From: Chlorobiaceae bacterium
Lineage (GTDB): Bacteria; Bacteroidota; Ignavibacteria; Ignavibacteriales; Ignavibacteriaceae
Length of the DNA: 64,000 nt
Reading direction: 5' to 3'
Assembly: GCA_013824085.1 (NCBI GenBank)
Contig: PNNF01000001.1
Span: 124,001 to 188,000, forward strand
Shown here: positions 1-64,000 of the stretch, piece by piece
Numbering within the stretch: position 1 is the first letter of the stretch
Layout: the number at the start of each line of letters is the position of its first letter
The notes under the pieces: generated by a model
What the model saw: only the letters and a program-made list of their open reading frames with translations
What the model was told of the DNA's origin: nothing
Databases searched by the model: none
Translations under genes and position numbers: made by a program

Positions 1-1
1 G

Positions 2-514
2 CCTCACATTCCATATAAAGAAACGCCGTTGTATTATGTTGCTTCAGGAATTTTAGGCGAGTTGGGTTTTATTTCTGAAGGAGTTGGATACACAATTCCA
101 TTTCAAATTTTTGTTGCAGAATGGATTGATGCTGAATTAATAGCACAAAAATTAAATGCAAGAAATATTGAAGGCATTCACTTTAGACCAATTACTGTAA
201 AACCTTTTTATACCAAACACAAAGGCAAAACTCTGCACGGTGTTCAACTTCATTTAATTGAACAAGAGAAAGTAAATCTTATGAGTTTACAATTTATTTT
301 TCTTGAAGTTCACAATGAATTGTATCCAGATAAAAATCCATTTGTTGTTGGTGACAAAGGAAGATTCTCAATGTTTGATAAAGTGACTGGTTCAAATTTG
401 GTGAGAGAAAAATTTGTTGAGAGTGGCTTGAAATATAGCTCAATTGAAGGTTTCTTAAATAAAGATATCGAAAGTTTTAGAAAATTATCAAAGCAATTTT
501 ATTTGTATGATTAA
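2..514 (+). CDS. NamZ/DUF1343 family protein, C-terminal part (5' cut by window edge)
   Basis: The reading frame is open from the first bases, so the gene starts outside the window; the first potential start (TTG at 29) is internal. The visible 170 residues begin with HIPYKETP, continue through an ISEGVGYTIPFQIF stretch, then FRPITVKPFYTKHKGK and GVQLHL. These are the conserved blocks of the C-terminal half of the DUF1343 family, which includes the exo-beta-N-acetylmuramidase NamZ of peptidoglycan recycling. The family assignment is by remembered motifs and the enzymatic activity is inferred. The gene converges on the leftward lipoprotein gene: the two stop codons share the palindrome TTAA at 511-514. 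Confidence 0.8.
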   Translation, partial: PHIPYKETPLYYVASGILGELGFISEGVGYTIPFQIFVAEWIDAELIAQKLNARNIEGIHFRPITVKPFYTKHKGKTLHGVQLHLIEQEKVNLMSLQFIFLEVHNELYPDKNPFVVGDKGRFSMFDKVTGSNLVREKFVESGLKYSSIEGFLNKDIESFRKLSKQFYLYD

Positions 515-2190
515 TCTTTTAAATCAAAAATTAAATCTGTTACGTTCCAACGTGGAGGCAGATTAATTATCTCGGGAAAATATTTAAAGAATTCTGATGG
601 CTTAAATGGAAATGGAAAACCTTCAGTAAATTTTTTATTTCTATCTAAATCATAAATTATTTTTAATGAATATTTTCCCGGTTCAATTCTTGTAAAATCA
701 AATTTTCCTAATGAATCAATTTTTTGTGAATAGACAAAATTTGGGTCGTCCATATTATTCAAAATTAAAAATGGATTCTTTGAGATGTCAAAGTTTTCAA
801 CTATTCCTGAGAGACCAGTAAATTCAAATCCCGTAATTGTTCTAAATCTAAAAATATAAATTGAGTCAAGACTATTCCCTGCTGCATCTTTAAAATAATT
901 AAAGTTCATTCTGATTTGATATGGCTCATCATTATTTAGTTTCTGTTGAGCGTTAATTTGAATTGAAGCATCATCAATTTTTTCTACAGAATATATTACT
1001 TTAATTCTCGATGTATCTTCCAAAATAATTTGATTACTTGCTGAGGCAAAATCAAAAGCATCATTAAAATAGAATTGAAAAGATGGTTTTAAAAAATCAA
1101 CTCGATTACTATTATAACTTGGATTTGCTCTTACTATGGTTGGTGCAATAGTATCAAGCTTCATGTTAGCATTAAAATGAACAGTATCAATAAAACTTTT
1201 ATTCCCTAATTCATCAACCAAATTTTTTGTAATTAAAAAATAGGGTTTCTCATTCTCCAATTTATTTTCAATCACCAAAACAATATCATTATCTCTCCTT
1301 CCCTTGAAAAAATATTTTGGAACGACGTTAATAGTTTCTGCTGAATCTTTGAGAAGAAAATTTTCAAAATTATTTTTCGCGAGATTAATTGGCTCGGATA
1401 AATTTAACAACAAATGATTTGCATCAGTCATTACTACTGATAATGCAATTGGAGGAACAGTATCAATTTTTGCAAGTAAAAAATCAAGATTATTAAACGC
1501 TGAATCAGTTTCAGTTAAATTAATATCTTGCGATGCAACTCCAATCATATCTTGATGAGATTGAAATAATAAATCTCTAAATTCATCTTTCACTGCAAAT
1601 ACTCTATAATTCCCGAAAGCTAATCCTTTCAAATTATAAAGTCCATCTCCCCCAACTTGTGAAATATAATCAGGATTATGTTTGGAAGGATTTAAAGTAT
1701 CAGCAAGCAATCGATAAGCATAAATCATAACTCCACTTGGCTTATCGTCAAAAACTTTTCCAGAAATTGAAGCGTAATCAATAAATGAACCAGTAGAAAA
1801 AGAAAACGAAAAAGAATTTGCCATGCGATTGCGATTATTAAAATCAACTACATCAGTGCCAATCGTAATATTATAAGTTGTAGCTTCTCTTAACTTTGTA
1901 GGGAAAGAAATTCTTACTGATTTTCCTGACCAATTTAATTCGAGCGCGCCTGCGATTGCAGGAGAAATAAATATTGCATCGCGAACAGTTCTCTTATCAA
2001 CAAATTCCGAGAATTTTAATTCGAAATAATTTTTTTCATAAAATACAGTTCTATCAGAAGGATAAACTTCAATTATTTCAGGTGGAACTTTATCAACTTC
2101 ACCACCGCCGGGTGGAAGTTGCAAAGCACAACTTGATAAAAAAAATATACCAAATAAAAAAATTAATTTTTTGTACGCGAATTTAACCAT
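511..2190 (-). CDS. Ig-like (Big_5-type) domain lipoprotein, 559 aa
   Basis: The N-terminus is a lipoprotein signal: a basic start, a hydrophobic stretch and the lipobox LSSC near residue 21, followed by a Gly/Pro-rich linker. Residues about 37-135 (PPEIIEVYPSD, FELKFSEFVD, FSFSFSTG) resemble the bacterial Ig-like domain type 5 common in Bacteroidota envelope proteins. Later segments repeat this theme (DTVPPIALSV near 240, DTIAPTIVRANPS near 345), so three or so beta-sandwich modules are likely. The C-terminal part (LSGIVENFDISKNPF onward) looks like a carboxypeptidase-regulatory-like module ending near YDLDRNKKFTEGF. Function is unknown; a structural outer-membrane-anchored role is inferred. 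It overlaps the end of mltG by 28 nt, so the two are probably cotranscribed. Confidence 0.75.
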   Translation of the reverse strand: MVKFAYKKLIFLFGIFFLSSCALQLPPGGGEVDKVPPEIIEVYPSDRTVFYEKNYFELKFSEFVDKRTVRDAIFISPAIAGALELNWSGKSVRISFPTKLREATTYNITIGTDVVDFNNRNRMANSFSFSFSTGSFIDYASISGKVFDDKPSGVMIYAYRLLADTLNPSKHNPDYISQVGGDGLYNLKGLAFGNYRVFAVKDEFRDLLFQSHQDMIGVASQDINLTETDSAFNNLDFLLAKIDTVPPIALSVVMTDANHLLLNLSEPINLAKNNFENFLLKDSAETINVVPKYFFKGRRDNDIVLVIENKLENEKPYFLITKNLVDELGNKSFIDTVHFNANMKLDTIAPTIVRANPSYNSNRVDFLKPSFQFYFNDAFDFASASNQIILEDTSRIKVIYSVEKIDDASIQINAQQKLNNDEPYQIRMNFNYFKDAAGNSLDSIYIFRFRTITGFEFTGLSGIVENFDISKNPFLILNNMDDPNFVYSQKIDSLGKFDFTRIEPGKYSLKIIYDLDRNKKFTEGFPFPFKPSEFFKYFPEIINLPPRWNVTDLIFDLKD

Positions 2191-3224
2191 CTATAATATT
2201 GTCGAGCATATTTTTTGTGAGTAGAATAATTAGTTGAAAAATTATGTCCTCCTTTTGTATCAGCAACAAAGAAGATATAATTATGTTTTTCTGGAAACAA
2301 AGTTGCTAAGATAGCATTCTCTCCAGGATTATTAATCGGTCCCGGAGGTAAACCATAATGTCGATACGTATTATACAAATTATCAATTCGTAAATCTGAG
2401 TGAAATAATCTTCGCCAGCTAGTTCCAAGCGCATATTGCACTGTCGGGTCGGCTTGCAGTTTTATTCCTCTTTTTAGCCGATTAAAATAAACACCAGAAA
2501 TTTTTGGCATCTCTGCAATTTTATTTGTTTCACCGTCAACTATTGAAGCTAAAGTTAAAATTTGGTGTTTCGAGTACCCAAGTTTTTTTGCTTGATTTTT
2601 TAACGAATCATTAAAAAATAATTTTGTTCTACTTAGCATCGAATCAAGAATTTCTTCAGCATTAGAATTTTTATAAAAAAAATAATTTCCCGGTAAGAGA
2701 TAACCTTCTAAACTATACGCATTAATATTTTTTCTTTTTACAAAATCTTCTTCAAATGATTTTAGATGAAATGCTTGAGAGTCAACAACACCAAGCGAAT
2801 GCAAACGTTCTGCAATTCTCGCAACAGACATTCCATCATTAATTCTTATGTCTAATAATAAGTCACCATGACCACCGACTAATAAATCAAGAAGTTCGAG
2901 ATAACTAAGTCCATTTGGAATATGATATCTTGCAGCTTGCACATTCCTTTCAGCCCCATAAATAAAGGCGGCAACACGAAAATTAAATTTACTTGGAATA
3001 ATTCCACGTGAATAAAGAGAATCGATCACAACTGAAAATGGCTGACCTTTTCTTATTTCTAAAAATTGTGGTTCAGGTCCTTTATAATAATTAGATGAAA
3101 AAAAAGTATAAAACAAAAGACTAAAGACAACCACGAAGAAGATAGAGATTATCGTAAAATCTTTTTTAGAAAGTAATTGTGAAAATTTTAATTTTGGATT
3201 ATTGTTGTTCAAATTTTTTGTCAT
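2163..3224 (-). CDS. mltG: MltG endolytic peptidoglycan transglycosylase
   Basis: This 353-aa protein has one N-terminal membrane segment (about residues 20-45) and a YceG/MltG domain to the end. MltG cleaves nascent glycan strands at the inner membrane and acts as a terminase of peptidoglycan polymerisation. Visible family blocks are LASIVDGET, VYFNRLKRGIKLQADPTVQY, YNTYRHYGLPPGPI and FVADTKGGHNFS. The usual 'IVEKET' sequence reads IVDGET here: the first acidic residue is Asp while the second Glu is kept. It overlaps the chorismate mutase gene by 4 nt (ATGA) and the downstream lipoprotein gene by 28 nt. Confidence 0.95.
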   Translation of the reverse strand: MTKNLNNNNPKLKFSQLLSKKDFTIISIFFVVVFSLLFYTFFSSNYYKGPEPQFLEIRKGQPFSVVIDSLYSRGIIPSKFNFRVAAFIYGAERNVQAARYHIPNGLSYLELLDLLVGGHGDLLLDIRINDGMSVARIAERLHSLGVVDSQAFHLKSFEEDFVKRKNINAYSLEGYLLPGNYFFYKNSNAEEILDSMLSRTKLFFNDSLKNQAKKLGYSKHQILTLASIVDGETNKIAEMPKISGVYFNRLKRGIKLQADPTVQYALGTSWRRLFHSDLRIDNLYNTYRHYGLPPGPINNPGENAILATLFPEKHNYIFFVADTKGGHNFSTNYSTHKKYARQYYRWLNSRTKN

Positions 3225-3556
3225 TTCTTTTTTGCTTCTGCTCTTTGAATAGCTCTCGACTCATCAAGTATTCTTTCATAGATTCGAGTAATCGCAACAT
3301 CAGTTAATGGTTCAATTTTATTTTTTTTTACTCTTGTTGCCACATCTTTTTCTCGCTCAGGCGAATAGGTTGAAATGCCGAGTGATTTTTTTACTCTACC
3401 GATTAAAACTGAATGAAAAGTTCTTCTACTTAATAAAGCAACAATTTGCTCATCTAAAAGATCAATTTCATTTCGCAATCGGTTCAGAATTTCCTCTCGT
3501 TCTATATCACTGAGTGAGTTCAATTCTTCATTTATTTTTTTGTATATCGAATCCAT
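3221..3556 (-). CDS. Chorismate mutase, AroQ type (111 aa)
   Basis: This is an all-helical small protein with the AroQ pattern: RNEIDLLDEQIVALLSRR near residues 28-45, then KKSLGISTYSPERE and a C-terminal helix with YERILDESRAIQ. It converts chorismate to prephenate, the first committed step to Phe/Tyr. It is a stand-alone domain rather than a fusion. The separate prephenate dehydratase pheA lies about 2 kb downstream on the same strand, so the two functions that E. coli fuses in PheA are split here. It is translationally coupled to mltG by a 4-nt overlap. Confidence 0.88.
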   Translation of the reverse strand: MDSIYKKINEELNSLSDIEREEILNRLRNEIDLLDEQIVALLSRRTFHSVLIGRVKKSLGISTYSPEREKDVATRVKKNKIEPLTDVAITRIYERILDESRAIQRAEAKKK

Positions 3557-3593
3557 TAAAACAAAGATAATAAATTTTAGATTTGATTAGAAC

Positions 3594-4607
3594 TTATTGA
3601 AAATATTTTGAAAAAAAACTCGGGAAAGGTTCATAATCAAGGTCAAAAGTTTCGCCCAAATCAAAAAGATTTTTTGCACGATTGGCAATCATCGCTGCAT
3701 TGTCACCACAAAATTGTAAATCTGGAATGACAACTTTCTTATTATATTTTTTTCCTAAGAGCGTAAACTCATCTCGCAAAAAACTATTTGCTGCAACTCC
3801 TCCAACTAATGAGATAGAATTGAGCTGATATTTATTAATCGCTCTTTCTACATTTCGTGTTAACGATTTTACTGCAGTTTTTTGAAAAGCTTCTGCAATG
3901 TCAAATAATTCTTTTTCTGGAATTGCACTACTCTCTCCATATTCCTTCTGAATAAAACGAAGCACAGAAGTTTTGAGTCCACTAAAAGAAAAATCAAATT
4001 CATTTTTTAATTGTGCAATTGGAAAAACAATTTTGCTTCCGTTACTTTTTTCTGCATACTCTTGAATTTTTGGACCACCCGGATAACCAAGCCCCAACAT
4101 CTTCGCAACCTTGTCAAATGCTTCTCCAGCTGCATCATCAATTGTTGAACCAAGTTTTTTTATTCGCGAAAAACTTTCTACAACTAATAATAAAGTATGT
4201 CCACCTGAAACAACCAAAACTAAAAAAGGAAATTCTGGTTTTTCTTTCATCAAAAATCCTGAATAGATATGCCCTTCAATATGATTTACGGGAATGAAAG
4301 GTTTTTTCAATGAGTAGGACAAACCTTTGCCAAAAATAAAACCAACGAGGATAGCTCCTATCAAACCCGGACCAGCGGTAGCAGAAATTAAATCTATTTC
4401 ATTCAATTCAAGTTTTGATTCTTTTAATGCGAGTCTCAATAATGGAACTATTTGTTGTAGATGTGCACGGCTCGATAATTCTGGAACAACGCCACCAAAT
4501 TTTTTATGAAAATCTTGCGATGATACTAAATTAGTTTTTAATACATCATCAGAAATTATTGCAACAGAAGTTTCATCGCATGAACTTTCAATACCTAAAA
4601 TATTCAT
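3594..4607 (-). CDS. tsaD: tRNA N6-adenosine threonylcarbamoyltransferase TsaD
   Basis: The 337-aa protein opens with MNILGIESSCDETS, the ASKHA-fold start of the Kae1/TsaD family. It carries the metal-binding HIEGH motif near residue 112, then VVSGGHT, the DDAAGEAFDK loop, GLGYPGGP and FCGDNAAMIA near the C-terminus. It transfers the threonylcarbamoyl group to A37 of ANN-decoding tRNAs, with TsaB/TsaE partners not in this window. Length is normal. Its ATG overlaps the last base of the upstream proline dehydrogenase stop codon (TAATG), so translation is probably coupled. Confidence 0.97.
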   Translation of the reverse strand: MNILGIESSCDETSVAIISDDVLKTNLVSSQDFHKKFGGVVPELSSRAHLQQIVPLLRLALKESKLELNEIDLISATAGPGLIGAILVGFIFGKGLSYSLKKPFIPVNHIEGHIYSGFLMKEKPEFPFLVLVVSGGHTLLLVVESFSRIKKLGSTIDDAAGEAFDKVAKMLGLGYPGGPKIQEYAEKSNGSKIVFPIAQLKNEFDFSFSGLKTSVLRFIQKEYGESSAIPEKELFDIAEAFQKTAVKSLTRNVERAINKYQLNSISLVGGVAANSFLRDEFTLLGKKYNKKVVIPDLQFCGDNAAMIANRAKNLFDLGETFDLDYEPFPSFFSKYFQ

Positions 4608-5506
4608 TATTTTATATTGAAAAATGCTTTGACAATATTGCCTGCCATATTTGGATTTTCTTTTAGTCTTCTGATAGAATATTTATACCAATCTTTTCCA
4701 TAAGGAATATAAATTCGTAAGCGATGTTTGTCAGCATTTATTTTGTCACGCAAATCTTCTCTAACTCCAAGCAACATTTGAAATTCATATTTCTCGCGTG
4801 GAACTTTAAGCCGATTAATTATTTCAAGACTTCCATCAATCAAATAAGTATCGTGTGTTGCAATGCCAACATAATTTCCATTCTTTAACATCAGTTCAAG
4901 TACTTTCAAAAAATTGTCTCTAATTTCTTGGCGATCTTTATAAGCAATTTTTTCTGGCTCGACATAAATTCCTTTGCAGAAACGATAATTAGTTCCCATC
5001 TTGTTAAGCTCTGCTGCATCATCGTATGTCCGCTTCAAATATGACTGCAATACAACACCGACATTCCGATGAGTTGCGAATAATCTTTTGTAAAGTTCAA
5101 ATGTTCTATCAGTTGTCGAAGAATCTTCCATATCAATTCTAACGAAGTTATTCATTGCTGCTGCTTTAACGACAAGCTCTTTAACTTGCTGATATGCAAA
5201 ATCAAGATCTAACATCAATCCCATTTGTGTCGGCTTAATAGAAAGATTTGAATTTAATTTATTAGTTTCAATCGCATCTAAAACTCTTAGGCATTCTTCT
5301 TTAGATTCGACGGCTTCTTCTTTAGATGTGATCGATTCGCCGAGTACATCAATAGTGGTCATTATTCCTTTTGCATTGAGTTCTTGAGTAACTCGAATTG
5401 CATCATCTAACAATTCGCCCGCTATATATTTTTTTGAGAAAAAGTGAACTACCCCTTTAGGCATTAGTTGAACAATATTTACAATGATTTTATTTATAAA
5501 TGACAT
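4607..5506 (-). CDS. Proline dehydrogenase (monofunctional, 299 aa)
   Basis: This is the short monofunctional PRODH type of flavoenzyme that oxidises proline to delta-1-pyrroline-5-carboxylate and feeds electrons to the membrane. Visible blocks include FVRIDMEDSS near residue 115, VGVVLQSYLKR near 148, FCKGIYVEP near 177, GIATHDTYLI near 215, and the C-terminal YIPYGKDWYKYSIRRLKENP signature. No P5C dehydrogenase is present nearby, so it must be encoded elsewhere. It sits between pheA and tsaD in the leftward run; the gap to pheA is about 50 nt. Confidence 0.93.
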   Translation of the reverse strand: MSFINKIIVNIVQLMPKGVVHFFSKKYIAGELLDDAIRVTQELNAKGIMTTIDVLGESITSKEEAVESKEECLRVLDAIETNKLNSNLSIKPTQMGLMLDLDFAYQQVKELVVKAAAMNNFVRIDMEDSSTTDRTFELYKRLFATHRNVGVVLQSYLKRTYDDAAELNKMGTNYRFCKGIYVEPEKIAYKDRQEIRDNFLKVLELMLKNGNYVGIATHDTYLIDGSLEIINRLKVPREKYEFQMLLGVREDLRDKINADKHRLRIYIPYGKDWYKYSIRRLKENPNMAGNIVKAFFNIK

Positions 5507-5559
5507 AAATTTTCCAAAAAATGATTATGTAAAATTAAGCATAAAGAAGTGAAAGACAA

Positions 5560-6390
5560 TTAACTATTAAAAAGATTTCCTTTTTCATACGTGCCAAATA
5601 GACGAATGTCATCAGAAATTTCGGAAAGATGTTTCATTGCATTTTTGATTTTAAATTCTTTTAAGTCTCCTTGTAAATCAACGAAGAAGCGATACTCAAA
5701 TGGCTTTGCAAATATTGGGCGGGATTCAATTTTCAAAAGATTTATATCTCTAAGAGCAAAGACGCTGAGTGCTTTAAATAAGGCGCCGGGAATGTTGCTC
5801 AATTCAAAACTGATAGATGACTTTGGGTTTAGAATTTTTTTATCACTTCCCTTTTTTGAGACAACTAAAAATCTTGTAAAATTTTCTTGATGGTTTTGAA
5901 TGTTTGTCTGAAGTATTTTTAGTTTATGAATTTCTGCTGCTCTTCTGCTTGCAACAACAGCAGTTGGACAATTTAAATCTTGTAGATGCGTCACCGAACC
6001 TGCAGTATCAAATGAAGGTAAAATTTTTGCGTTCTTCAATTTTTGCAAAAATGTAGAACACTGTCCCAATGCTTGAGGATGCGAATAAACTCTTTCAATC
6101 TCATTCAAATTATATTTTTTGGTTGAAATTAAATTATGATTTATTTGGAGAAATAATTCCCCAACTATTTTGAATTTAAACTCGAGCAAAAAATCAAATG
6201 TTTCGTAAACACTTCCATAGAGTGAATTTTCAATTGGAACAATTCCAAATTGGCACTGGTTATTTTTTATTTTTTTGAAAACATCAATGAAAGTAAATGA
6301 AGGTGAAATTTGAATCTTCTCTCCGAAGTAATGATGGGCAGCAATTTCACTATAAGCGCCAATAGCACCTTGAAAAGCTACTTTAATCAT
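5560..6390 (-). CDS. pheA: Prephenate dehydratase with ACT domain
   Basis: The 276-aa protein has a catalytic domain (residues about 1-180) starting VAFQGAIGAYSE and ending with the catalytic TRF motif in NFTRFLVVS, then an ACT domain. The ACT domain shows the GALF and ESRP motifs known to bind phenylalanine for feedback inhibition. It decarboxylates and dehydrates prephenate to phenylpyruvate. There is no mutase domain; the separate chorismate mutase at 3221-3556 supplies prephenate. Its start overlaps the 3' end of coaE by 8 nt. Confidence 0.96.
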   Translation of the reverse strand: MIKVAFQGAIGAYSEIAAHHYFGEKIQISPSFTFIDVFKKIKNNQCQFGIVPIENSLYGSVYETFDFLLEFKFKIVGELFLQINHNLISTKKYNLNEIERVYSHPQALGQCSTFLQKLKNAKILPSFDTAGSVTHLQDLNCPTAVVASRRAAEIHKLKILQTNIQNHQENFTRFLVVSKKGSDKKILNPKSSISFELSNIPGALFKALSVFALRDINLLKIESRPIFAKPFEYRFFVDLQGDLKEFKIKNAMKHLSEISDDIRLFGTYEKGNLFNS

Positions 6391-6976
6391 CTCGAACTTT
6401 TACTAGAGATAAAAATAATTCTGCTTTAATTTTCAGTTCTTCAATCGTTCCATTATTTTGAAAAGCAAAATCCCCTTTCGTAATTTTTTCTTCTTGAGTA
6501 ATTTGAGCCTTCATTCGAACTCTAATTTCATCTTCAGAAATTTTTAAGTTTTCCATTCCCCGCTTTATTCTAAGCTCTTCATCGGCAGCAATTACAATAA
6601 CGTAATCAAACATCTTCTCCATCTTTGCTTCAAAGATTAATGCAGCTTCAACGAAAATAAATTTTTGATTCTGATTTTTTGAAAAAATATTTTCAATTTC
6701 TTTTATGACTACGGGATGAACAATTCTATTTAAGAGTTTAGTTTTCTCTTCAGAAAAAAAAACTCTCTGCGACAAAAGTTTAGAATCTAAAATTGAATTT
6801 TTATAGATATCATCCCCAAAATTCTTAACAAGAGATTTTTTCAACTGAACATTACTGTTCATCAAATCTTTCGCGAGTTTATCTGCATTAACAACTACAA
6901 ATCCTTTTTCAATTAAAAGATTTGCAAATGTAGTTTTACCCGCACCAATATTGCCTGTTATCGCAACTTTAATCAT
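6383..6976 (-). CDS. coaE: Dephospho-CoA kinase
   Basis: This is a 197-aa P-loop kinase for the last step of coenzyme A synthesis. The Walker A sequence GNIGAGKTT lies at residues 8-16, followed by NADKLAKDLM, RIVHPVV and FVEAALIFEAKM, all family landmarks. The lid and C-terminal helix are normal in length. About 110 nt of AT-rich sequence without a clear hairpin separates it from rny upstream; it overlaps pheA downstream by 8 nt. Confidence 0.95.
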   Translation of the reverse strand: MIKVAITGNIGAGKTTFANLLIEKGFVVVNADKLAKDLMNSNVQLKKSLVKNFGDDIYKNSILDSKLLSQRVFFSEEKTKLLNRIVHPVVIKEIENIFSKNQNQKFIFVEAALIFEAKMEKMFDYVIVIAADEELRIKRGMENLKISEDEIRVRMKAQITQEEKITKGDFAFQNNGTIEELKIKAELFLSLVKVRDD

Positions 6977-7085
6977 AAAATCGATCTTTATATTTCCGAT
7001 AAAAATTGAACGTGAAAATAATCAGTAAATTATTGCGACTCAATAAAATATTTCCTGCAATTGAAAAATAAAAAACAAATCAGAA

Positions 7086-8660
7086 CTATTTAGCAAAAGC
7101 AACTTTACGAACTTCTCGGATAACAGTAACTTTAATTTGTCCGGGATATTCCATTTCATTTTCAATTTTTAGTGCAATATCAGTTGCAAGTTTTTCTGCA
7201 AATATGTCATCAATTTTTTCGTGTTCGACAACAACTCTAATTTCTCTTCCAGCCTGAATAGCGTAAGTTTTAGCAACGCCTTCAAAAGATTTTGCAAGAG
7301 TTTCCAAAGTTTCTAATCTTTTTACATATCCTTCAATAGGCTCTCTGCGCGCTCCAGGTCTTGCTCCACTAATAGCATCAGCAGCTTGAACGAGAACAGC
7401 AATCGGGTGTTCCATCTCCATATCTTCGTGATGAGAACCGATAGCATTTGCAACAATTGAATTCTCTCGATATTTTTTTGCAATCTCGTAGCCGATTAAA
7501 GCGTGTGGTCCTTCGATTTCTTTATCAACAACTTTTCCGATGTCGTGCAACAATCCCGCTCTGCGTGCTAACATCTGATCTATTCCTAATTCAGCTGCCA
7601 TAATTCCGCAGAGATACGCAACCTCAACACTATGTCCTAATAAGTTTTGACCGTAGCTCGAACGATATCTCATTTTTCCAACAAGTCTCATAATATCGTT
7701 GTGCATTCCGTGCAAGCCGAGTTGAAGAACAGTGTGCTCACCTTCTTTTAAAATATCTTCTTCTAATTCAGTTCTAACTTTTTCAACTACTTCTTCAATA
7801 CGAGCTGGATGAATTCTTCCATCAGCAATTAATCTTTCGAGCGAAACTCTTGCAACTTCCCTTCTGAATTGATCGAAAGAAGAAAGGATAACAGCTTCAG
7901 GAGTATCATCGACAATAACATCAACACCGGTAGCGGCTTCAAGGGCACGAATATTTCTTCCCTCTTTTCCAATTATTCTACCTTTTAATTCATCATTCTG
8001 AATTTGTACTACGGAAACAGTTGATTCTACTGAGTGATCTGCTGCTGTTCTTTGAATTGCGTGAACGATAACTTTTTGAGCTTCTTTTTTAGCTTCAGAT
8101 TTAGCTTTTTCGTAAATCTCTTTTACAACTTTTGTGCTCTCGCTTTTTGCATCTTGAACCATATTTTCAAGTAGCATTTTTTTAGCTTCTTCAGAAGTTA
8201 GCCCCGAAATTTTTTCAAGGCGTTCATTCGTCTCTTTTTCGATTCGAATAGTTTCTTGCTCTCTGGTTTCTAAATTTTTTCTCTTGTCAATTAAACTTTG
8301 ATCAAGAATCTTATTCTCTTTTTCTTTCTTCAACAAAACATCAAGTTTTTTATCAAGATTTTCTTCCCTTTGTGCGAGTTGTTTTTCTTGATTTTGAAGT
8401 TTTTGTCTTTTCTGATTTACTTCAGTATCAAATTCAATTTTCTTTTTGTACCATTCATCTTTAACTTCAAGAAGCTTTTCTTTTTTAATATTATTAGCTT
8501 CTTTTTGCGCATCACTAATTATAACTGTTGAACGTTCCTCGGCGGCGAGAATACTTTTTTTTCCAATTTTTGAATTTGCTTTCCAACCCAAATAAAAAAA
8601 TAGCGTAATTAATATCACCACCATTGGGATGAAAATTAAAAGATCCATATGATATTGCAT
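7086..8660 (-). CDS. rny: Ribonuclease Y
   Basis: This 524-aa membrane-anchored endoribonuclease initiates mRNA decay. It has one N-terminal transmembrane helix (residues about 6-25), a long charged coiled coil (about 30-200), a KH domain with [15 protein letters not shown] near 228 and an HD domain with the metal-binding HDIGK near 370. The start is well supported: TAGGAGG lies just upstream of the ATG at 8660, an unusually strong ribosome binding site for this window. The gene follows the 6S RNA and zapA. The coiled-coil region produces misleading open frames on the other strand. Confidence 0.97.
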
Positions 8661-8681
8661 TTTGCCTCCTATTGATTAAAT

Positions 8682-8880
8682 CCGCGCCGCCGGTTACTGT
8701 CGAACAAGGAAAGAACCCCGAAACCGACAGTGTGGGAAATTGCCTAATGTTTTTTGCTTCCAACGTCTCCGGAGAGAATCCCGATAAATCGGAATTAAGG
8801 CCTGCAATACACACTCAGAGTCAATAACCCAAGGTTATGTAACTTGATGGTTCTTTTTTGTTACTTTCCCGGCGGAGCGG
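8682..8880 (-). ncRNA. ssrS: 6S RNA (SsrS), regulator of RNA polymerase
   Basis: The 226-nt gap between zapA and rny has no credible gene but folds as a rod. Bases 8880-8869 (CCGCTCCGCCGG) pair with 8693-8682 (CCGGCGGCGCGG) as a 12-position closing stem with one mismatch. Inside, 8815-8810 pairs with 8734-8729 (AGTGTG/CACACT), and 8808-8804 pairs with 8743-8739 (ATTGC/GCAAT), leaving unpaired flanks like the 6S central bubble. The implied length, 199 nt, is typical of 6S RNA, which mimics an open promoter and sequesters housekeeping RNA polymerase. The zapA-side location matches the known 6S neighbourhood in other bacteria. The region is GC-richer than its surroundings. Ends are set by the stem and are approximate. 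Confidence 0.8.
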
Positions 8881-8886
8881 AAAATT

Positions 8887-9183
8887 TTAAGATGGGTTCG
8901 GCATACTAACTTGGTTCAAAAGAATTTTTATTTTCTTTATTTTATCATTTGACTGAATAAGAAACTCCTTATTCATATTTTTTTCGAGAAAGTAATCATA
9001 CGCAATATTTAAAGCAGAAATTATTGCAATCGTTGCTACCTCTTGTTCGGGTAAATCTTCCTTAGTCTCTTCCATTATTCTATTCACATAGACTGCTAAC
9101 TCTTGAGCAATCTCCTCATTGTCAACTAATAATGAATATTCTTTGTCAAATATTTTTACTTTCAGTTTCTTTTTTTCAGTCAT
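8887..9183 (-). CDS. zapA: Cell division protein ZapA
   Basis: This 98-aa protein has the ZapA layout: a short beta N-terminus (LKVKIFDKEYSLLVDNEE) and a long helix (VATIAIISALNIAYDYF, then a coiled-coil tail). ZapA bundles FtsZ filaments at the division ring. Its stop lies 6 nt before the 6S RNA, and the coiled-coil gene upstream is 28 nt away. No strong Shine-Dalgarno precedes the ATG. Confidence 0.88.
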   Translation of the reverse strand: MTEKKKLKVKIFDKEYSLLVDNEEIAQELAVYVNRIMEETKEDLPEQEVATIAIISALNIAYDYFLEKNMNKEFLIQSNDKIKKIKILLNQVSMPNPS

Positions 9184-9211
9184 TGTATGCTTTTGCCATC
9201 GTACAAAATAT

Positions 9212-9523
9212 TTATGAACTACTTAAATGATAATTGATTTTACTAATCATTTCATTTATTCTTTGCTTTAATGATTCTCTCTCTTTTAGACTAAGAGAGG
9301 CACTAAATATTGTTGATGAATCAGCTTTTGTATCTAAATCGTTTTCCAACGAGGATAATTGTAACTTCAAGTATTCATTATCTCTTTTAATATGATTTAA
9401 TTGATTTTCCAAGTCAGTATTTTTTTTTATTAAATCATTGAACCTTTCAACAAGAATTGATACTTGAACTTCTAATGATGTTAATTCATTTAATTGAATT
9501 TCATATTTAGATATTTCTGGCAA
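9212..9523 (-). CDS. Small coiled-coil protein, ZapB-like candidate (103 aa)
   Basis: The protein is almost entirely a heptad-rich coiled coil (residues about 15-65: SLEVQVSILVERFNDLI, then NTDLENQLNHIKRDNEYLKL) with a second short helix near 80-97. It starts with TTG at 9523, immediately after the pheT stop (TAA at 9526-9524), with GAGG seven bases before the TTG supporting that start. Coiled-coil partners of ZapA such as ZapB have this size and shape. Position directly before zapA makes a division-ring role a reasonable inference, but sequence similarity to ZapB is not demonstrable by eye. Confidence 0.7.
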   Translation of the reverse strand: MPEISKYEIQLNELTSLEVQVSILVERFNDLIKKNTDLENQLNHIKRDNEYLKLQLSSLENDLDTKADSSTIFSASLSLKERESLKQRINEMISKINYHLSSS

Positions 9524-11923
9524 TTAACTACCTCTTAAAGCTGCATTAAATTTATTTTTAACTTCTTCTATTAAATATAAGAATTCTTTTTCAACTTCCT
9601 CTTCTGTTAAAGTCCTACTCATATCAAAAAATTCTAAAGTGTAAGCCATACTTTTTTTATTTTCTCCGAGATTTTTGCTCTCAAATATGTCAAACAACTT
9701 TATTGACTTTAACAATGTTGATGCTTTCTGCTTAACAAATATTTTGACTTCATCATTCGAAATTGATTTATCAAAGATAAACGCAAAATCTCTATTTACC
9801 TTAGGAAATCTCAAAAGTTCCTTAAACTTATTTTCAGAAACTTCAATAGTTTTAAGAACATCTACAGAAAACTCGAACAAATAAACATCTTGATCTATGT
9901 CAAAATTACCTAACAAAGTTTTGCTGACTTTTCCTCCAAAACCAACAAGACCATTTTTTGATTTTTTTTCAAAATAGTAATCAAAAATATTATTTCCACT
10001 GTGATAATATGAATCAAATAAAACAGAGTCAAGATTTATTTTTTTCAGAAGTGAATTTACGTAACCTTTTAAATCATAGAAATCACAAAATTTATCTGCT
10101 GAATACCATTCACTTTGAATCGATTTCCCTGTAATAATTATTATTCCCTTTTCGATCTCTTCAAAATCAGAAAAATTTTCTATCGCATCAGATTTTTTTG
10201 CGAACACTTTTCCAAATTCAAAAAGTTTAAGATTTTTTTCTCCCGCAAAAATATTTCTGCGAAGTGTCTCCAATGCTCCTTGAATTAGCGAGGTTCTTAG
10301 AACAGCCATCTCTTCAGTCTGCGGATTTAATAGCTTAATCGGCTCACCGGTTAGTAAAGCATTTTTTTCACTTGCGAGAGTTGTGTTAATCATTTCGTTG
10401 AAACCAAGAGCAACAAAAATTTCTCTCAAGTTTTCTAAAAATTTTGACTCATCTATTTTTGTTGAAAGTGTTGTAGATATTTTTTCTACAGTTGGAATAT
10501 TTTCATATCCATAAATTCTTGCTATCTCTTCAATCAAATCGATTTCTCTTTCAACGTCAGGTCGAAAAGTCGGGATTGAACAACTAAGTGAATTTTCATT
10601 TTCATTAATAATTTCAGTGCCGAGTCTCGTTAAAATTTCTTTAACTTTTTCTTTTTCAATTTCGTAACCTAAAATTTTTAATAATCTTGAGTAACGAAGG
10701 ATAACTTCTTTTGGAAAAATTTTATTTGGATAAACATCAATGAACCCATCGACAATAGTTCCGCCGCCAATTTCATGAATCAGCTCAGCAACTCTCTCTG
10801 CTGCAAATAAAGTATTGGATGGATCGATTCCTCTTTCAAAACGATATGATGATTCTGTACTCAACCCCAGATACTTTGAAGTTTTTCGAATTGAGGAAGG
10901 ATTAAAGTAGGCGCTTTCAATTAATATATTTTTTGTCCTCAAAGAGATTTCAGAATTTTCTCCGCCCATAACACCTGCAATTGCAACAGATTTTTCACCA
11001 TCACAAATCATAAGCACTGACTCATTAAGGTTTCTTTCTTTTGAATCGAGTGTAATAAATTTTACTTGCGTTGATTTTTTAACAACAATTTTTTTATTTG
11101 CTAATTGATCCAAATCAAAAGCGTGAAGTGGTTGTCCTAATTCTAAAAGAATAAAGTTAGTCGCATCAACCACATTATTTATTGGGCGAAGTCCAACTGC
11201 TTTTAATTTTTTCTTCAACCACTCAGGCGACTCTTTTATTTCAACATCTAAAATTACTTTTGATGAGTAGCGTGGGCAATTAATATCATCTAATATTTCG
11301 ACAGATGCGTATGAATTAATTTTTTCGGAAACAGTTAAATCTTTTACTTTAGGTAAAATTAACTCACGATTAAAAAGTGCAGAAATTTCTCTTGCAATTC
11401 CAATATGCGATAACGCATCAGGACGATTTGGTGTAATTGCAATTTCCAAAATTGTGTCGTTCAATTCAAGTGCTTCAGATATTGATGCACCAACAACAAA
11501 ATTATCAGGCAATACTTTTATTCCCGAATGGTCATCACCTAAATTCAATTCTTTATCTGAACAGATCATTCCAAAAGATTCAATTCCTCTTAACTTCACT
11601 TTAGAAATTTTTAAATTATTTTCAGGAATGATTGCATCGATTTTTGCGAAAATTATTTTTTGATTTTTCTCCACGTTTGGAGCACCGCAAACAACTTGAT
11701 AATCATTTTGTCCATCATTAACAATGCAGACAGTAAGTTTATCAGCTTTAGGATGGGCTTGTTTATCAGTTACCAAACCAACGACAAAATTTTCATAAAT
11801 TTTATTTTGATCTTCAACGCCTTCAACTTCAAGTCCCGCCAAAGTTAATTTTTCAATTAATTGTTCTTGAGGAATTCCATTTAAGTCAACATAATCTTTT
11901 AACCAGTTTAAGGAAACTTTCAA
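9524..11923 (-). CDS. pheT: Phenylalanyl-tRNA synthetase beta subunit
   Basis: This 799-aa protein is the full-length PheT. It has an N-terminal SLNWLKDYVDL start, an EMAP-like tRNA-binding domain (about 40-150, VVGLVTDKQAHPKADKL), B3/B4 editing (about 210-380, GVMGGENSEI), B5 (about 400-470) and a C-terminal FDX-ACB anticodon-binding domain starting at RFPKVNRDFAFIFD near 705. It pairs with PheS (11937-12947), 13 nt upstream. No internal disruptions. Confidence 0.98.
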   Translation of the reverse strand: MKVSLNWLKDYVDLNGIPQEQLIEKLTLAGLEVEGVEDQNKIYENFVVGLVTDKQAHPKADKLTVCIVNDGQNDYQVVCGAPNVEKNQKIIFAKIDAIIPENNLKISKVKLRGIESFGMICSDKELNLGDDHSGIKVLPDNFVVGASISEALELNDTILEIAITPNRPDALSHIGIAREISALFNRELILPKVKDLTVSEKINSYASVEILDDINCPRYSSKVILDVEIKESPEWLKKKLKAVGLRPINNVVDATNFILLELGQPLHAFDLDQLANKKIVVKKSTQVKFITLDSKERNLNESVLMICDGEKSVAIAGVMGGENSEISLRTKNILIESAYFNPSSIRKTSKYLGLSTESSYRFERGIDPSNTLFAAERVAELIHEIGGGTIVDGFIDVYPNKIFPKEVILRYSRLLKILGYEIEKEKVKEILTRLGTEIINENENSLSCSIPTFRPDVEREIDLIEEIARIYGYENIPTVEKISTTLSTKIDESKFLENLREIFVALGFNEMINTTLASEKNALLTGEPIKLLNPQTEEMAVLRTSLIQGALETLRRNIFAGEKNLKLFEFGKVFAKKSDAIENFSDFEEIEKGIIIITGKSIQSEWYSADKFCDFYDLKGYVNSLLKKINLDSVLFDSYYHSGNNIFDYYFEKKSKNGLVGFGGKVSKTLLGNFDIDQDVYLFEFSVDVLKTIEVSENKFKELLRFPKVNRDFAFIFDKSISNDEVKIFVKQKASTLLKSIKLFDIFESKNLGENKKSMAYTLEFFDMSRTLTEEEVEKEFLYLIEEVKNKFNAALRGS

Positions 11924-11936
11924 ACTAAAACTCCAA

Positions 11937-12947
11937 TTAGAATTGTTTTAAAAAGCGAATATCATTTTCAAAAAGAATTCTTATATCTGTTATTCCATAA
12001 CGCAACATTGCAATTCTTTCAATTCCCATTCCGAAAGCATAACCAGAATATTTTTCACTATCATAACCGACACTTGCAAAAACATTTGGATCAACCATTC
12101 CGCAGCCTAATATTTCGAGCCATCCAGAATTTTTACAAACTCTACAACCATTTCCTTTACAAATAAAACAAGTAATGTCCATCTCGGCACTCGGCTCAGT
12201 GAATGGAAAAAAACTTGAACGAAACTTATATTTTAATGAATTGCCATAAAACTCTTTTGCGAATGCTACGAGCGTTCCTTTTAGTTCTGCGAATGTTACA
12301 TCAGTATCAACATAGAGTCCTTCGATTTGATGAAACTGACAATGGCTACGCGAATTAACTGCTTCATTTCTAAAAACTCTACCGGGCATAATTGCACGTA
12401 CAGGCGGCTTTTGATCAAGCATAATTCTGATTTGCACAGGCGACGTATGTGTTCGCAATAAAAATTTTTGATTAATAAAAAATGTATCCTGCATATCTCT
12501 TGCGGGATGATTGGATGGAAAATTCAGTGCTTCGAAATTATTAAAATCTGATTCAAGCTCAGGTCCTTCTTTTACAGAAAAACCAAGTCCCTTGAAGATT
12601 GCTTTTATTTCATCCAGCGCTTGATTGATTATATGTTTTGATCCGATTGAGAAATTTCGAGCAGGCAAACTTAAATCGATAAACTCTTTCTGCTCGTCAT
12701 TAATCTCTAAAGATTCTTTTTTAGAATTAAAAGTTGACTCAATAAAATTTTTTAAGACATTTAATTCTTTACCAACAACTGGTTTTTGATCTTTAGGTAT
12801 AGATTTTAATTGCTCCAATAATTTTGCGAGCAATCCATTTTTGCTTAAGAATTTGATTCGAAGATTTTCGAGATCTTTGAGCGAGTTGACAGTTGAAATA
12901 TCAGACTCAAAATGATTTCTACACGATATTATTTCATCGATAATCAT
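11937..12947 (-). CDS. pheS: Phenylalanyl-tRNA synthetase alpha subunit
   Basis: This 336-aa class II synthetase subunit shows HPARDMQDTFF, LLRTHTSPVQIR, GRVFRNEAVNSRSHCQFHQ and GCGMVDPNVF. A four-cysteine insert of the pattern CxxCxGxGCxxC (near residues 260-272) interrupts motif 3; this zinc-ribbon-like variant is known in many bacterial PheS. It lies downstream of the rplT terminator hairpin, so transcription from the ribosomal cluster may be partly insulated. Confidence 0.98.
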   Translation of the reverse strand: MIIDEIISCRNHFESDISTVNSLKDLENLRIKFLSKNGLLAKLLEQLKSIPKDQKPVVGKELNVLKNFIESTFNSKKESLEINDEQKEFIDLSLPARNFSIGSKHIINQALDEIKAIFKGLGFSVKEGPELESDFNNFEALNFPSNHPARDMQDTFFINQKFLLRTHTSPVQIRIMLDQKPPVRAIMPGRVFRNEAVNSRSHCQFHQIEGLYVDTDVTFAELKGTLVAFAKEFYGNSLKYKFRSSFFPFTEPSAEMDITCFICKGNGCRVCKNSGWLEILGCGMVDPNVFASVGYDSEKYSGYAFGMGIERIAMLRYGITDIRILFENDIRFLKQF

Positions 12948-12965
12948 AACTTGAAATCCTTTAAA

Positions 12966-13012
12966 TAGAAAAACCCTCTCATAATAACAAATAAAGGAGT
13001 ATTGAGAGGGTT
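12966..13012 (-). terminator. Intrinsic terminator after rplT
   Basis: Read on the - strand, AACCCTCTCA (13012-13003) pairs perfectly with TGAGAGGGTT (12981-12972), followed by a T-rich tail (TTCTATTT). It sits between the rplT stop (13018) and the pheS start (12947) and marks the end of the thrS/infC/rpmI/rplT unit. Confidence 0.88.
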
Positions 13013-13017
13013 AAAAA

Positions 13018-13365
13018 TTAACTTTGCAAAAATTTAACTAATTCTGCGAATGAAGTCGGATTCTCAACAGCAAGATTAGAAAGAACTTTTCTGTTAATGA
13101 GAACACCTTTTACATCCATGAGATGAATCAGTTTAGAATATGTAATTCCATGTTGTCTTGCAGCGGCATTAATACGAATGATCCAGAGACTTCTGTAATT
13201 TCTCTTTTTGAGTTTACGATCTCTGTAAGCATGAGTAAGCCCCTTTTCAACATGATTTTTAGCAATAGTATATACGTTTTTTCTCGCGCCCCAATAGCCC
13301 TTGGCCATCTTGAGGACTTTTTTTCTGCGAGTACGCGATGCTACATTGTTTGATGATTTTGGCAT
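13018..13365 (-). CDS. rplT: 50S ribosomal protein L20
   Basis: This 115-aa protein has the typical basic N-terminus ([20 protein letters not shown]), then [27 protein letters not shown] and [17 protein letters not shown]. It binds 23S rRNA early in 50S assembly and, in other bacteria, represses its own operon by binding the leader. It follows rpmI by 19 nt and is followed by a strong terminator. Confidence 0.98.
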
Positions 13366-13384
13366 TTATCTATCTCCTTTTTAT

Positions 13385-13576
13385 TTACTGCAGCATCAAG
13401 CTGACTTTCTTTTCTTCAGGAATTGAAACTAATGTTGATTGTCTCAGATTTCTCTTCCTTTTTCGACTCTTTGAAGTCAAGATGTGACTTCTAAAAGCCT
13501 TTTTTCTTTTGAAGTGACCTGAAGCAGTTCGTTTGAACGTTTTGCAAGCTCCACGGTTACTTTTCATTTTAGGCAT
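13385..13576 (-). CDS. rpmI: 50S ribosomal protein L35
   Basis: This 63-aa basic protein starts [20 protein letters not shown], the recognisable L35 start, followed by [20 protein letters not shown]. Order infC-rpmI-rplT is the standard bacterial arrangement. An AGAGG-type site precedes the ATG, and the gap to infC is 9 nt. Confidence 0.97.
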
Positions 13577-13585
13577 TGTTACCTC

Positions 13586-14122
13586 TTATTTAGTTTTCTT
13601 TGATTTCCCTTTTGAAGGAACCATAATTAGACTCATATTTCTCCCCTCCATTTTTGCTTCGCTCTCTACTTTAGCAATATCTTCTAGTCTCTCTACAAAT
13701 TTTTTGAGAAGCTCTTCACCTTTTTGAGTGTAAGCCATCTCTCGCCCCTTAAACATTACAGACGCTTTCACTTTATTACCATCTTCAATAAAATTAATTG
13801 CGTGCTTTGTTTTGAAATCAAAATCGTGCGTATCAGTGTTCGGATGAAATCGTATCTCTTTTAAGATAGAAACTACTTGATTCTTTTTTTGAGTTTTATC
13901 TTTTTTCTGCTGTTCATATTTATACTTACCAAAATCAATTATTTTACACACTGGCGGTGTAGCTTTGGGAGCTATTTCTACCAAGTCTAATGTTCTCTCT
14001 TTCGCAAGTCGAATAGCATCTTTGATTAAGAAAACTCCCAATTGAGTCCCATCAGTATCGATTACTCTTACTTGTGGTGTTCTTATTTCTTCATTTATAC
14101 GAATTTCTTCAACTGTTGCGAT
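13586..14122 (-). CDS. infC: Translation initiation factor IF-3, probable ATC start
   Basis: Homology clearly extends upstream of the first conventional start (TTG, 14041): the frame reads ATVEEIRINEEIRTPQVRVI and then DTDGTQLG, the conserved IF-3 N-terminus. The in-frame stop TGA is at 14134-14132. Between it and the conserved segment only GAG, GTC, ATA and ATC codons occur, so no ATG, GTG or TTG is possible. AGAGG precedes ATC (14122-14120) by 5 nt, the best-spaced choice. This gives 178 aa, a normal IF-3 length. Rare start codons in infC (AUU in E. coli) allow IF-3 to repress its own synthesis by start-codon discrimination; that regulation is inferred here. Confidence 0.93.
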   Translation of the reverse strand: MATVEEIRINEEIRTPQVRVIDTDGTQLGVFLIKDAIRLAKERTLDLVEIAPKATPPVCKIIDFGKYKYEQQKKDKTQKKNQVVSILKEIRFHPNTDTHDFDFKTKHAINFIEDGNKVKASVMFKGREMAYTQKGEELLKKFVERLEDIAKVESEAKMEGRNMSLIMVPSKGKSKKTK

Positions 14123-14139
14123 TATGACCTCTCACTTTA

Positions 14140-16065
14140 TTAATAAATTTTATTTTTTGCTTCAGCTAATATACGATTCAAAAACTCATCAAACGAAACA
14201 ATTCCTAAATCACCTTTTTTATGTTGGCGTACGGAGACAGAATTCGATTCTTTTTCTTTTTCACCAACTACTAACATATAGGGAACTTTATTCGTTTCCC
14301 AGTCCCTAATTTTATATCCAATTTTTTCGTTTCGCTCATCAAGTTCTGAACGAATTCCAGCCGCTAATAATTTTTGATTAATCGCTTTAGCGTATTCAAT
14401 AAAATTCTGCGATACAGGAATAACCGCTGTTTGCACGGGCGCCAACCACATTGGGAATGCTCCACCAAAGTGCTCAATCAATACTCCAAAGAATCTTTCA
14501 ATAGATCCTAACAAAGCTCTGTGAACCATAAATGGTCGATGTTCTTTTCCATCTTCGCCAATATATTTCAGATCAAATCTTTCGGGTAAATTAAAATCAA
14601 ATTGAACAGTGCTCATTTGCCATTCACGATTTAGAGCATCTTTAATTTTAATATCTATTTTAGGTCCGTAAAAAGCACCGCCACCTTCATCCACTTCGTA
14701 ATCGATATTCATTTTTTGCAGAGCAATTTTTAGAGAATCAATTGCTGTATCCCAAAGAGAATCTTCTCCAACAGCTTTTTCAGGTTTGGTTGCTAAATAA
14801 AATTTTAAGTCCTTAAAACCAAATGATTCCCACATATATTTTGAGAATCGAATTACTTCAATCACTTCAGATTCAATTTGATCCGCAGTGCAAAAAATAT
14901 GTGCATCATCTTGAGTGAAACCACGCACTCTTAAAAGTCCGTGCAACACACCACTTTTTTCATAGCGATAAACAGTTCCCAATTCAGCCCATCTTAAAGG
15001 AAGATCGCGATAAGATCTTAACTTCGTTTGGAAAATCATAATATGAAAAGGACAATTCATCGGTTTAATGAAATAGTCTTGCTCATCAACTTTCATTTCT
15101 GCATACATACTGTCTTTATAAAAAGAAAGATGTCCACTTTTTTCCCACAACCAACTTTTCCCCATGTGTGGAGAGTATAACAAGTCGTATCCATTTTCTA
15201 AATGTGCTTGTCGCCAAAAATCTTCAATCAACAAACGAATTCTTGCACCTTTCGGATGCCAATAAATTAGTCCTGCTCCTGCTTCTTCATGCATACTAAA
15301 AAGATCGAGTTGCTTTCCAAGTTTTCTATGGTCTCTCTTTTTTGCTTCTTCGAGAAAAGTAATATAATCCTCGAGCATTTTTTTCTTTGGGAAAGAAATT
15401 CCATAAATGCGTTGCAGCTGTTTATTCTTCTCATCGCCACGCCAGTATGAACCAGAAACGGTTAGAAGTTTTACGAATTTTATTTTTGCTGCATCAGGAA
15501 GATGAGGGCCAGTGCACAAATCAGTAAATTCACCTTCGTGATATAAACTAATTGTTTCTGCAGTTCCATCAAGTTCACTTAAAATTTCTAATTTGTATTG
15601 ATCACCTTTTTGCGAAAAGAAATTAATAGCATCATCTTTAGAAAGTTCTTGTCGAACAAATTTCTTCGACTCTTTAGCTAGTTCTAACATTTTATTTTCT
15701 ATCAATCTTAAATCATCATCAGTTAGCTTAGTATTAATATCGATGTCATAATAAAAGCCCGCATCAATAGCTGGTCCGACACCAAATTTAGCTTCAGGAA
15801 AAATTGATTGAACTGCATGAGCCATTAAGTGAGAACTTGAATGCCAATAGACATGCTTTCCATTTGCATCATCAAAAGTTAAAAACTTTACAACAGAATT
15901 GTTATTAATTTTTGTAGAAATATCTTTTACAATTCCGTTGATCTCAACTGCAAGAGTTTCCTCAGCTAATCTATTTGAAATAGATTTAGCAATATCAAGA
16001 GCAGAAATACCAATTTCATATTCTCTTGAATTTCCATCAGGAAATGTTATAATTATTTTATTCAT
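14140..16065 (-). CDS. thrS: Threonyl-tRNA synthetase
   Basis: This 641-aa protein is full length. It has a TGS domain (1-62), an editing-type domain with the HSSSHLMAHAV zinc motif near residue 75-85, and a class II catalytic core with NCPFHIMIFQ, YRYEKSGVLHGLLRVRGFTQ (motif 2) and GGAFYGPKID. The C-terminal anticodon-binding domain spans about 540-641. It heads the thrS-infC-rpmI-rplT cluster; the gap to the IF-3 start is 17 nt and holds the IF-3 ribosome binding site. Confidence 0.98.
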   Translation of the reverse strand: MNKIIITFPDGNSREYEIGISALDIAKSISNRLAEETLAVEINGIVKDISTKINNNSVVKFLTFDDANGKHVYWHSSSHLMAHAVQSIFPEAKFGVGPAIDAGFYYDIDINTKLTDDDLRLIENKMLELAKESKKFVRQELSKDDAINFFSQKGDQYKLEILSELDGTAETISLYHEGEFTDLCTGPHLPDAAKIKFVKLLTVSGSYWRGDEKNKQLQRIYGISFPKKKMLEDYITFLEEAKKRDHRKLGKQLDLFSMHEEAGAGLIYWHPKGARIRLLIEDFWRQAHLENGYDLLYSPHMGKSWLWEKSGHLSFYKDSMYAEMKVDEQDYFIKPMNCPFHIMIFQTKLRSYRDLPLRWAELGTVYRYEKSGVLHGLLRVRGFTQDDAHIFCTADQIESEVIEVIRFSKYMWESFGFKDLKFYLATKPEKAVGEDSLWDTAIDSLKIALQKMNIDYEVDEGGGAFYGPKIDIKIKDALNREWQMSTVQFDFNLPERFDLKYIGEDGKEHRPFMVHRALLGSIERFFGVLIEHFGGAFPMWLAPVQTAVIPVSQNFIEYAKAINQKLLAAGIRSELDERNEKIGYKIRDWETNKVPYMLVVGEKEKESNSVSVRQHKKGDLGIVSFDEFLNRILAEAKNKIY

Positions 16066-16106
16066 AAACTTTCAAACAAAAAAAAACGGACATTCATCCG
16101 AGTGAG

Positions 16107-16180
16107 TGGGCTCTATAGGACTCGAACCTATGACCTTCTGCACGTCAAGCAGACGCTCTAGCCAACTGAGCTAAGAACCC
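16107..16180 (-). tRNA. tRNA-Val (anticodon GAC)
   Basis: The - strand reads GGGTTCT at 16180-16174 and AGAGCCC near 16114-16108, giving a 7-bp acceptor stem with one G-U pair. The D arm is TAGCTCAGTTGGCTAGAGC. The anticodon stem-loop is TCTGC-TTGACGT-GCAGA, placing GAC at 34-36 (valine). The T arm contains GGTTCGAGTCC. The discriminator is A; CCA is not encoded. Confidence 0.96.
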
Positions 16181-16199
16181 CGAAAATTGTTTTGATTTG

Positions 16200-16285
16200 T
16201 ACCGAGGGCCGGACTCGAACCGGCACGGAAAAAAATTTCCACAGGATTTTAAGTCCTGTGCGTCTACCACTTCCGCCACCCCGGC
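16200..16285 (-). tRNA. tRNA-Leu (anticodon TAA)
   Basis: On the - strand the gene starts GCCGGGG (16285-16279) and ends CCTCGGT plus discriminator A (16200). The anticodon loop is CTTAAAA between CAGGA and TCCTG, giving TAA (leucine, UUA codons). A long variable arm, GGAAATTTTTTTCC, confirms the class II tRNA shape, and the T arm reads CCGGTTCGAGTCCGG. The first acceptor pair is G-U. CCA is not encoded. tRNA-Val follows after a 19-nt spacer, so the pair is probably one transcript. Confidence 0.96.
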
Positions 16286-16305
16286 AAAACTTTTTTTTAA
16301 GCGTG

Positions 16306-16336
16306 GAAATATAAACAAAAACATTTTTATTTACAA
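16306..16336 (-). promoter_or_regulatory. Candidate Bacteroidota-type promoter for the tRNA pair
   Basis: On the - strand TATATTTC (16313-16306) resembles the Bacteroidota -7 element TAnnTTTG, with TTG (16336-16334) 20 nt upstream as a possible -33 element. It lies about 21 nt before the tRNA-Leu 5' end. In such AT-rich sequence chance matches are common, so this is tentative. Confidence 0.3.
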
Positions 16337-16494
16337 TTTTGGAAGTGTTAAAAAAATATTTTTTTTGTTGGGGCTAAATTTTGCAGGTCAGTAGTCATGA
16401 AGTTGCGTTGTGAGGAGTTTTTATTTGTTATGATAATTGATTTACAATTACTCAAACTCATTCTTCAAAACTTGAATCTCATATTCCGCAAATT

Positions 16495-17472
16495 TTATTT
16501 TACATCCATTATCAAAGCAACTTTCCACGCAAATAGAATATCATTTTTTTCAATAGCAATTTTTGCAGTGCGTTCGATTAATGTCTTTATGTTTGGATGA
16601 TTTTTACTCCGCCGAATGACTAATATTGCTTTTAACATTTTCTTATAATCTTTTATTCTCTCGTATCGAGAAAATGCTTCGACAGTCCCTTCAAAATCTG
16701 AAAAATATATTTCATTATACTCTTTCACAAAATTTAAGATTTCAATTTCATCAGGAATTTTTTCTATCGATGCAAAGCGACCTAAATCAAAGCCCGAATA
16801 TAATTGCGACTCTCTAATAAAATTTGGAATTCCATCAAAACCGATTCCAAGTTTTTTCCGCGGCTGCTCTAATTCAAAAATTGCAGCACCACTTGAGCGC
16901 ACATAATAATTTCCACCCATTCTACCAACTAAATCAATTTTGTTCGGATTAATTTTTTCATCTTCAAAAATATCTTCGGCGATGTGAAGCTTGACAACTG
17001 TACAGATTGCTAAATCACTCGATGCTCTCCCCTCGCCAAGATTAATCATATCACGAAGCACGCACTCCATTTGAAATGGTGACTCATTTACTCGTTTCGG
17101 TTTTACGAGATCAGATTCAATCGGAGTTAGTCCGCTCTTAATAAACTCGTCAACATCGCTGCAGTATTCTGCTGATGCAACATTCACTTGAGTTACAATA
17201 TCAAACGTTACTAATTGAATTACGCACTCTCTTGATGCAATTAAATTATTGTAAGTGTCTTTTGTTTCAGCTTCAACGCCACTACGGACTATTGAGAAAG
17301 CTACTGTCGGCGGATTGACAGAGAAACAATTAAAGAATGAGTATGGTGCTAAATTATTTATTCCACTGGAAGAAATTGTAGATACTAATGCAATTGGTCT
17401 CGGAGATATTCCACTCAATAAATATTTATGTAATTCCGAAATAGATAAATTTTTTGGTTCAACATTTATCAT
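16495..17472 (-). CDS. Flavin reductase-like domain protein (325 aa)
   Basis: Residues about 10-190 form a flavin reductase-like FMN-binding split-barrel: SGISPRPIALVSTISSSG, NLAPYSFFNCFSVNPP and ECVIQLVTFD are typical. Such proteins reduce flavins or bind FMN for an unknown partner. The C-terminal 110 residues, after VRSSGAAIFELEQPRKKLG and FDGIPNFIRES, are helical and rich in Lys/Ile with no recognisable catalytic motif. A similar tail with a 'GIxGxP' segment is common in Bacteroidota members. Its substrate is unknown. It converges with nothing and faces the NUDIX gene divergently across about 80 nt. Confidence 0.85.
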   Translation of the reverse strand: MINVEPKNLSISELHKYLLSGISPRPIALVSTISSSGINNLAPYSFFNCFSVNPPTVAFSIVRSGVEAETKDTYNNLIASRECVIQLVTFDIVTQVNVASAEYCSDVDEFIKSGLTPIESDLVKPKRVNESPFQMECVLRDMINLGEGRASSDLAICTVVKLHIAEDIFEDEKINPNKIDLVGRMGGNYYVRSSGAAIFELEQPRKKLGIGFDGIPNFIRESQLYSGFDLGRFASIEKIPDEIEILNFVKEYNEIYFSDFEGTVEAFSRYERIKDYKKMLKAILVIRRSKNHPNIKTLIERTAKIAIEKNDILFAWKVALIMDVK

Positions 17473-17551
17473 AATTTTCTTTTTGTCTTTAGATTAATAA
17501 TATATTTTACTTCACTAAATTTAATTAAATAATTTTTAAACGATTTTAATA

Positions 17552-17971
17552 TTGTACATATATTTTAATTTTCATCAGTCGGCAGTAATTCCATATAGAT
17601 TTCTTAATGGTGATTTAGAAATTTGCTTAATCACTTCTGTAAAAAAGAAGAAGTGGATAATTCCAAAAGGTTACATTGATTTTAATCTTAATCCTTTTGA
17701 GTCAGCAAAGAAAGAAGCTTTTGAAGAAGCAGGAATTTTGGGAAATGACAATACCTACGACTTAGGAATTTATAAAGTTAAGAAGCAAGTTGGAATTGTT
17801 GATGTGAGAGTGTTTTCGCTTGAAGTCACAAAAACTCTTGATGATTTTCCCGAGGTAAAAATGAGACAGAGGAGATGGTTTAAGTTTGAAGAAGCAATTA
17901 ATTTTATTTCAAATAAAGAAATAGTCTTGATGCTGCAATCACTTAAAGAAAAATTATCAACTCAAAACTGA
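17552..17971 (+). CDS. NUDIX hydrolase (139 aa)
   Basis: The Nudix box lies near residues 39-62 (IPKGYIDFNLNPFES then KKEAFEEAGI). The catalytic REUxEExGU core is present as KEAFEEAGI. The Glu seven residues after the first Gly is Leu, as in a subgroup of small Nudix proteins that also use a 'KG..' opening. These enzymes cleave nucleoside-diphosphate-linked substrates; the substrate here cannot be told. There is no in-frame ATG: TTG at 17552 is the best available start but lacks a clear ribosome binding site. It ends 10 nt from the convergent recX stop. This is the only + strand gene between 511 and 44606. Confidence 0.85.
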   Translation: MYIYFNFHQSAVIPYRFLNGDLEICLITSVKKKKWIIPKGYIDFNLNPFESAKKEAFEEAGILGNDNTYDLGIYKVKKQVGIVDVRVFSLEVTKTLDDFPEVKMRQRRWFKFEEAINFISNKEIVLMLQSLKEKLSTQN

Positions 17972-17981
17972 TTTCAATTTC

Positions 17982-18620
17982 TCAATAATCTAAATCCTGA
18001 TTCAGAATTTTTTTTATCACATCTCTAATTGTTTCAAAATCATATCCCTTAGAAAAAAGATATCGAGATATTTTTAATTTAATTATACTCTCTTCTGATT
18101 CAGTTTTTGAGAGTGAAATATATTTTTTTGATGCAATGATAAAAGCATTCTCTAACATCTCTGTTTCTGAGAATTCATCATTTAAAACTTTATCAATAAT
18201 TTTATAATGAATCCCCTTCTTTATCAAATCAGATTTTAATCTGTTCTTGCCAACTTTTTTTAGTCTCTGTTTTTCTTCTACATACTTTGCTGCAAAGTCT
18301 TCATCGTTCAAATATTTTTTTTCATTCAGTTCTTCTAAGACTTGATCAATCAACTCTTCGTTATAATTTTTTTTTCTTAATTTTTGTTTTAATTCAAAAG
18401 CTGAATGAGCCCTTCTTGACAGGAATGAAAATGATTTTTTTTTGATAAAATATTTTTTGTTTTCAACAATTAACAAATGAAAAAGGTCTTCAGAAATTTC
18501 ATCATTTTTCCGAAGACCATTTTTTAAAACTATATCATGCGACAGAAATAAAATCTGATCATTATCAAATTCAATTTTTATATTCTGTTCATCTTTTACT
18601 GAGAGTCTTAAAATTTTCAA
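17982..18620 (-). CDS. recX: Regulatory protein RecX
   Basis: This 212-aa RecX has the characteristic three-helix modules: FLSRRAHSAFELKQKLRKKN near 65-85, ELNEKKYLNDEDFAAKYVEE near 105-125, and KGIHYKIIDKVLNDE near 145-158. RecX binds RecA filaments and inhibits recombinase activity. It lies 3 nt downstream of recA, the usual arrangement, implying cotranscription. Confidence 0.93.
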   Translation of the reverse strand: MKILRLSVKDEQNIKIEFDNDQILFLSHDIVLKNGLRKNDEISEDLFHLLIVENKKYFIKKKSFSFLSRRAHSAFELKQKLRKKNYNEELIDQVLEELNEKKYLNDEDFAAKYVEEKQRLKKVGKNRLKSDLIKKGIHYKIIDKVLNDEFSETEMLENAFIIASKKYISLSKTESEESIIKLKISRYLFSKGYDFETIRDVIKKILNQDLDY

Positions 18621-18623
18621 TTT

Positions 18624-19673
18624 TTATTTAGATTTTTTTTCTTTCACTGGAGGAGAATCAACTTTTTTCTCTACAAGTTCTTGTGTCATTCCCAACTTAG
18701 TTCTAACTTCATTCTCAAGCCTTGCGAAAGTTTCTGGAAACTCAATCAACTTCAAACGAAACTGCTCCCTACCTTGAAATCTATCTTCACCATAAGTAAA
18801 CCAAGCACCGCCTTTTTTTACAATGTTATGAAGCACAGCAAGATCAAGCACATCACCAGTTTTGCTAATTCCTTCGTTATAGAGGATGTCAAATTCAACT
18901 TCCTTAAATGGCGAAGCAACCTTACTCTTTACGATTTTAACTTTTGTTCTATTGCCAATGACATCATTGCCTTCTTTTATTTGTGCAATTCTGCGAATGT
19001 CAAGCCGAACTGATGCGTAAAACTTCAACGCATTTCCACCCGTAGTTGTTTCCGGACTTCCAAACATTACACCAATTTTTGATCTAAGTTGATTTGTAAA
19101 AATCACTACAGTTTTTGATCGACTAATTGCGCCAGTAAGTTTTCTGAGAGCTTGACTCATAAGCCGCGCTTGATTTGCCATTTGCGGATCACCCATTTCG
19201 CCCTCTATTTCAGCACGCGGAACGAGCGCTGCTACTGAATCAATAACGATAATGTCAAGTGCATTACTTCTTACAAGTGTGTCAGTAATTTCGAGAGCTT
19301 GTTCACCAAAATCAGGTTGAGACACGAGTAGATTTGCAGTATCAACTCCAAGTTTTTTTGCATAGTTAATATCTAATGCGTGTTCAGCGTCTATGAACGC
19401 AGCCAAGCCACCTGTTTTTTGTGCCTCAGAAATAATATGCAAACAGAGAGTAGTTTTTCCACTCGATTCCGGTCCGTAAATTTCAACTACTCGCCCTCTT
19501 GGAACTCCGCCAATTCCGAGCGCCCAATCAAGTGATAGTGAGCCAGTGGGAATTGCTTCAACTTTCTGGATGACTCCATCGCCAAGTTTCATAATCGAAC
19601 CTTTGCCGTATGTTTTTTCGATTCCAGCCATAGTCTCTTCCAACATTTTTAACTTTTGTTCTTTGTCACTCAT
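18624..19673 (-). CDS. recA: Recombinase RecA
   Basis: This is a 349-aa RecA of normal length without an intein. Walker [10 protein letters not shown] lies near residues 66-74; [28 protein letters not shown], the L2 loop [20 protein letters not shown] and the C-terminal [14 protein letters not shown] are all visible. It catalyses strand exchange and promotes LexA cleavage. AAGGAG, 8 nt before the ATG, lies inside the last codons of thpR, so thpR, recA and recX are probably one transcript. No SOS box is recognisable immediately upstream. Confidence 0.99.
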
Positions 19674-19674
19674 T

Positions 19675-20232
19675 CTACTTGCTCCTTAATTTATATTTTT
19701 TTAATTCTTTATAAATATGTCCACCATTCAGAAAACTACTTTCATACAATGAAATTGAATCGGAATAAAATGGAACTGAATTGAATTTAAAATTCTTAAA
19801 TGCTTCAATAAATTCATTAGGGACTTTCTCCTTTAATCTTAACAAGGTTATATGTCCATTGAAATTTTTTTTCTCTTCTTCAATCTCAAAGAGAACCAAT
19901 GTTTGATTTATTTTTTTGACTATCTCTAAAATAATTAATTCGAACTTCATTCCCATCCACAAAATTGACGGTTGACTCTTGTGATAAAAAAATCCAAATT
20001 TTTCGAGTTCACAAAAGAGCTTAGAATAATTTTCTAAAAAATTTAACTCATCAATTATTTTTAAAACAATTTGGTGATCAACATCTCCAATAAATTTTAA
20101 TGTGCAATGAAATTTATTTTTCGTTAGCCAATATTTATCAACTCTATTATGGGGAACAGAATCTCTTAATTCTAAAATATTTTCTTTAATTTCTTCAGGA
20201 ATATTTAACGAAACAAATAATCTATGTTTCAA
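19675..20232 (-). CDS. thpR: RNA 2',3'-cyclic phosphodiesterase (LigT/ThpR family)
   Basis: This 185-aa 2H phosphoesterase has both catalytic HxTx motifs: [10 protein letters not shown] near residue 42 and [10 protein letters not shown] near 125. It hydrolyses 2',3'-cyclic phosphates at RNA ends; the physiological substrate in bacteria is uncertain. It overlaps the 3' end of cinA by 11 nt, and its own end carries the recA ribosome binding site. The cinA-thpR-recA order recurs widely in bacteria. Confidence 0.92.
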
Positions 20233-21478
20233 GTGAAATGCCGAGTAAATATCTTCGAATCACATCAAGAGCAGCCTGAGAGGCACGATCCTTATTCAAG
20301 ATTCTATCATCGCCGAACAAAAATTTTCTTGAAAAAACATCAGTATCATCTGCAATTGCGATAAACACAGTTCCGATCTGCTTTCCATCTGTAGCGCCTG
20401 TAGGTCCCATAATTCCAGTGATTCCAATTCCAAGATCTGTTCCGCTCACTTCCTTAATTCCGATTGCCATTTCTTTAGCAACTTCTTCACTCACGGATCC
20501 GAATTTTATTATTGTCTCTTCATCAACTTTGAGCAGTTCAACTTTAGCTGCGTTGCTGTAGGCGACAATTCCTCTGTCAAAAAATTTACTACTTCCACTA
20601 ATGTTTGTAAGACGATTTGAAATATTTCCACCTGTGCACGACTCAGCAATCGAAATTCTCATTCCTCTATCGATTAAAAGTTTACAAACCGTTTCCGAAA
20701 TGTCGTCATCACCTTTTCCATAAATGTATCGACCGACTAAAGCTTTAATTCGCAATTCAATTTCAGAAAGTTTTAAGTCAACAACGCGTTCATCTTCTGC
20801 TTCATCTGAGATACGTAGCTTCGTTCCAAATTGATTTGGAAGAAAAGCAATTTTCGCTCCTTGAAGAATCTCACTCAAATTGCCGAGCTTCTGAAAGAGA
20901 GTAGATTCAGGAATTCCTGTAGTCAGTAAAGATAATGTTTTTCTAATTTTCTTTAGGTCGCCAATTTTATTTTTTAATTCAGGAATTACAAAACTTAACA
21001 TCATCTCTTTCATCTCTGAAGGAACACCGGGAAGTGCAATAAAAATTTTTTTATCTTGCTCAATCCAATAACCGGGGGCTGTGCCTTTTCTGTTTTTTAT
21101 TGGAACTGCACATTGAGGAATCATTGCTTGATCTTCATTCAATTTAGTAACAACTCTTTTCAGTCGTTCAAATCTTTCTTTAATATCAGCCAAAACTTCT
21201 TGGTCAAGAATAAGTTCACTTTCAAAAAATTGCACAATGCATTTTCGAGTAACATCATCAATGGTTGGACCTAATCCGCCAGTGCAAATAACAAGATCAT
21301 TCTTAGCCCAACAAACATTGAACTCATTAATAATATCTTGTTCGTCATCACCAACTACAGATGTTTTTGAAACGTTAATTTGATTTTGAGAAAGCAACGT
21401 ACCAATAAAAGCTGCATTTGTGTTGAGGGTTTGACCAATTAATATTTCATCACCAATAGTGATAATATGAGCGTTCAT
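20222..21478 (-). CDS. cinA: CinA family protein (MoCF-biosynthesis-like domain plus NMN deamidase)
   Basis: The 418-aa protein has two domains. The N-terminal molybdopterin-binding-like COG1058 domain runs about 1-170 (ITIGDEILIGQTLNTN, CTGGLGPTIDDVTR, ALPGVPSEM). The C-terminal CinA/PncC nicotinamide-nucleotide deamidase domain runs about 258-415 (ISIAESCTGGNISNRLT, GIVAYSNAAK, GITGIMGPTG). It recycles pyridine nucleotides; historical names refer to competence. Close linkage to recA is common. It is 5 nt downstream of pgpA. Confidence 0.95.
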   Translation of the reverse strand: MNAHIITIGDEILIGQTLNTNAAFIGTLLSQNQINVSKTSVVGDDEQDIINEFNVCWAKNDLVICTGGLGPTIDDVTRKCIVQFFESELILDQEVLADIKERFERLKRVVTKLNEDQAMIPQCAVPIKNRKGTAPGYWIEQDKKIFIALPGVPSEMKEMMLSFVIPELKNKIGDLKKIRKTLSLLTTGIPESTLFQKLGNLSEILQGAKIAFLPNQFGTKLRISDEAEDERVVDLKLSEIELRIKALVGRYIYGKGDDDISETVCKLLIDRGMRISIAESCTGGNISNRLTNISGSSKFFDRGIVAYSNAAKVELLKVDEETIIKFGSVSEEVAKEMAIGIKEVSGTDLGIGITGIMGPTGATDGKQIGTVFIAIADDTDVFSRKFLFGDDRILNKDRASQAALDVIRRYLLGISLET

Positions 21479-21483
21479 AAAAA

Positions 21484-21948
21484 TTATCCTAAAAATTTAG
21501 AAAAGAAATAATATCCTACATTCATAAAAATGCAGGCATAAAGAGCGGAAGAGATGTCGTCAGCCATAACCCCAAAGCCACCATGCAATTTTTCAAAATT
21601 TCGCGCGGGATAAGGTTTAACTATGTCAAACAATCTCCAAACGATTAGTCCAACAATAGCAAGCCATAAATTTTTTGGAAGAAAAAGAAGTGTAATCCAC
21701 ATTCCAACAACTTCGTCGATTGTACATTCTTTAGGATCTTTTCCATAATGGACTTCAAATTTATTACCTGAATAAATTCCAATAAGAGTAAAAATAAAAA
21801 TCGCTGGTAAAGAAACCGATAGGTTTTCAAATCCGGGAATAAAATAAATTATCAACCCAACAATAGAACCCACAGTTCCAGTTGCATAAGGAGAGTATCC
21901 AGAATAAAAGCCTGAACCAAATAACTTGGTAAAAAAATTTAGTTTCAT
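21484..21948 (-). CDS. pgpA: Phosphatidylglycerophosphatase A
   Basis: This 154-aa membrane protein shows the PgpA pattern: an FGSGFYSGYSPYATGTVGS start, the DEVVGMWIT motif, RLFDIVKPYPARN and the C-terminal VMADDISSALYA. It dephosphorylates phosphatidylglycerophosphate to phosphatidylglycerol. It overlaps pgsA, whose product it uses, by 4 nt (ATGA). Confidence 0.93.
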   Translation of the reverse strand: MKLNFFTKLFGSGFYSGYSPYATGTVGSIVGLIIYFIPGFENLSVSLPAIFIFTLIGIYSGNKFEVHYGKDPKECTIDEVVGMWITLLFLPKNLWLAIVGLIVWRLFDIVKPYPARNFEKLHGGFGVMADDISSALYACIFMNVGYYFFSKFLG

Positions 21949-22535
21949 CTATTAAATAGTTTTTTTAATATAACCCAATTTTGTTGAATGTATGTAAAAC
22001 CTGAGTGTGCCGTTATCAATGTTATTGCTAACATAAGAAAATAAATTAATGTAGGATCAAGAAATTGTTGAAAGAACATTTTAAAATTTTCTCCATAATC
22101 AACATTATTTACAAGAACAAACATAATAAGCAAATAATACAAAACTGTCATTTGAAAAAAAGTTTTTACCTTTGCATACTTGGAAGTATTGAAGGAAATA
22201 TTTTTATAATCTGCATAAGCTCGAAGCCCAGTAATCAAAAAATCTCTAATCAGAATAATAACAACCATCCACAATTCAATAACGTTCAGAACAACAAGTC
22301 CCATAAATGCCGCTGCTGTCAAGATTTTATCAGCGAGCGGATCCATAAACTTTCCCCAATCAGTAATGTAATTAAATTTTCTTGCTAACCATCCGTCATA
22401 CCAATCCGTTAATGCTGCGACAATAAAAATAATTATTGAGATTTGACGGAACGTGTTATCATCATAAATAAAAAAATAAAGAAAAATTGGAGTTAATATT
22501 ATTCTTAAAATTGTAAGTTGATTTGGGAGTACCAT
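21945..22535 (-). CDS. pgsA: CDP-diacylglycerol--glycerol-3-phosphate 3-phosphatidyltransferase
   Basis: The 196-aa multi-pass membrane enzyme carries the CDP-alcohol phosphotransferase signature DWYDGWLAR followed by DPLADK (the D..DG..AR...G...D...D pattern near residues 43-69). It starts with LPNQLTILRIILTPIFL, the family N-terminus. It makes phosphatidylglycerophosphate, the substrate of the adjacent pgpA. It sits 0 nt after DUF971, indicating a tight operon. Confidence 0.95.
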   Translation of the reverse strand: MVLPNQLTILRIILTPIFLYFFIYDDNTFRQISIIIFIVAALTDWYDGWLARKFNYITDWGKFMDPLADKILTAAAFMGLVVLNVIELWMVVIILIRDFLITGLRAYADYKNISFNTSKYAKVKTFFQMTVLYYLLIMFVLVNNVDYGENFKMFFQQFLDPTLIYFLMLAITLITAHSGFTYIQQNWVILKKLFNR

Positions 22536-22832
22536 CTATTTGCTTAAACCTAAGTTGAATAGAAATGGGAAATCATAAATTCCAGTATTATGTCCGTCAG
22601 CCCAATGAATAGTGATTGCGTATGACCCGACTACAGAAATATTTTTAACTTCCAATTGATCAAAATTATAAATTGGGAAATACGAATTACCCATTTTTTC
22701 TTTTTCAGTAACACAAGATGCACAAGGACAAAATCTTCTGAGCCGCTCTAATGAAATTTCAGAGTTATTTCCATCGCTCCAATTTATTATTAGCGATTTT
22801 GACTTCGACAAATTTATTTTTGTAGGTAACAT
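22536..22832 (-). CDS. DUF971 family protein (98 aa)
   Basis: The short protein has the DUF971 pattern: LIINWSDGNNSEISLERLRRFCPCASC, then VGSYAITIHWADGHNTGIYDF. The cysteines (CPCASC) and paired WxDG repeats are the family marks. In some other contexts this domain is associated with Fe-S carrier proteins and gamma-butyrobetaine hydroxylase N-termini; function here is unknown. It lies 1 nt after purC and directly before pgsA. Confidence 0.87.
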   Translation of the reverse strand: MLPTKINLSKSKSLIINWSDGNNSEISLERLRRFCPCASCVTEKEKMGNSYFPIYNFDQLEVKNISVVGSYAITIHWADGHNTGIYDFPFLFNLGLSK

Positions 22833-22833
22833 T

Positions 22834-23730
22834 TTAAACTTCTTTTCCAGTCAATATTTTCAATACTTCGATGTACTTCTCACTTGTTCGTTTTATGATT
22901 TCATAAGGAAGATCTGGTGGAGGAGGTTGTTTATTAAAATTAATTGAGAGTAGATAATCTCTTACAAATTGTTTATCAAAACTTTCCTGCGGTCCGCCTT
23001 TTTTATATTTAGATGCATTCCAAAATCTTGATGAATCTGGAGTCAAGAGTTCATCAATTAACATCAGTTTTCCGCTCTCATCTATTCCAAATTCCATTTT
23101 AGTGTCCGCTAAAATTATTCCTTTTGAGAAGGCGTATTCATAAGCTTTTTTATAAATTCTTAACGCAACAGTTTTTATTTCATTATATAATTCAAGCCCA
23201 ATTAATTTAATCGCAATTTCTTCAGAAATATTTTCATCATGTCCACCGATTTCAGCCTTTGTTGATGGGGTGAAAATTGGTTGTTCTAATTTTTCAGATT
23301 CAACCATTCCTTTAGGCAATTCAATTCCACAGAGCTTACCAGAATTTTTGTAATCATTCCAACCTGTGCCTGACAAATAACCTCTCACAATGCACTCAAC
23401 CATAATAACTTTAGTTTTCTTCACCAACATCGAACGACCAAGAAGATCTTCTCGATATTCATCACAAATTGCGGGATATTGATTTGCATCAGTAGTAACA
23501 ATATGATTTTGAATTATCTCTTTCGTATATGAAAACCAAAAATCAGAAATTTGATTTAAGACTCTTCCCTTTTTAGGAATTGGTTGACTCATAACAACAT
23601 CAAAAGCAGATAATCTATCAGTAGAAATAATTAAATAATAATTTCCTAAATCATAAATATCTCTAACTTTTCCAGATCGAAAAAAATTCAATTTAGGGAA
23701 GTTAGTGTTGAGCATAGTTTTTTCTGTCAT
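22834..23730 (-). CDS. purC: Phosphoribosylaminoimidazole-succinocarboxamide synthase
   Basis: This is a SAICAR synthetase of the longer type (about 300 aa), with FFRSGKVRDIYDL, YLIISTDRLSAFDVVM, ECIVRGYLSGTGWNDY, ADTKMEFGID and DELLTPDSSRFW. It performs an ATP-dependent step of purine synthesis. The frame extends to a TTG at 23757, but the ATG at 23730 fits the family start better. Neither start has a good ribosome binding site, and a further ATG lies five codons later. No other pur genes are nearby. Confidence 0.95.
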   Translation of the reverse strand: MTEKTMLNTNFPKLNFFRSGKVRDIYDLGNYYLIISTDRLSAFDVVMSQPIPKKGRVLNQISDFWFSYTKEIIQNHIVTTDANQYPAICDEYREDLLGRSMLVKKTKVIMVECIVRGYLSGTGWNDYKNSGKLCGIELPKGMVESEKLEQPIFTPSTKAEIGGHDENISEEIAIKLIGLELYNEIKTVALRIYKKAYEYAFSKGIILADTKMEFGIDESGKLMLIDELLTPDSSRFWNASKYKKGGPQESFDKQFVRDYLLSINFNKQPPPPDLPYEIIKRTSEKYIEVLKILTGKEV

Positions 23731-23960
23731 AGCTTTTATTCTAAAATTGTCGAGCAAAATATAAAGAGAGACTAAAGATAAATCAAAGACGTTAAATAAT
23801 TTATTAAACTTATGTTTTTCAATAAAATAATGAGTTCATTTTTGGAAAAATTAATTTGCAAACTTTTAAAAACAAGATCTCTCAAATCGAATTAATTGAA
23901 TCAAAATTTGTCTGCATAAAATTGATTCACTCATTACCAAAAGCTCAAATATTTTATTCT

Positions 23961-24008
23961 TAAAAAAAAACGAACTTAACAAATGCCTGAGCAAAAGTTA
24001 AGTTCGTT
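23961..24008 (-). terminator. Intrinsic terminator after the AbgT transporter gene
   Basis: Read on the - strand, a perfect 12-bp stem (AACGAACTTAAC at 24008-23997 with GTTAAGTTCGTT at 23980-23969) is followed by a run of T residues. It lies 26 nt after the stop codon at 24035. Confidence 0.9.
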
Positions 24009-24034
24009 AAAAAAATTACTTAATAATTATATTA

Positions 24035-25540
24035 TTAAGGGGTGTAATGAAGTGGAGCATCTGGTCCAACTGGAATTCCAAGAAGCATCCAAATAATTAG
24101 CATTATAATTCTAACCACAGCAAGCGTTATTGCGTATGGTAACATCATCGAAATTATTGTCCCTATTCCAATTTCCTTATCATACTTTTGTGCGAAGGTA
24201 ACAACGAGCGGGAAGTATGGTAAGAGTGGGGTTAAAATATTTGTATATGAATCTCCAATTCTGTAAGCTGCTTGAGTAAGTTCAGGAGAAAAACCCATAA
24301 GCATCAACATCGGGACGAAGATAGGAGCCATCAATGCCCATTTAGCAGAAGCAGAGCCAATAGCAATATTCACTATTGATGCTGTGATAACAAAAGCTAC
24401 CATCAATGGAATTCCCGTGAACCCAATTGCTGTTAAAGATTGAGCACCAAAAATTGCAAAAATAATTCCGAGATTAGACCAATTAAAATATGCAACAAAC
24501 ATAGCAGCAACGAAAGCAAGAACAATATAACCACCCATACTCGCCATTGAGTCTGCAGTCATCTTTGCAACGTCTTTATCACTTTTAATTGATTTAGTAA
24601 CCATACCATAAGCTAGACCGGGCAACAAAAAAACAAAAAGCATGATTGCTACAATGCTTGTAAATAAAGGCTCAAATCCACCTGTTGGTCCTCGAAGAAT
24701 ACCATCGGTAGGTATGAACATTGCTGCAAATGCTCCTAAAGTAAGCAATAGAACTATTGTCGCAATTAATAAACCTTTTTTCTCAAGAGGTGAAAGAGTT
24801 TTTGAAACCTCATCGAGACCTGCTTCTCCTTTATATTTTCCGAGACGAGGTTCTACAATTTTTTCTGTAACGAGTGTTCCAAAGAAAGCAATTACAGGAA
24901 CAGATGCAGCCATAAAATACCAATTAGCTGTTGGAGCAACAACGTAAGTCGGATCTAATAATCTTGCAGCGGGTTCAGTAAATCCTGCAATAAGTGGATC
25001 AAGAGAAGTTAGGAAAATATTAGCTCCAAACCCTCCAGCCACGCCTGCAAACGCAGTTGCTATTCCTGCTAATGGATGTCTTCCAACGCTAAGAAAAATA
25101 ACTGCTCCAAGTGGAATCAGAACAACGTATCCCGCATCAGCAGCGAGACTCGAAAGCATTCCCGCAGTGATAACAGAAACTGTGATTAATTTTTTAGAAA
25201 CGCTACTAACAAAAATTTTAAGAGCAGCAGCAATGAATCCAGTTCTTTCAGCCACGCCAATTCCAAGCATAACTACAAGTACCAATCCAAGTGGTGGGAA
25301 GCTCGTAAATGTTCTTACCATTTCTACAAATATTTTTTGAATTCCATCTTTGCTCAATAGATTGACAGCTTCAATTGTTTTTCCAGTTCCTGGGTGAACA
25401 GCGCTCACTCCAAAAGCTGATACAATTGCAGAGACTATAAGAACAATAAATATTAAAGCTACGAAGAGTGTAACCGGCTGCGGAAGCTTATTCCCACCTC
25501 GTTCAACTGAATCCAGAACTCTTTGAAGTAAATTTTTCAT
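24035..25540 (-). CDS. AbgT family transporter (501 aa)
   Basis: This is a multi-pass inner-membrane protein of the AbgT family, with an N-terminal VERGGNKLPQPVTLF segment, then VMLGIGVAERTGF, ADAGYVVLIPLGA and a C-terminal GDSYTNILTPLLPYFPLV block. Characterised members move p-aminobenzoyl-glutamate or export sulfonamide-type antimetabolites. It has its own terminator and a 450-nt AT-rich upstream gap, so it is likely a single-gene unit. AAAGGAA precedes the ATG. No aminoacylase partner genes are near; the actual substrate is unknown. Confidence 0.92.
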   Translation of the reverse strand: MKNLLQRVLDSVERGGNKLPQPVTLFVALIFIVLIVSAIVSAFGVSAVHPGTGKTIEAVNLLSKDGIQKIFVEMVRTFTSFPPLGLVLVVMLGIGVAERTGFIAAALKIFVSSVSKKLITVSVITAGMLSSLAADAGYVVLIPLGAVIFLSVGRHPLAGIATAFAGVAGGFGANIFLTSLDPLIAGFTEPAARLLDPTYVVAPTANWYFMAASVPVIAFFGTLVTEKIVEPRLGKYKGEAGLDEVSKTLSPLEKKGLLIATIVLLLTLGAFAAMFIPTDGILRGPTGGFEPLFTSIVAIMLFVFLLPGLAYGMVTKSIKSDKDVAKMTADSMASMGGYIVLAFVAAMFVAYFNWSNLGIIFAIFGAQSLTAIGFTGIPLMVAFVITASIVNIAIGSASAKWALMAPIFVPMLMLMGFSPELTQAAYRIGDSYTNILTPLLPYFPLVVTFAQKYDKEIGIGTIISMMLPYAITLAVVRIIMLIIWMLLGIPVGPDAPLHYTP

Positions 25541-25989
25541 ATTATTCCTTTGATAATTGAAATGTATTTCATGTGTTTTTATTTAATAATTGTTTTTAAA
25601 CATATCAGTCGTATTCAGAATTGATTTTTATTTTTAGGGATTCGCAGTTAATCAGTTTGTAAAAATTTATTACATAGGTCATCTGAATTATTATATTTTA
25701 TTATTCTAAATAATTGTAAAAAATTAAACACTAATTTATCAATTATTATTTAATATAATAAGACTTTAAACTGTTATTTTTTTATTTGCTTACAAAGATT
25801 TTTTTAGGAAAGATAAGTATTATTCTATAATGAATGCGACAATTAATAAAATTTTAATTTCTAATTTATTGTAGATATTTCGAAATGTTTGACTCAACAA
25901 ACCGCAATTGAATCTTATTAGCAAGATTTTCTTTATTACAAGCATCATTTCAATTATAAACAAAAATCAGAATAATCTATTAGTAAATT
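25541..25989 (-). other. 450-nt AT-rich intergenic region without a gene
   Basis: No open frame with coding character is visible on either strand. The part next to 25540 must hold the AbgT promoter; the end near 25990 follows the phoH stop. A weak hairpin (AATCTT/AAGATT, 25911-25928) has a T-rich flank on its + side but is too short to call a terminator. Confidence 0.6.
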
Positions 25990-26943
25990 TTATTTCTCAT
26001 AATATTTTTCATAAGCGTCAATGATATCTTTAACTAGTTTGTGTCTTACAACATCAGTTTTATCAAAATAAACAAAACCAACTCCTTGAATTCCATGCAA
26101 AATTTCTTGTGCTTTCACCAATCCACTAACAGTTCTTAAAGGTAAATCGATTTGAGTAATGTCTCCTGTAACAATGGCTTTTGAATTTGCACCGAGTCGA
26201 GTTAAAAACATTTTCATTTGCGTATCAGTTGAGTTCTGTGCCTCATCAAGAATTACAAACGCACTGTTTAAGGTTCTGCCTCTCATATATGCGAGCGGAA
26301 CAATTTCTATCGTCCCTTTTTCAATATATGCTTTTAGTTTTTCTGAAGGGAGCATATCTTCTAATGAATCATAAAGTGGTCGAAGATACGGATCAATTTT
26401 ATCTCGAATATCGCCGGGTAAGTATCCCAAACTTTCACCTGCTTCAACAGCAGGACGAGCTAAGACAATTTTATTTACAATGCTTTTCTTCAATGCTGAT
26501 ACGGCCAGTGCAACTGCAAGATAAGTTTTTCCTGTCCCTGCAGGACCAATTGCAAAACAGATATCATTTTTTTGAGCAACCTCAAGATAATTTAATTGTC
26601 CGGGAGACTTCGCTTTTACAACATCATTTTTTGTGTAGAGGACAATCGACTCTAAATCTTTTCCATTAATAATTTCTTTTCCTTGAATAGTCAAATCAAT
26701 AATTGTTTTTATATCATTCTCTTTTATGCTTCCATTTTTATTGAGAACATAAACCATCTCCTTTAAAATTTTTTCGACAATCTCTACTTCATCTTCCACG
26801 CCTTTAATGACAACGTTTTCGCCACGAATAAAAATATCTGTGCTAAATCGCTCTTCAATTATTGCGAGATTTTTATCGTTGAAACCTAATAATGCAGACA
26901 TATCTACATTATCTAATGTTAATCTTTTTATTAATTCTGCCAT
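25990..26943 (-). CDS. phoH: PhoH-like ATPase (YbeZ type)
   Basis: This 317-aa protein has a KH-like N-terminal region (residues about 1-90) and a PhoH NTPase domain with Walker A GPAGTGKTYLA near 133-143, PAVEAGESLGYLPGD, RGRTLNSAFVILDEAQN (Walker B) and the TGDITQIDLP segment. PhoH proteins are RNA-linked ATPases, in some bacteria partnered with YbeY in rRNA maturation; ybeY is not adjacent. The ATG follows closely after the terminator hairpin of the upstream LysM gene, with no Shine-Dalgarno in between. Confidence 0.93.
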   Translation of the reverse strand: MAELIKRLTLDNVDMSALLGFNDKNLAIIEERFSTDIFIRGENVVIKGVEDEVEIVEKILKEMVYVLNKNGSIKENDIKTIIDLTIQGKEIINGKDLESIVLYTKNDVVKAKSPGQLNYLEVAQKNDICFAIGPAGTGKTYLAVALAVSALKKSIVNKIVLARPAVEAGESLGYLPGDIRDKIDPYLRPLYDSLEDMLPSEKLKAYIEKGTIEIVPLAYMRGRTLNSAFVILDEAQNSTDTQMKMFLTRLGANSKAIVTGDITQIDLPLRTVSGLVKAQEILHGIQGVGFVYFDKTDVVRHKLVKDIIDAYEKYYEK

Positions 26944-26950
26944 ATAATAT

Positions 26951-26988
26951 TTAAAAATAAAAAGCCCTCATCATAAAGACAAGGGCTT
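26951..26988 (-). terminator. Intrinsic terminator after the LysM gene, abutting phoH
   Basis: Read on the - strand, AAGCCCT (26988-26982) pairs with AGGGCTT (26968-26962), followed by a T-rich tail (TTATTTTT). It lies 25 nt after the LysM gene stop and ends only 7-8 nt before the phoH start codon at 26943, so phoH either has a promoter overlapping it or depends on read-through. Confidence 0.75.
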
Positions 26989-27012
26989 AAATAAAATAAA
27001 TTATTAGATAAA

Positions 27013-27699
27013 TTATTGAACTGGAGCAGGTTTGAAATTCCTTCTCAATCTATCATATCTATCTTTTTCATCTTGAGTTAAATTCGGAACTCTGAACTCT
27101 TGTTTAGGGAAAATTAAATCAGGATTTTTAATTTTATCTCTGTTAGCTTGATAAATTTTAGGCCAAGCAAATGGGTTGCCATAATGTTCTTTTTTGCGAG
27201 CAATTCCCCAAAGGTGATCGCCTCTTACAACAGTGTAAGTAATGTCCCTTGGAGCTTCGATCCATTCTGCAAGTAAAGCTGGAAGAGTAACATGAACTTT
27301 TTCAAAGAACTCTGGAAGAGCACTGATTTTATTTAATTGAAGTGCACTTAAATCAGCTTGTCTATCAGCTTTTGGTCCTTCTTTTCTTCTAATTTTTCCT
27401 TCAAGTTCTGTAACTGCTTTTCTAAAATCATCAACACCAGATTTTTTTGAGCCTACAGCTGCATAGAGTTCGTCTTTACAGTCATCAAAACTTGGCAATG
27501 CAGCTAATTGTTTTTTAAGATTATCTACATCTGTTTTTAGTACATTAACTTCTTTTTGAAGAGTTTCTTTTCGAGCTTTCAGTCCGTTCATTTCTGCTTG
27601 CCATTGTTCAAAGGTCATTTCTTTAGCTTGAGCAAAAATTGAAATATTAGATAAAAATAAGAAAGCTAAAACGATTGAGAACATATATTTTAATTTCAT
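27013..27699 (-). CDS. Secreted coiled-coil protein with C-terminal LysM domain (228 aa)
   Basis: An N-terminal signal peptide (hydrophobic to about residue 24, ending FAQA) is followed by a coiled coil (about 30-70, LKARKETLQKEVNVLKTDVD) and a second charged helical part. A LysM module occupies residues about 160-210: YTVVRGDHLWGIARK, NPFAWPKIYQANRD and NPDLIFPKQEFRVP. LysM binds peptidoglycan, so the protein probably links the cell wall to an envelope partner. It lies 13 nt downstream of a small coiled-coil lipoprotein gene and is followed by a terminator; the two likely form a bicistronic unit. Confidence 0.87.
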   Translation of the reverse strand: MKLKYMFSIVLAFLFLSNISIFAQAKEMTFEQWQAEMNGLKARKETLQKEVNVLKTDVDNLKKQLAALPSFDDCKDELYAAVGSKKSGVDDFRKAVTELEGKIRRKEGPKADRQADLSALQLNKISALPEFFEKVHVTLPALLAEWIEAPRDITYTVVRGDHLWGIARKKEHYGNPFAWPKIYQANRDKIKNPDLIFPKQEFRVPNLTQDEKDRYDRLRRNFKPAPVQ

Positions 27700-27712
27700 T
27701 TTTTTCCCTTTC

Positions 27713-27988
27713 TTATTTATTCATCTTTGATAAATTGGCTTGAGTCTCTTGCTTTAATTTAGCACACTCTTCCAATTTTTTATTTCTATCAGCAATTTCT
27801 TTCTCTAATTTGCTTCGCTCAGCTTTTAAAGAGTTAGCATCTTTTTCTAAAGATGAAATCTCTTTTTTGATTGCTTCCATCTGAACCAATTCTTCTTGTG
27901 ATGCATATTTGGTACAACCAACAAAGCTGATTGCAAAAAATGCTACCACTAAGAGTGATACCGATTTTATACCAGATATTCTTTTCAT
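27713..27988 (-). CDS. Small coiled-coil lipoprotein (91 aa)
   Basis: Residues 1-25 form a lipoprotein signal with lipobox SFVGC; Cys25 would be lipidated. The rest is one continuous helix with heptads (EAIKKEISSLEKDANSLK and onwards). In shape it resembles small outer-membrane lipoproteins such as Lpp, but there is no sequence proof of homology. It is the first gene of a unit with the LysM protein, which has its own coiled coil, suggesting that the two interact (inference). Confidence 0.75.
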   Translation of the reverse strand: MKRISGIKSVSLLVVAFFAISFVGCTKYASQEELVQMEAIKKEISSLEKDANSLKAERSKLEKEIADRNKKLEECAKLKQETQANLSKMNK

Positions 27989-28107
27989 GCTTATCCTATA
28001 TTAAGTTATTGATTTTCTGATTAAATATGTTACAATTTAGTATTATTATTCTCACAATTCAAGTAAAATCGAAAGAACTATTCAAAAAAATAACAGAACG
28101 AAGAAAA

Positions 28108-28788
28108 TTAGATTAATTTTTGTTCTACAAAACTAAAATATGAGTCTCCAGCAATTATTAAATGATCGTTAACAGGAATCTCAAAAATTTTCCCCACTTC
28201 AACTAATTTTTTTGTAATAGCAATATCTTCTCTGCTGGCTTCTAAATTTCCACTGGGATGATTATGAATTAGAATAATACTCTTTGAGTTGTTCTCGATA
28301 GCAAACTTAAATATCTCACGCGGATGGACAATGCTCGAATTGAGATTTCCTATAAAAATTTTTTTGTACCGAATTACTTGATTTGAAGTATTCAAGCAGA
28401 TTACAATAAAATTTTCTACAACTTCATTTCTTAGCAAAGGAATAAAAAGTTCAGCTACATCACTTGGAGATGTGATTTTAATATCACTAAACCATCTATT
28501 TTTTGAACTTATTCTTCTGCTCAACTCAAACGCTGCAAGCAGTGTCACCGCTTTATCGTTCCCTATGCCGGATAATTTCGTCATAGAATTTATTGATTGA
28601 GTTGACAAATGTGAAAGTGTCTCAAATGTTTTTAATAATTCTTTTGCGAGATCAATCACAGTTTTTCCTTGCTTCCCTGTTCTAAGTAGAATTGCAATCA
28701 GTTCAGAGTCAGAAAGATTTTGTGGCCCAGAAAACTTTAATTTTTCTCTCGGTCTATCATCTAAAGGAAGGTCTTTTACTCTTAACAT
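28108..28788 (-). CDS. radC: RadC family JAB/JAMM-domain protein
   Basis: This 226-aa protein has an N-terminal UPF0758 helix-hairpin-helix region (residues about 1-100, KFSGPQNLSDSELIAILLRTG, LSGIGNDKAVTLLAAFELSRR) and a JAMM metalloprotease-like domain with HNHPSG followed by the matching Asp (HxHx10D) near residues 174-187. The family was once linked to DNA repair, but its role is unresolved. It lies 20 nt downstream of the periplasmic-binding-like gene, so it may be cotranscribed with that envelope unit. Confidence 0.93.
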   Translation of the reverse strand: MLRVKDLPLDDRPREKLKFSGPQNLSDSELIAILLRTGKQGKTVIDLAKELLKTFETLSHLSTQSINSMTKLSGIGNDKAVTLLAAFELSRRISSKNRWFSDIKITSPSDVAELFIPLLRNEVVENFIVICLNTSNQVIRYKKIFIGNLNSSIVHPREIFKFAIENNSKSIILIHNHPSGNLEASREDIAITKKLVEVGKIFEIPVNDHLIIAGDSYFSFVEQKLI

Positions 28789-28808
28789 TGCTTCCTCCTA
28801 TAAAAAAA

Positions 28809-30551
28809 TTATTCTTCGTACTTAAATCGATCGATTAGTTCAAACTTACCATTTTTGAAACGTATAATATTTAAATAACTGTTGATTCTATTGCTCGCGA
28901 AATGGATATCGTTGTGATATCCTTTTACTGCTGCTTCTTTCACTACCTCTGAAAAACTTGTTCTTTCGTTCACTAAAGTTTTGTTCAATGTTCCTAATAA
29001 AAATGTCGCTGCATCGTATCCGAACAAGACGTTTCTATTTACATCAAAACCATTTCTCTCATAAAAATTTTTATTGAACTCTAAGTATTCTTTACTTTCG
29101 TAATCAATAAAAAAATCTGAGACGAGAATCATTGAACTTAAAATTGGGAATGATTCGACATCTCTTACATTTGTCCAATCTTGATTTCCAAAAATACTTA
29201 TCGAAATTTTCTGTTGCGACAATTCAGATAAAATATTAAAACCATCTGTCCCATCTGCAATTGGAATGAATAGACCATCCAGTAACCTAATTGAATTTTT
29301 TATTTTAGCTACTTGCTGACCTAACGCTGTTGAATTGCTTTTATACGATTCCTCAAGAATAATGCTTCCACCTAATTTTGTGAACTCATCTTTAAATGCT
29401 TTTGCAATCTCAGAAGAAAAATTATCCGATGCTGAAAGAATTCCAATTCTTTTTTTATTTTCAACAAAATAAACAAACTGAGCAGCAACTTTTCCTCTCA
29501 TCTCAAATGATGGATTTGCTTGATACAGATTTTCGTTTTGTGCTACGAGATCGTTGTCAGTAGCGGTTGGCGTAATTTTAGGAATTGAAATATTTCTAGT
29601 ATTATTAATTAAATATCTTACCTCATCACTATAGACCGGTCCAAAAATTGCTTTTAGATTTTTCATTTTTTCTAATTCAGAAATTATTTTTTTTATTCGA
29701 TTTTCACTCCGTTCAGTATCTCGAATCACTATCCCAATTTTTCTATTACTTACCCTATTAAACTCATCAACAGCAAATTTAACTCCACTCAAAATTTCTC
29801 TTCCAATATTACCCTCTTTAGCATTAGAATTAAGAAACAACGGTAGCAAAACTGCTACTACTGGCTCCTCAGTAGCTTTATCTGATATTCTTCCATCCAA
29901 CAATTTCTTATGCAGCTGATTAGCTTTTTGAAATTCATCCGATACTCCAAAATTTTCAATTATATATTTCAAAGTATTTTTTGCTGTTTCATTTTGACCT
30001 AATTTTATTTCAAGATTTGCTTTTACGAAAAACAAAAACGCTCTAATTTTTTTTGATTGATTTGACTCAATAAATTTTTCAATTGATTGCTTATTCTGAT
30101 GATTAAGAAAAATATTCATCACAATCTCTTTTAACGATGCGGCTCTCTCGTTGTCCTTAGTAGAATCGATTACTTCAATAAGCAATGCAACCGATTTTTC
30201 TTCTTCTTTCTGTTTTAAATAAATATCAGCAAGCATCGTTTTTGCTTCTTCAATAAATTTGCTTTGAGGGAATTTAGATAAGAAATCTTTTAGCGAATTT
30301 TCAGCCAATCGCTGTTTGTTCTGATTAAGAAATATTTTACTAATAAAAATATATGATGCTGTTGTTTTGGAATTGTATGAATTCTCATTTACAATCCAAT
30401 TAAACATTTGAAGTGCATCGTCATAGCTTTTGGTTTCAAATAAATTTACAGCTAAGCTAAATTCTGAGTTTATTCTATCAACACTTGCGCCGCCATCTTG
30501 AGCGTAGAACGGAACAGTAAATAGGAATAGGAAAATTATTATTAATTTCAT
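28809..30551 (-). CDS. Secreted TPR plus type I periplasmic-binding-like protein, LpoA-like architecture (580 aa)
   Basis: A signal peptide (residues 1-17, ending FYAQ) lacks a lipobox Cys. Residues about 25-215 are TPR-like helices (NSKTTASYIFISKIFLNQN, FPQSKFIEEAKTMLADIYL). Residues about 230-575 form a type I periplasmic-binding/receptor-ligand fold (VAVLLPLFLNSN, IFGPVYSDEVRYLIN, ITPTATDND, RIGILSASDNFSSEIAKAF, LFGYDAATFLLGTL). This order matches LpoA-type activators of penicillin-binding protein 1A, and also resembles branched-chain amino acid binding proteins. Which of these applies is undecided. It overlaps the upstream TPR gene by 4 nt. Confidence 0.82.
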   Translation of the reverse strand: MKLIIIFLFLFTVPFYAQDGGASVDRINSEFSLAVNLFETKSYDDALQMFNWIVNENSYNSKTTASYIFISKIFLNQNKQRLAENSLKDFLSKFPQSKFIEEAKTMLADIYLKQKEEEKSVALLIEVIDSTKDNERAASLKEIVMNIFLNHQNKQSIEKFIESNQSKKIRAFLFFVKANLEIKLGQNETAKNTLKYIIENFGVSDEFQKANQLHKKLLDGRISDKATEEPVVAVLLPLFLNSNAKEGNIGREILSGVKFAVDEFNRVSNRKIGIVIRDTERSENRIKKIISELEKMKNLKAIFGPVYSDEVRYLINNTRNISIPKITPTATDNDLVAQNENLYQANPSFEMRGKVAAQFVYFVENKKRIGILSASDNFSSEIAKAFKDEFTKLGGSIILEESYKSNSTALGQQVAKIKNSIRLLDGLFIPIADGTDGFNILSELSQQKISISIFGNQDWTNVRDVESFPILSSMILVSDFFIDYESKEYLEFNKNFYERNGFDVNRNVLFGYDAATFLLGTLNKTLVNERTSFSEVVKEAAVKGYHNDIHFASNRINSYLNIIRFKNGKFELIDRFKYEE

Positions 30552-31453
30552 TTGTTATAAGATTTAGATAAATTTTTAATAGCTTCTTTAACTGCTTTAT
30601 TTTTAGGATCGAGCTCCAGAACTTTGTCAAAATATTTTTGAGCTTCAATAGGATTATCCGCTCTCATCATAGTAATGCCAAGATTGAAAAAAATAGATGG
30701 ATTTGTATTCTCATTTTCTTTAACTGCTTTAATCAAAAAAGATTCGGCTTTTTTATAATCGCCTACTCGCAAATAAATTAATCCTGCCCACTCTAAAACT
30801 GAATAATCTTTCTTCTTCAATTTTAGAGCTTTTTCGATCGCCTTAGTAGCGTGAGCATCCATACCAAGATAGTAAAAACATTGAGCAAAAAGAAGATGCA
30901 TTTCGTAAAAATTTTCATAAAACATTGCTGCTTTATTTAAAGTATGTAGAGCTTTATCATAATCCTTCGCACGAATATTTATTTTAGCGATATAGATAAA
31001 AGCGTCAGGAATATATTCGGAATTCGTATTTGAACTAATAAAATTTTCAAAACTGTTTAATGCAAGATCATCCTCATTCAACATAAAGTGGGAGAAGCCG
31101 ATAAAGAAAGAAGTGATTGGTTCTTCAGAGGGTAAAAAATAACTGAGCGTCTCAACAGTTCGATCCCACATCGAATTTCTAAAATAAAAATGTCCTGCAT
31201 ACATTCTAATCTCTTTTGAGTCAGAGTTTTTTTCGAGTAAATCAGCGAGTAATTTCGCACCAACTTCCGCACTATTTATTTTCTCATAAACACTTGCAAG
31301 CTTATAATAAATTTCATCTTTATCGGGATTTTCTTCGAGTAATGAATTATAAATCTGAATTGCATGTAGATATTTTTTTTCGTCAATATATCCTTTTGCA
31401 ATATTTAATTTATGTTCGTATCGATAATCTCTTTTTTCTTTCATCATTCCCAC
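30548..31453 (-). CDS. TPR-repeat protein (301 aa)
   Basis: This is a soluble-looking protein made of about eight tetratricopeptide repeats ([58 protein letters not shown]). No signal peptide or membrane helix is evident, so it is probably cytoplasmic. It overlaps guaA by 10 nt and the TPR/PBP-like gene by 4 nt; the initiator could be any of three nearby ATGs (31453, 31447 or 31444). Function is unknown: a scaffold for its coupled neighbour is possible. Confidence 0.82.
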
Positions 31454-32985
31454 TCAATAGTTGAAGGTGGTTTTGAACTTATGTCATACACTATTCGATT
31501 TATCCCTTTAACTTTATTTACAATTTTGTTTGAAACTGTTGCAAGAAATTCAGAATTAAAATGATACCAATCAGCTGTCATTCCGTCAGTTGATGCGACA
31601 GCTCTCAATGCCAGCACTTTCTCATAAGTGCGCGAATCGCCCATAACGCCAACACTTGAAATTGGTAACAAGACTGCAAACGCCTGCCATATATCATCAT
31701 ACAATCCGTGATTTTTAATTTCTTCAATAAAAATATTATCAGCTTCTCTTAACAATTCAAGATTTACAAAATTGACTTCGCCCAATATTCTCACGGCTAA
31801 ACCCGGTCCAGGGAACGGATGCCGACTTAAAAATTCAGAAGGAATATTCAATTCCTTTCCAATTTTTCTAACTTCATCTTTAAATAATTCACGAAAAGGT
31901 TCAATCAGTTTTAGGTTCATTTTTTCTGGTAAGCCACCAACATTGTGATGCGTTTTTATCAGAGAAGATTTTCCTTTAACTGAAACTGATTCAATAACAT
32001 CAGGATACAAAGTGCCTTGAACGAGATATTTTACTTTATGATTTTTTTTTGCTTCTTCATCAAAAATTTCAATAAAAGTGTTTCCGATTATTTTTCGTTT
32101 TTTTTCAGGATCAGTAACACCTTTTAATTTCGACAAAAATAATTCAGAAGCATCGATATACTTTACATTCAATTCTAATTTTTCATTAAAGATTTTTTCA
32201 ATCTGTTCACTCTCATTTTTTCTCATCAAGCCGGAATCGATGTGGATGCAAGATAATTTTTCACCGATTGCTTTTTGTACCAATACCGCAGCAACAGTAG
32301 AATCCACGCCTCCGCTCAACGCACAGATAACATCATCAGCACAAACTTTATTCCTGATTTCTTCAATCGATTTGTCAATAAAATTTTTTGACGTCCAGTC
32401 TCCATCACACTTACAAATATCAAATAAAAAATTTCGTAAGATTTTTTTCCCTTCGAGTGTGTGATTTACTTCAGGATGAAATTGAACTCCGAAAATATTT
32501 TTTTCTGAATTTTCAATTGCACAAACTGGCGAGTGTTCTGATTTAGCAACAATCTTAAAGCCATCTGGAACATCACTAACTAAATCTCCATGACTCATCC
32601 AAACAACAGAATTCTCAGAAACATTATTTAATATTTTGCTCTTTGAAAAATTATTTAAGATCGCTTTTCCATATTCTCTGTCCTCAGCTTTCTCAACTTT
32701 TCCACCCAGAAGTTTTGCTGTTAATTGTAGTCCATAACAAATTCCAAGCAGAGGAATATTTAATTCGAAAATTTTTTTATCAATAATAATCGAATCTTCA
32801 TCGTAAACACTCATCGGTCCGCCAGAGAGAATTATTCCTTTGGGAGATTTAGATAAGATTGATTCAATAGAAATTTGGTGAGTGTGAATTTCACAATAAA
32901 CATTTTGTTCTCTAATTTTTCTCGCAATTAATTGAGTGTATTGAGAACCGAAATCTATTATTAAAATGGTCTGGTTTTTATCCAT
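31444..32985 (-). CDS. guaA: GMP synthase (glutamine-hydrolysing)
   Basis: This 513-aa bifunctional enzyme has a class I glutamine amidotransferase domain (GICYGLQL with the nucleophile Cys near 83 and FHPEVNHT near 170), an ATP-pyrophosphatase P-loop (ALSGGVDST near 223) and a C-terminal dimerisation domain ending [10 protein letters not shown]. It converts XMP to GMP. About 200 nt of AT-rich sequence upstream separates it from gcvH and must carry its promoter. Confidence 0.98.
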
Positions 32986-33187
32986 AGAAAACTGATATAA
33001 AAAATAAAAGAGAAAATAAGATTACTAATCGACAAAAACTTAGTTGAAAAAATTCAAGAATAAATTTAAATGGAATTTCAAAATGTTAATTGAAAAAAAA
33101 TCTATTTTATAAAATTGAAAGTGTCTCAAATTTTTTCGACAAATTTTAATCGCTGATTTTACTAACTGAAATAAATATCTAAAAAAA

Positions 33188-33568
33188 TTACTTCCCGATT
33201 TGGGTTCTATATTCTTCAGCAGATAAAAGTGAACTTAAATTTTCGGAATCTTCAATTTGAATTTTTATTATCCAACCGTCTTCATAAGCTGATCTATTGA
33301 TCAAATCTGGTGAGTCAGCCAACGCACTATTAATTTCTAAAACTTTTCCATTGCAAGGAGCAAATAATTCGCTGACTGTTTTAACTGCTTCTATTGTTCC
33401 AAAAATTGCACCTTTGGTCAGTGATTCCAACTTTGGATTGATATCAACAAAAACAATATCGCCAAGCTCTCCTTGAGCATATTCAGTAATACCAATAGTT
33501 CCAACGTTTCCCTCAATAGAAATCCATTCGTGATCGACTGTATATTTAAGATTTTCGGGTATGTTCAT
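33188..33568 (-). CDS. gcvH: Glycine cleavage system H protein
   Basis: The 126-aa lipoyl carrier has the family blocks YTVDHEWISIEG, GITEYAQGELGDIVFVD and FGTIEAVKTVSEL, where Lys63 is the expected lipoylation site. It shuttles the methylamine group between P, T and L proteins, none of which is adjacent. It follows accC by 13 nt, so the unit accB-accC-gcvH is likely. Given the missing partners nearby, an extra lipoate-relay role is possible. Confidence 0.95.
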   Translation of the reverse strand: MNIPENLKYTVDHEWISIEGNVGTIGITEYAQGELGDIVFVDINPKLESLTKGAIFGTIEAVKTVSELFAPCNGKVLEINSALADSPDLINRSAYEDGWIIKIQIEDSENLSSLLSAEEYRTQIGK

Positions 33569-33581
33569 ATAAACTCCAAAA

Positions 33582-34922
33582 TTATTTTTTTTTAAGAAAA
33601 TTATCTAAAAATGATGTATCAAAATTACTACTTAAAAAACTTTCATCCTCTAAAACTTTTAAATGAAATGGAATTGTGGTTTTAATTCCTTCCACTGTAA
33701 ATTCTTCTAAAGCTCTCTTCGCCCTTTTAATTGCACTATCTCTATCACTTCCCCAAATAATTAATTTACCAATCAGTGAATCATAAAAAGGTGGAATAGA
33801 ATATGACTGATAAATATGCGAATCAATTCTTGTTCCGAATCCACCAGGGAAATGTAGCGATTCAATTTTTCCGGGTGAAGGTCGAAAATCTATTTCGGGA
33901 TCTTCTGCATTAATTCTAAATTCAATTGCATGCCCAACTGGTTCGGAAGGTAGCGTGTCAATTTTTTCTCCCGCTGCTACAAGAATTTGTTGCCGAACTA
34001 AATCAACACCATAAACCATTTCAGTTACAGGATGCTCAACTTGAATTCTTGTATTCATCTCCATGAAATAAAAATTTTTATTTTTATCGACAAGAAATTC
34101 TATTGTTCCTGCGCCTTCATAATTAACTGCGGCCGCACCTTTGATTGCGGCTTCCCCCATTTTATTTCTTAATTCATTTGTAACAATTGGCGATGGGGCT
34201 TCTTCAATTAATTTTTGATGTCGCCTTTGCACTGAACAATCACGCTCGCCGTAATGATAAATATTTCCACTTTGATCAGCCATTACTTGAATTTCAATGT
34301 GTCGTGGATTTTCAATAAATTTTTCGAGATAAAGATCACCATTTCCAAAGGCTGCTTCAGCTTCGTTTCTTGCCATATTAAATGCTGTGTCAAACTCACT
34401 CTCTTCAAAGACAATTCTCATTCCTTTTCCACCACCACCAGCAGAAGCTTTTATTATGACGGGATAAGTAATCTCCTTAGCAATTTTTTTTCCTTCTGAA
34501 ATACTTGAAATCACTCCGTCACTTCCGGGGATAACAGGAACTCCAACTTTTTTCATCGTCTCTTTTGCAACTGACTTATTTCCCATCAATGAAATTGCAT
34601 TTGGTGAAGGACCAATAAACTTAATGTTTGATTCGCCACAGATTTCAGAAAAATTTGCGTTCTCTGAAAGAAATCCATAGCCGGGATGAATGGCATCTGC
34701 ACCTGTAATTTGTGCAGCGGAAATTATTCGTGGAATTTTTAAGTAGCTCTCTCTACTTTGTGCGGGACCAATGCAAACAGCTTCATCAGCAAATTTTACG
34801 GGGAGTGAATTTCTATCAGCTTCAGAATAAACTACAACTGTTTTAATTCCTAATTCTTTGCAGGTTCGAATTATTCTTAATGCAATTTCGCCGCGATTGG
34901 CAATTAAAATTTTTTTGAACAT
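33582..34922 (-). CDS. accC: Acetyl-CoA carboxylase biotin carboxylase subunit
   Basis: This 446-aa ATP-grasp enzyme has [20 protein letters not shown] at the start, [27 protein letters not shown], the [16 protein letters not shown] block and EFRINAEDP. It carboxylates biotin on AccB using ATP and bicarbonate. The ATG at 34922 is preferred over the GTG one codon earlier; the accB stop overlaps that GTG (TAGTGATG), so the two genes are translationally coupled. Confidence 0.97.
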
Positions 34923-34924
34923 CA

Positions 34925-35404
34925 CTATTCAACTTCAATTAAAAATAAAGGCTGTCCATATTCTATCGGCGTCCCATTCTCTACTAAAATTTTAATCAAC
35001 TTACCTGCAACATCTGATTCAATTTCATTCATTAATTTCATGGCTTCAATTATACACATCACTGAACCAACTGAAATTTTGTCGCCAACTCTAACATAAG
35101 AATCTGCTTCTGGAGTTGGAGCTCTATAGAATGTTCCAACAATTGGTGATTTTATTTCATGAAGTTTTGATGAAGATTTTTCTTCTTTAGTTTCTTGTTT
35201 AACAGTTTCAGTTTTTGCAGGAACAGAAATTGTATTCATGTTCTCAACAATTTGACTTTGCGGATTTATTTGAGTTGTAACTAGCTTAGGAATTTTAGAT
35301 TCCTTCTTCAACTTAATATATATTCCATCTTCTTCAATTTCAATCGAAGTAAGCGAAGTTGAATCAAGCAAACGAACCAGTTTTTTAATATATTCTAAAT
35401 CCAT
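34925..35404 (-). CDS. accB: Biotin carboxyl carrier protein of acetyl-CoA carboxylase
   Basis: The 159-aa protein has an N-terminal helix ([20 protein letters not shown]), a Thr/Lys/Glu-rich linker (about 45-80) and a C-terminal biotinyl domain with EAMKLMNEI; Lys123 is the expected biotin attachment site. The first gene of the accB-accC pair, it lies about 90 nt after the terminator hairpin of the upstream TPR gene, so a promoter is expected in that gap. Confidence 0.96.
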
Positions 35405-35456
35405 CTTAAGTCCTTAAGTTGTTAAATCATTATTTAATAAGATAGTCAATCAGAGC

Positions 35457-35496
35457 AAAAAAGAAAAATCTTTTGAAATAACAACACAAAAGATTT
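35457..35496 (-). terminator. Intrinsic terminator after the membrane TPR gene
   Basis: Read on the - strand, AAATCTTTT (35496-35488) pairs with AAAAGATTT (35474-35466), followed by TTCTTTTTT. The stem is AT-rich and overlaps the stop codon of the 35495-36181 gene, so strength is uncertain. Confidence 0.55.
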
Positions 35497-36181
35497 ATTG
35501 CACTATTGCCAAATATCTTTCAATTTCACGAGCGAAAACAGAATTTGAATAATCTTTTTTAATTCTGTCGAATAATTCTTTAGCTTCCTGTTTATTACCA
35601 AGATTCAAATAATTTATTCCAGCATTAATTAAATATTGAGGATTTAAAACATTAGTTTCAGAAACTGTTGAAGCTTTCACAAATAATTCGGCAGCTTTTT
35701 CCAATTCATTTCTTGATTCATGAACTCCTGCTCTGCCTGCAATTGCAGCAGCTCTGTAGAATTCATTGTCTCCGCTATAGCCTTCGTAAGCGTTCATAGC
35801 TTCGTCAAAATTACCAAGAAAGAAATATGCGTTGCCAAGAAAGACTTGCGCCTTCTCGCCATTTTCACTTCCATCATAAAGTTCAACAATTTTTCTTAAA
35901 CCAATTAGTTGTGTATTGGGTCTTCCTTCAATTGCTTCAAGGAACAATCCTTGTTCATAAAGTGGGAAGATTCTTGAAAGTTCAAGATTAGCTTTTTCAT
36001 TTTTTTGAGCGAGTTGAGTTGAGTAAAAATATAAACCAACTGCTGCAAGAGCAACAATTCCAAGACCAATGAATATTTTTTGTTTTTGTTCTTCAAAAAA
36101 CGTAATCGCTTTGTAGTAAAAAGTTATGAGGCGATCTTCCTTCATTTCTTTCTTCTTATTTTTTTTAATTTGTCCTAACAT
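35495..36181 (-). CDS. Membrane-anchored TPR protein (228 aa), YfgM-like
   Basis: A basic cytoplasmic N-terminus (residues 1-35) precedes one transmembrane helix (about 38-55, KIFIGLGIVALAAVGLYFY) and a TPR-containing domain (AQVFLGNAYFFLGNFDEAMN, YLINAGINYLNLGNKQEAKE). This topology resembles the YfgM/'TPR-like' membrane proteins thought to assist envelope protein folding. It is followed downstream by accBC and preceded 20 nt upstream by the PHP-domain gene. Confidence 0.8.
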   Translation of the reverse strand: MLGQIKKNKKKEMKEDRLITFYYKAITFFEEQKQKIFIGLGIVALAAVGLYFYSTQLAQKNEKANLELSRIFPLYEQGLFLEAIEGRPNTQLIGLRKIVELYDGSENGEKAQVFLGNAYFFLGNFDEAMNAYEGYSGDNEFYRAAAIAGRAGVHESRNELEKAAELFVKASTVSETNVLNPQYLINAGINYLNLGNKQEAKELFDRIKKDYSNSVFAREIERYLAIVQ

Positions 36182-36201
36182 TCATTTCTCCGAATATATT
36201 T

Positions 36202-37263
36202 TTAATTTAATTCTACTCTAATATGATTGGAAAAAATCCAACCTTTGCTTTCATTCCAAACCTCTGCTCTATAAATTCCTTCACTTGAAACTTTAAGTTC
36301 AGCGGAAGAATCTTTCACAGAGAAAATTTCTTTTCCATTGTGTATGATTTTTATTGTTGCAATTTTTTCAGGAACAACTACATTCAAAAATAAATCATTA
36401 CTTAATTTTACTTTATCCCCCATTGTAAAAACTTTTTCGTTACAACAAATTTCAAATTTAAATCCTTTAGCGTCGCCCTGATAAAAATTTGATACAAAAC
36501 ATTTCCCTTCTTTCAAAGCATTGAGAATAATTTGTTTCGTTTTAGTGATTGTTTCTGCTGACGAATTAATTACAATTTTTTCAGTGCTTAAAATATGAGT
36601 TCTAATCGACTTGAACAAAACTTTATAAGGAAAAACTTCAACTTCAAAAAAACCTAACAAATTTATTTTGTGTGCATGTGCATCAACGCCACCAATACCA
36701 ACTACTTTTCTTTCTAGACTTAATCTATCCCACAACTCAAATATTTCTTTTGTTGGTGAAATAATTGTCCTAAGCGGATGCATAAATGACTGATACTTAT
36801 TTTGTTCAGTTAAATTTTCCATCCATTCAGACATATGATTCCAAATTTCAATTCCAGTAAAATCATTTGTATCCCATTCAATCCAGGGATAAGGTGGATG
36901 CTCTTTCATCGAACTTCTTTTTTCCAGCGGATGAGCCAAGAAACCGATTCCGCCATTTTCTTTAATCCGCTTTACATATTCTTTTGCGGGAAGTCTTGTC
37001 GAAAAAACTTCATCAATACCAAATGCGAGATAATGATTCTTATTTTCTTTATCATTTATTTCGCAACCGACCATCAAAAAAGTGTTGCCATAAAATTTTT
37101 CAAAGCCTTCTTTTAAGGCACGTAAAGTATTGTGATCAGTAAGACTAATAAAATCTAATCCTACTTCATTTGCAATTAGTGCAATTTCATTAGCTTCTGC
37201 AGAGCCATCAGAAAAAACGGAATGCATATGAATGGCACCAACATATTCATACAAATTTTTCAC
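36202..37263 (-). CDS. PHP-domain phosphoesterase-like protein (353 aa)
   Basis: Residues about 9-230 form a polymerase-and-histidinol-phosphatase (PHP) metal-dependent domain: HMHSVFSDGSAEANE, ISLTDHNTL, GIGFLAHPLEK and GGVDAHAH supply the expected His/Asp ligands. Residues about 255-353 (FEICCNEKVFTMGDKVKLSN, IYRAEVWNESKGWIFSNHIR) look like a small beta-sandwich module. The substrate is unknown. It sits between two TPR proteins, 1 nt after one and 20 nt before the other. Confidence 0.85.
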   Translation of the reverse strand: MKNLYEYVGAIHMHSVFSDGSAEANEIALIANEVGLDFISLTDHNTLRALKEGFEKFYGNTFLMVGCEINDKENKNHYLAFGIDEVFSTRLPAKEYVKRIKENGGIGFLAHPLEKRSSMKEHPPYPWIEWDTNDFTGIEIWNHMSEWMENLTEQNKYQSFMHPLRTIISPTKEIFELWDRLSLERKVVGIGGVDAHAHKINLLGFFEVEVFPYKVLFKSIRTHILSTEKIVINSSAETITKTKQIILNALKEGKCFVSNFYQGDAKGFKFEICCNEKVFTMGDKVKLSNDLFLNVVVPEKIATIKIIHNGKEIFSVKDSSAELKVSSEGIYRAEVWNESKGWIFSNHIRVELN

Positions 37264-37264
37264 G

Positions 37265-37822
37265 TTACTTTGATTTCAAAAATTCTAATTCTTTTTTAGC
37301 TAATTCTGCTTCTGGTGAAGTTGGAAATCTTTTTACAATATCTTCCCAAATAGTTTTTGCTGCGTCAACTCTGTTAAAATTATATTCCAAAACACCTTTG
37401 TTGAAAAGTGCCAAAGTATTGTTTTGATCGAATGTTAAAATTTTGTTCACATAAATCTCAGCTTCGTCCAGCTTTTGAGTATGGAAATACAAAGTCGCAA
37501 TGCTGAATAAAATATCGAGGCGTTTTGGATCTTCGTTCAAGATTCTTTTATACAATTCGATTGCTTGGTCTTGGTCGTGTCCCTTTGCAAGAAAATCCGC
37601 ATACTCTCGAACGACTAATGTGTCACCTTGATTTGCTTCGAACTTTGCTTTCAGTTCAGCCAACATTTTTATTGCTTCAGGAGAGACATTTTTTTGCGAA
37701 TGTGATTTATTTTCAGTTAAGCTTTGGCTTGCTTTTTCTTTATCTAAAATTAGGAAGACAATGATTGCTGAAATTGCAACTAATACAATCGCAGGATAGA
37801 CATAAATCGGTTTAAAATTCAT
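37265..37822 (-). CDS. Membrane-anchored TPR protein (185 aa)
   Basis: One N-terminal transmembrane helix (residues about 8-27, VYPAIVLVAISAIIVFLI) precedes a Ser/Lys-rich spacer and three TPRs (KRLDILFSIATLYFHTQKLD, TLALFNKGVLEYNFNRVDAA). It ends 1 nt before the PHP gene, so expression is coupled. No enzymatic domain is visible; it may act as a scaffold for that neighbour. Confidence 0.8.
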   Translation of the reverse strand: MNFKPIYVYPAIVLVAISAIIVFLILDKEKASQSLTENKSHSQKNVSPEAIKMLAELKAKFEANQGDTLVVREYADFLAKGHDQDQAIELYKRILNEDPKRLDILFSIATLYFHTQKLDEAEIYVNKILTFDQNNTLALFNKGVLEYNFNRVDAAKTIWEDIVKRFPTSPEAELAKKELEFLKSK

Positions 37823-37875
37823 AATAATCTTTAAAAAAATAATAAAAATTTAGAAGAGGAACTCTTCATTGTTAA

Positions 37876-38172
37876 TTAAACTTCAAAAGAAGTGTGATAC
37901 TTTGTAGTGCCAGTAACTTTTAAGTCTTCAATTTTAGAAATAAGAATTGCGACTCTTTCGTTTTCGCTGTCGTCATAGTTTTCAAAATTTTCTGGTGAAT
38001 CAAAAATGAAAACTTCTTCAAAATGATTCTTCTTTCCTTTAGATTCAAAAATTGAATAACTCAAAATTCCATCAGCTTTAATCAAAGATTTCAGTTCCTC
38101 AATAGAACTTAAGAAATCATTTCTCTTCTCATTTTTTATTTCGTAGTGTACCGTAAAAAGAACTTTAGCCAT
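37876..38172 (-). CDS. Small protein, dimeric alpha-beta-barrel (ABM-like) candidate (98 aa)
   Basis: The pattern VLFTVHYEIKNEKRNDFLSS, GILSYSIFESKGKKN, FEEVFIFDSPENFENY and a final strand is the beta-alpha-beta arrangement of antibiotic-biosynthesis-monooxygenase-like dimeric barrels. No catalytic residue set is recognisable. It follows dapF by 17 nt. Hypothetical, but codon use and composition match its neighbours, so it is probably a real gene. Confidence 0.7.
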   Translation of the reverse strand: MAKVLFTVHYEIKNEKRNDFLSSIEELKSLIKADGILSYSIFESKGKKNHFEEVFIFDSPENFENYDDSENERVAILISKIEDLKVTGTTKYHTSFEV

Positions 38173-38189
38173 TATCTCTCCAAAAAAGA

Positions 38190-39056
38190 TTAATTAAAAA
38201 AACTTTCCTCAATTTCGCCATAAAAATTTATTTTAGCCGGACCAGTCAAAGACAAATTGATGACTTCTCCGTTTTCAATTTTATAATCAACTAACAATTT
38301 TTCATTTCCTTTTGTAATCAACGTAACGGGTGGTTTTAATCCGTCAATAATGTTCGTAATTATAGCAGTTGCTACAGAACCTGTTCCACAAGCATTTGTT
38401 TCATCTTCAACTCCTCGCTCATAAGTTCGGATGTAAATGCAATTCTCTTTCACATCAATAAAATTTACATTTGCTCCAATGGGTTCAAAATCTTTATGAT
38501 ATCTGATTGCTCTACCGAACTCATAAACCGGAAATTGACTTAAGTCCTTGTAAGAAGAATTTAAGTTTTTAGGATTTATAAGCACATCATTAATTTTAAT
38601 CACAACGTGTGGTGCTCCGGTATCAACATAGTTAGCTGTAAATAATTGTCCGAACTCTTTCAACTTAAAATTGCTTTTAATTTTTGTAGGTGGATTAAAA
38701 TAAAATTTTATTTCATCCTCACTTACAACTTCACCAGAATACTCAACATCATTGAATAAAAATCTTGCTCTACCATCTGATATTTTTTTTGTCAAATGCG
38801 CAAACTTAATGATACAGCGCGCTCCATTTCCGCACAGGATGCCACCGCTTCCATCGGAGTTATAATAAGTAGCACGGAAATCAAAATCATCAGCTTTTTC
38901 GATTAACATCAATCCATCAGCTCCAACTCCATATTTTCTGTCGCAAAGTTTTTGTATTTGCTGCACAGTTAAATTAATTGTGGGTTCTGAATTTTTATCG
39001 AAGAGGATGAAATCGTTACCGGCTCCATTCATCTTTACAAAAGAATATTTTTTCAT
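38190..39056 (-). CDS. dapF: Diaminopimelate epimerase
   Basis: The 288-aa enzyme shows the start FVKMNGAGNDFILFD, the first catalytic cysteine in CGNGARC (Cys75) and the second in ACGTGSVA (near 220). It converts LL- to meso-diaminopimelate for peptidoglycan and lysine. The 200-nt gap upstream contains the tmRNA terminator; transcription may start there. Confidence 0.97.
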   Translation of the reverse strand: MKKYSFVKMNGAGNDFILFDKNSEPTINLTVQQIQKLCDRKYGVGADGLMLIEKADDFDFRATYYNSDGSGGILCGNGARCIIKFAHLTKKISDGRARFLFNDVEYSGEVVSEDEIKFYFNPPTKIKSNFKLKEFGQLFTANYVDTGAPHVVIKINDVLINPKNLNSSYKDLSQFPVYEFGRAIRYHKDFEPIGANVNFIDVKENCIYIRTYERGVEDETNACGTGSVATAIITNIIDGLKPPVTLITKGNEKLLVDYKIENGEVINLSLTGPAKINFYGEIEESFFN

Positions 39057-39204
39057 GACTATGTAATTTAATTTAACGGCTTAAGGTATTCAAGGAAAAT
39101 ATTTTTATAATTTTATTTTTCTTCTTCTTAAGAGATACAATTTTTTTAAGGAATGTGATCAAAGGTTTTGTGTGCGAAAAAAAAAGAAGCGACAAAAGAG
39201 AATG

Positions 39205-39251
39205 AAAATAAAAAATAAGTAAAGAGAAGAGCAAAATTTGCCTTTCTCTTT
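39205..39251 (-). terminator. Intrinsic terminator of the tmRNA gene
   Basis: On the - strand, directly after the tmRNA 3' end, AAAGAGAA (39251-39244) pairs with TTCTCTTT (39228-39221); an inner GCAAA/TTTGC pair extends the stem, and an ACTTATTTTTTATTTT tail follows. Confidence 0.75.
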
Positions 39252-39258
39252 AGCTTTG

Positions 39259-39606
39259 TGGAGGTGGCGGGAATCGAACCCGCGTCCGAAATCATGTCTC
39301 AGAAAACATCTACATACATAGTCAGTTTATATTTTGGTTTAGGGTTATCAAATTGACAAAATTAATCTAAACCTGCTTGATGTTGTTTCATTACCAGAAC
39401 TCAAGCGAATTATGATAACAATCGCATCTAAACGTCGTTCTTAATTAACCGATACGCAAACCAACCAAGAACGGCTGCTTAAATTAAGCAGCTAGGGCGT
39501 AAGTATTTTCGCCAGTTATATTTTTACCTAATGTTTAACGTGTGTTTAGGGAAACACGGCATGCAGTTTAAAGCTACTATAATCCCGTCGAAACCAATGC
39601 ACCCCC
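39259..39606 (-). ncRNA. ssrA: tmRNA (transfer-messenger RNA), tag GENTYALAA
   Basis: The - strand starts GGGGGTGCATTGGTTTCGAC at 39606 and ends with the tRNA-like half CGGGTTCGATTCCCGCCACC followed by TCCA at 39259. GGGGGTG pairs with CACCTCC (7 bp, one G-U); the discriminator is A and CCA is not encoded. The tag reading frame GGC GAA AAT ACT TAC GCC CTA GCT GCT TAA runs 39513-39484, encoding GENTYALAA then stop. This fits tags ending in ALAA that are degraded by ClpXP. A GCTGCTT/AAGCAGC hairpin (39493-39475) follows. The RNA rescues stalled ribosomes with SmpB. Only 19 nt separate it from the cobalamin adenosyltransferase stop. Confidence 0.97.
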
Positions 39607-39625
39607 AAAAAAATAAATTATTTTT

Positions 39626-40180
39626 TTAGGTGGATTTATTCCAGCTAATATCTGAATTACCTGAAATTTTATTTTCATAACGTGAAAGAACAAACAAAAA
39701 ATCTGAAATCCTATTTAGAAAAATAACAATATTTTGATTAATTTTTTCAGAATGTTTTAAATGAACTACTTCCCTCTCTGCGCGACGGCAAACAGTTCTT
39801 GCAATGTGCAAAATTGATGCTGCTTTTGTTCCGCCCGGTAAAATAAAAAATTGTATCTCATCTAACTGCGTTGAAAAATCATCTATCATATTTTCATAAA
39901 AACTAATTTCTTCTTGACTTATCCTCGGAATCGATATTTTTTTAGAATCATAATCAAGTGGTGTTGCTAAGTCAGAGCCAAGAGAAAATAAATCTGATTG
40001 AAGTTTAATAAGTACACTCTCAGTTTTTTTACTTAGTCCTTCAGCAATTGCCAAACCAAGAAAAGAATTCAGTTCATCAACCGTTCCATATGCTTCAATT
40101 CTATCTGAATCCTTCGTTACTCTTTTTCCTCCGAAGAGACTCGTTTCTCCTTTATCACCAGTTTTAGTATAAATTTTCAT
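39626..40180 (-). CDS. Cob(I)yrinic acid a,c-diamide/cobalamin adenosyltransferase, PduO type
   Basis: The 184-aa trimeric-type ATP:cob(I)alamin adenosyltransferase begins KIYTKTGDKGETSLFGGKRV, followed by YGTVDELNSFLGLA, and has the RTVCRRAEREVV helix near residue 130. It makes adenosylcobalamin from reduced cobalamin and ATP. No B12-dependent mutase or reductase is adjacent. It directly precedes tmRNA on the same strand and follows ygfZ by 17 nt. Confidence 0.94.
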   Translation of the reverse strand: MKIYTKTGDKGETSLFGGKRVTKDSDRIEAYGTVDELNSFLGLAIAEGLSKKTESVLIKLQSDLFSLGSDLATPLDYDSKKISIPRISQEEISFYENMIDDFSTQLDEIQFFILPGGTKAASILHIARTVCRRAEREVVHLKHSEKINQNIVIFLNRISDFLFVLSRYENKISGNSDISWNKST

Positions 40181-40197
40181 TTAAATAATTTTTATTC

Positions 40198-41307
40198 TTA
40201 TCTTCTAAAAGGCAAATTCTTTACTGAAACTTTGTATTCTCTATTTTGAACAATACTTTTAGCAAAAAGTTCCTGATTATTATTCAGATAATTTTTTTTG
40301 ATATAAGCCAAAGCAATTTTTTTATTCAATGCAGATGAATTCGTTACAGAAGTAATTATACCAATCTCTTTTTCTTCATTGCTCGTGAATATGGAAATTG
40401 CATCTTCTGGAACTTCAAAATTTTCAAATTCAATTCCTGTTAAAAATTTTTGAACTTTGTCATACGAATCGAGTCTTGCTATCACTTCTTGCCCAATGTA
40501 ACATCCTTTTGTAAAGCTAATTTCGTTCATCAAATTTGCTTCAAGTGGATTAAAATTATCATTCAATTCTTGTGCGGTAGGAATTCCCTGCTCAATTCTG
40601 TAAGTTTCGTAAGCATCGTGTCCAATCAAATTAAAATTGAATACGCATTTATTTTCGATACAGTAACGAATAATATTTATTGCTTGCTCACTTTGACATA
40701 AAATCCAAAATCGTAGTTTTTCATTTTTATCTTTCAACTTCATAACGGAAAAATGAAAATCTTCGAGAATAACATCTCGCAAATAATTGCAATCTAATCC
40801 ATCAATTTTTTCGCCACAAATTAATGTTAAGAATGAATCAGCTTGTGGACCCAAAATTTCGAGTAGAGTATCAGCGGGATTTTTCTCCAAAGTTTTTACG
40901 TCATCCATAATTACATATTTGTTAATCCAACTTTTTACTTTAGTTGAATTTTCAGGAGTTCCAACAATCAAAATTTTACTTTTATAATTAATCAAATTGA
41001 CGCTATCAAGAATTCTTCCTTTTTCTGAAGTAACTACAGTTTTTATCGATTCATTTTTTTGTAAATTTTTCAAATCGTTTGTAGTGATGCGATGAAGGAA
41101 ATCGATAGCATCATTTCCGATAATATCAAAAAGATAAGAATCAGAAATATCTCTTAATCCAACACCTTCATAAAGAGATTGATATTCAGTATCGAAGCCG
41201 CTGAACTCGGGGAAATAAGAATATCCATTGTTTTGATGAAACTGATAACCTAATTCTTCTTTTAGATAAGTTGTAAAATTTGAAGTTAAAGAATTTGGTT
41301 CAAGCAT
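40198..41307 (-). CDS. ygfZ: YgfZ/GcvT-family folate-binding protein (Fe-S maturation factor)
   Basis: The signature KGCYIGQEVIARLDSYDKVQ, with conserved Cys, lies near residue 250 and defines the YgfZ/COG0354 group; the N-terminal half resembles GcvT (LRDISDSYLFDIIGNDAIDF, FLHRITTNDL). YgfZ uses tetrahydrofolate to support repair of some [4Fe-4S] enzymes. The frame opens at ATG 41322, but the ATG at 41307 is preferred because GGAG precedes it by five A residues; the upstream ATG has no such site and only overlaps the previous stop. Confidence 0.92.
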   Translation of the reverse strand: MLEPNSLTSNFTTYLKEELGYQFHQNNGYSYFPEFSGFDTEYQSLYEGVGLRDISDSYLFDIIGNDAIDFLHRITTNDLKNLQKNESIKTVVTSEKGRILDSVNLINYKSKILIVGTPENSTKVKSWINKYVIMDDVKTLEKNPADTLLEILGPQADSFLTLICGEKIDGLDCNYLRDVILEDFHFSVMKLKDKNEKLRFWILCQSEQAINIIRYCIENKCVFNFNLIGHDAYETYRIEQGIPTAQELNDNFNPLEANLMNEISFTKGCYIGQEVIARLDSYDKVQKFLTGIEFENFEVPEDAISIFTSNEEKEIGIITSVTNSSALNKKIALAYIKKNYLNNNQELFAKSIVQNREYKVSVKNLPFRR

Positions 41308-41321
41308 TTTTTCTCCATTCA

Positions 41322-42218
41322 TTAAAAAAGTCTCGTTTGTCTGGGATTTCTTGTATTAACATAGAGACTATCTTGCCATATAAAAGTTACAGAATCAATT
41401 TGTTGTACTCGTTGACCATCATCAATATAAACATACTCGATGTAATCAGGATATCTGTCGCCATTAGCATCTGTAATACTTCGTTTAAAATTAATTCCCT
41501 CATAAGTCATCAGCAAATGCGGTTGTTTATCAGTTCCATCAATAAGAAAATAATTATAATTTATGTGCCCAACACCTTGTCCATAATGGAAGTTTGCTCT
41601 TACGAATGGAATATTTTTTGCTTGCCAATTTTCCATAGTAATTTTATTGAAGCCACCGTGGGATGGTGCTGGTGCTCTCCAGATTTCTGTAAAATTTCCT
41701 TCTCCATCACACTCAAACAAAAAGAGATACATAAATGCAGTGCCGAGAGCGGTGCTATCTAAATCAATAAAGGACGCATCGTAACCAATTAAATTTTTTG
41801 GTTCAACTAATCGGTCACGATCAATAAATCCTAATCTTGAAGTTGTAACCCAACTAAAAATATTCTTTCCACCGCCAGGTCTATTCTGGTAAATAACTGC
41901 ATACTGAGGAACACTAAAAGTTGAGCGTTTATCAAAATCAATTAAATAAGTTCCTTTGGGATAATAATTAATAATTGTCTCGGCAAGATTTAGCGTATCA
42001 CAAGGAGTTCGAACTGTTGCTAATCTTTTTCTCATCTCAAGATTGTAACGTTGAATATCTTCATCCTTTTCAGGTTGATAAGCTACATCCTGCTCGGTTC
42101 CGCCAGGTAATATTTCACCTGTCGTCTCCTGAGGAGTTTCAGTTCCACAAGTATTAAAATATAATACAATAAAGACTGTAGCAGTGATTAATAGTACTCC
42201 AATTATTATAGCTTTCAT
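41322..42218 (-). CDS. Hypothetical membrane-anchored/lipoprotein (298 aa)
   Basis: A hydrophobic N-terminus (residues about 3-22) ends at FNTCGTETP, where the Cys could be lipidated or the helix could be an anchor. Downstream, LNLAETIINYYPKGTYLIDF, FGAxx-free beta-rich sequence and DANGDRYPDYIEYVYIDDG near 250 suggest a beta-propeller-like or repeat-beta fold with a calcium-binding-like DxNxDxxxD loop. No family name is recognised. Its stop overlaps the first ATG of the ygfZ frame, so the two are coupled. Confidence 0.72.
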   Translation of the reverse strand: MKAIIIGVLLITATVFIVLYFNTCGTETPQETTGEILPGGTEQDVAYQPEKDEDIQRYNLEMRKRLATVRTPCDTLNLAETIINYYPKGTYLIDFDKRSTFSVPQYAVIYQNRPGGGKNIFSWVTTSRLGFIDRDRLVEPKNLIGYDASFIDLDSTALGTAFMYLFLFECDGEGNFTEIWRAPAPSHGGFNKITMENWQAKNIPFVRANFHYGQGVGHINYNYFLIDGTDKQPHLLMTYEGINFKRSITDANGDRYPDYIEYVYIDDGQRVQQIDSVTFIWQDSLYVNTRNPRQTRLF

Positions 42219-42241
42219 AAGATCCTCAATTAATTAAAATC

Positions 42242-43606
42242 TTATTTTGAATATTCATCTAAGAAAATAGCTGAACTTAAAATTCCGAGATTAAAATGTT
42301 TTAAATGAAAATGTTCATTTGGTGAATGAAGATTTTCTGTATTCAATCCAAGTCCCATCAACACTGAAGGTGCTTTAAGTTGAGTTGCAAAAGTCGCAAT
42401 CACAGGAATACTTCCGCCTTCTCTTATAAAAACTGTTTTTTTTCCGAAAGCTTTTTCCATTGCTTTAGCGGCAGCTAATGTAGCTTTATGATCTAATGGA
42501 GTAATCACAGGATATCCTCCGTGTAATTCGGAAACTTTAACCTTTACACTTTTTGGCGCTAATTTCAAAATATGATTTTTTATCAACTTAGTAATTTTTT
42601 TTGGATCCTGATTCGCAACTAACCTCATACTAATTTTTGCATATGCTCTTGATGGAATAACTGTCTTCGCTCCTTTACCCGTAAATCCACCCCAAATTCC
42701 GTTGCAATCTAATGTTGGTCTAGCCCAAATTCTTTCAAGTGTTGAGTAACCTTTTTCACCTTCTAATTGAGCGACTTCAAGATTTTTTGCAAAATTTTTC
42801 TCTGAGAATTTTAATTTCTTAAAAGATTCTCTTTCTTTTTTTGTAAGAGGAATCACATCAGCATAAAAATTATCAATGTTAATTTTTCCATTTTTGTCGT
42901 GTAGTTTAGAAATAATTTCTGCTAAAACATTAATTGGATTTGGAACAGCTCCACCAAATGCTCCAGAATGTAAATCACGATTTGGACCTGTAACTTCAAT
43001 CTCAACATAACTTAAGCCACGAAGCCCGTATGTAATTGTTGGTAATCCTGGTGCGAACAGAGATGTGTCCGAAACTAAGACGCTATCACATTTTAATTTA
43101 TTCTTATTTGCGATGATAAAAGGAGCGAGATTAGGACTTCCAATTTCTTCTTCACCTTCAATTAAAAATTTCACATTTACGGGAAGTTTACCAACTTGAC
43201 TCAACCACGCTTCAACACTTTTAATATGAATATAAAGTTGTCCTTTGTCGTCAGTAGCTCCTCTTGCATAAATTTTATCATCTTTAATAACAGGCTCAAA
43301 TGGAGGTGAGTGCCAAAGCTCAACTGGGTCAACTGGTTGCACGTCATAATGTCCATAAAATAAAACTGTCGGCTTATCTGGAGCGTCCATCCATTCAGCA
43401 TAAACGATTGGATGTCCAGCCGTCTGGTGAATCTCAACTGTTTTTAGTCCAGCAATTTTTAATTTATCTGCAACAAATTTTGCTGCTGTCTGCATATCAT
43501 TTTTATTTTCTTCAGAAGTGCTGATACTTGGTATTCGTAAAAACGAAGTAAGTTCTTCAACATATTTTTCTTGATTATTTTTTATATATGAAAGTATCTT
43601 TTCCAT
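42242..43606 (-). CDS. M20 family metallopeptidase (dipeptidase), 454 aa
   Basis: Metal-site motifs are complete: FYGHYDVQPVDPVELW near 85, YARGATDDKGQ near 115, EGEEEIGSPNL near 150 and the C-terminal HSPNEHFHLKHF. The lid/dimerisation domain (about 190-350) contains DLHSGAFGG. These cytosolic zinc peptidases hydrolyse dipeptides (CNDP/PepV-like). It is 7 nt upstream of no other coupled enzyme: the gene before it (43614-44606) is a secreted protein in the same direction. Confidence 0.93.
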   Translation of the reverse strand: MEKILSYIKNNQEKYVEELTSFLRIPSISTSEENKNDMQTAAKFVADKLKIAGLKTVEIHQTAGHPIVYAEWMDAPDKPTVLFYGHYDVQPVDPVELWHSPPFEPVIKDDKIYARGATDDKGQLYIHIKSVEAWLSQVGKLPVNVKFLIEGEEEIGSPNLAPFIIANKNKLKCDSVLVSDTSLFAPGLPTITYGLRGLSYVEIEVTGPNRDLHSGAFGGAVPNPINVLAEIISKLHDKNGKINIDNFYADVIPLTKKERESFKKLKFSEKNFAKNLEVAQLEGEKGYSTLERIWARPTLDCNGIWGGFTGKGAKTVIPSRAYAKISMRLVANQDPKKITKLIKNHILKLAPKSVKVKVSELHGGYPVITPLDHKATLAAAKAMEKAFGKKTVFIREGGSIPVIATFATQLKAPSVLMGLGLNTENLHSPNEHFHLKHFNLGILSSAIFLDEYSK

Positions 43607-43613
43607 AAGACTC

Positions 43614-44606
43614 CTAATCTATTTTTAGATTTAATTTATAAATTATAGGAATAAAGTTTTTAAAATTGTTGATTGTAATTTCATCCAGTTTATTCAAAGT
43701 TTTTTCTGGAGGAACATAAAATCTTTTCCAGGGATCATCAACTAAATAAATATTATTCTCGTTATCGATTGTTATTGACTCAATAGCCGAGACATAACTT
43801 TTTTCTTTGTATCCAGGAATTGCACTAACAAAGTTAATCAATTTTGATGACGTAACGTTTAATTTAGAATCAAAATTTAGGTGAAAAACTTTTCTGCTAT
43901 TTCTGTCAATTCCCCAGAGTGAATATGGCTTATCTGAGACAAGCCCGCAAATAGTATGTATGCCGAGTTCTTTAGTATTTATTTTTTTAATTATTTCATT
44001 ACTCTTTTTGTCTGCAATTAAAATTATTGTCTCGGCTTCAAATGCAGTATCATTTTGAAATCCTTCTAATCCTAAATAAAAATAATTTGAATCAACCGCA
44101 AGTCCTTCATAACCAATATTATTTTTTACATCTTTTAGGAACAACTCATTTGGAGTGAAATCAATTTTTTCTAATCCATTTATTTCACCAAATCCCAACT
44201 CAGGATTAAAATTAATTTTGTAAATCCCAACCCAATTTTTATGATTCGGATCGTTCCCTTCAATCGAAAGATAAAATAGATTTGTTGAATTGTCGAGAGT
44301 AATTTCTTCAAAATCTTTTTTTGGAAATTTTGAAAGATATTGTTCAACTTCTTTTGAAAAATTTATAGGCTCGAATGAAAGCAATGAATCATTAGTGATG
44401 AAGAGTAGATGCAGTTTGCCAATATCGTCAGCGAGTAAAAATTTTTTAATATGATTTTCAGAATTAATAAATGCAATTCCAGAAGTTTGATCAGTTAGAT
44501 AATTGTCTTTCGATAACCATTTGGGAAAACCTTCAGCATTTTTTAATTGATAATCTTGAGCGATTATTGTAATTGAAAAAAGTAATAAAAAAAATATCTT
44601 TGTCAT
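43614..44606 (-). CDS. Secreted beta-propeller-like protein (330 aa)
   Basis: An N-terminal signal (residues 1-16, ending IIAQ) precedes alternating beta-rich blocks: TSGIAFINSENHIKKFLLAD, DFEEITLDNSTNLFYLSIEG, GYEGLAVDSNYFYLGLEGF, ICGLVSDKPYSLWGIDRNSR, AIESITIDNENNIYLVDDPW. This periodic 'I.(V/I)D..N..Y' pattern resembles the SdiA-regulated or phytase-like six-bladed propeller families. The exact family and function are not established. It is divergent from the permease pair across 84 nt. Confidence 0.7.
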   Translation of the reverse strand: MTKIFFLLLFSITIIAQDYQLKNAEGFPKWLSKDNYLTDQTSGIAFINSENHIKKFLLADDIGKLHLLFITNDSLLSFEPINFSKEVEQYLSKFPKKDFEEITLDNSTNLFYLSIEGNDPNHKNWVGIYKINFNPELGFGEINGLEKIDFTPNELFLKDVKNNIGYEGLAVDSNYFYLGLEGFQNDTAFEAETIILIADKKSNEIIKKINTKELGIHTICGLVSDKPYSLWGIDRNSRKVFHLNFDSKLNVTSSKLINFVSAIPGYKEKSYVSAIESITIDNENNIYLVDDPWKRFYVPPEKTLNKLDEITINNFKNFIPIIYKLNLKID

Positions 44607-44690
44607 AAGTTTTTAAAATTTTTGAATAATTAAAGTAAAGAATAATAAATCAATATCGAAATGAAATGATTTTCGCCTTATATTTTGAAT

Positions 44691-46070
44691 ATGATTCTAA
44701 TTAAATACATAATAAAAAATCACTTTGCACCATTTTTGTTTTCAATAGTAACATTAATGTTCATTTTCCTCTTTCAGTTTTTGATGAGGTTTGCAGACAG
44801 GCTTGTAGGCAAAGGCTTAGACACGTGGATAATAATTCAACTCATCACATACAATCTTGCGTGGATGGTTGTGCTTGTTGTACCAATGGCAGTATTAGTT
44901 GCAACGTTGATGGCATTTGGGAATATGTCGCAAAACAATGAAGTTACGATTATGAAAACTGCGGGTGTTAGTCTTTATCGAATGATGGTTGGACCATTGT
45001 TTGCTGCAGTAATCGTAAGTTTATTTTTAATCTATTTTAACAATAATGTTTTGCCTGATGCCAATCACCAAGCAAAAATTTTGATGCAAGAAATATCGCA
45101 GACGAAACCGACACTCTCTTTAGAGCCCGGAGTTTTTTCGCAAGAAGTAAATGGCTACGCAATATTGGTTAGAGAAGTTGATCCTCATTCAAATAAAATT
45201 TTAGGTGTTACAATTTATGATTACTCAAATCCATCTAAAATTAATATCGTTACTGCACTTCGGGGCAATATTTATTTTTCACAAGATCAAACAAAACTCT
45301 TGATGGATTTGTATGAAGGTGAGATTCACGAGTCTGATATTTCCGATACAAAACTTTATAGAAAAATTTTCTTTGAGAAGCACCGCATAGCGATGAATGC
45401 TGAACAATTTTCATTTCAGCAGAATGCACCAGGAAGCACATACCGAGGCGATAGAGAATTAAGTGCTGCCGATATGTCAGTTATTGTTGATAGTCTCGAA
45501 GTAAATAAGAAAATAATTGCAACTGATTTTAATCGAGTAGTAAATAAATATTTTTTTGGTGATAGCTCCATAAAAAGTTCAAATCGAAAAATTGCAACGC
45601 AAGAGAGCGAAAGTTTTTTTTATCCAAACTTAATTGAAAAAGTTAGAAGCACAAAAAATGAAATTCAAAATTCTCAAAGTCGTCTTGATTTTATTCAAAA
45701 GGAAATCAATAAATATTTAGTTGAAATTCATAAAAAATATTCTATTCCCGCAGCGTGCATAATTTTTATTTTGCTCGGTGCACCACTTGGAGTAATGGTT
45801 CGCAAAGGTGGCTTCGGAATGGCTGCAAGTATTAGTCTCGCATTTTTTCTTATCTATTGGGCATCATTAATCGGAGGAGAAAAACTTGCTGACAGAGCAA
45901 TCATCTCTCCTTTCGGTGGAATGTGGATTGCAAATCTTTTTATGGGAGTACTCGGATTGATACTAACATATAGAGTTGCTAAAGAAAATATTAATTTGAA
46001 ATTTGATTTCGTAAATAAATTTATTCCAAAAAGTTGGCGGCAAGAAAAGGTGGACGATGTTAATTCTTGA
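44691..46070 (+). CDS. LptF/LptG-type permease (YjgP/YjgQ family), first of a pair
   Basis: This 459-aa inner-membrane protein has three N-terminal transmembrane helices (LFQFLMRFADRLVGKGLDTW, then the MVVLVVPMAVLVATLMAFGNM segment), a large periplasmic jellyroll-like domain (about 110-330) and three C-terminal helices (FILLGAPLGVMVRKGGFG). LptF and LptG form the ABC-transporter membrane part that extracts lipopolysaccharide. Which paralogue each gene is cannot be decided by eye. The ATG at 44691 is chosen over TTG two codons earlier. It overlaps the next gene by 14 nt. Confidence 0.9.
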   Translation: MILIKYIIKNHFAPFLFSIVTLMFIFLFQFLMRFADRLVGKGLDTWIIIQLITYNLAWMVVLVVPMAVLVATLMAFGNMSQNNEVTIMKTAGVSLYRMMVGPLFAAVIVSLFLIYFNNNVLPDANHQAKILMQEISQTKPTLSLEPGVFSQEVNGYAILVREVDPHSNKILGVTIYDYSNPSKINIVTALRGNIYFSQDQTKLLMDLYEGEIHESDISDTKLYRKIFFEKHRIAMNAEQFSFQQNAPGSTYRGDRELSAADMSVIVDSLEVNKKIIATDFNRVVNKYFFGDSSIKSSNRKIATQESESFFYPNLIEKVRSTKNEIQNSQSRLDFIQKEINKYLVEIHKKYSIPAACIIFILLGAPLGVMVRKGGFGMAASISLAFFLIYWASLIGGEKLADRAIISPFGGMWIANLFMGVLGLILTYRVAKENINLKFDFVNKFIPKSWRQEKVDDVNS

Positions 46071-47139
46071 CAGATATCTTGTTAAACAATTTTTACAAAC
46101 TCTTTTGTTTGGTTTGCTTGCATTCACTCTAATTTTTGTTGTGATTGATATGATGGAAAATCTCGATGACTTCATCGATAAAGATCTTCCATTCACTTTG
46201 GTATTACAATATTATTTAGTCTTTACTCCTGAGATAATAAAATTGATGACTCCTGTTGCAGTTCTGTTTGGCTGTTTATTTACAACGGGAAGAATGGTAA
46301 ATCTTAATGAGCTTACATCAATAAAAGCAAGCGGTGTAAGTATGTATCGATTTATGACACCATTTTTTATTGTAACAATTATTATTTGTCTCATCTCCAT
46401 TTTCTTTGGAGGATATGTTGTGCCACAAGCAAACAAGAGTAAACTTCATATTGAAAATCATTATCTTCACAAAAGATTGGAGTTCAATAATAGTAATTTA
46501 TTTTTTCAAGATGCAAAAAATAGAATTGTGAATATCTCCTTTTATGATGAACGAAATCTGCAAGCAGTCAGAGTTGGAATTCAAGAATTCAATCCGAATG
46601 ATTTAACAAGAATGACTTATCGACTTGACGCTGAAAGAATAGTCTTTGATACGGTAAAAAATAGATGGATAGCTTTTAATGGAAGTGAAAAAGAATTTAA
46701 AGGAAAAGGCGAGATTGTTGCATTCTTTAGGGAGAAAGAAATTATGAACTTAAATTTTTCACCCGACGATCTTTCGTTCAAACAACAAAAGCCACAGCAA
46801 ATGAATTTAGAAGAACTCAGAAAATTAATTGATGAAAGAAAAAAATCTGGCAACGACCCAACAAGAATTGAAATAGAATACCACGCGCGATATTCATTCG
46901 CAATGGCAAGTCTCGTCTGCGTTCTTTTTGGACTTCCTTTTTCCGCAAATAAACGACGAGGCGGACTTGCACTTCAATTCGGAATTAATGTCCTATTAAC
47001 TTTTCTTTATCTCGGCTTCACTCAAATTTTTCAAGCCTTCGGAAAAAACGGATCACTAAATCCACTTCTCACTGCGTGGCTGACAAATATATTATTTCTT
47101 GTTGCAGCTTCAATCAATATTTTTAGAGTCAAACAATAA
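46057..47139 (+). CDS. LptF/LptG-type permease (YjgP/YjgQ family), second of a pair
   Basis: This 360-aa protein has the same layout as its neighbour: LILDRYLVKQFLQTLLFGLL start, FTPEIIKLMTPVAVLFGCLF, SIKASGVSMYRFM, a periplasmic domain and C-terminal MASLVCVLFGLPFSANKRRGG. Tandem LptF-LptG in one operon, overlapping by 14 nt, implies they assemble together with LptB and LptC encoded elsewhere. Its stop is 2 nt from the convergent outer-membrane protein gene. Confidence 0.93.
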   Translation: MLILDRYLVKQFLQTLLFGLLAFTLIFVVIDMMENLDDFIDKDLPFTLVLQYYLVFTPEIIKLMTPVAVLFGCLFTTGRMVNLNELTSIKASGVSMYRFMTPFFIVTIIICLISIFFGGYVVPQANKSKLHIENHYLHKRLEFNNSNLFFQDAKNRIVNISFYDERNLQAVRVGIQEFNPNDLTRMTYRLDAERIVFDTVKNRWIAFNGSEKEFKGKGEIVAFFREKEIMNLNFSPDDLSFKQQKPQQMNLEELRKLIDERKKSGNDPTRIEIEYHARYSFAMASLVCVLFGLPFSANKRRGGLALQFGINVLLTFLYLGFTQIFQAFGKNGSLNPLLTAWLTNILFLVAASINIFRVKQ

Positions 47140-47141
47140 AA

Positions 47142-48599
47142 TTAAAATCTCCACCTCGAGTCAACTGAGAATGAAATTTTATTAGAACTGTTAGGTGATG
47201 TAAGTGTTTGAAAGTTTGAAGATGCAAAATTTATTTCAAGCAAAGAAAAATCGAAACCTAATCCCAAGCCCCAACCAGTTTGCTGAGCACCACCAAAAGA
47301 GAATCCTGTTCTTAGTCCGACAACTTTTGTAATTGACCAATCAAAACCAAAAGACAATCGTCCAACTTTAGAATTTCTTAGTTGATTATTAAAACCTTGA
47401 TGATAGTCGATTCCAAATAATAATTCGCCAGGGAAACTTCCAGTGAATAATTTATCTACTTGCACACCGAATCCCAAATGCATTGCACTCGGCAGATCCA
47501 TTTCAACTTCGCCGATGTATTTACCGACTCCTTTTATATCATCTTCCATTTTATCAATTACCGAATCTCTGCGTTCGCTATTAGTCAAATCATCATTATT
47601 AAATTTGAATGAAGTTTGAGCAGTATATTCTGCAACATTATTGTTCCAACTAAAACTTCCTAAATCTGTGAATGACAAACCGAAAGAAAATTTTTCATTT
47701 ATCTTTCCTGCAATTCCGAAATCAACTGAAAAGCCCGAGCCAGCGGCTTCAGGAAAAGGAGAACTAAAACTTTTGTCATTCCCTTTTCTGTCAAAATCAT
47801 ATTCAAATCCAAAATCTGGTGAAACTGCTGCAACTCCTCTATATGCAACTTGTGCATCAATATATGCAGTTGAGTTTGAGACAAATTGTGAACGAATGTT
47901 TTCAAGAGAAGAATACATATATCCTCTAACAAAATTAAAACTTACTCCTGCAGAAAGTCTTTGCAAATATTCTATAATCGGTAAATTTTTTGTCAAATCT
48001 CTTGAGTATGACAAAGTATATTTTCTCAGCCACCAAGCTTTTGCTTCAGTATCATCAAAGGAATAAACTTTGTCAAGCTGATTTCCCCAAAATGCTAAAT
48101 CAATAAGTTGATTCGGAAAATTAGCCGATGCAGAAATCATATCGTTAATTGAAAAAGCAACTGCTCCAAAATTTTCACTCGGCTTAATCAATATTGCAAA
48201 GTGTTGTGTTGAGAGATCAACAAAAATATCTCTACCATTTTCAAAGAGTGATTTGAATCTTAATTTATCTTGCTCATTAAGCAGACGCGAAACATTATTT
48301 CCCGATGCATCCACAACTCCACCGAAGAAGTAATTATATTCATCAACAGTAAAAAATCCTGAGCCACCAATAAAATTCATTGCAGGCAATGGGAAGACAG
48401 TCATCAACTCGACTGTAGATGTAGCCAAAAAAATATTCGCGGGATTTTTTCCTATTGCGTTTAATCCAAATGATGTTGCGGTGTAAGTATTTCCCATCGC
48501 TGAACTAGTTGCTGTAGTTGATCCAACTGAACCTCCGCCTTGAGCATAAAGCATAGCAGAGAAAATAAAAACGATTGAAAAAACAATTAACTTTTTCAT
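47142..48599 (-). CDS. Outer-membrane beta-barrel protein (DUF5723/PorV-like), 485 aa
   Basis: A signal peptide ends at LYAQ (residue 19). The early segment SSAMGNTYTATSFGLNAIGKNPAN resembles the 'ARAMGMGGA...NPA' opening of PorV/FadL-like barrels in Bacteroidota. Alternating amphipathic strands run to the terminal ISFSVDSRWRF, ending in Phe as barrel proteins inserted by BAM do. Such proteins transport hydrophobic molecules or act with T9SS; the role here is unknown. It overlaps the upstream lipoprotein gene by 4 nt. Confidence 0.78.
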   Translation of the reverse strand: MKKLIVFSIVFIFSAMLYAQGGGSVGSTTATSSAMGNTYTATSFGLNAIGKNPANIFLATSTVELMTVFPLPAMNFIGGSGFFTVDEYNYFFGGVVDASGNNVSRLLNEQDKLRFKSLFENGRDIFVDLSTQHFAILIKPSENFGAVAFSINDMISASANFPNQLIDLAFWGNQLDKVYSFDDTEAKAWWLRKYTLSYSRDLTKNLPIIEYLQRLSAGVSFNFVRGYMYSSLENIRSQFVSNSTAYIDAQVAYRGVAAVSPDFGFEYDFDRKGNDKSFSSPFPEAAGSGFSVDFGIAGKINEKFSFGLSFTDLGSFSWNNNVAEYTAQTSFKFNNDDLTNSERRDSVIDKMEDDIKGVGKYIGEVEMDLPSAMHLGFGVQVDKLFTGSFPGELLFGIDYHQGFNNQLRNSKVGRLSFGFDWSITKVVGLRTGFSFGGAQQTGWGLGLGFDFSLLEINFASSNFQTLTSPNSSNKISFSVDSRWRF

Positions 48600-50644
48600 T
48601 CTGCCCCCTCAATTCTATATTGAATTTTTACAGAGCCACCGAGCTTAATGAAATCGGTAGTCCTAAAACTAACAGGTTGATTATTTGTTCCTGATGTATT
48701 TAATCTTACATTGAACAACAAATACTCCGCTTGAACTAATTTATCTACATCAGTTTGTGTCATCTGAATTGAAACTAATCTATTAGAAGGAGTAACTACT
48801 TTTCCATCGGCTCCAACAGAAGCAGCGGGAATTAAAATTGAACTATCTTGCGTTGCAGTAAGTGGTGGTAAATACATTAAAAATCTATTTGTGTTATCAT
48901 ATAATCGTCCAGTAAATTTAAGCTCAACTGGCAGTCCGTTGGTGAAATTTAGTTGTAGTTGTGAATTGGAGATGTTGCCTAAATTATCTTTATCATCGTT
49001 GCTGAAATCAAATTTTACAGAGTCTCTGAATGACCCCGATTGAATTCCAATTTTTAATGGAATTTCGATTGAAGCACTTCCTCTAACAATATCGCTACTT
49101 CTAATTGTTGCTTCTTGATAGTTGGGATTGACAACAACATTATTAACAACTGTTAAACTATCTGGAAGTCTTGATGAAAAAGAATTTAAGAATTGTGAAA
49201 GATCATTTCTATTTATTTGTATAACATTTTGTCCCGTTGATAAATCAGTAGTTGGAACAACTAAAGTTCTCGTAACATTTCCATTTGTTCCAATAATTCT
49301 TGTGTTCACACGAATTGGAATTTGGACAGTATTGTTAATGAAAATTTTTACATCAGGCTCACCGAAGTTAATATTAGTATAACCAAATCTGTCGCCAACT
49401 TCACCTAATTCTAAACTTACCGATGAACGAGTTTCAGCTAATGTAGTTGGTTTTATTCTGCCTGTAATTTCATCGAAGATGAGTTGAGACATATTTATCA
49501 ACGCCGAAATGCTGTCGGTCTTTGAGATTGTAATAACTTGATTGTTTCCCCTTGCTTGTGCAACAATGTTATAACTTATTCTATTTGATAATCCTGAACC
49601 AGAAGCAATTCTCCAACCCGCTAAATTTATTGGTCCAACTGTTGCACGAGAATTTGATCCGCTACTTCGACCAATGTTAATGACTGTTGAATAAGCTGTT
49701 CCATCAGTTCTTCTTAATTCAGGAAACGTTACAGAGAGTTGTAAATCAAGATCGATTCCATTATTAAATGTGAAAGTTGCTGTTCCGTTTTTGATATTAA
49801 TATTTCTATAAAATGTTGAATCATTCAAGACAAGACTACTATCTTTTCTAATTGGTTCTTGATCAGGCACGCGAGCTCGAACTTGTGATATCACAAAATT
49901 TTCAAATCTTGTAGTTATAGTTGTACTTGCATCAGGCGGAATCAATATAGAAACACCTGAACTACCAGGAGTAGAAAGTCTAATTTCCATATACATTGAG
50001 TCGGGTAACGTTTTACCAGCAAGATCAAAAACTAAATCACCAGTTGAATTTGCTGAAATTGCAAGCGGCGTTAATCTTGAAACTACGATTTGATGATTAT
50101 ATCCATTTCGTAAAATAATTCTATCGAGACTAATACTAAGTGGACCATTGTTATTGCTGATCGTAAATCTAATTTGCCCATCATCAAATCTTGCTTCCTG
50201 AAATTCATTAATGCGTTGAAAATTTTCAGTGACTTCTGCATTGTTAATAGGAGGAAAAATTACACTCTGTCCTGGCGCAAACCCCGTCCATCTTGCAATC
50301 CCAATAGAATTAACTATCGGTTGTGGATTATTTATTTTGATTGCACCCAACACGAATGAAAAATTTGTTTGGATAGGATCTATCTTTAAATTTTCTCCAA
50401 CAATTACTGAATCGATTTTTTGTGTTATCGCATAGTAGAGCAAATTATCTCTTGCAGGACCATAAGTCTTTATCGTTGTATCATCTTCAATTGCTTGCTG
50501 AATTGTGTACGTCGTATCAAGCAACGGCATATTGAGTTCTACATCCCAACTTGGTGCTATTGGCTCTTTAATATCACACCCAACAAAAGCAAAGAGTGTA
50601 AATAAAAAAAGAATAATTAAATTATAAACTGGTTTCCATATCAT
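48596..50644 (-). CDS. Large beta-rich surface lipoprotein (682 aa)
   Basis: Residues 1-24 carry a lipoprotein signal with FVGC as lipobox. The mature protein (IAPSWDVELNMPLLDTTYTI onward) is Ser/Thr/Asn-rich with alternating strands and repeated 'D-S-L/TV' patterns, suggesting several Ig-like or beta-sandwich modules. No enzyme motif appears. Translational coupling (4-nt overlap) to the outer-membrane barrel gene makes a joint complex plausible, as in barrel-plus-lipoprotein pairs of Bacteroidota. Family not recognised. Confidence 0.75.
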   Translation of the reverse strand: MIWKPVYNLIILFLFTLFAFVGCDIKEPIAPSWDVELNMPLLDTTYTIQQAIEDDTTIKTYGPARDNLLYYAITQKIDSVIVGENLKIDPIQTNFSFVLGAIKINNPQPIVNSIGIARWTGFAPGQSVIFPPINNAEVTENFQRINEFQEARFDDGQIRFTISNNNGPLSISLDRIILRNGYNHQIVVSRLTPLAISANSTGDLVFDLAGKTLPDSMYMEIRLSTPGSSGVSILIPPDASTTITTRFENFVISQVRARVPDQEPIRKDSSLVLNDSTFYRNINIKNGTATFTFNNGIDLDLQLSVTFPELRRTDGTAYSTVINIGRSSGSNSRATVGPINLAGWRIASGSGLSNRISYNIVAQARGNNQVITISKTDSISALINMSQLIFDEITGRIKPTTLAETRSSVSLELGEVGDRFGYTNINFGEPDVKIFINNTVQIPIRVNTRIIGTNGNVTRTLVVPTTDLSTGQNVIQINRNDLSQFLNSFSSRLPDSLTVVNNVVVNPNYQEATIRSSDIVRGSASIEIPLKIGIQSGSFRDSVKFDFSNDDKDNLGNISNSQLQLNFTNGLPVELKFTGRLYDNTNRFLMYLPPLTATQDSSILIPAASVGADGKVVTPSNRLVSIQMTQTDVDKLVQAEYLLFNVRLNTSGTNNQPVSFRTTDFIKLGGSVKIQYRIEGAE

Positions 50645-50690
50645 ATCTACTCCGAATTAATTTTATCACATAAGAATTAGTACGAACTAA

Positions 50691-51620
50691 TTACTTTATC
50701 AAAGTCATTTTTCTAGATAGAAAATAATCAGCACTTTTTATTTTATAAATATAAATCCCTGAACTTAAATTAGAGCCATCAAACTCAACTGAATAATTAC
50801 CAACTCCTTTTTTCTCGGAGACAATTGTTGCAACTTCAATACCAAGTATATTAAAAACTTTTATCTCTACAAAAGATTCTTTCGGGACAGAATAATTTAT
50901 GAGTGTTGTTGGATTGAAAGGATTTGGAAAATTTTGTGAAAGACTGAATGTTGAAGGGAGCGAATTCATTTCTTCTTTTGCATCTACTGTAATTCTTGAT
51001 CGCGAAGTCCCAATCAAACTTGAGAAATGAGCCATCCTCACCACGATACTATCATTGTTATTTATTGGAATTTGTAAGCCTTGATTTGTATAAACGCCAT
51101 TGCTCAAATAGAAAAATCCAAGACTGTCAGGAGCATTTGAAATTCCTAAATTGGACAACCAAGAATTGAATTGCGGGGTTTTCTTAAACACGAGATTAAA
51201 AAATTTCCCAGCATTAAAATTAAATGGTGAGCCAAGTGGATTAAGCGCATCAATATCGAAAACTCTAAATTCATAATTCAAAAAATAGGAAGCACTATTA
51301 AGAGGGTCGCCAATAAATTGTCCCGTTTGACAATTTATTCTGTCGAAAGTAAATCTTAAGAAAATATCTTGATTCAAAGCTGCGTTGTCAAAATAAAAAT
51401 AAGAAGACACGAATGCGTCATAAAGCTGCTGTGCTGAGGCAAATGGGGCTTGCAAAGTTTTTGGTTTTACAAAATATTTGGTTCCTTCAAAAACTGTATC
51501 TCTGTACACTTCTAGAGTTGTGTTGTCACATCTAATTCGAAGTGAGATAACTATTTTTTTTTGTGGAAAAATTTCTGATACAAAGAGCACTAACAAGCTA
51601 AGAAGTAAAACTTTTTTCAT
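50691..51620 (-). CDS. T9SS-secreted protein with C-terminal sorting domain (309 aa)
   Basis: A signal peptide (residues 1-19, ending FPQ) precedes an unrecognised N-terminal domain of about 210 residues. The C-terminal 80 residues are a type A T9SS sorting domain: FSLSQNFPNPFNPTTLINYS, VFNILGIEVATIVSEKKGVG, SGIYIYKIKS and the final RKMTLIK. Such domains are cleaved during export through the outer membrane and anchored to the surface. It lies 46 nt upstream of the surface lipoprotein and barrel genes and could be their passenger or partner (inference). Confidence 0.88.
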   Translation of the reverse strand: MKKVLLLSLLVLFVSEIFPQKKIVISLRIRCDNTTLEVYRDTVFEGTKYFVKPKTLQAPFASAQQLYDAFVSSYFYFDNAALNQDIFLRFTFDRINCQTGQFIGDPLNSASYFLNYEFRVFDIDALNPLGSPFNFNAGKFFNLVFKKTPQFNSWLSNLGISNAPDSLGFFYLSNGVYTNQGLQIPINNNDSIVVRMAHFSSLIGTSRSRITVDAKEEMNSLPSTFSLSQNFPNPFNPTTLINYSVPKESFVEIKVFNILGIEVATIVSEKKGVGNYSVEFDGSNLSSGIYIYKIKSADYFLSRKMTLIK

Positions 51621-51692
51621 CTATTCAATTACCTTCATTATTATAGATTGTTAATATATACAAAAGTATTTTTTATAACATATCCTGCATCA

Positions 51693-51732
51693 CAAAAAAA
51701 AATCCCGTCAAATTTTTTAGATCTGACGGGAT
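51693..51732 (-). terminator. Intrinsic terminator after the DUF3467 gene
   Basis: Read on the - strand, ATCCCGTCA (51732-51724) pairs perfectly with TGACGGGAT (51710-51702) and is followed by an unbroken T run. It ends the TPR-DUF3467 unit and insulates the T9SS cargo gene. Confidence 0.9.
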
Positions 51733-51753
51733 AAGAAAAAACGAAATGAAAAA

Positions 51754-52077
51754 TTAATTTACTTTTTCATTTTTCGATGGTGGCATAAATCCAAATTGTT
51801 GATCGGGCATTCCTTCAATTCTAATTTCACCAAATCTTTGTTCATACTTTTGGATATTATCTTTCAACGCGAGCATCAACATTTTTGCATGTTGTGGAGT
51901 TGAGATAATTCTTGCATGAACTTTTGCTTTTGGTGAACCCGGTACAATTCGAGTAAAATCAATAATGAACTCAGCTGGCGAATGTGTAATTATTGCAAGA
52001 TTGGAATAAATTCCTTCAGCTTCTTTTTCGCCAAGCTCGATATTAATTTGTTGTTGTTGAGGTTGATTCTCTGCCAT
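51754..52077 (-). CDS. DUF3467 family protein (107 aa)
   Basis: The pattern EGIYSNLAIITHSPAEFIIDF, FTRIVPGSPKAKVHARII, STPQHAKMLMLALKDNIQKY is that of DUF3467, a small widespread domain with no established function. The N-terminus is Gln-rich. Cytosolic, without signal peptide. It follows the TPR lipoprotein gene by 21 nt and ends at a strong terminator. Confidence 0.88.
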   Translation of the reverse strand: MAENQPQQQQINIELGEKEAEGIYSNLAIITHSPAEFIIDFTRIVPGSPKAKVHARIISTPQHAKMLMLALKDNIQKYEQRFGEIRIEGMPDQQFGFMPPSKNEKVN

Positions 52078-52098
52078 ATTATTTTCTATCTATTAAAT

Positions 52099-53283
52099 TT
52101 ATTTTCTAATTTTATCAGCTTTTTCAAAAGCATTTTTTGCGTCATCAAGCATACCTAATACTGAATAAACTCTACCGAGTAAATCCCAGATTACAGCATC
52201 ATCACTTTTTAATTGAACAAATTTTTCTAAATGAGGAAGCGCTAATCGATACTTCTCTTTTGATGCAACATTTTCTACGAACTCTTTTCTATCTTTATTT
52301 GCTTCATCAAATTCTTTTTGTATATGAGCACCCCATTTGACATAAGTAACTGCAATGTTATAAATCGCATTCAAGTATTCGGAATCAATTTCGAGAGCTT
52401 TTTTAAATTGTTCAGCAGCTTCACCAAATTGGTTATTGTTAAGTAAAACTACACCATAGTTATAACGATAGTTTTTATTTCCTGGTTCTCTTGCTACACC
52501 TTCTCTAAACGCTTCGAGAGCCACATCCATCTTGTTTGTAGCGATATAAGAATTGGATAAAAAGAGGAGAAGATCTGGATCATCTTTATGATATTTTCTT
52601 CCTTCTTCAAGAATTGCAACTGCTTTAAGAAAATATCCTTGTGCAGTTATACTATCAGCAACATTTTTTGTCTCTTCAAATTGCATTTGTGCAGTCGCAC
52701 CTTTGTTATAATAAATTTCACCGATGAATTTATATCCATCTAATGCTTTTTTTAGATCAATCAATTTTTGCAAAGGTGGAATAGCTTCTTCATATTTTCC
52801 CATGTTCATGTTTACAAAAGCTAAATTCTTGAATGCGTCAACTGAATCAGGTTCGATTTTAGTTGCGAGTGTAAATGCAACTGCTGATTTCTCATAAAAA
52901 ATTTTTGATGTGTCTGGGTCTTGAGCCTGTGTTGCTCTATTAAAGAAGTTCACACCTTCGTTAAAATAATTAGCCCAATAAAATGTTTTTGATCTTTGGA
53001 TATCTTGCGCAAATCTTTTGCTGATTGCTAATGATTTATCAAAGGCATCAATCATTTTTTCGATTTTTTGATTTTCGCCATGAACATATCCTAACAAATA
53101 AAATCCTTCATCGCTTCGGGGGTTATTTGTAATTTCTTTTAATAATACTTCTTCAGCTTTAACTAAATTTTTTTGCTGAATATATAATTTTGCACTTGTC
53201 AATTCAGTAGATGCACATTGATATCCTGTGAATGTCAAATACATAGCGACCAAAACTATTGGTAAAAAATATACTTTTTTCAT
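52099..53283 (-). CDS. TPR-repeat lipoprotein (394 aa)
   Basis: A signal-like start (residues 1-22) ends at TGYQC, an imperfect lipobox tolerated in this group. The rest is a chain of about seven TPRs (VEVLL-like units: GFYLLGYVHGENQKIEKMID, AFKNLAFVNMNMGKYEEAIP, KNYRYNYGVVLLNNNQFGEA, AVIWDLLGRVYSVLGMLDDA). A periplasmic scaffolding role is inferred. It forms a two-gene unit with DUF3467. Confidence 0.83.
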   Translation of the reverse strand: MKKVYFLPIVLVAMYLTFTGYQCASTELTSAKLYIQQKNLVKAEEVLLKEITNNPRSDEGFYLLGYVHGENQKIEKMIDAFDKSLAISKRFAQDIQRSKTFYWANYFNEGVNFFNRATQAQDPDTSKIFYEKSAVAFTLATKIEPDSVDAFKNLAFVNMNMGKYEEAIPPLQKLIDLKKALDGYKFIGEIYYNKGATAQMQFEETKNVADSITAQGYFLKAVAILEEGRKYHKDDPDLLLFLSNSYIATNKMDVALEAFREGVAREPGNKNYRYNYGVVLLNNNQFGEAAEQFKKALEIDSEYLNAIYNIAVTYVKWGAHIQKEFDEANKDRKEFVENVASKEKYRLALPHLEKFVQLKSDDAVIWDLLGRVYSVLGMLDDAKNAFEKADKIRK

Positions 53284-53437
53284 CCGTACTCCATTTTTAA
53301 TATAACTTAAGTAGTAAATTTACAGGATTATTAGAGTTAAAACAAGGAACTAAACAGACTTTTTATATAATTATCTTACTTTGAATTGTTTTTACAACTT
53401 TAATAAGATATTTTTACACTTAAAATTTGAAGGTAAA

Positions 53438-54526
53438 ATGAATACAGCACAAATCCTAAACAAAGTTCCCAAAGTATTGTTGCATGATCACCTTGATGGT
53501 GGGCTTAGACCAGAAACAATTATTGAGTTAGCCAAAGACTTAAAATATGAAAAACTACCAACTTCCGACTCAGGTGAATTAGCTGATTGGTTTCACAGAG
53601 GTGCGAATAAAGGAAATCTCGTCGAGTATCTTCAAGGCTTTGAACATACTTGCGCAGTTATGCAAACTAAAGAATCATTAACTCGTGTTGCTTACGAGAT
53701 GATGGAAGATATGAAAAAAGATGGCGTCTGTTATGTCGAAACTCGATTCTCCCCTGTCTTTCATACTTCTAAAGGTCTCTACAATGACGATATTGTAAAT
53801 GCAGTGTTGGAAGGATTAGAAAAAGGAAAAAATGATTTCGGAGTTGGTTATGGATTAATTATCTGCGGAATGCGGAACATGCAAAATACTCTCGAAATGG
53901 CTGAGCTCGCAATTAATTTTAGAGATCGCGGAGTTGTGGGATTTGATTTAGCTGGTGAAGAAGGCGGCTTCCCTCCTAAGAAACATCTGGAAGCTTTTCA
54001 ATTTATTCAGAGATCAAATTTTTTTATTACAATTCATGCAGGCGAAGCGTTTGGTAAAGAATCAATCTGGCAAGCTCTACAATGGTGTGGAGCTCATCGA
54101 ATTGGACACGGAACAAGAATTCTAGATGACCTCGTTATAGATCCCGATGGAAACGTTGTTGGACTTGGCGATTTAGCACAGTACATTTTAAATACTCGAA
54201 TTCCGATTGAAGTTTGTTTGTTGAGTAACGTTCACACTGGCGCGATTGATAAATTGGAAAATCATCCTTTCATAAAATTGTACAAAGCAAAATTTAGAGT
54301 TACAATAAATACTGATGATCGATTAATGAGTGATACAACTATGACTAAAGAATTTTTAACTGCGATTGATCTATTTAATTTATCCCTGGACGACGTCGAA
54401 AAAATTACTATCAACTCAATGAAATCAGCTTTCATCAATTATAATGAAAGATTAAATTATATCTATAAAATAATTAAACCCGGATTTCAAAAAGTCCGAG
54501 ATAATCTATTATCACTTAAAAAATAA
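53438..54526 (+). CDS. add: Adenosine deaminase
   Basis: The 362-aa zinc enzyme has HDHLDGGLRPETIIELA at the N-terminus (metal ligands), FDLAGEEGGFP, ITIHAGEAFG, HRIGHGTR and the INTDDRLMSDT block with the metal-binding Asp. It deaminates adenosine or a related nucleoside. The frame runs back to a TTG at 53381, but GAAGGT 3-4 nt before ATG 53438 and the family start support the latter. It is followed by a small unknown gene and hutU in the same direction. Confidence 0.94.
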   Translation: MNTAQILNKVPKVLLHDHLDGGLRPETIIELAKDLKYEKLPTSDSGELADWFHRGANKGNLVEYLQGFEHTCAVMQTKESLTRVAYEMMEDMKKDGVCYVETRFSPVFHTSKGLYNDDIVNAVLEGLEKGKNDFGVGYGLIICGMRNMQNTLEMAELAINFRDRGVVGFDLAGEEGGFPPKKHLEAFQFIQRSNFFITIHAGEAFGKESIWQALQWCGAHRIGHGTRILDDLVIDPDGNVVGLGDLAQYILNTRIPIEVCLLSNVHTGAIDKLENHPFIKLYKAKFRVTINTDDRLMSDTTMTKEFLTAIDLFNLSLDDVEKITINSMKSAFINYNERLNYIYKIIKPGFQKVRDNLLSLKK

Positions 54527-54552
54527 TATACAGGAAGAGCTCGTAAAAAAAT

Positions 54553-54891
54553 ATGGCAAAACAACTATTTAGAAATTATAATTTTGATTTTGATAAGAAC
54601 GAAAGAAAAATGATTGCAACTTTTGCTAAACAAGTAATCAGGCAAACAGAAGGAAATAATAAATATTATCAAGAGAATAAAGCATTCAATTCAATAATGC
54701 TAAAAGTGAATGAGAATGGTGAAACGGTAAAACTAACAAAAGATGAATTTTACAAATTGAAAAATCAACTTGAAATAAATGTAAAACATCTTGAAAAAAA
54801 AATGGATAAAAGTTGGTTTTTTATGAAATGGGTTTATAAATCGCTCTACTCAAATTATCGATCAATGTTGAAAAATTATTTTGAAGGTTAA
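54553..54891 (+). CDS. Hypothetical protein (112 aa), coupled to hutU
   Basis: A highly charged, helical small protein ([59 protein letters not shown]). No signal peptide, no cysteine and no family I can name. Its last codons (GAAGGT) provide the ribosome binding site for hutU, whose ATG begins 1 nt after this stop. It lies 26 nt after add. The tight packing argues that it is a real gene expressed with hutU. Confidence 0.75.
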
Positions 54892-54892
54892 G

Positions 54893-56548
54893 ATGATTAG
54901 TCATACTAATATTACAGCACCACGAGGAACGAAATTAAGTTGTAAAGGTTGGATACAAGAAGCAGCGCTCAGAATGTTGATGAATAATCTCGATCCAGAA
55001 GTTGCTGAAAATCCTGCCCAGCTTATTGTTTATGGTGGCAAAGGCAAAGCCGCTCGTAATTGGGATTGCTATGATGCGATTGTAAAAGCACTTCAAAATT
55101 TAGAAAATGACGAAACACTTTTAGTTCAATCTGGAAAGCCAGTTGCAATTTTTAAAACACATGAAAATGCTCCACGTGTTATTATCTCAAATTCAATGCT
55201 CGTTCCCAACTGGGCAAACTGGGATGAATTCCGCCGACTTGAAGAACTTGGTTTAACGATGTATGGACAGATGACGGCTGGTAGTTGGATTTACATCGGC
55301 ACTCAGGGAATTCTTCAAGGCACTTATGAAACATTTGTAGAATGCGGAAGAAAACATTTTGATTCAGATTTGTCTGGAAAATTTCTTCTTACTTGTGGCA
55401 TTGGTGGAATGGGTGGAGCACAACCACTTGCAGCAACAATGGCTGGTGCAGCTTTCCTCGGCGTTGATGTTGATTTATCCAGACTTCAAAAAAGAGTAGA
55501 AACGGGATACCTTGATGTTATTGCAAACGGTCTTGATGAAGCACTTCAATTAGTTCTAAAAGCTAAAGAAAATAAAACTCCTCTCTCGGTTGGCTTAGTT
55601 GGTAATGCGGGCGAAGTTCTTTCTGAAATTCTTGAAAAAAATATTCTTCCTGATATTGTTACAGATCAAACATCAGCACATGATACTTTGAATGGTTACG
55701 TTCCAATGGGGATGAGTTTTGAAGAAGCAAAAGAGTTAAGAAAAAATTCGCCTGAAAAATATATTTCACTTTCAAAACAAACAATAGTGAAGCACTTAAT
55801 CTCAATGTTGGAATTTAAACGACGAGGTGCTATCGTATTTGATTATGGAAATAATATTAGAGGCGAAGCTAAAGCTAATGGAGTTGAAAATGCTTTTGAC
55901 ATTCCAGGATTTGTTCCAGAATATATTCGTCCACTTTTTTGTGATGGTAAAGGTCCATTTAGATGGGCTGCACTTTCTGGAGATCCAAATGATATTCTTG
56001 TTACTGATGAAGCTGTAAAGAATGCTTTTCCTGAAAATAAATCTCTGATAAATTGGATTAATCTTGCACAGAAAAAAATTCACTTTCAAGGATTACCAGC
56101 GCGTATTTGTTGGCTTGGATACGGAGAGCGTGCAAAGATGGGAAAAATATTTAATGACTTAGTAGCTTCGGGAAAAGTCTCTGCACCTATTGTTATTGGT
56201 CGCGATCATTTAGATTGTGGCTCTGTTGCTTCACCTTATAGAGAGACGGAAGCAATGTTGGACGGAAGTGACGCGATTGCTGATTGGCCAATACTAAATT
56301 CAATGTTGCATTGCATTGGTGGTGCAAGCTGGGTTTCGATTCATCACGGCGGTGGAGTTGGTATTGGTAATTCGATTCACTCAGGAATGGTAGTTGTTGC
56401 AGATGGTTCTGAAGATGCCGCAATAAGATTGCAAAGAGTTTTGACTTATGATCCTGGAATGGGAATTGTTCGACACGTGGATGCGGGATATGAACGGGCA
56501 ATTTCAAATGCCAAAGTAGAGCAAATCAATATTCCAATGATGAGATAA
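54893..56548 (+). CDS. hutU: Urocanate hydratase
   Basis: The 551-aa NAD-dependent enzyme converts urocanate to imidazolonepropionate in histidine degradation. Family blocks are [103 protein letters not shown] and [18 protein letters not shown] 54893 is chosen over an earlier TTG because GAAGGT lies just before it. hutH, hutI and hutG are not in the window. Confidence 0.97.
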
Positions 56549-56927
56549 ATAAAACACTAATTTGTTTTTTTTACAAAGAGATTATTACCTTCATTGAAAG
56601 CTCTGGAGATGTTTTATCTTCTTATGACATGCAAGGTGTGGATAAAGGATGAAGTTGAGCAACATTAAGATTTTATCAAAAATATTTATCTGATAAAATT
56701 TTATTAAAAAAAATAGAATCATAATCTCATCGAAAAAATATTCACTTTCCCTTTTATTTCAATTATCAGTTTATTTTGGATACTAAAATTTCATAAATAA
56801 AAAAGCAAATTCATCTCATCTTTTCTTTTTTTTTGATTTTAAGTTCACTTAATTTGGTATGTAAATATTTAAAATTTTGCGTATTAATTTATTTCGAAAA
56901 GACTATTCGAAAACAAATGGAGGTATT
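56549..56927 (+). other. 380-nt intergenic region, AT-rich, possible weak terminator
   Basis: No gene is visible. An AT-only hairpin TTTTATCA/TGATAAAA (56671-56698) followed by TTTTATT could weakly terminate hutU transcription. A 38-codon open stretch without a start codon ends at TGA 56650. The right part must contain the serA promoter; no consensus stands out. Confidence 0.5.
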
Positions 56928-58118
56928 ATGAAAATGAAAGTACTTGTTGCAGATGCCTTTCCTGAAAAATATTTGGATGAATTTAAGGAAATGGGTCTTG
57001 AAGTTATTTATTCCCCGAAAGCGGGAGAAAACGATTTGCCAGAAGCCGCAAAAGAAGTTGATATCCTTGTTGTTCGCTCCACTGTTGTCAATTCTAAAAC
57101 AATCCAAGATTCAAAAAATCTAAATTTAATTATTCGCGCTGGAGCTGGAGTTAATAACATTGACGTATCGGCAGCTAATCAAAAAGGAATTTATGTAGCT
57201 AACTGTCCCGGAATGAATTCTATAGCGGTAGCTGAGCTTGCAATTGGTCTTATGATTTCTCTTGACAGAAGAATTCCATCAAATGTTATTGATTTTAAAA
57301 ATGGTGTTTGGAACAAAGGTGAATATTCAAAAGCTGAAGGGCTATACGGTAAAACCCTTGCTATTATTGGTGTTGGTGCTATTGGCAAAGAAGTAGCAAA
57401 AAGAGCTTTAGCTATGGGAATGAACGTTTATGGAAAAGATATTTCAAGAATTGAAGGCGTTGCTATTAAAGATTTTTCTGAGATGGATCAGATTCTTCCA
57501 ATGGCTGATGTTATTTCAATTCACTTGCCATCTACTCCGCAGACAAAAGGATTGTTCGACAAAAAAATGTTTAGCTACTTGAAGAAAGGTGCTTTACTAA
57601 TAAACACTGCAAGAGCAGAAGTTATTGATGAAGACGCTATGATTGAAGCGATAAACGAAAAAAGTATCAGAGTGGCTCTTGATGTTTTCAAAGGCGAACC
57701 AGAAGATAAAAAAGGAACTGTTACATCTAAACTACAAAACAATCCTAATGTTTATGTTACTCATCATATTGGGGCATCAACTGAACAAGCACAAAATGCA
57801 GTTGCTGAAGAGACCGTTAGAATAATTAAACAATATATTGAAAGTGGACTAATAGCTCACTGGGTAAACAGAGCAAAAATTACTGATGCAAAATATCAAC
57901 TCGTAGTAAAACATTTTGATAGACCAGGAGTGCTTGCTTCTATTCTTCATGTTATTCGTCAAGGAAACATCAACATTGAAGAGATAGAGAATATTATTTT
58001 CCAAGGTGGCGTTGTTGCTTGTTGTACTATGAAATTAAAATCTGAAGTTACTCCTGAAATGTTGAAAGAAATGAAAGAAAATGCTGACGTTATAAGCATC
58101 TCATTTATGGCGTTATAA
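56928..58118 (+). CDS. serA: D-3-phosphoglycerate dehydrogenase with ACT domain
   Basis: The 396-aa enzyme makes 3-phosphohydroxypyruvate for serine synthesis. It has a substrate-binding/NAD domain with IIGVGAIGKEVAKRAL, LINTARAEVIDEDAM (catalytic Arg), THHIGASTEQAQ (catalytic His) and a C-terminal ACT domain (about 320-396, FDRPGVLASILHVIRQGNIN), the usual feedback site for serine. The start at 56928 is fixed by TGGAGG six bases upstream; an earlier in-frame extension lacks a site. A strong terminator follows. Confidence 0.95.
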   Translation: MKMKVLVADAFPEKYLDEFKEMGLEVIYSPKAGENDLPEAAKEVDILVVRSTVVNSKTIQDSKNLNLIIRAGAGVNNIDVSAANQKGIYVANCPGMNSIAVAELAIGLMISLDRRIPSNVIDFKNGVWNKGEYSKAEGLYGKTLAIIGVGAIGKEVAKRALAMGMNVYGKDISRIEGVAIKDFSEMDQILPMADVISIHLPSTPQTKGLFDKKMFSYLKKGALLINTARAEVIDEDAMIEAINEKSIRVALDVFKGEPEDKKGTVTSKLQNNPNVYVTHHIGASTEQAQNAVAEETVRIIKQYIESGLIAHWVNRAKITDAKYQLVVKHFDRPGVLASILHVIRQGNINIEEIENIIFQGGVVACCTMKLKSEVTPEMLKEMKENADVISISFMAL

Positions 58119-58130
58119 AATCGATATCAC

Positions 58131-58170
58131 AAATCTGAGTCTCTTTCATTGGAGCTCAGATTTTTTTTTT
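58131..58170 (+). terminator. Intrinsic terminator after serA
   Basis: AAATCTGAG (58131-58139) pairs with CTCAGATTT (58155-58163) and runs into a block of ten T residues. Confidence 0.9.
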
Positions 58171-58486
58171 GATGAATTACATCTTTCCCACTTTATTTAT
58201 CAGCCTCAAATCTACTTCTTATATTAATAAAATATTTTTTTTAATAGTTATTTTTTCACTGCTAAAAAAAATCTAAAAATTATTTCTAAAAATATTTTGC
58301 AAAAACAAATTCATGGGAATAATTGCATCTCTTTAGTGTATTTATTTTGACACTTTTTTTTTCCGCTAAAAAAAGATTAAATCATTTTTTGGTTTGATTT
58401 TAATAACAATATTTTTTAATTTTTAACCGCATAGATATCTGTTAATCTTGATTTTATTAGCAAATATTTTTTAGTAGGAGTGAATA
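58171..58486 (+). other. Very AT-rich intergenic region upstream of the repeat protein
   Basis: No gene is visible on either strand; the stretch is dominated by A/T runs. It must carry the promoter of the 58487 gene, whose ATG is preceded by TAGGAGTG. No promoter consensus or RNA structure stands out. Confidence 0.5.
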
Positions 58487-60943
58487 ATGAAAAGAATACT
58501 TTTTTTTCCGTTGATTTTTTTTGCCTCATTTATAAATCTAATTGCTCAACCCAACTTACACTCGCCATTAAATAACGCAACGAACATCTCTATTCCTGTC
58601 ACATTTATTTGGGGCAGCGTGCCAGGCTCAACTGGATACACATTACAAATTTCAACTGATGGAGGATTTACAAGTCCTGTAAACATTATAAATACAGGCG
58701 GAAATGATACTACTGAAATCGTTGATACTCCAACACTCACATATAATCAGGCGTATTTTTGGAGAGTCGTGAATAATGGAGGTGACACTTCTAACATAAG
58801 AAATTTTTTTCCATTAATTGTACCATCAGCTCCAACATTGATTTTGCCAGCTGATAACAATACTAATGTGAGATCAAGTCCATATTTTTCTTGGGTAGGA
58901 GGAACAACAGTACCAAATGATACTTTCCAACTTCAGTTAACTCCAGATCCTTCATTCTATTCTGTCGAGCACAATATTTTTACTACAAATTCGCATCATC
59001 AATTGACAGCAGAATTGCCTACAGGTTCTCCATATTTTTGGCGTGTTCGTGGAATTAATAACGCAGGTGCAGGCTCATTCTCCGCAGTCAATCGATTTAG
59101 AGTTAGTATCTCTGGTGATTCATTACCTCCGAGACCTATAATTTCTTTTCCATCTGATTCCATTAGAATTTATACTTTGAATCCTGATCTGAATTGGTAC
59201 ATCAATTTCACACTCGGCGGATATTTATTCCAAATTGAAAAGCGTTCAGACCCAATGTTTACGGGCATTCCTACCGATACAACAAGTTCTCTCGTACTAC
59301 CTTGGTTAAATTTGAATCCGAATACTTTTTATTACTATAAAGTAAGGACAAAACGTTTAGCTGATAGCAGTCTCTCTGAATGGTCTGGACCTGGAATTTT
59401 TCAAACCTTCGAGCTAAGTCCTGTTTCCATCCCAATAAATGCTTATCCGACTAATGGAGTTACAGTTTATCAGACAAATGTAAATTTTAGTTGGTATATC
59501 AACGCTCCATCATTCGGTTTAACTTATGAACTTCAATACGATACTACAACTTCTTTCGCTGGATTCGCTGCAATAACAGGTTTGACATCGACTAGTCATC
59601 AAGTAATGTTAGGAGCAAACAAAACATATTATTGGAGAACAAGAACATACAATGGAACTACAACTTCGGCTTGGTCAACTATTGACACTTTTTTTATTGC
59701 GGATCTTTCTCCACTTAATAACATTGCACTACTTCCAGTAAAATCTTATCCAATACAAGGTGAAGTTGTTTATTCTGATAGCGTTGATTTATACTGGTAT
59801 TTGAATGGTCCTTTTGCAAATTTATCATTTCAAGTAGAGTTCAATTCGACGAATATTTTTTCGGGCGTTCCAACTTATAATAACATAACCACAATGGGCT
59901 TGTTTGATCAATTAGTTCTCAATTTTGGAACAACATATTATTGGCGTGTAAGGTCATTTAATATCAACACAAATCAATTTTCTGCGTGGACAGATGTCGA
60001 TTCATTTTCAGTTGTGGGTGCAGGCGGAAATTCAATTCCTAATTTAGCTTGGCCTATTGGTGGTGCAACTGTTTGGAATACTTCAGTAGATTTAAGTTGG
60101 TGGGTAAACGGTCCTTCACACTTCCTCGATTATGAAATTGAATTTAATTCAACAAATATTTTTTCTGGCATTCCAACATTTTCTAGTGCTGGAAATATCT
60201 ATTCACTAACTAATTTAATTCAAGGTGCAACGTATTATTGGAGAGTCAGAAGTGTAATTGTTCCATTAGGAACTCCCCCTGTTTATTCTGTTTGGAGTCC
60301 TGTAGAATCATTCACAATTTTTACGACTTACTCACCTTCATCGCCAAGGATTGGTGGTCCAGGTGGTGGCATTGTTGTTAATACTACAACACCAATGTTA
60401 TCTTGGTTTTTGGCTACAGCATCACCATTTCAAACTTATGAAATTTCATATTCGCAAAATCCCGACATGAGCAACAGTCAAACCATAACTGACTTAAGAA
60501 GTTTGAATCATAGACTGATTGGATTGAATCCCAACCAGAATTATTATTGGAGAGTTCGTTCAAAAAATCTAAATAATGTTTTGTCACAATTTTCTAATAT
60601 TACTTCATTTAGAGTTGGGAATCTTACTGATATTAAGGTTGAAGAGAATATCCCAACTGAATTTAGTTTATCGCAAAATTTTCCGAATCCGTTTAATCCA
60701 ATTACTGTGATAAACTACAAGCTCCCAATGAAAAGCCAAGTCTCTCTAAAAGTTTATGATATTTTGGGAAGAGTTGTGGCAAGTTTAATTGACGAGGAGC
60801 AATTGGCTGGAGTTTATAATATTGAGTTTAACAGTATTGGTCTAAGTTCAGGAATTTATTTTTATAAGTTAGTCGCTTCTCAGACTTCAGATTCAAGAGT
60901 GAATAATTTTACAGAAACGAGAAAAATGATTTTAATGAGATAG
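58487..60943 (+). CDS. T9SS-secreted protein with about seven fibronectin-like repeats (818 aa)
   Basis: A signal peptide (residues 1-20, ending IAQP) is followed by about seven repeats of roughly 100 residues. Each ends in a (Y/F)YWRVR-type strand: near 88, 180, 280, 381, 482, 581 and 685. Each begins with a 'P.N.a.V..t.v.l.W' strand, typical of fibronectin type III-like modules. Residues about 725-818 are a T9SS type A sorting domain (FSLSQNFPNPFNPITVINYK, VYDILGRVVASLID, SGIYFYKLVAS, final TRKMILMR). Probable surface-exposed structural or adhesive protein; no catalytic domain. TAGGAGTG precedes the ATG. Confidence 0.9.
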   Translation: MKRILFFPLIFFASFINLIAQPNLHSPLNNATNISIPVTFIWGSVPGSTGYTLQISTDGGFTSPVNIINTGGNDTTEIVDTPTLTYNQAYFWRVVNNGGDTSNIRNFFPLIVPSAPTLILPADNNTNVRSSPYFSWVGGTTVPNDTFQLQLTPDPSFYSVEHNIFTTNSHHQLTAELPTGSPYFWRVRGINNAGAGSFSAVNRFRVSISGDSLPPRPIISFPSDSIRIYTLNPDLNWYINFTLGGYLFQIEKRSDPMFTGIPTDTTSSLVLPWLNLNPNTFYYYKVRTKRLADSSLSEWSGPGIFQTFELSPVSIPINAYPTNGVTVYQTNVNFSWYINAPSFGLTYELQYDTTTSFAGFAAITGLTSTSHQVMLGANKTYYWRTRTYNGTTTSAWSTIDTFFIADLSPLNNIALLPVKSYPIQGEVVYSDSVDLYWYLNGPFANLSFQVEFNSTNIFSGVPTYNNITTMGLFDQLVLNFGTTYYWRVRSFNINTNQFSAWTDVDSFSVVGAGGNSIPNLAWPIGGATVWNTSVDLSWWVNGPSHFLDYEIEFNSTNIFSGIPTFSSAGNIYSLTNLIQGATYYWRVRSVIVPLGTPPVYSVWSPVESFTIFTTYSPSSPRIGGPGGGIVVNTTTPMLSWFLATASPFQTYEISYSQNPDMSNSQTITDLRSLNHRLIGLNPNQNYYWRVRSKNLNNVLSQFSNITSFRVGNLTDIKVEENIPTEFSLSQNFPNPFNPITVINYKLPMKSQVSLKVYDILGRVVASLIDEEQLAGVYNIEFNSIGLSSGIYFYKLVASQTSDSRVNNFTETRKMILMR

Positions 60944-60974
60944 ATAGATGAAATTATTCTTGCCCTGATTTATC

Positions 60975-61014
60975 AAGTCGTCGCAGGAGAAATCTTGTGA
61001 CGACTTTATTTTAT
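60975..61014 (+). terminator. Intrinsic terminator after the repeat protein
   Basis: AAGTCGTC (60975-60982) pairs with GACGACTT (60999-61006), with a near-matched extension inside, followed by TATTTTATT. It may also stop the convergent sugar transferase transcript. Confidence 0.75.
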
Positions 61015-61106
61015 TAAGAAATTATCTAACACATAAAAATAAATTGCTCTTACTCAATTCAATCTAAATTCATTCATTACAGAAATATTCAACACCAGTT
61101 TAATTA

Positions 61107-61841
61107 TCATGCGTTATTGTTAAAAATAAAAGTGAATAGTATTAAAATCATAAAACAAAATGTCGCAAAGACAATGGCAGAGTTACCGAAAGCTTTTTTA
61201 TCAAGTTCATCGCTAATATGTGCGTCCTTATGTTTTCCTACGCTGAGCACTTTAACAGTTTCCAAAATAAGGTATAAATCAAAAAGAAGAGATTTTTCTT
61301 CCTCATAAAAACTATCCATTTTAATTAAATGAGATATTGAAAAATCATCATCTTTGTTCACTTGCCATAGTCCCGTAATTCCGGCTTTACTTTTTAGCTT
61401 TGACCTTTTTTCTGATAGCTCGGGAAATAATTTTTCTATTTTTTCCAATTCCGAAATAGCCAATGGACGAGGTCCAACAAAGCTCATATCTCCTTTTAAG
61501 ATATTTAATAATTGAGGCAATTCATCTAAACCAGATTTTCTTAGAAAAGATCCAATTTGTGATACACTATTTCCATTTTCGCGTTTACTTAATATCTGAT
61601 TACTTTTTGATTCTAATGAAGTTAAATTATCTTTCAAAGTTCTAAGCTTAAATAACTTAAATCGCCTTCCTTTTAAGCTCAAAGAACGCTCTTGCAAAAA
61701 AATTGGATTACTCCCCGTATCAATAAATACTACTACTAAAACAATTATGATAAAGGGGAGCAGAATGAATAATAAAAAAAGTGCAACGAAAAATTCACTG
61801 ATTCTTTTTAATATCAAATATGTTGTCAATTCGGATTGCAA
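61107..61841 (-). CDS. Bacterial sugar-phosphate transferase (244 aa) with extra C-terminal helix
   Basis: This is a polyprenyl-phosphate sugar-1-phosphate transferase of the PF02397 type. It has an N-terminal hydrophobic hairpin (residues about 16-37), then LQERSLSLKGRRFKLFKLRT, FLRKSGLDELPQLLNILKGD, SFVGPRPLA and ITGLWQVN. These enzymes start exopolysaccharide or O-antigen subunits by loading a sugar phosphate on undecaprenyl phosphate. After the family's usual end there is an additional hydrophobic helix (about 218-240), which is unusual. The start is TTG; no ATG is available. No other glycan genes are adjacent. Confidence 0.88.
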   Translation of the reverse strand: MQSELTTYLILKRISEFFVALFLLFILLPFIIIVLVVVFIDTGSNPIFLQERSLSLKGRRFKLFKLRTLKDNLTSLESKSNQILSKRENGNSVSQIGSFLRKSGLDELPQLLNILKGDMSFVGPRPLAISELEKIEKLFPELSEKRSKLKSKAGITGLWQVNKDDDFSISHLIKMDSFYEEEKSLLFDLYLILETVKVLSVGKHKDAHISDELDKKAFGNSAIVFATFCFMILILFTFIFNNNA

Positions 61842-62021
61842 ATGTAAATTTTTATTCTTAAAATTTTTGAAAATAATTTCAACTATAAAATATAAATGTT
61901 TCTTTTATTTTTTATGCACTAATATTAACAATCTTTTTTTTGCGAAGTGATTTTTTTAAGTATTGAATATCTATTTTTGATGACTTTTATTTAATTGAAT
62001 ACCGAAAAAATTTTATAAAAA

Positions 62022-62059
62022 ATAAAAAAGCCAACTTGAAATTTACTCTCAAGCTGGCT
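62022..62059 (-). terminator. Intrinsic terminator after the DUF302 gene
   Basis: Read on the - strand, AGCCAGCTTGA (62059-62049) pairs with TCAAGTTGGCT (62039-62029) with one G-U, followed by TTTTTTATT. Confidence 0.85.
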
Positions 62060-62080
62060 AAAAGCTTTCTTAAAAAATAA

Positions 62081-62581
62081 TTATTTTTTTGCAGCTAATT
62101 TTTTTACTACATCTTCAATAATTCTATCAACATCGTTTGCTGACTGTAAAATCACATCTGCTAATTCTTTCTCAAACATCGGAGCAAATGCTTTTGCGTT
62201 CATTCTACCTATTACAACTTTACCAGTGCTCGTTTGATAAATACTAACTCTGCAAGGCATAATTGGTGTAACAAAACGAAACTCATCTTTTGATAAAATA
62301 GCAGCACTATATTTTCCACTGCATACATCAAATATTAATACTGGAGCAACTGTAAAGCCTCTCTCAGATAATATGCCAGCCATATTTGTCATATTCAAAA
62401 TACTCCAACCATTTGCAGTTACTTCTTCTTTAAATTTTTTCACAGTTTCTGAAAGTCCACTTGGGCTAGTTGTTTCAGTAAACATTTGCATACGCCCGTC
62501 TTGTGCGGATACTGGATTACTTAATGCAATTAATAAAAAGAAAACAATTGCTAAAGTTGATTTTAATTGTCTCATTGTCAA
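62081..62581 (-). CDS. Secreted DUF302-domain protein (166 aa)
   Basis: A signal peptide (residues 1-26, ending VSAQ) precedes a DUF302 domain: SGLSETVKKFKEEVTANGWS, VAPVLIFDVCSGKYSAAIL, VTPIMPCRVSIYQTSTGKVV. The fold is a small alpha-beta sandwich of unknown role, often with a Cys (here Cys in FDVCSG and in MPCRV). The last residues are Lys/Ala-rich. It is a single-gene unit with its own terminator, divergent from the porin gene. Confidence 0.85.
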   Translation of the reverse strand: MTMRQLKSTLAIVFFLLIALSNPVSAQDGRMQMFTETTSPSGLSETVKKFKEEVTANGWSILNMTNMAGILSERGFTVAPVLIFDVCSGKYSAAILSKDEFRFVTPIMPCRVSIYQTSTGKVVIGRMNAKAFAPMFEKELADVILQSANDVDRIIEDVVKKLAAKK

Positions 62582-62882
62582 AACTCCTTTAATATGATAT
62601 AAATTAATTTGTTGTCCGAATAATCGTCAATTGATTTTTTCCTGAAGAATTTTCAATTCATAACTTCGGTTATTGTAGTGAGTGAGATACTCTAACTAAA
62701 AAAAGGATTCAGAAAAAAAATTTATCTATTCCGAAATTATTAAGCGATTGATTAAAACATTTTTTTTGAATCCCGACCAACAAAAAATTATCTAACCGAT
62801 TGAACTACAAAATATTCTATCTTAAAATTAATTGTCGGAAATAGATAGCGTAGTGTTTTAATCAAATTAAATTGGAGTTATA
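62582..62882. other. Divergent promoter region, about 300 nt
   Basis: This gap separates the leftward DUF302 gene from the rightward porin gene and must hold both promoters. A 5-bp hairpin with a TTCG loop (ATAAC-TTCG-GTTAT, 62660-62673) is the only notable structure. No gene is visible. Confidence 0.5.
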
Positions 62883-64000
62883 ATGAAATTATTTTTAGTT
62901 TTATTTTTATTAATAGGTATGACAACTTTTGCTCAAGAGTCTGATTTTAAGGTGCTAGGACAAATCCAAATGCGCAGTGAAATTGACGGAAGAGATTTCT
63001 CGAACAAGACAAGACCATTATTTTTTTCAACATTACGGACACGACTCGGAGTCGAAAAAAATATTTCAGAAAATTTATATGTACTAATACAGATACAAGA
63101 TTCAAGAGTATTCGGTGTTGAAGGCTCGCCAAGTGCAAATATTAACAATATTGATCTTCATCAAGCTTTTGTTAGAATTAAAAATCCATTTGAATTACCA
63201 TTAACTTTTCAAGCTGGTCGATTCCCTATCTCATACGGTACTGAAAGATTTATTGGACCTTCTAACTGGAATTTGTTTGATAGAAATTTCACAGGAGTGC
63301 GTGCAAGTTTCGACTTAGGAATTAAATTTGATCTTTTTGCTTTAACATTGAATGATCGACAAACTAATATTACTAATGCGACAAGTAATGTTTATCCATA
63401 TCCATCACGACCTGATACAAGTAGCTCGCTCTACGGATTGTTTCTTTCTCACAAATTAAATGATGCAAACCGAATTGTTCTATTAACATATTATGATATT
63501 AACAGAAAAAATATTATTGCAGGCGAAAATTCTTTTGAAAGAACTACAGTTGCACTTACACACTTTGGAGATTATGAAAATCTATCTACAATAGTTGAAG
63601 GAGCTTATCAGTTTGGAATTGAAAGCGGTAAAGATGTTTCAGCATATACTGTTTCTGCTTCGGGTAGATACAAAGTAGGTTCTTCATTTTTTGGAGCAGG
63701 AGTTGATCTCAATTCTGGTACTGAAACTGGAGCAACTGAAATGAACACGTTCCAAGTGGTCTATGGCTCAAGAAATAGATTCTATGGATTCATGGATTAT
63801 TTTATTATTATGCCTGCCAATACTGATAATGCTGGTGTTAATAATTATTATTTGACTTATGAATTAGCTCCAAAGAATTCAAAATTTTCTTATACCGCTG
63901 CAGTTAATCACTTTACAACAAATCAAACAAGAAATGATTTATCTACTCTTGGACAAGAGCTTGATTTAACAATCAGATATAATCTAGTAAAAGGGACAAC
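62883..64000 (+). CDS. Outer-membrane porin, alginate-export-like, 3' end beyond the window
   Basis: The frame is open from ATG 62883 to the window edge (about 372 codons). A signal peptide (residues 1-17, ending TFAQ) is followed by beta-barrel strands: VLGQIQMRSEIDGRDFSNKT, FFSTLRTRLGVEKNISENLY, VLIQIQDSRVFG, AFVRIKNPFELPLTFQAGRF, PISYGTERFIGP. The RTRLG...QDSR...GR(F/Q)...YG series is typical of the alginate-export/AlgE-like porin group in Bacteroidota. TTGGAGTT lies just before the start. The transported compound cannot be read from sequence. Confidence 0.87.
   Translation, partial: MKLFLVLFLLIGMTTFAQESDFKVLGQIQMRSEIDGRDFSNKTRPLFFSTLRTRLGVEKNISENLYVLIQIQDSRVFGVEGSPSANINNIDLHQAFVRIKNPFELPLTFQAGRFPISYGTERFIGPSNWNLFDRNFTGVRASFDLGIKFDLFALTLNDRQTNITNATSNVYPYPSRPDTSSSLYGLFLSHKLNDANRIVLLTYYDINRKNIIAGENSFERTTVALTHFGDYENLSTIVEGAYQFGIESGKDVSAYTVSASGRYKVGSSFFGAGVDLNSGTETGATEMNTFQVVYGSRNRFYGFMDYFIIMPANTDNAGVNNYYLTYELAPKNSKFSYTAAVNHFTTNQTRNDLSTLGQELDLTIRYNLVKGT

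What the first reader, a model, noticed from the sequence alone, without database searches (positions are those of the whole stretch)
8682..8880. 6S RNA hidden in the zapA-rny gap
A 199-nt rod-like RNA with a 12-position GC-rich closing stem (8880-8869 with 8693-8682) and inner helices flanking a bubble fills the space between zapA and rny. Length, shape and neighbour match 6S RNA. Its 5' end is only 6 nt past the zapA stop, so it may be processed out of the pheS-pheT-zapA transcript rather than made from its own promoter.
Basis: partly seen in the sequence, partly recalled or inferred. Interest (0 to 1): 0.5.

Follow-up and report, generated by a model that had tools for sequence, protein, structure and literature searches.

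The report
6S RNA between zapA and rny
Between a cell-division gene and an RNA-decay gene of an uncultured Ignavibacteria bacterium lies a roughly 200-letter RNA that looks like a lineage-specific form of 6S RNA, a known regulator that bacteria use to park their RNA polymerase.

Summary
Window 8682-8880 (minus strand) folds as a rod with an 11-pair closing stem and starts 6 nt after the zapA stop. It is a 6S RNA homologue. Rfam RF00013 (6S) aligns full length at E 2e-6, though 38.1 bits is below Rfam's cut-off of 46.4. In 37 relatives 94% of pair cells hold, against 37-51% when partners are slid, and 22 of 39 pairs have two-sided changes. A model built from them (R1) finds one confident copy in the window's genome and matches in 159 of 296 genomes of the phylum. 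Of 20 such loci checked, 17 have rny downstream, and 19 of 19 upstream ORFs scanned are ZapA. The curated 6S-Flavo RNA sits directly upstream of rny in 12 of 12 loci, and R1 recognises it in 3 of 11. RNA polymerase binding and pRNA synthesis are inferred, not tested. Two side findings go further. Outside the window's clade, 25 of 60 loci have a boxA (rRNA-antitermination) core upstream of the 6S RNA, against 1 of 356 control windows. The 3' half of the bubble also carries a hairpin whose loop region holds one strand of the helix that pRNA synthesis should open.

The parts
8682..8880 (-). 6S RNA homologue, body (full covariance-model match 8675-8886)
   Evidence: RF00013 1-187, 38.1 bits, E 2e-6; fold; R1 142.6 bits, G000:C1:132676-132884:-; next best 15.2 bits
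8869..8880 (-). closing stem P1, 5' strand
   Evidence: pair probabilities at least 0.98 for 11 of 12 positions; helices 1-2, two-sided changes in 7 of 9 pairs
8682..8693 (-). closing stem P1, 3' strand
8849..8855 (-). P2 5' strand AAGAACC; by analogy with E. coli and B. subtilis the pRNA template would start just 3' of it (inferred)
   Evidence: 97.7% of 259 cells paired, two-sided changes in 11 cells vs 2.4 shuffled; 0 or 1 broken pair per position in 84 sequences
8711..8717 (-). P2 3' strand GGUUCUU (also in the loop region of hairpin H3)
8831..8848 (-). 5' strand of the central bubble (limits taken from P2 and the GGG helix)
8718..8733 (-). 3' strand of the central bubble (limits taken from P2 and the CCC helix)
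8828..8830 (-). GGG, first helix of the upper arm, 5' strand (pairs with CCC 8736-8734)
   Evidence: (81, 84 and 84 of 84 paired)
8734..8736 (-). CCC, first helix of the upper arm, 3' strand
8748..8806 (-). upper arm with the conserved UGCAGGCC (8806-8799) and GGAAGCAAAAAACA (8761-8748); the apical part between them varies in length
8696..8731 (-). hairpin H3: ACUGUCG 8731-8725 with CGACAGU 8702-8696, holding the P2 3' strand in its loop region
   Evidence: probability 0.89-0.99; 82 of 84 sequences, mean z -2.76; column covariation not significant
8839..8864 (-). hairpin H5: GUAAC 8864-8860 with GUUAC 8843-8839, holding the P2 5' strand in its loop
   Evidence: probability 0.94; 69 of 84 sequences, mean z -1.65
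8914..8925 (-). candidate degenerate boxA / leader element inside zapA (ATTCTTTTGAAC); role uncertain
   Evidence: (synonymous constraint at codon columns 92-93)
8887..9183 (-). zapA (upstream neighbour, same strand)
   Evidence: PF05164 44.2 bits
7086..8660 (-). rny, RNase Y (downstream neighbour, same strand; start codon 21 nt after the RNA, AGGAGG at 8670-8665)
   Evidence: PF12072 174.9 bits

Best explanation
The zapA-rny gap encodes a 6S RNA of a lineage-specific type. Shown: a rod of about 200 nt with a closing stem, P2, an internal bubble and an upper arm, conserved with compensatory changes in relatives and related to Rfam's 6S and 6S-Flavo RNAs. [quoted passage not shown] Inferred from this anatomy: once pRNA synthesis peels P2 open, its 3' strand falls into the strong 3' hairpin H3. 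H3 would then act as the release hairpin, playing the part of the 3' hairpin of E. coli 6S RNA. The RNA is probably made as part of, or close to, the zapA-rny transcript and trimmed.
For: RF00013 full-length match at E 2e-6. 14 of 40 R1-type copies from other genomes also match RF00013 over 1-187 at E up to 0.1, and no other of 4227 families does at that level. Covariation: 94.0% of cells paired vs 37-51% slid, 22 of 39 pairs and 125 cells with two-sided changes vs 13.4 and 40.5 shuffled; 90% vs 39-46% in 84 distinct sequences. R1 finds 53 of 54 loci not used for the model, a single confident copy in the own genome and 159 of 296 genomes of the phylum, own genome included. ZapA lies upstream in 19 of 19 scanned ORFs and rny downstream in 17 of 20 loci. 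6S-Flavo lies directly upstream of rny in 12 of 12 loci, with ZapA upstream in 10 of 10 scanned, and R1 hits 3 of 11 of them at that place. A 6S RNA was detected, with evidence for its pRNAs, by dRNA-seq in Bacteroides thetaiotaomicron (PMC7366714, passages).
Against: No copy scanned reaches Rfam's gathering score: window; 0 of 20 loci; best 40.8 bits of 46.4; 26 of 40 copies do not match RF00013 even at E 0.1. R1 misses 8 of 11 6S-Flavo loci, and RF01685 does not match the window RNA. The whole-genome tool with RF00013 gave no match in this genome; most likely its first look lost the copy that the local scan scores at 38.1 bits. Single-strand thermodynamics disfavours P2 (MFE -73.0 vs -69.2 with P2 forced). 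The structures counted were taken largely from the same alignments, which favours them over slid versions. No expression, RNAP-binding or pRNA data for this organism were found.
Confidence: 0.93

Rival explanations
1. The element is only a cis-acting structured 5' leader of rny (for example an attenuator or RNase Y autoregulation site) and not a 6S RNA.
For: It lies upstream of rny on the same strand in 17 of 20 sampled loci, ends 21 nt before the rny start codon, and has no terminator in the window.
Against: It matches 6S and no other Rfam family at E below 1, has the 6S architecture, and shares its place with curated 6S-Flavo. In 3 of 20 phylum loci no rny was found downstream although the RNA is kept (YmdB is downstream in L181).
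Confidence: 0.03
2. An Ms1-like RNA: 6S-shaped, but bound to core RNA polymerase without sigma and not used as a pRNA template (the last point recalled).
For: Ms1 is described as structurally related to 6S but binding core enzyme (abstract of PMC9130861 as listed), so shape alone cannot separate the two.
Against: Sequence and structure align to RF00013 (I did not check whether Rfam holds an Ms1 model); it shares a locus with 6S-Flavo, and evidence for pRNAs is reported for a Bacteroides 6S RNA.
Confidence: 0.03
3. Biogenesis rival: the RNA has its own promoter inside the 3' end of zapA and is not cut from the zapA transcript.
For: Synonymous constraint in the last codons of zapA: columns 92-98 1.69 and 99-105 1.79 times expectation, peaks 3.65, 2.35 and 2.90 at CTT CTT and CCA. 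The two blocks are separated by exactly 24 nt in 33 of 56 relatives (4 have 21-27, 19 do not fit the pattern).
Against: No sigma-70-type promoter near the RNA start. The blocks resemble no promoter known to me, and the first lies about where relatives outside the clade have boxA, an RNA element. The start of zapA (columns 8-14) is also constrained (1.53), so the signal is not unique to the 3' end.
Confidence: 0.35
4. Chance rod: an AT-rich genome with one GC-rich spacer that folds well.
For: Single-sequence fold significance alone is moderate (z -3.86).
Against: Covariation with shuffled and slid controls, recurrence at one locus across the phylum.
Confidence: 0.01

Closest known systems
6S / SsrS RNA (Rfam RF00013)
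   Same: Full-length alignment 1-187, closing stem, P2, central bubble, upper arm; zapA upstream as in beta- and gamma-proteobacteria (PMC7641849, passages).
   Different: Below Rfam's cut-off (38.1 vs 46.4 bits); downstream gene is rny rather than FAU1/ygfA or EVE; the 3' bubble hairpin holds the P2 3' strand in its loop region, whereas in E. coli the hairpin forms between the 3' bubble and that strand (PMC8876501, passages).
6S-Flavo RNA (Rfam RF01685)
   Same: Same place: upstream of rny in 12 of 12 loci, ZapA upstream in 10 of 10 scanned; R1 hits 3 of 11 at the same place; boxA-like core upstream in 5 of 11.
   Different: RF01685 (108 positions) does not match the window RNA (E up to 10; one search gives only chance-level hits elsewhere in the genome).
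Bacteroidales-1 RNA (Rfam RF01693, '6S-Bacteroidales RNA suggested')
   Same: Overlaps 6S-Flavo at the same zapA-rny locus in L211, L218 and L219 (3 of 6 scanned, sub-threshold).
   Different: No match to the window RNA.
B. subtilis 6S-1 RNA
   Same: A 3' bubble hairpin that already forms in the free RNA (PMC8876501, passages).
   Different: Different neighbours (recalled); a central-bubble collapse helix is inferred for it, which was not tested here.

Membership tests
6S RNA (functional class) | rod of roughly 180-200 nt with closing stem, large internal bubble and upper arm, conserved by compensatory change | tested here: met
6S RNA (functional class) | homology to recognised 6S RNAs | tested here: met
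   E 2e-6; 14 of 40 copies at E up to 0.1; R1 on 6S-Flavo loci, 3 of 11
6S RNA (functional class) | binds RNA polymerase holoenzyme with the main sigma factor | not testable with these tools
   none
6S RNA (functional class) | serves as template for pRNAs from the 5' bubble strand | not testable with these tools
   P2 and the adjacent 5' bubble strand are conserved; no transcript data
Rfam RF00013 as a database family | bit score at or above gathering (46.4) | tested here: not met
   38.1 bits; 0 of 20; best 40.8
Rfam RF01685 6S-Flavo | match to the model | tested here: not met
   (no match at E up to 10)
Rfam RF01685 6S-Flavo | same genomic place (zapA - RNA - rny) | tested here: met
boxA (NusB/NusE antitermination element) upstream of the RNA in the window | match to GYTCTTT, the core of the boxA consensus | tested here: not met
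   exact core in 1 of 56 of the own clade (controls 4 of 332); window copy ATTCTTTTGAAC departs from it
boxA upstream of 6S RNA in other lineages of the phylum | match to GYTCTTT, present in rrn leaders of Ignavibacteria | tested here: met
   GTTCTTTGA upstream of 16S in 6 of 9 loci that hold its 5' end; 25 of 60 vs 1 of 356 control windows; binding of Nus factors not testable here

The most novel reading that the evidence does not exclude
Across Bacteroidota in the wide sense, zapA - boxA - 6S RNA - rny is one conserved transcription unit. The untranslated 6S stretch is carried through by an rRNA-type Nus antitermination complex, and RNase Y mRNA starts life with a 6S RNA at its 5' end. RNA polymerase parking and RNA decay would then be tied together through one transcript: maturation of 6S RNA, perhaps by RNase Y itself, would set RNase Y supply. 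A hint in the same direction is the RIP-seq report that RNA polymerase binds rny mRNA in B. subtilis; its authors suggest that the polymerase may regulate that mRNA, without a mechanism in the passages I saw (PMC11077062).
Probability: 0.22. Interest if true: 0.68.

Novelty: new member of a known kind. Interest (0 to 1): 0.42.

Why it matters
It fills a gap: every Ignavibacteria copy scanned here falls below the cut-offs of the three 6S-type Rfam models. A single model (R1) and a fixed gene place (zapA-rny) now link these RNAs to 6S-Flavo. That gives a cheap way to annotate them across a phylum. It also raises two testable points: a boxA element in front of 6S RNA, and a lasting link between 6S RNA and RNase Y. 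The boxA survey of protein genes in gamma-proteobacteria states that it did not consider non-coding RNAs (PMC5725501, passages).

Tried and rejected
RF00013 and RF01685 searched in the own genome with the genome search: no match to the locus and only chance-level RF01685 hits. I take this as a loss in that tool's first look, because the local scan gives 38.1 bits.

A plain MAFFT alignment of 60 whole gaps gave a weak consensus (-15.5). Aligning the 5' and 3' halves apart gave -60.8 with the canonical rod.

Claim that H3 covaries column by column: not supported in A1 (79.2% paired vs 33-53% slid, but 20 to 198 of 500 shuffles reach the observed values). Only the per-sequence folding supports it, and those sequences are related. 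H3's 5 pairs are among the 39 pairs.

Claim that the window itself has a boxA: rejected as shown, since its clade has the exact core in 1 of 56 (controls 4 of 332). A degenerate form is possible: CTTCTT in 36 of 56 vs 0-7 of 54-56 in each of six control windows; [GA][CT]TTCTTTT[AG]AA in 11 of 56 vs 0.

The Fisher value for 25/60 vs 1/356 (1.3e-22) treats related loci as independent and is not used as evidence of that size. The 60 loci hold one locus twice (L074 = L194, neither with boxA); grouped at 80% identity over 150 bases they form 42 clusters, 18 with boxA, and at 70% 26 clusters, 9 with boxA.

Sigma-70 promoter and intrinsic terminator scan: nothing near the RNA; 2 promoter-like sites in 741 bases vs 2.9 expected, no terminator vs 0.4 expected.

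Rows dropped before counts: 3 loci without a held zapA (L041, L048, L073); 4 gaps that the trimming rule could not handle (L089, L009, L016, L032) and L020, leaving 84 of 89 distinct gaps. One kept row (L047) was cut at a wrong place in its 3' half. A1 uses 37 of the 38 short ones; L042 was left out, and L011 and L014 were cut shorter at the 3' end. In one search the ORF picked upstream in L189 was not ZapA-like and was not scanned; no ZapA-like ORF was seen there. Of the 13 RF01685 genomes, 12 loci were fetched by the search and 11 wider stretches were read. The upstream ORF of 1 of those 11 (L219) was not scanned; it is nearly identical to L218's.

Of one search's 296 genomes, those without a match are not shown to lack 6S RNA (strict filters; only 8 candidates per genome scored).

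The paper of Wehner et al. 2014 on 6S dissemination was not held, so I cannot say whether it already lists Ignavibacteria. No paper held both '6S RNA' and 'Ignavibacter'; none held '6S RNA', 'RNase Y' and 'zapA'; the single paper with '6S RNA' and 'boxA' is on Shigella invE regulation, judged from its listing.

Full report
What was checked. The minus-strand stretch 8880-8682 lies between zapA (8887-9183; PF05164, 44.2 bits) and rny (7086-8660; RNase Y, PF12072, 174.9 bits). Upstream on the same strand are a ZapB-like ORF (below Pfam's cut-off), then pheT, pheS, L20, L35, IF3 and thrS. The RNA body starts 6 nt after the zapA stop and ends 21 nt before the rny start codon. The closing stem 8880-8869 with 8693-8682 forms 11 of 12 pairs. 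The fold is better than shuffles (z -3.86).

Family search. Rfam at gathering thresholds finds nothing here. A sensitive scan of 361 bases finds RF00013 (6S) over all 187 model positions, window 8886-8675, at 38.1 bits and E 2e-6 (gathering 46.4); the next best of the other five listed matches has E 1.4. Named relatives show that the genome belongs to Ignavibacteria: of the best 80 (of 209) loci encoding RNase Y, 53 by my count carry an Ignavibacteria, Ignavibacteriae, Ignavibacteriales, Ignavibacteriaceae or Ignavibacterium label, the rest broader or neighbouring labels such as Bacteroidetes or Melioribacteraceae. None of 20 relatives' loci reaches gathering for any Rfam family. In 40 short stretches around R1 hits that I picked, 14 match RF00013 at E up to 0.1 (5 of 20, 9 of 20), all over positions 1-187, and no other family appears at that level; 26 of 40 do not match.

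Comparative structure. 107 loci (89 distinct gaps, the window's own included) have a zapA-rny gap that could be cut out. Eighty-four of the 89 were aligned in two halves, and RNAalifold returns the canonical rod: closing stem, P2 (AAGAACC with GGUUCUU), bubble, GGG/CCC and the upper arm. Of all pair cells 90% hold, against 39-46% when the partner is slid by 1-4 columns. On a separate MAFFT alignment of 37 sequences (A1) the named structure (the consensus plus P2 and H3 named by me) has 94.0% of 1431 cells paired vs 37-51% slid; 22 of 39 pairs have two-sided changes vs 13.4 in shuffles, and 125 cells vs 40.5, with 0 of 500 shuffles as high. Because these structures were taken largely from the same alignments, the slid control favours them; the shuffles do not allow for relatedness. 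P2 alone: 97.7% paired, 11 two-sided cells vs 2.4, 0 of 500 shuffles.

Distribution. Model R1 finds 53 of 54 loci that were not in its alignment; some are close relatives of its rows, many are not. The missing one, L048, holds only about 120 bases upstream of rny. The own genome has one strong copy (142.6 bits; next 15.2 bits, E 0.64). In the phylum 159 of 296 genomes, the own one included, have a match at E up to 0.01, one per genome except G013 with two. In 20 such loci that I picked from other families and classes, the nearest upstream ORF is ZapA in 19 of 19 scanned, and RNase Y lies downstream in 17 of 20. In L181 YmdB follows instead.

Bridge to a curated 6S RNA. RF01685 (6S-Flavo) matches 13 of 118 genomes of the phylum at E up to 0.001, 4 over the cut-off. 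All 12 loci fetched have rny directly downstream on the same strand, and 10 of 10 scanned upstream ORFs are ZapA. R1 hits 3 of 11 of these loci at that very place (E 2.7e-6, 7.9e-5, 0.033) and misses 8. RF01693, whose Rfam description reads '6S-Bacteroidales RNA suggested', overlaps the same place in 3 of 6, below its cut-off. The window RNA is therefore read as the orthologue of 6S-Flavo by position and as a homologue of 6S by sequence and structure. That 6S-Flavo is a 6S RNA is the view of the paper that described it (PMC2864571, passages). A Bacteroides 6S RNA, with evidence for pRNAs, was detected by dRNA-seq (PMC7366714, passages).

How it probably works. Known for the family (PMC8876501, passages): 6S RNA imitates an open promoter in the main holoenzyme; a pRNA is then made from the 5' bubble strand and release follows. 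In E. [quoted passage not shown] subtilis a smaller 3' hairpin already exists in the free RNA. Here the free window RNA is predicted to hold two hairpins instead of P2: H3 (probability 0.89-0.99) and H5 (0.94), with P2 at 0.006. The energies are -73.0 kcal/mol and -69.2 with P2 forced. The predicted hairpin in the 3' bubble segment encloses the P2 3' strand with at least 3 pairs in 82 of 84 sequences (mean z -2.76), and H5 encloses the P2 5' strand in 69 of 84 (mean z -1.65). Column-wise covariation of H3 is not significant. The loop regions of H5 and H3 hold the two complementary strands of P2. So the two states could be alternatives, a rod for binding and hairpins after release, or could coexist as kissing loops; neither was tested. 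P2's own covariation says that P2 does form at some stage.

Leader and biogenesis. rRNA operons of Ignavibacteria carry GTTCTTTGA, a boxA sequence: 77-150 nt upstream of 16S in 6 of 9 loci that hold its 5' end, and downstream of 16S in 6 of 7 complete ones; L224 has none. The published gamma-proteobacterial consensus is GYTCTTTAANA (PMC5725501, passages). The core GYTCTTT lies within 110 nt upstream of the 6S RNA in 13 of 29 class-level relatives, 7 of 20 phylum loci and 5 of 11 6S-Flavo loci, against 1 of 356 control windows in the same loci. One of the 60 is counted twice, and grouped at 80% identity they make 42 clusters, 18 with boxA. The loci are related, so no formal probability is claimed. 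In the window's own clade the exact core is in 1 of 56 (controls 4 of 332). There the last zapA codons are constrained at synonymous sites (59 genes; columns 92-93 3.65 and 2.35 times expectation, column 103 2.90; blocks of columns 15-91 1.0-1.3; but columns 8-14 also 1.5), with the two blocks separated by exactly 24 nt in 33 of 56. This could be a degenerate boxA, a promoter or a processing site. A boxA would make sense where an untranslated structured stretch must be crossed before rny. No promoter or terminator was seen next to the RNA. By a crude rule a T-rich tail follows the closing stem in 17 of 29 relatives outside the clade and 15 of 56 inside; the window has none.

Literature. zapA-ssrS neighbourhood is known in beta- and gamma-proteobacteria (PMC7641849, passages). 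No paper in the held library has '6S RNA' with 'Ignavibacter', none has '6S RNA' with 'RNase Y' and 'zapA', and the one with '6S RNA' and 'boxA' is on Shigella invE, judged from its listing. Wehner et al. 2014 could not be read. RNA polymerase binding of rny mRNA in B. subtilis is reported in PMC11077062 (passages).

Verdict. A real 6S RNA homologue, not annotated by Rfam at its cut-offs, in a place conserved over much of the phylum. The kind is known. The boxA-like leader, the link to rny and the H3/H5 anatomy are the parts worth testing.

Noticed in passing
window 39685-39691, - strand: An exact boxA core (GTTCTTT) lies 79-85 nt upstream of the tmRNA gene (39256-39606, tag peptide GENTYALAA). 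The core GYTCTTT occurs 29 times on both strands of the window, so chance is possible.
   Followed up: partly
L209, L212, L213, L215, L217 (and 20 other loci): boxA-like GYTCTTT upstream of 6S-Flavo and of R1-type 6S RNAs: 25 of 60 loci vs 1 of 356 control windows.
   Followed up: yes
window 8887-8928, - strand: The 3' end of zapA in the window's clade is constrained at synonymous sites, with two blocks a fixed 24 nt apart in 33 of 56 relatives.
   Followed up: partly
L181: In one lineage the gene after the 6S RNA is a YmdB-like phosphodiesterase instead of rny; in B. subtilis ymdB is a neighbour of rny (recalled).
   Followed up: no
L211, L218, L219 near 2058-2294: Rfam families RF01685 (6S-Flavo) and RF01693 (Bacteroidales-1) match the same RNA place.
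   Followed up: no
window 8710-8716, - strand: The 3' strand of P2 together with its next bases (GTTCTTT) itself reads like a boxA core.
   Followed up: no
window 9212-9523, - strand: ZapB-like ORF between pheT and zapA, below Pfam's cut-off (22.8 vs 31.5 bits).
   Followed up: no
G000 (whole genome): the genome search with RF00013 returned no match in this genome although the local scan gives 38.1 bits: a negative from that tool is weak evidence.
   Followed up: yes
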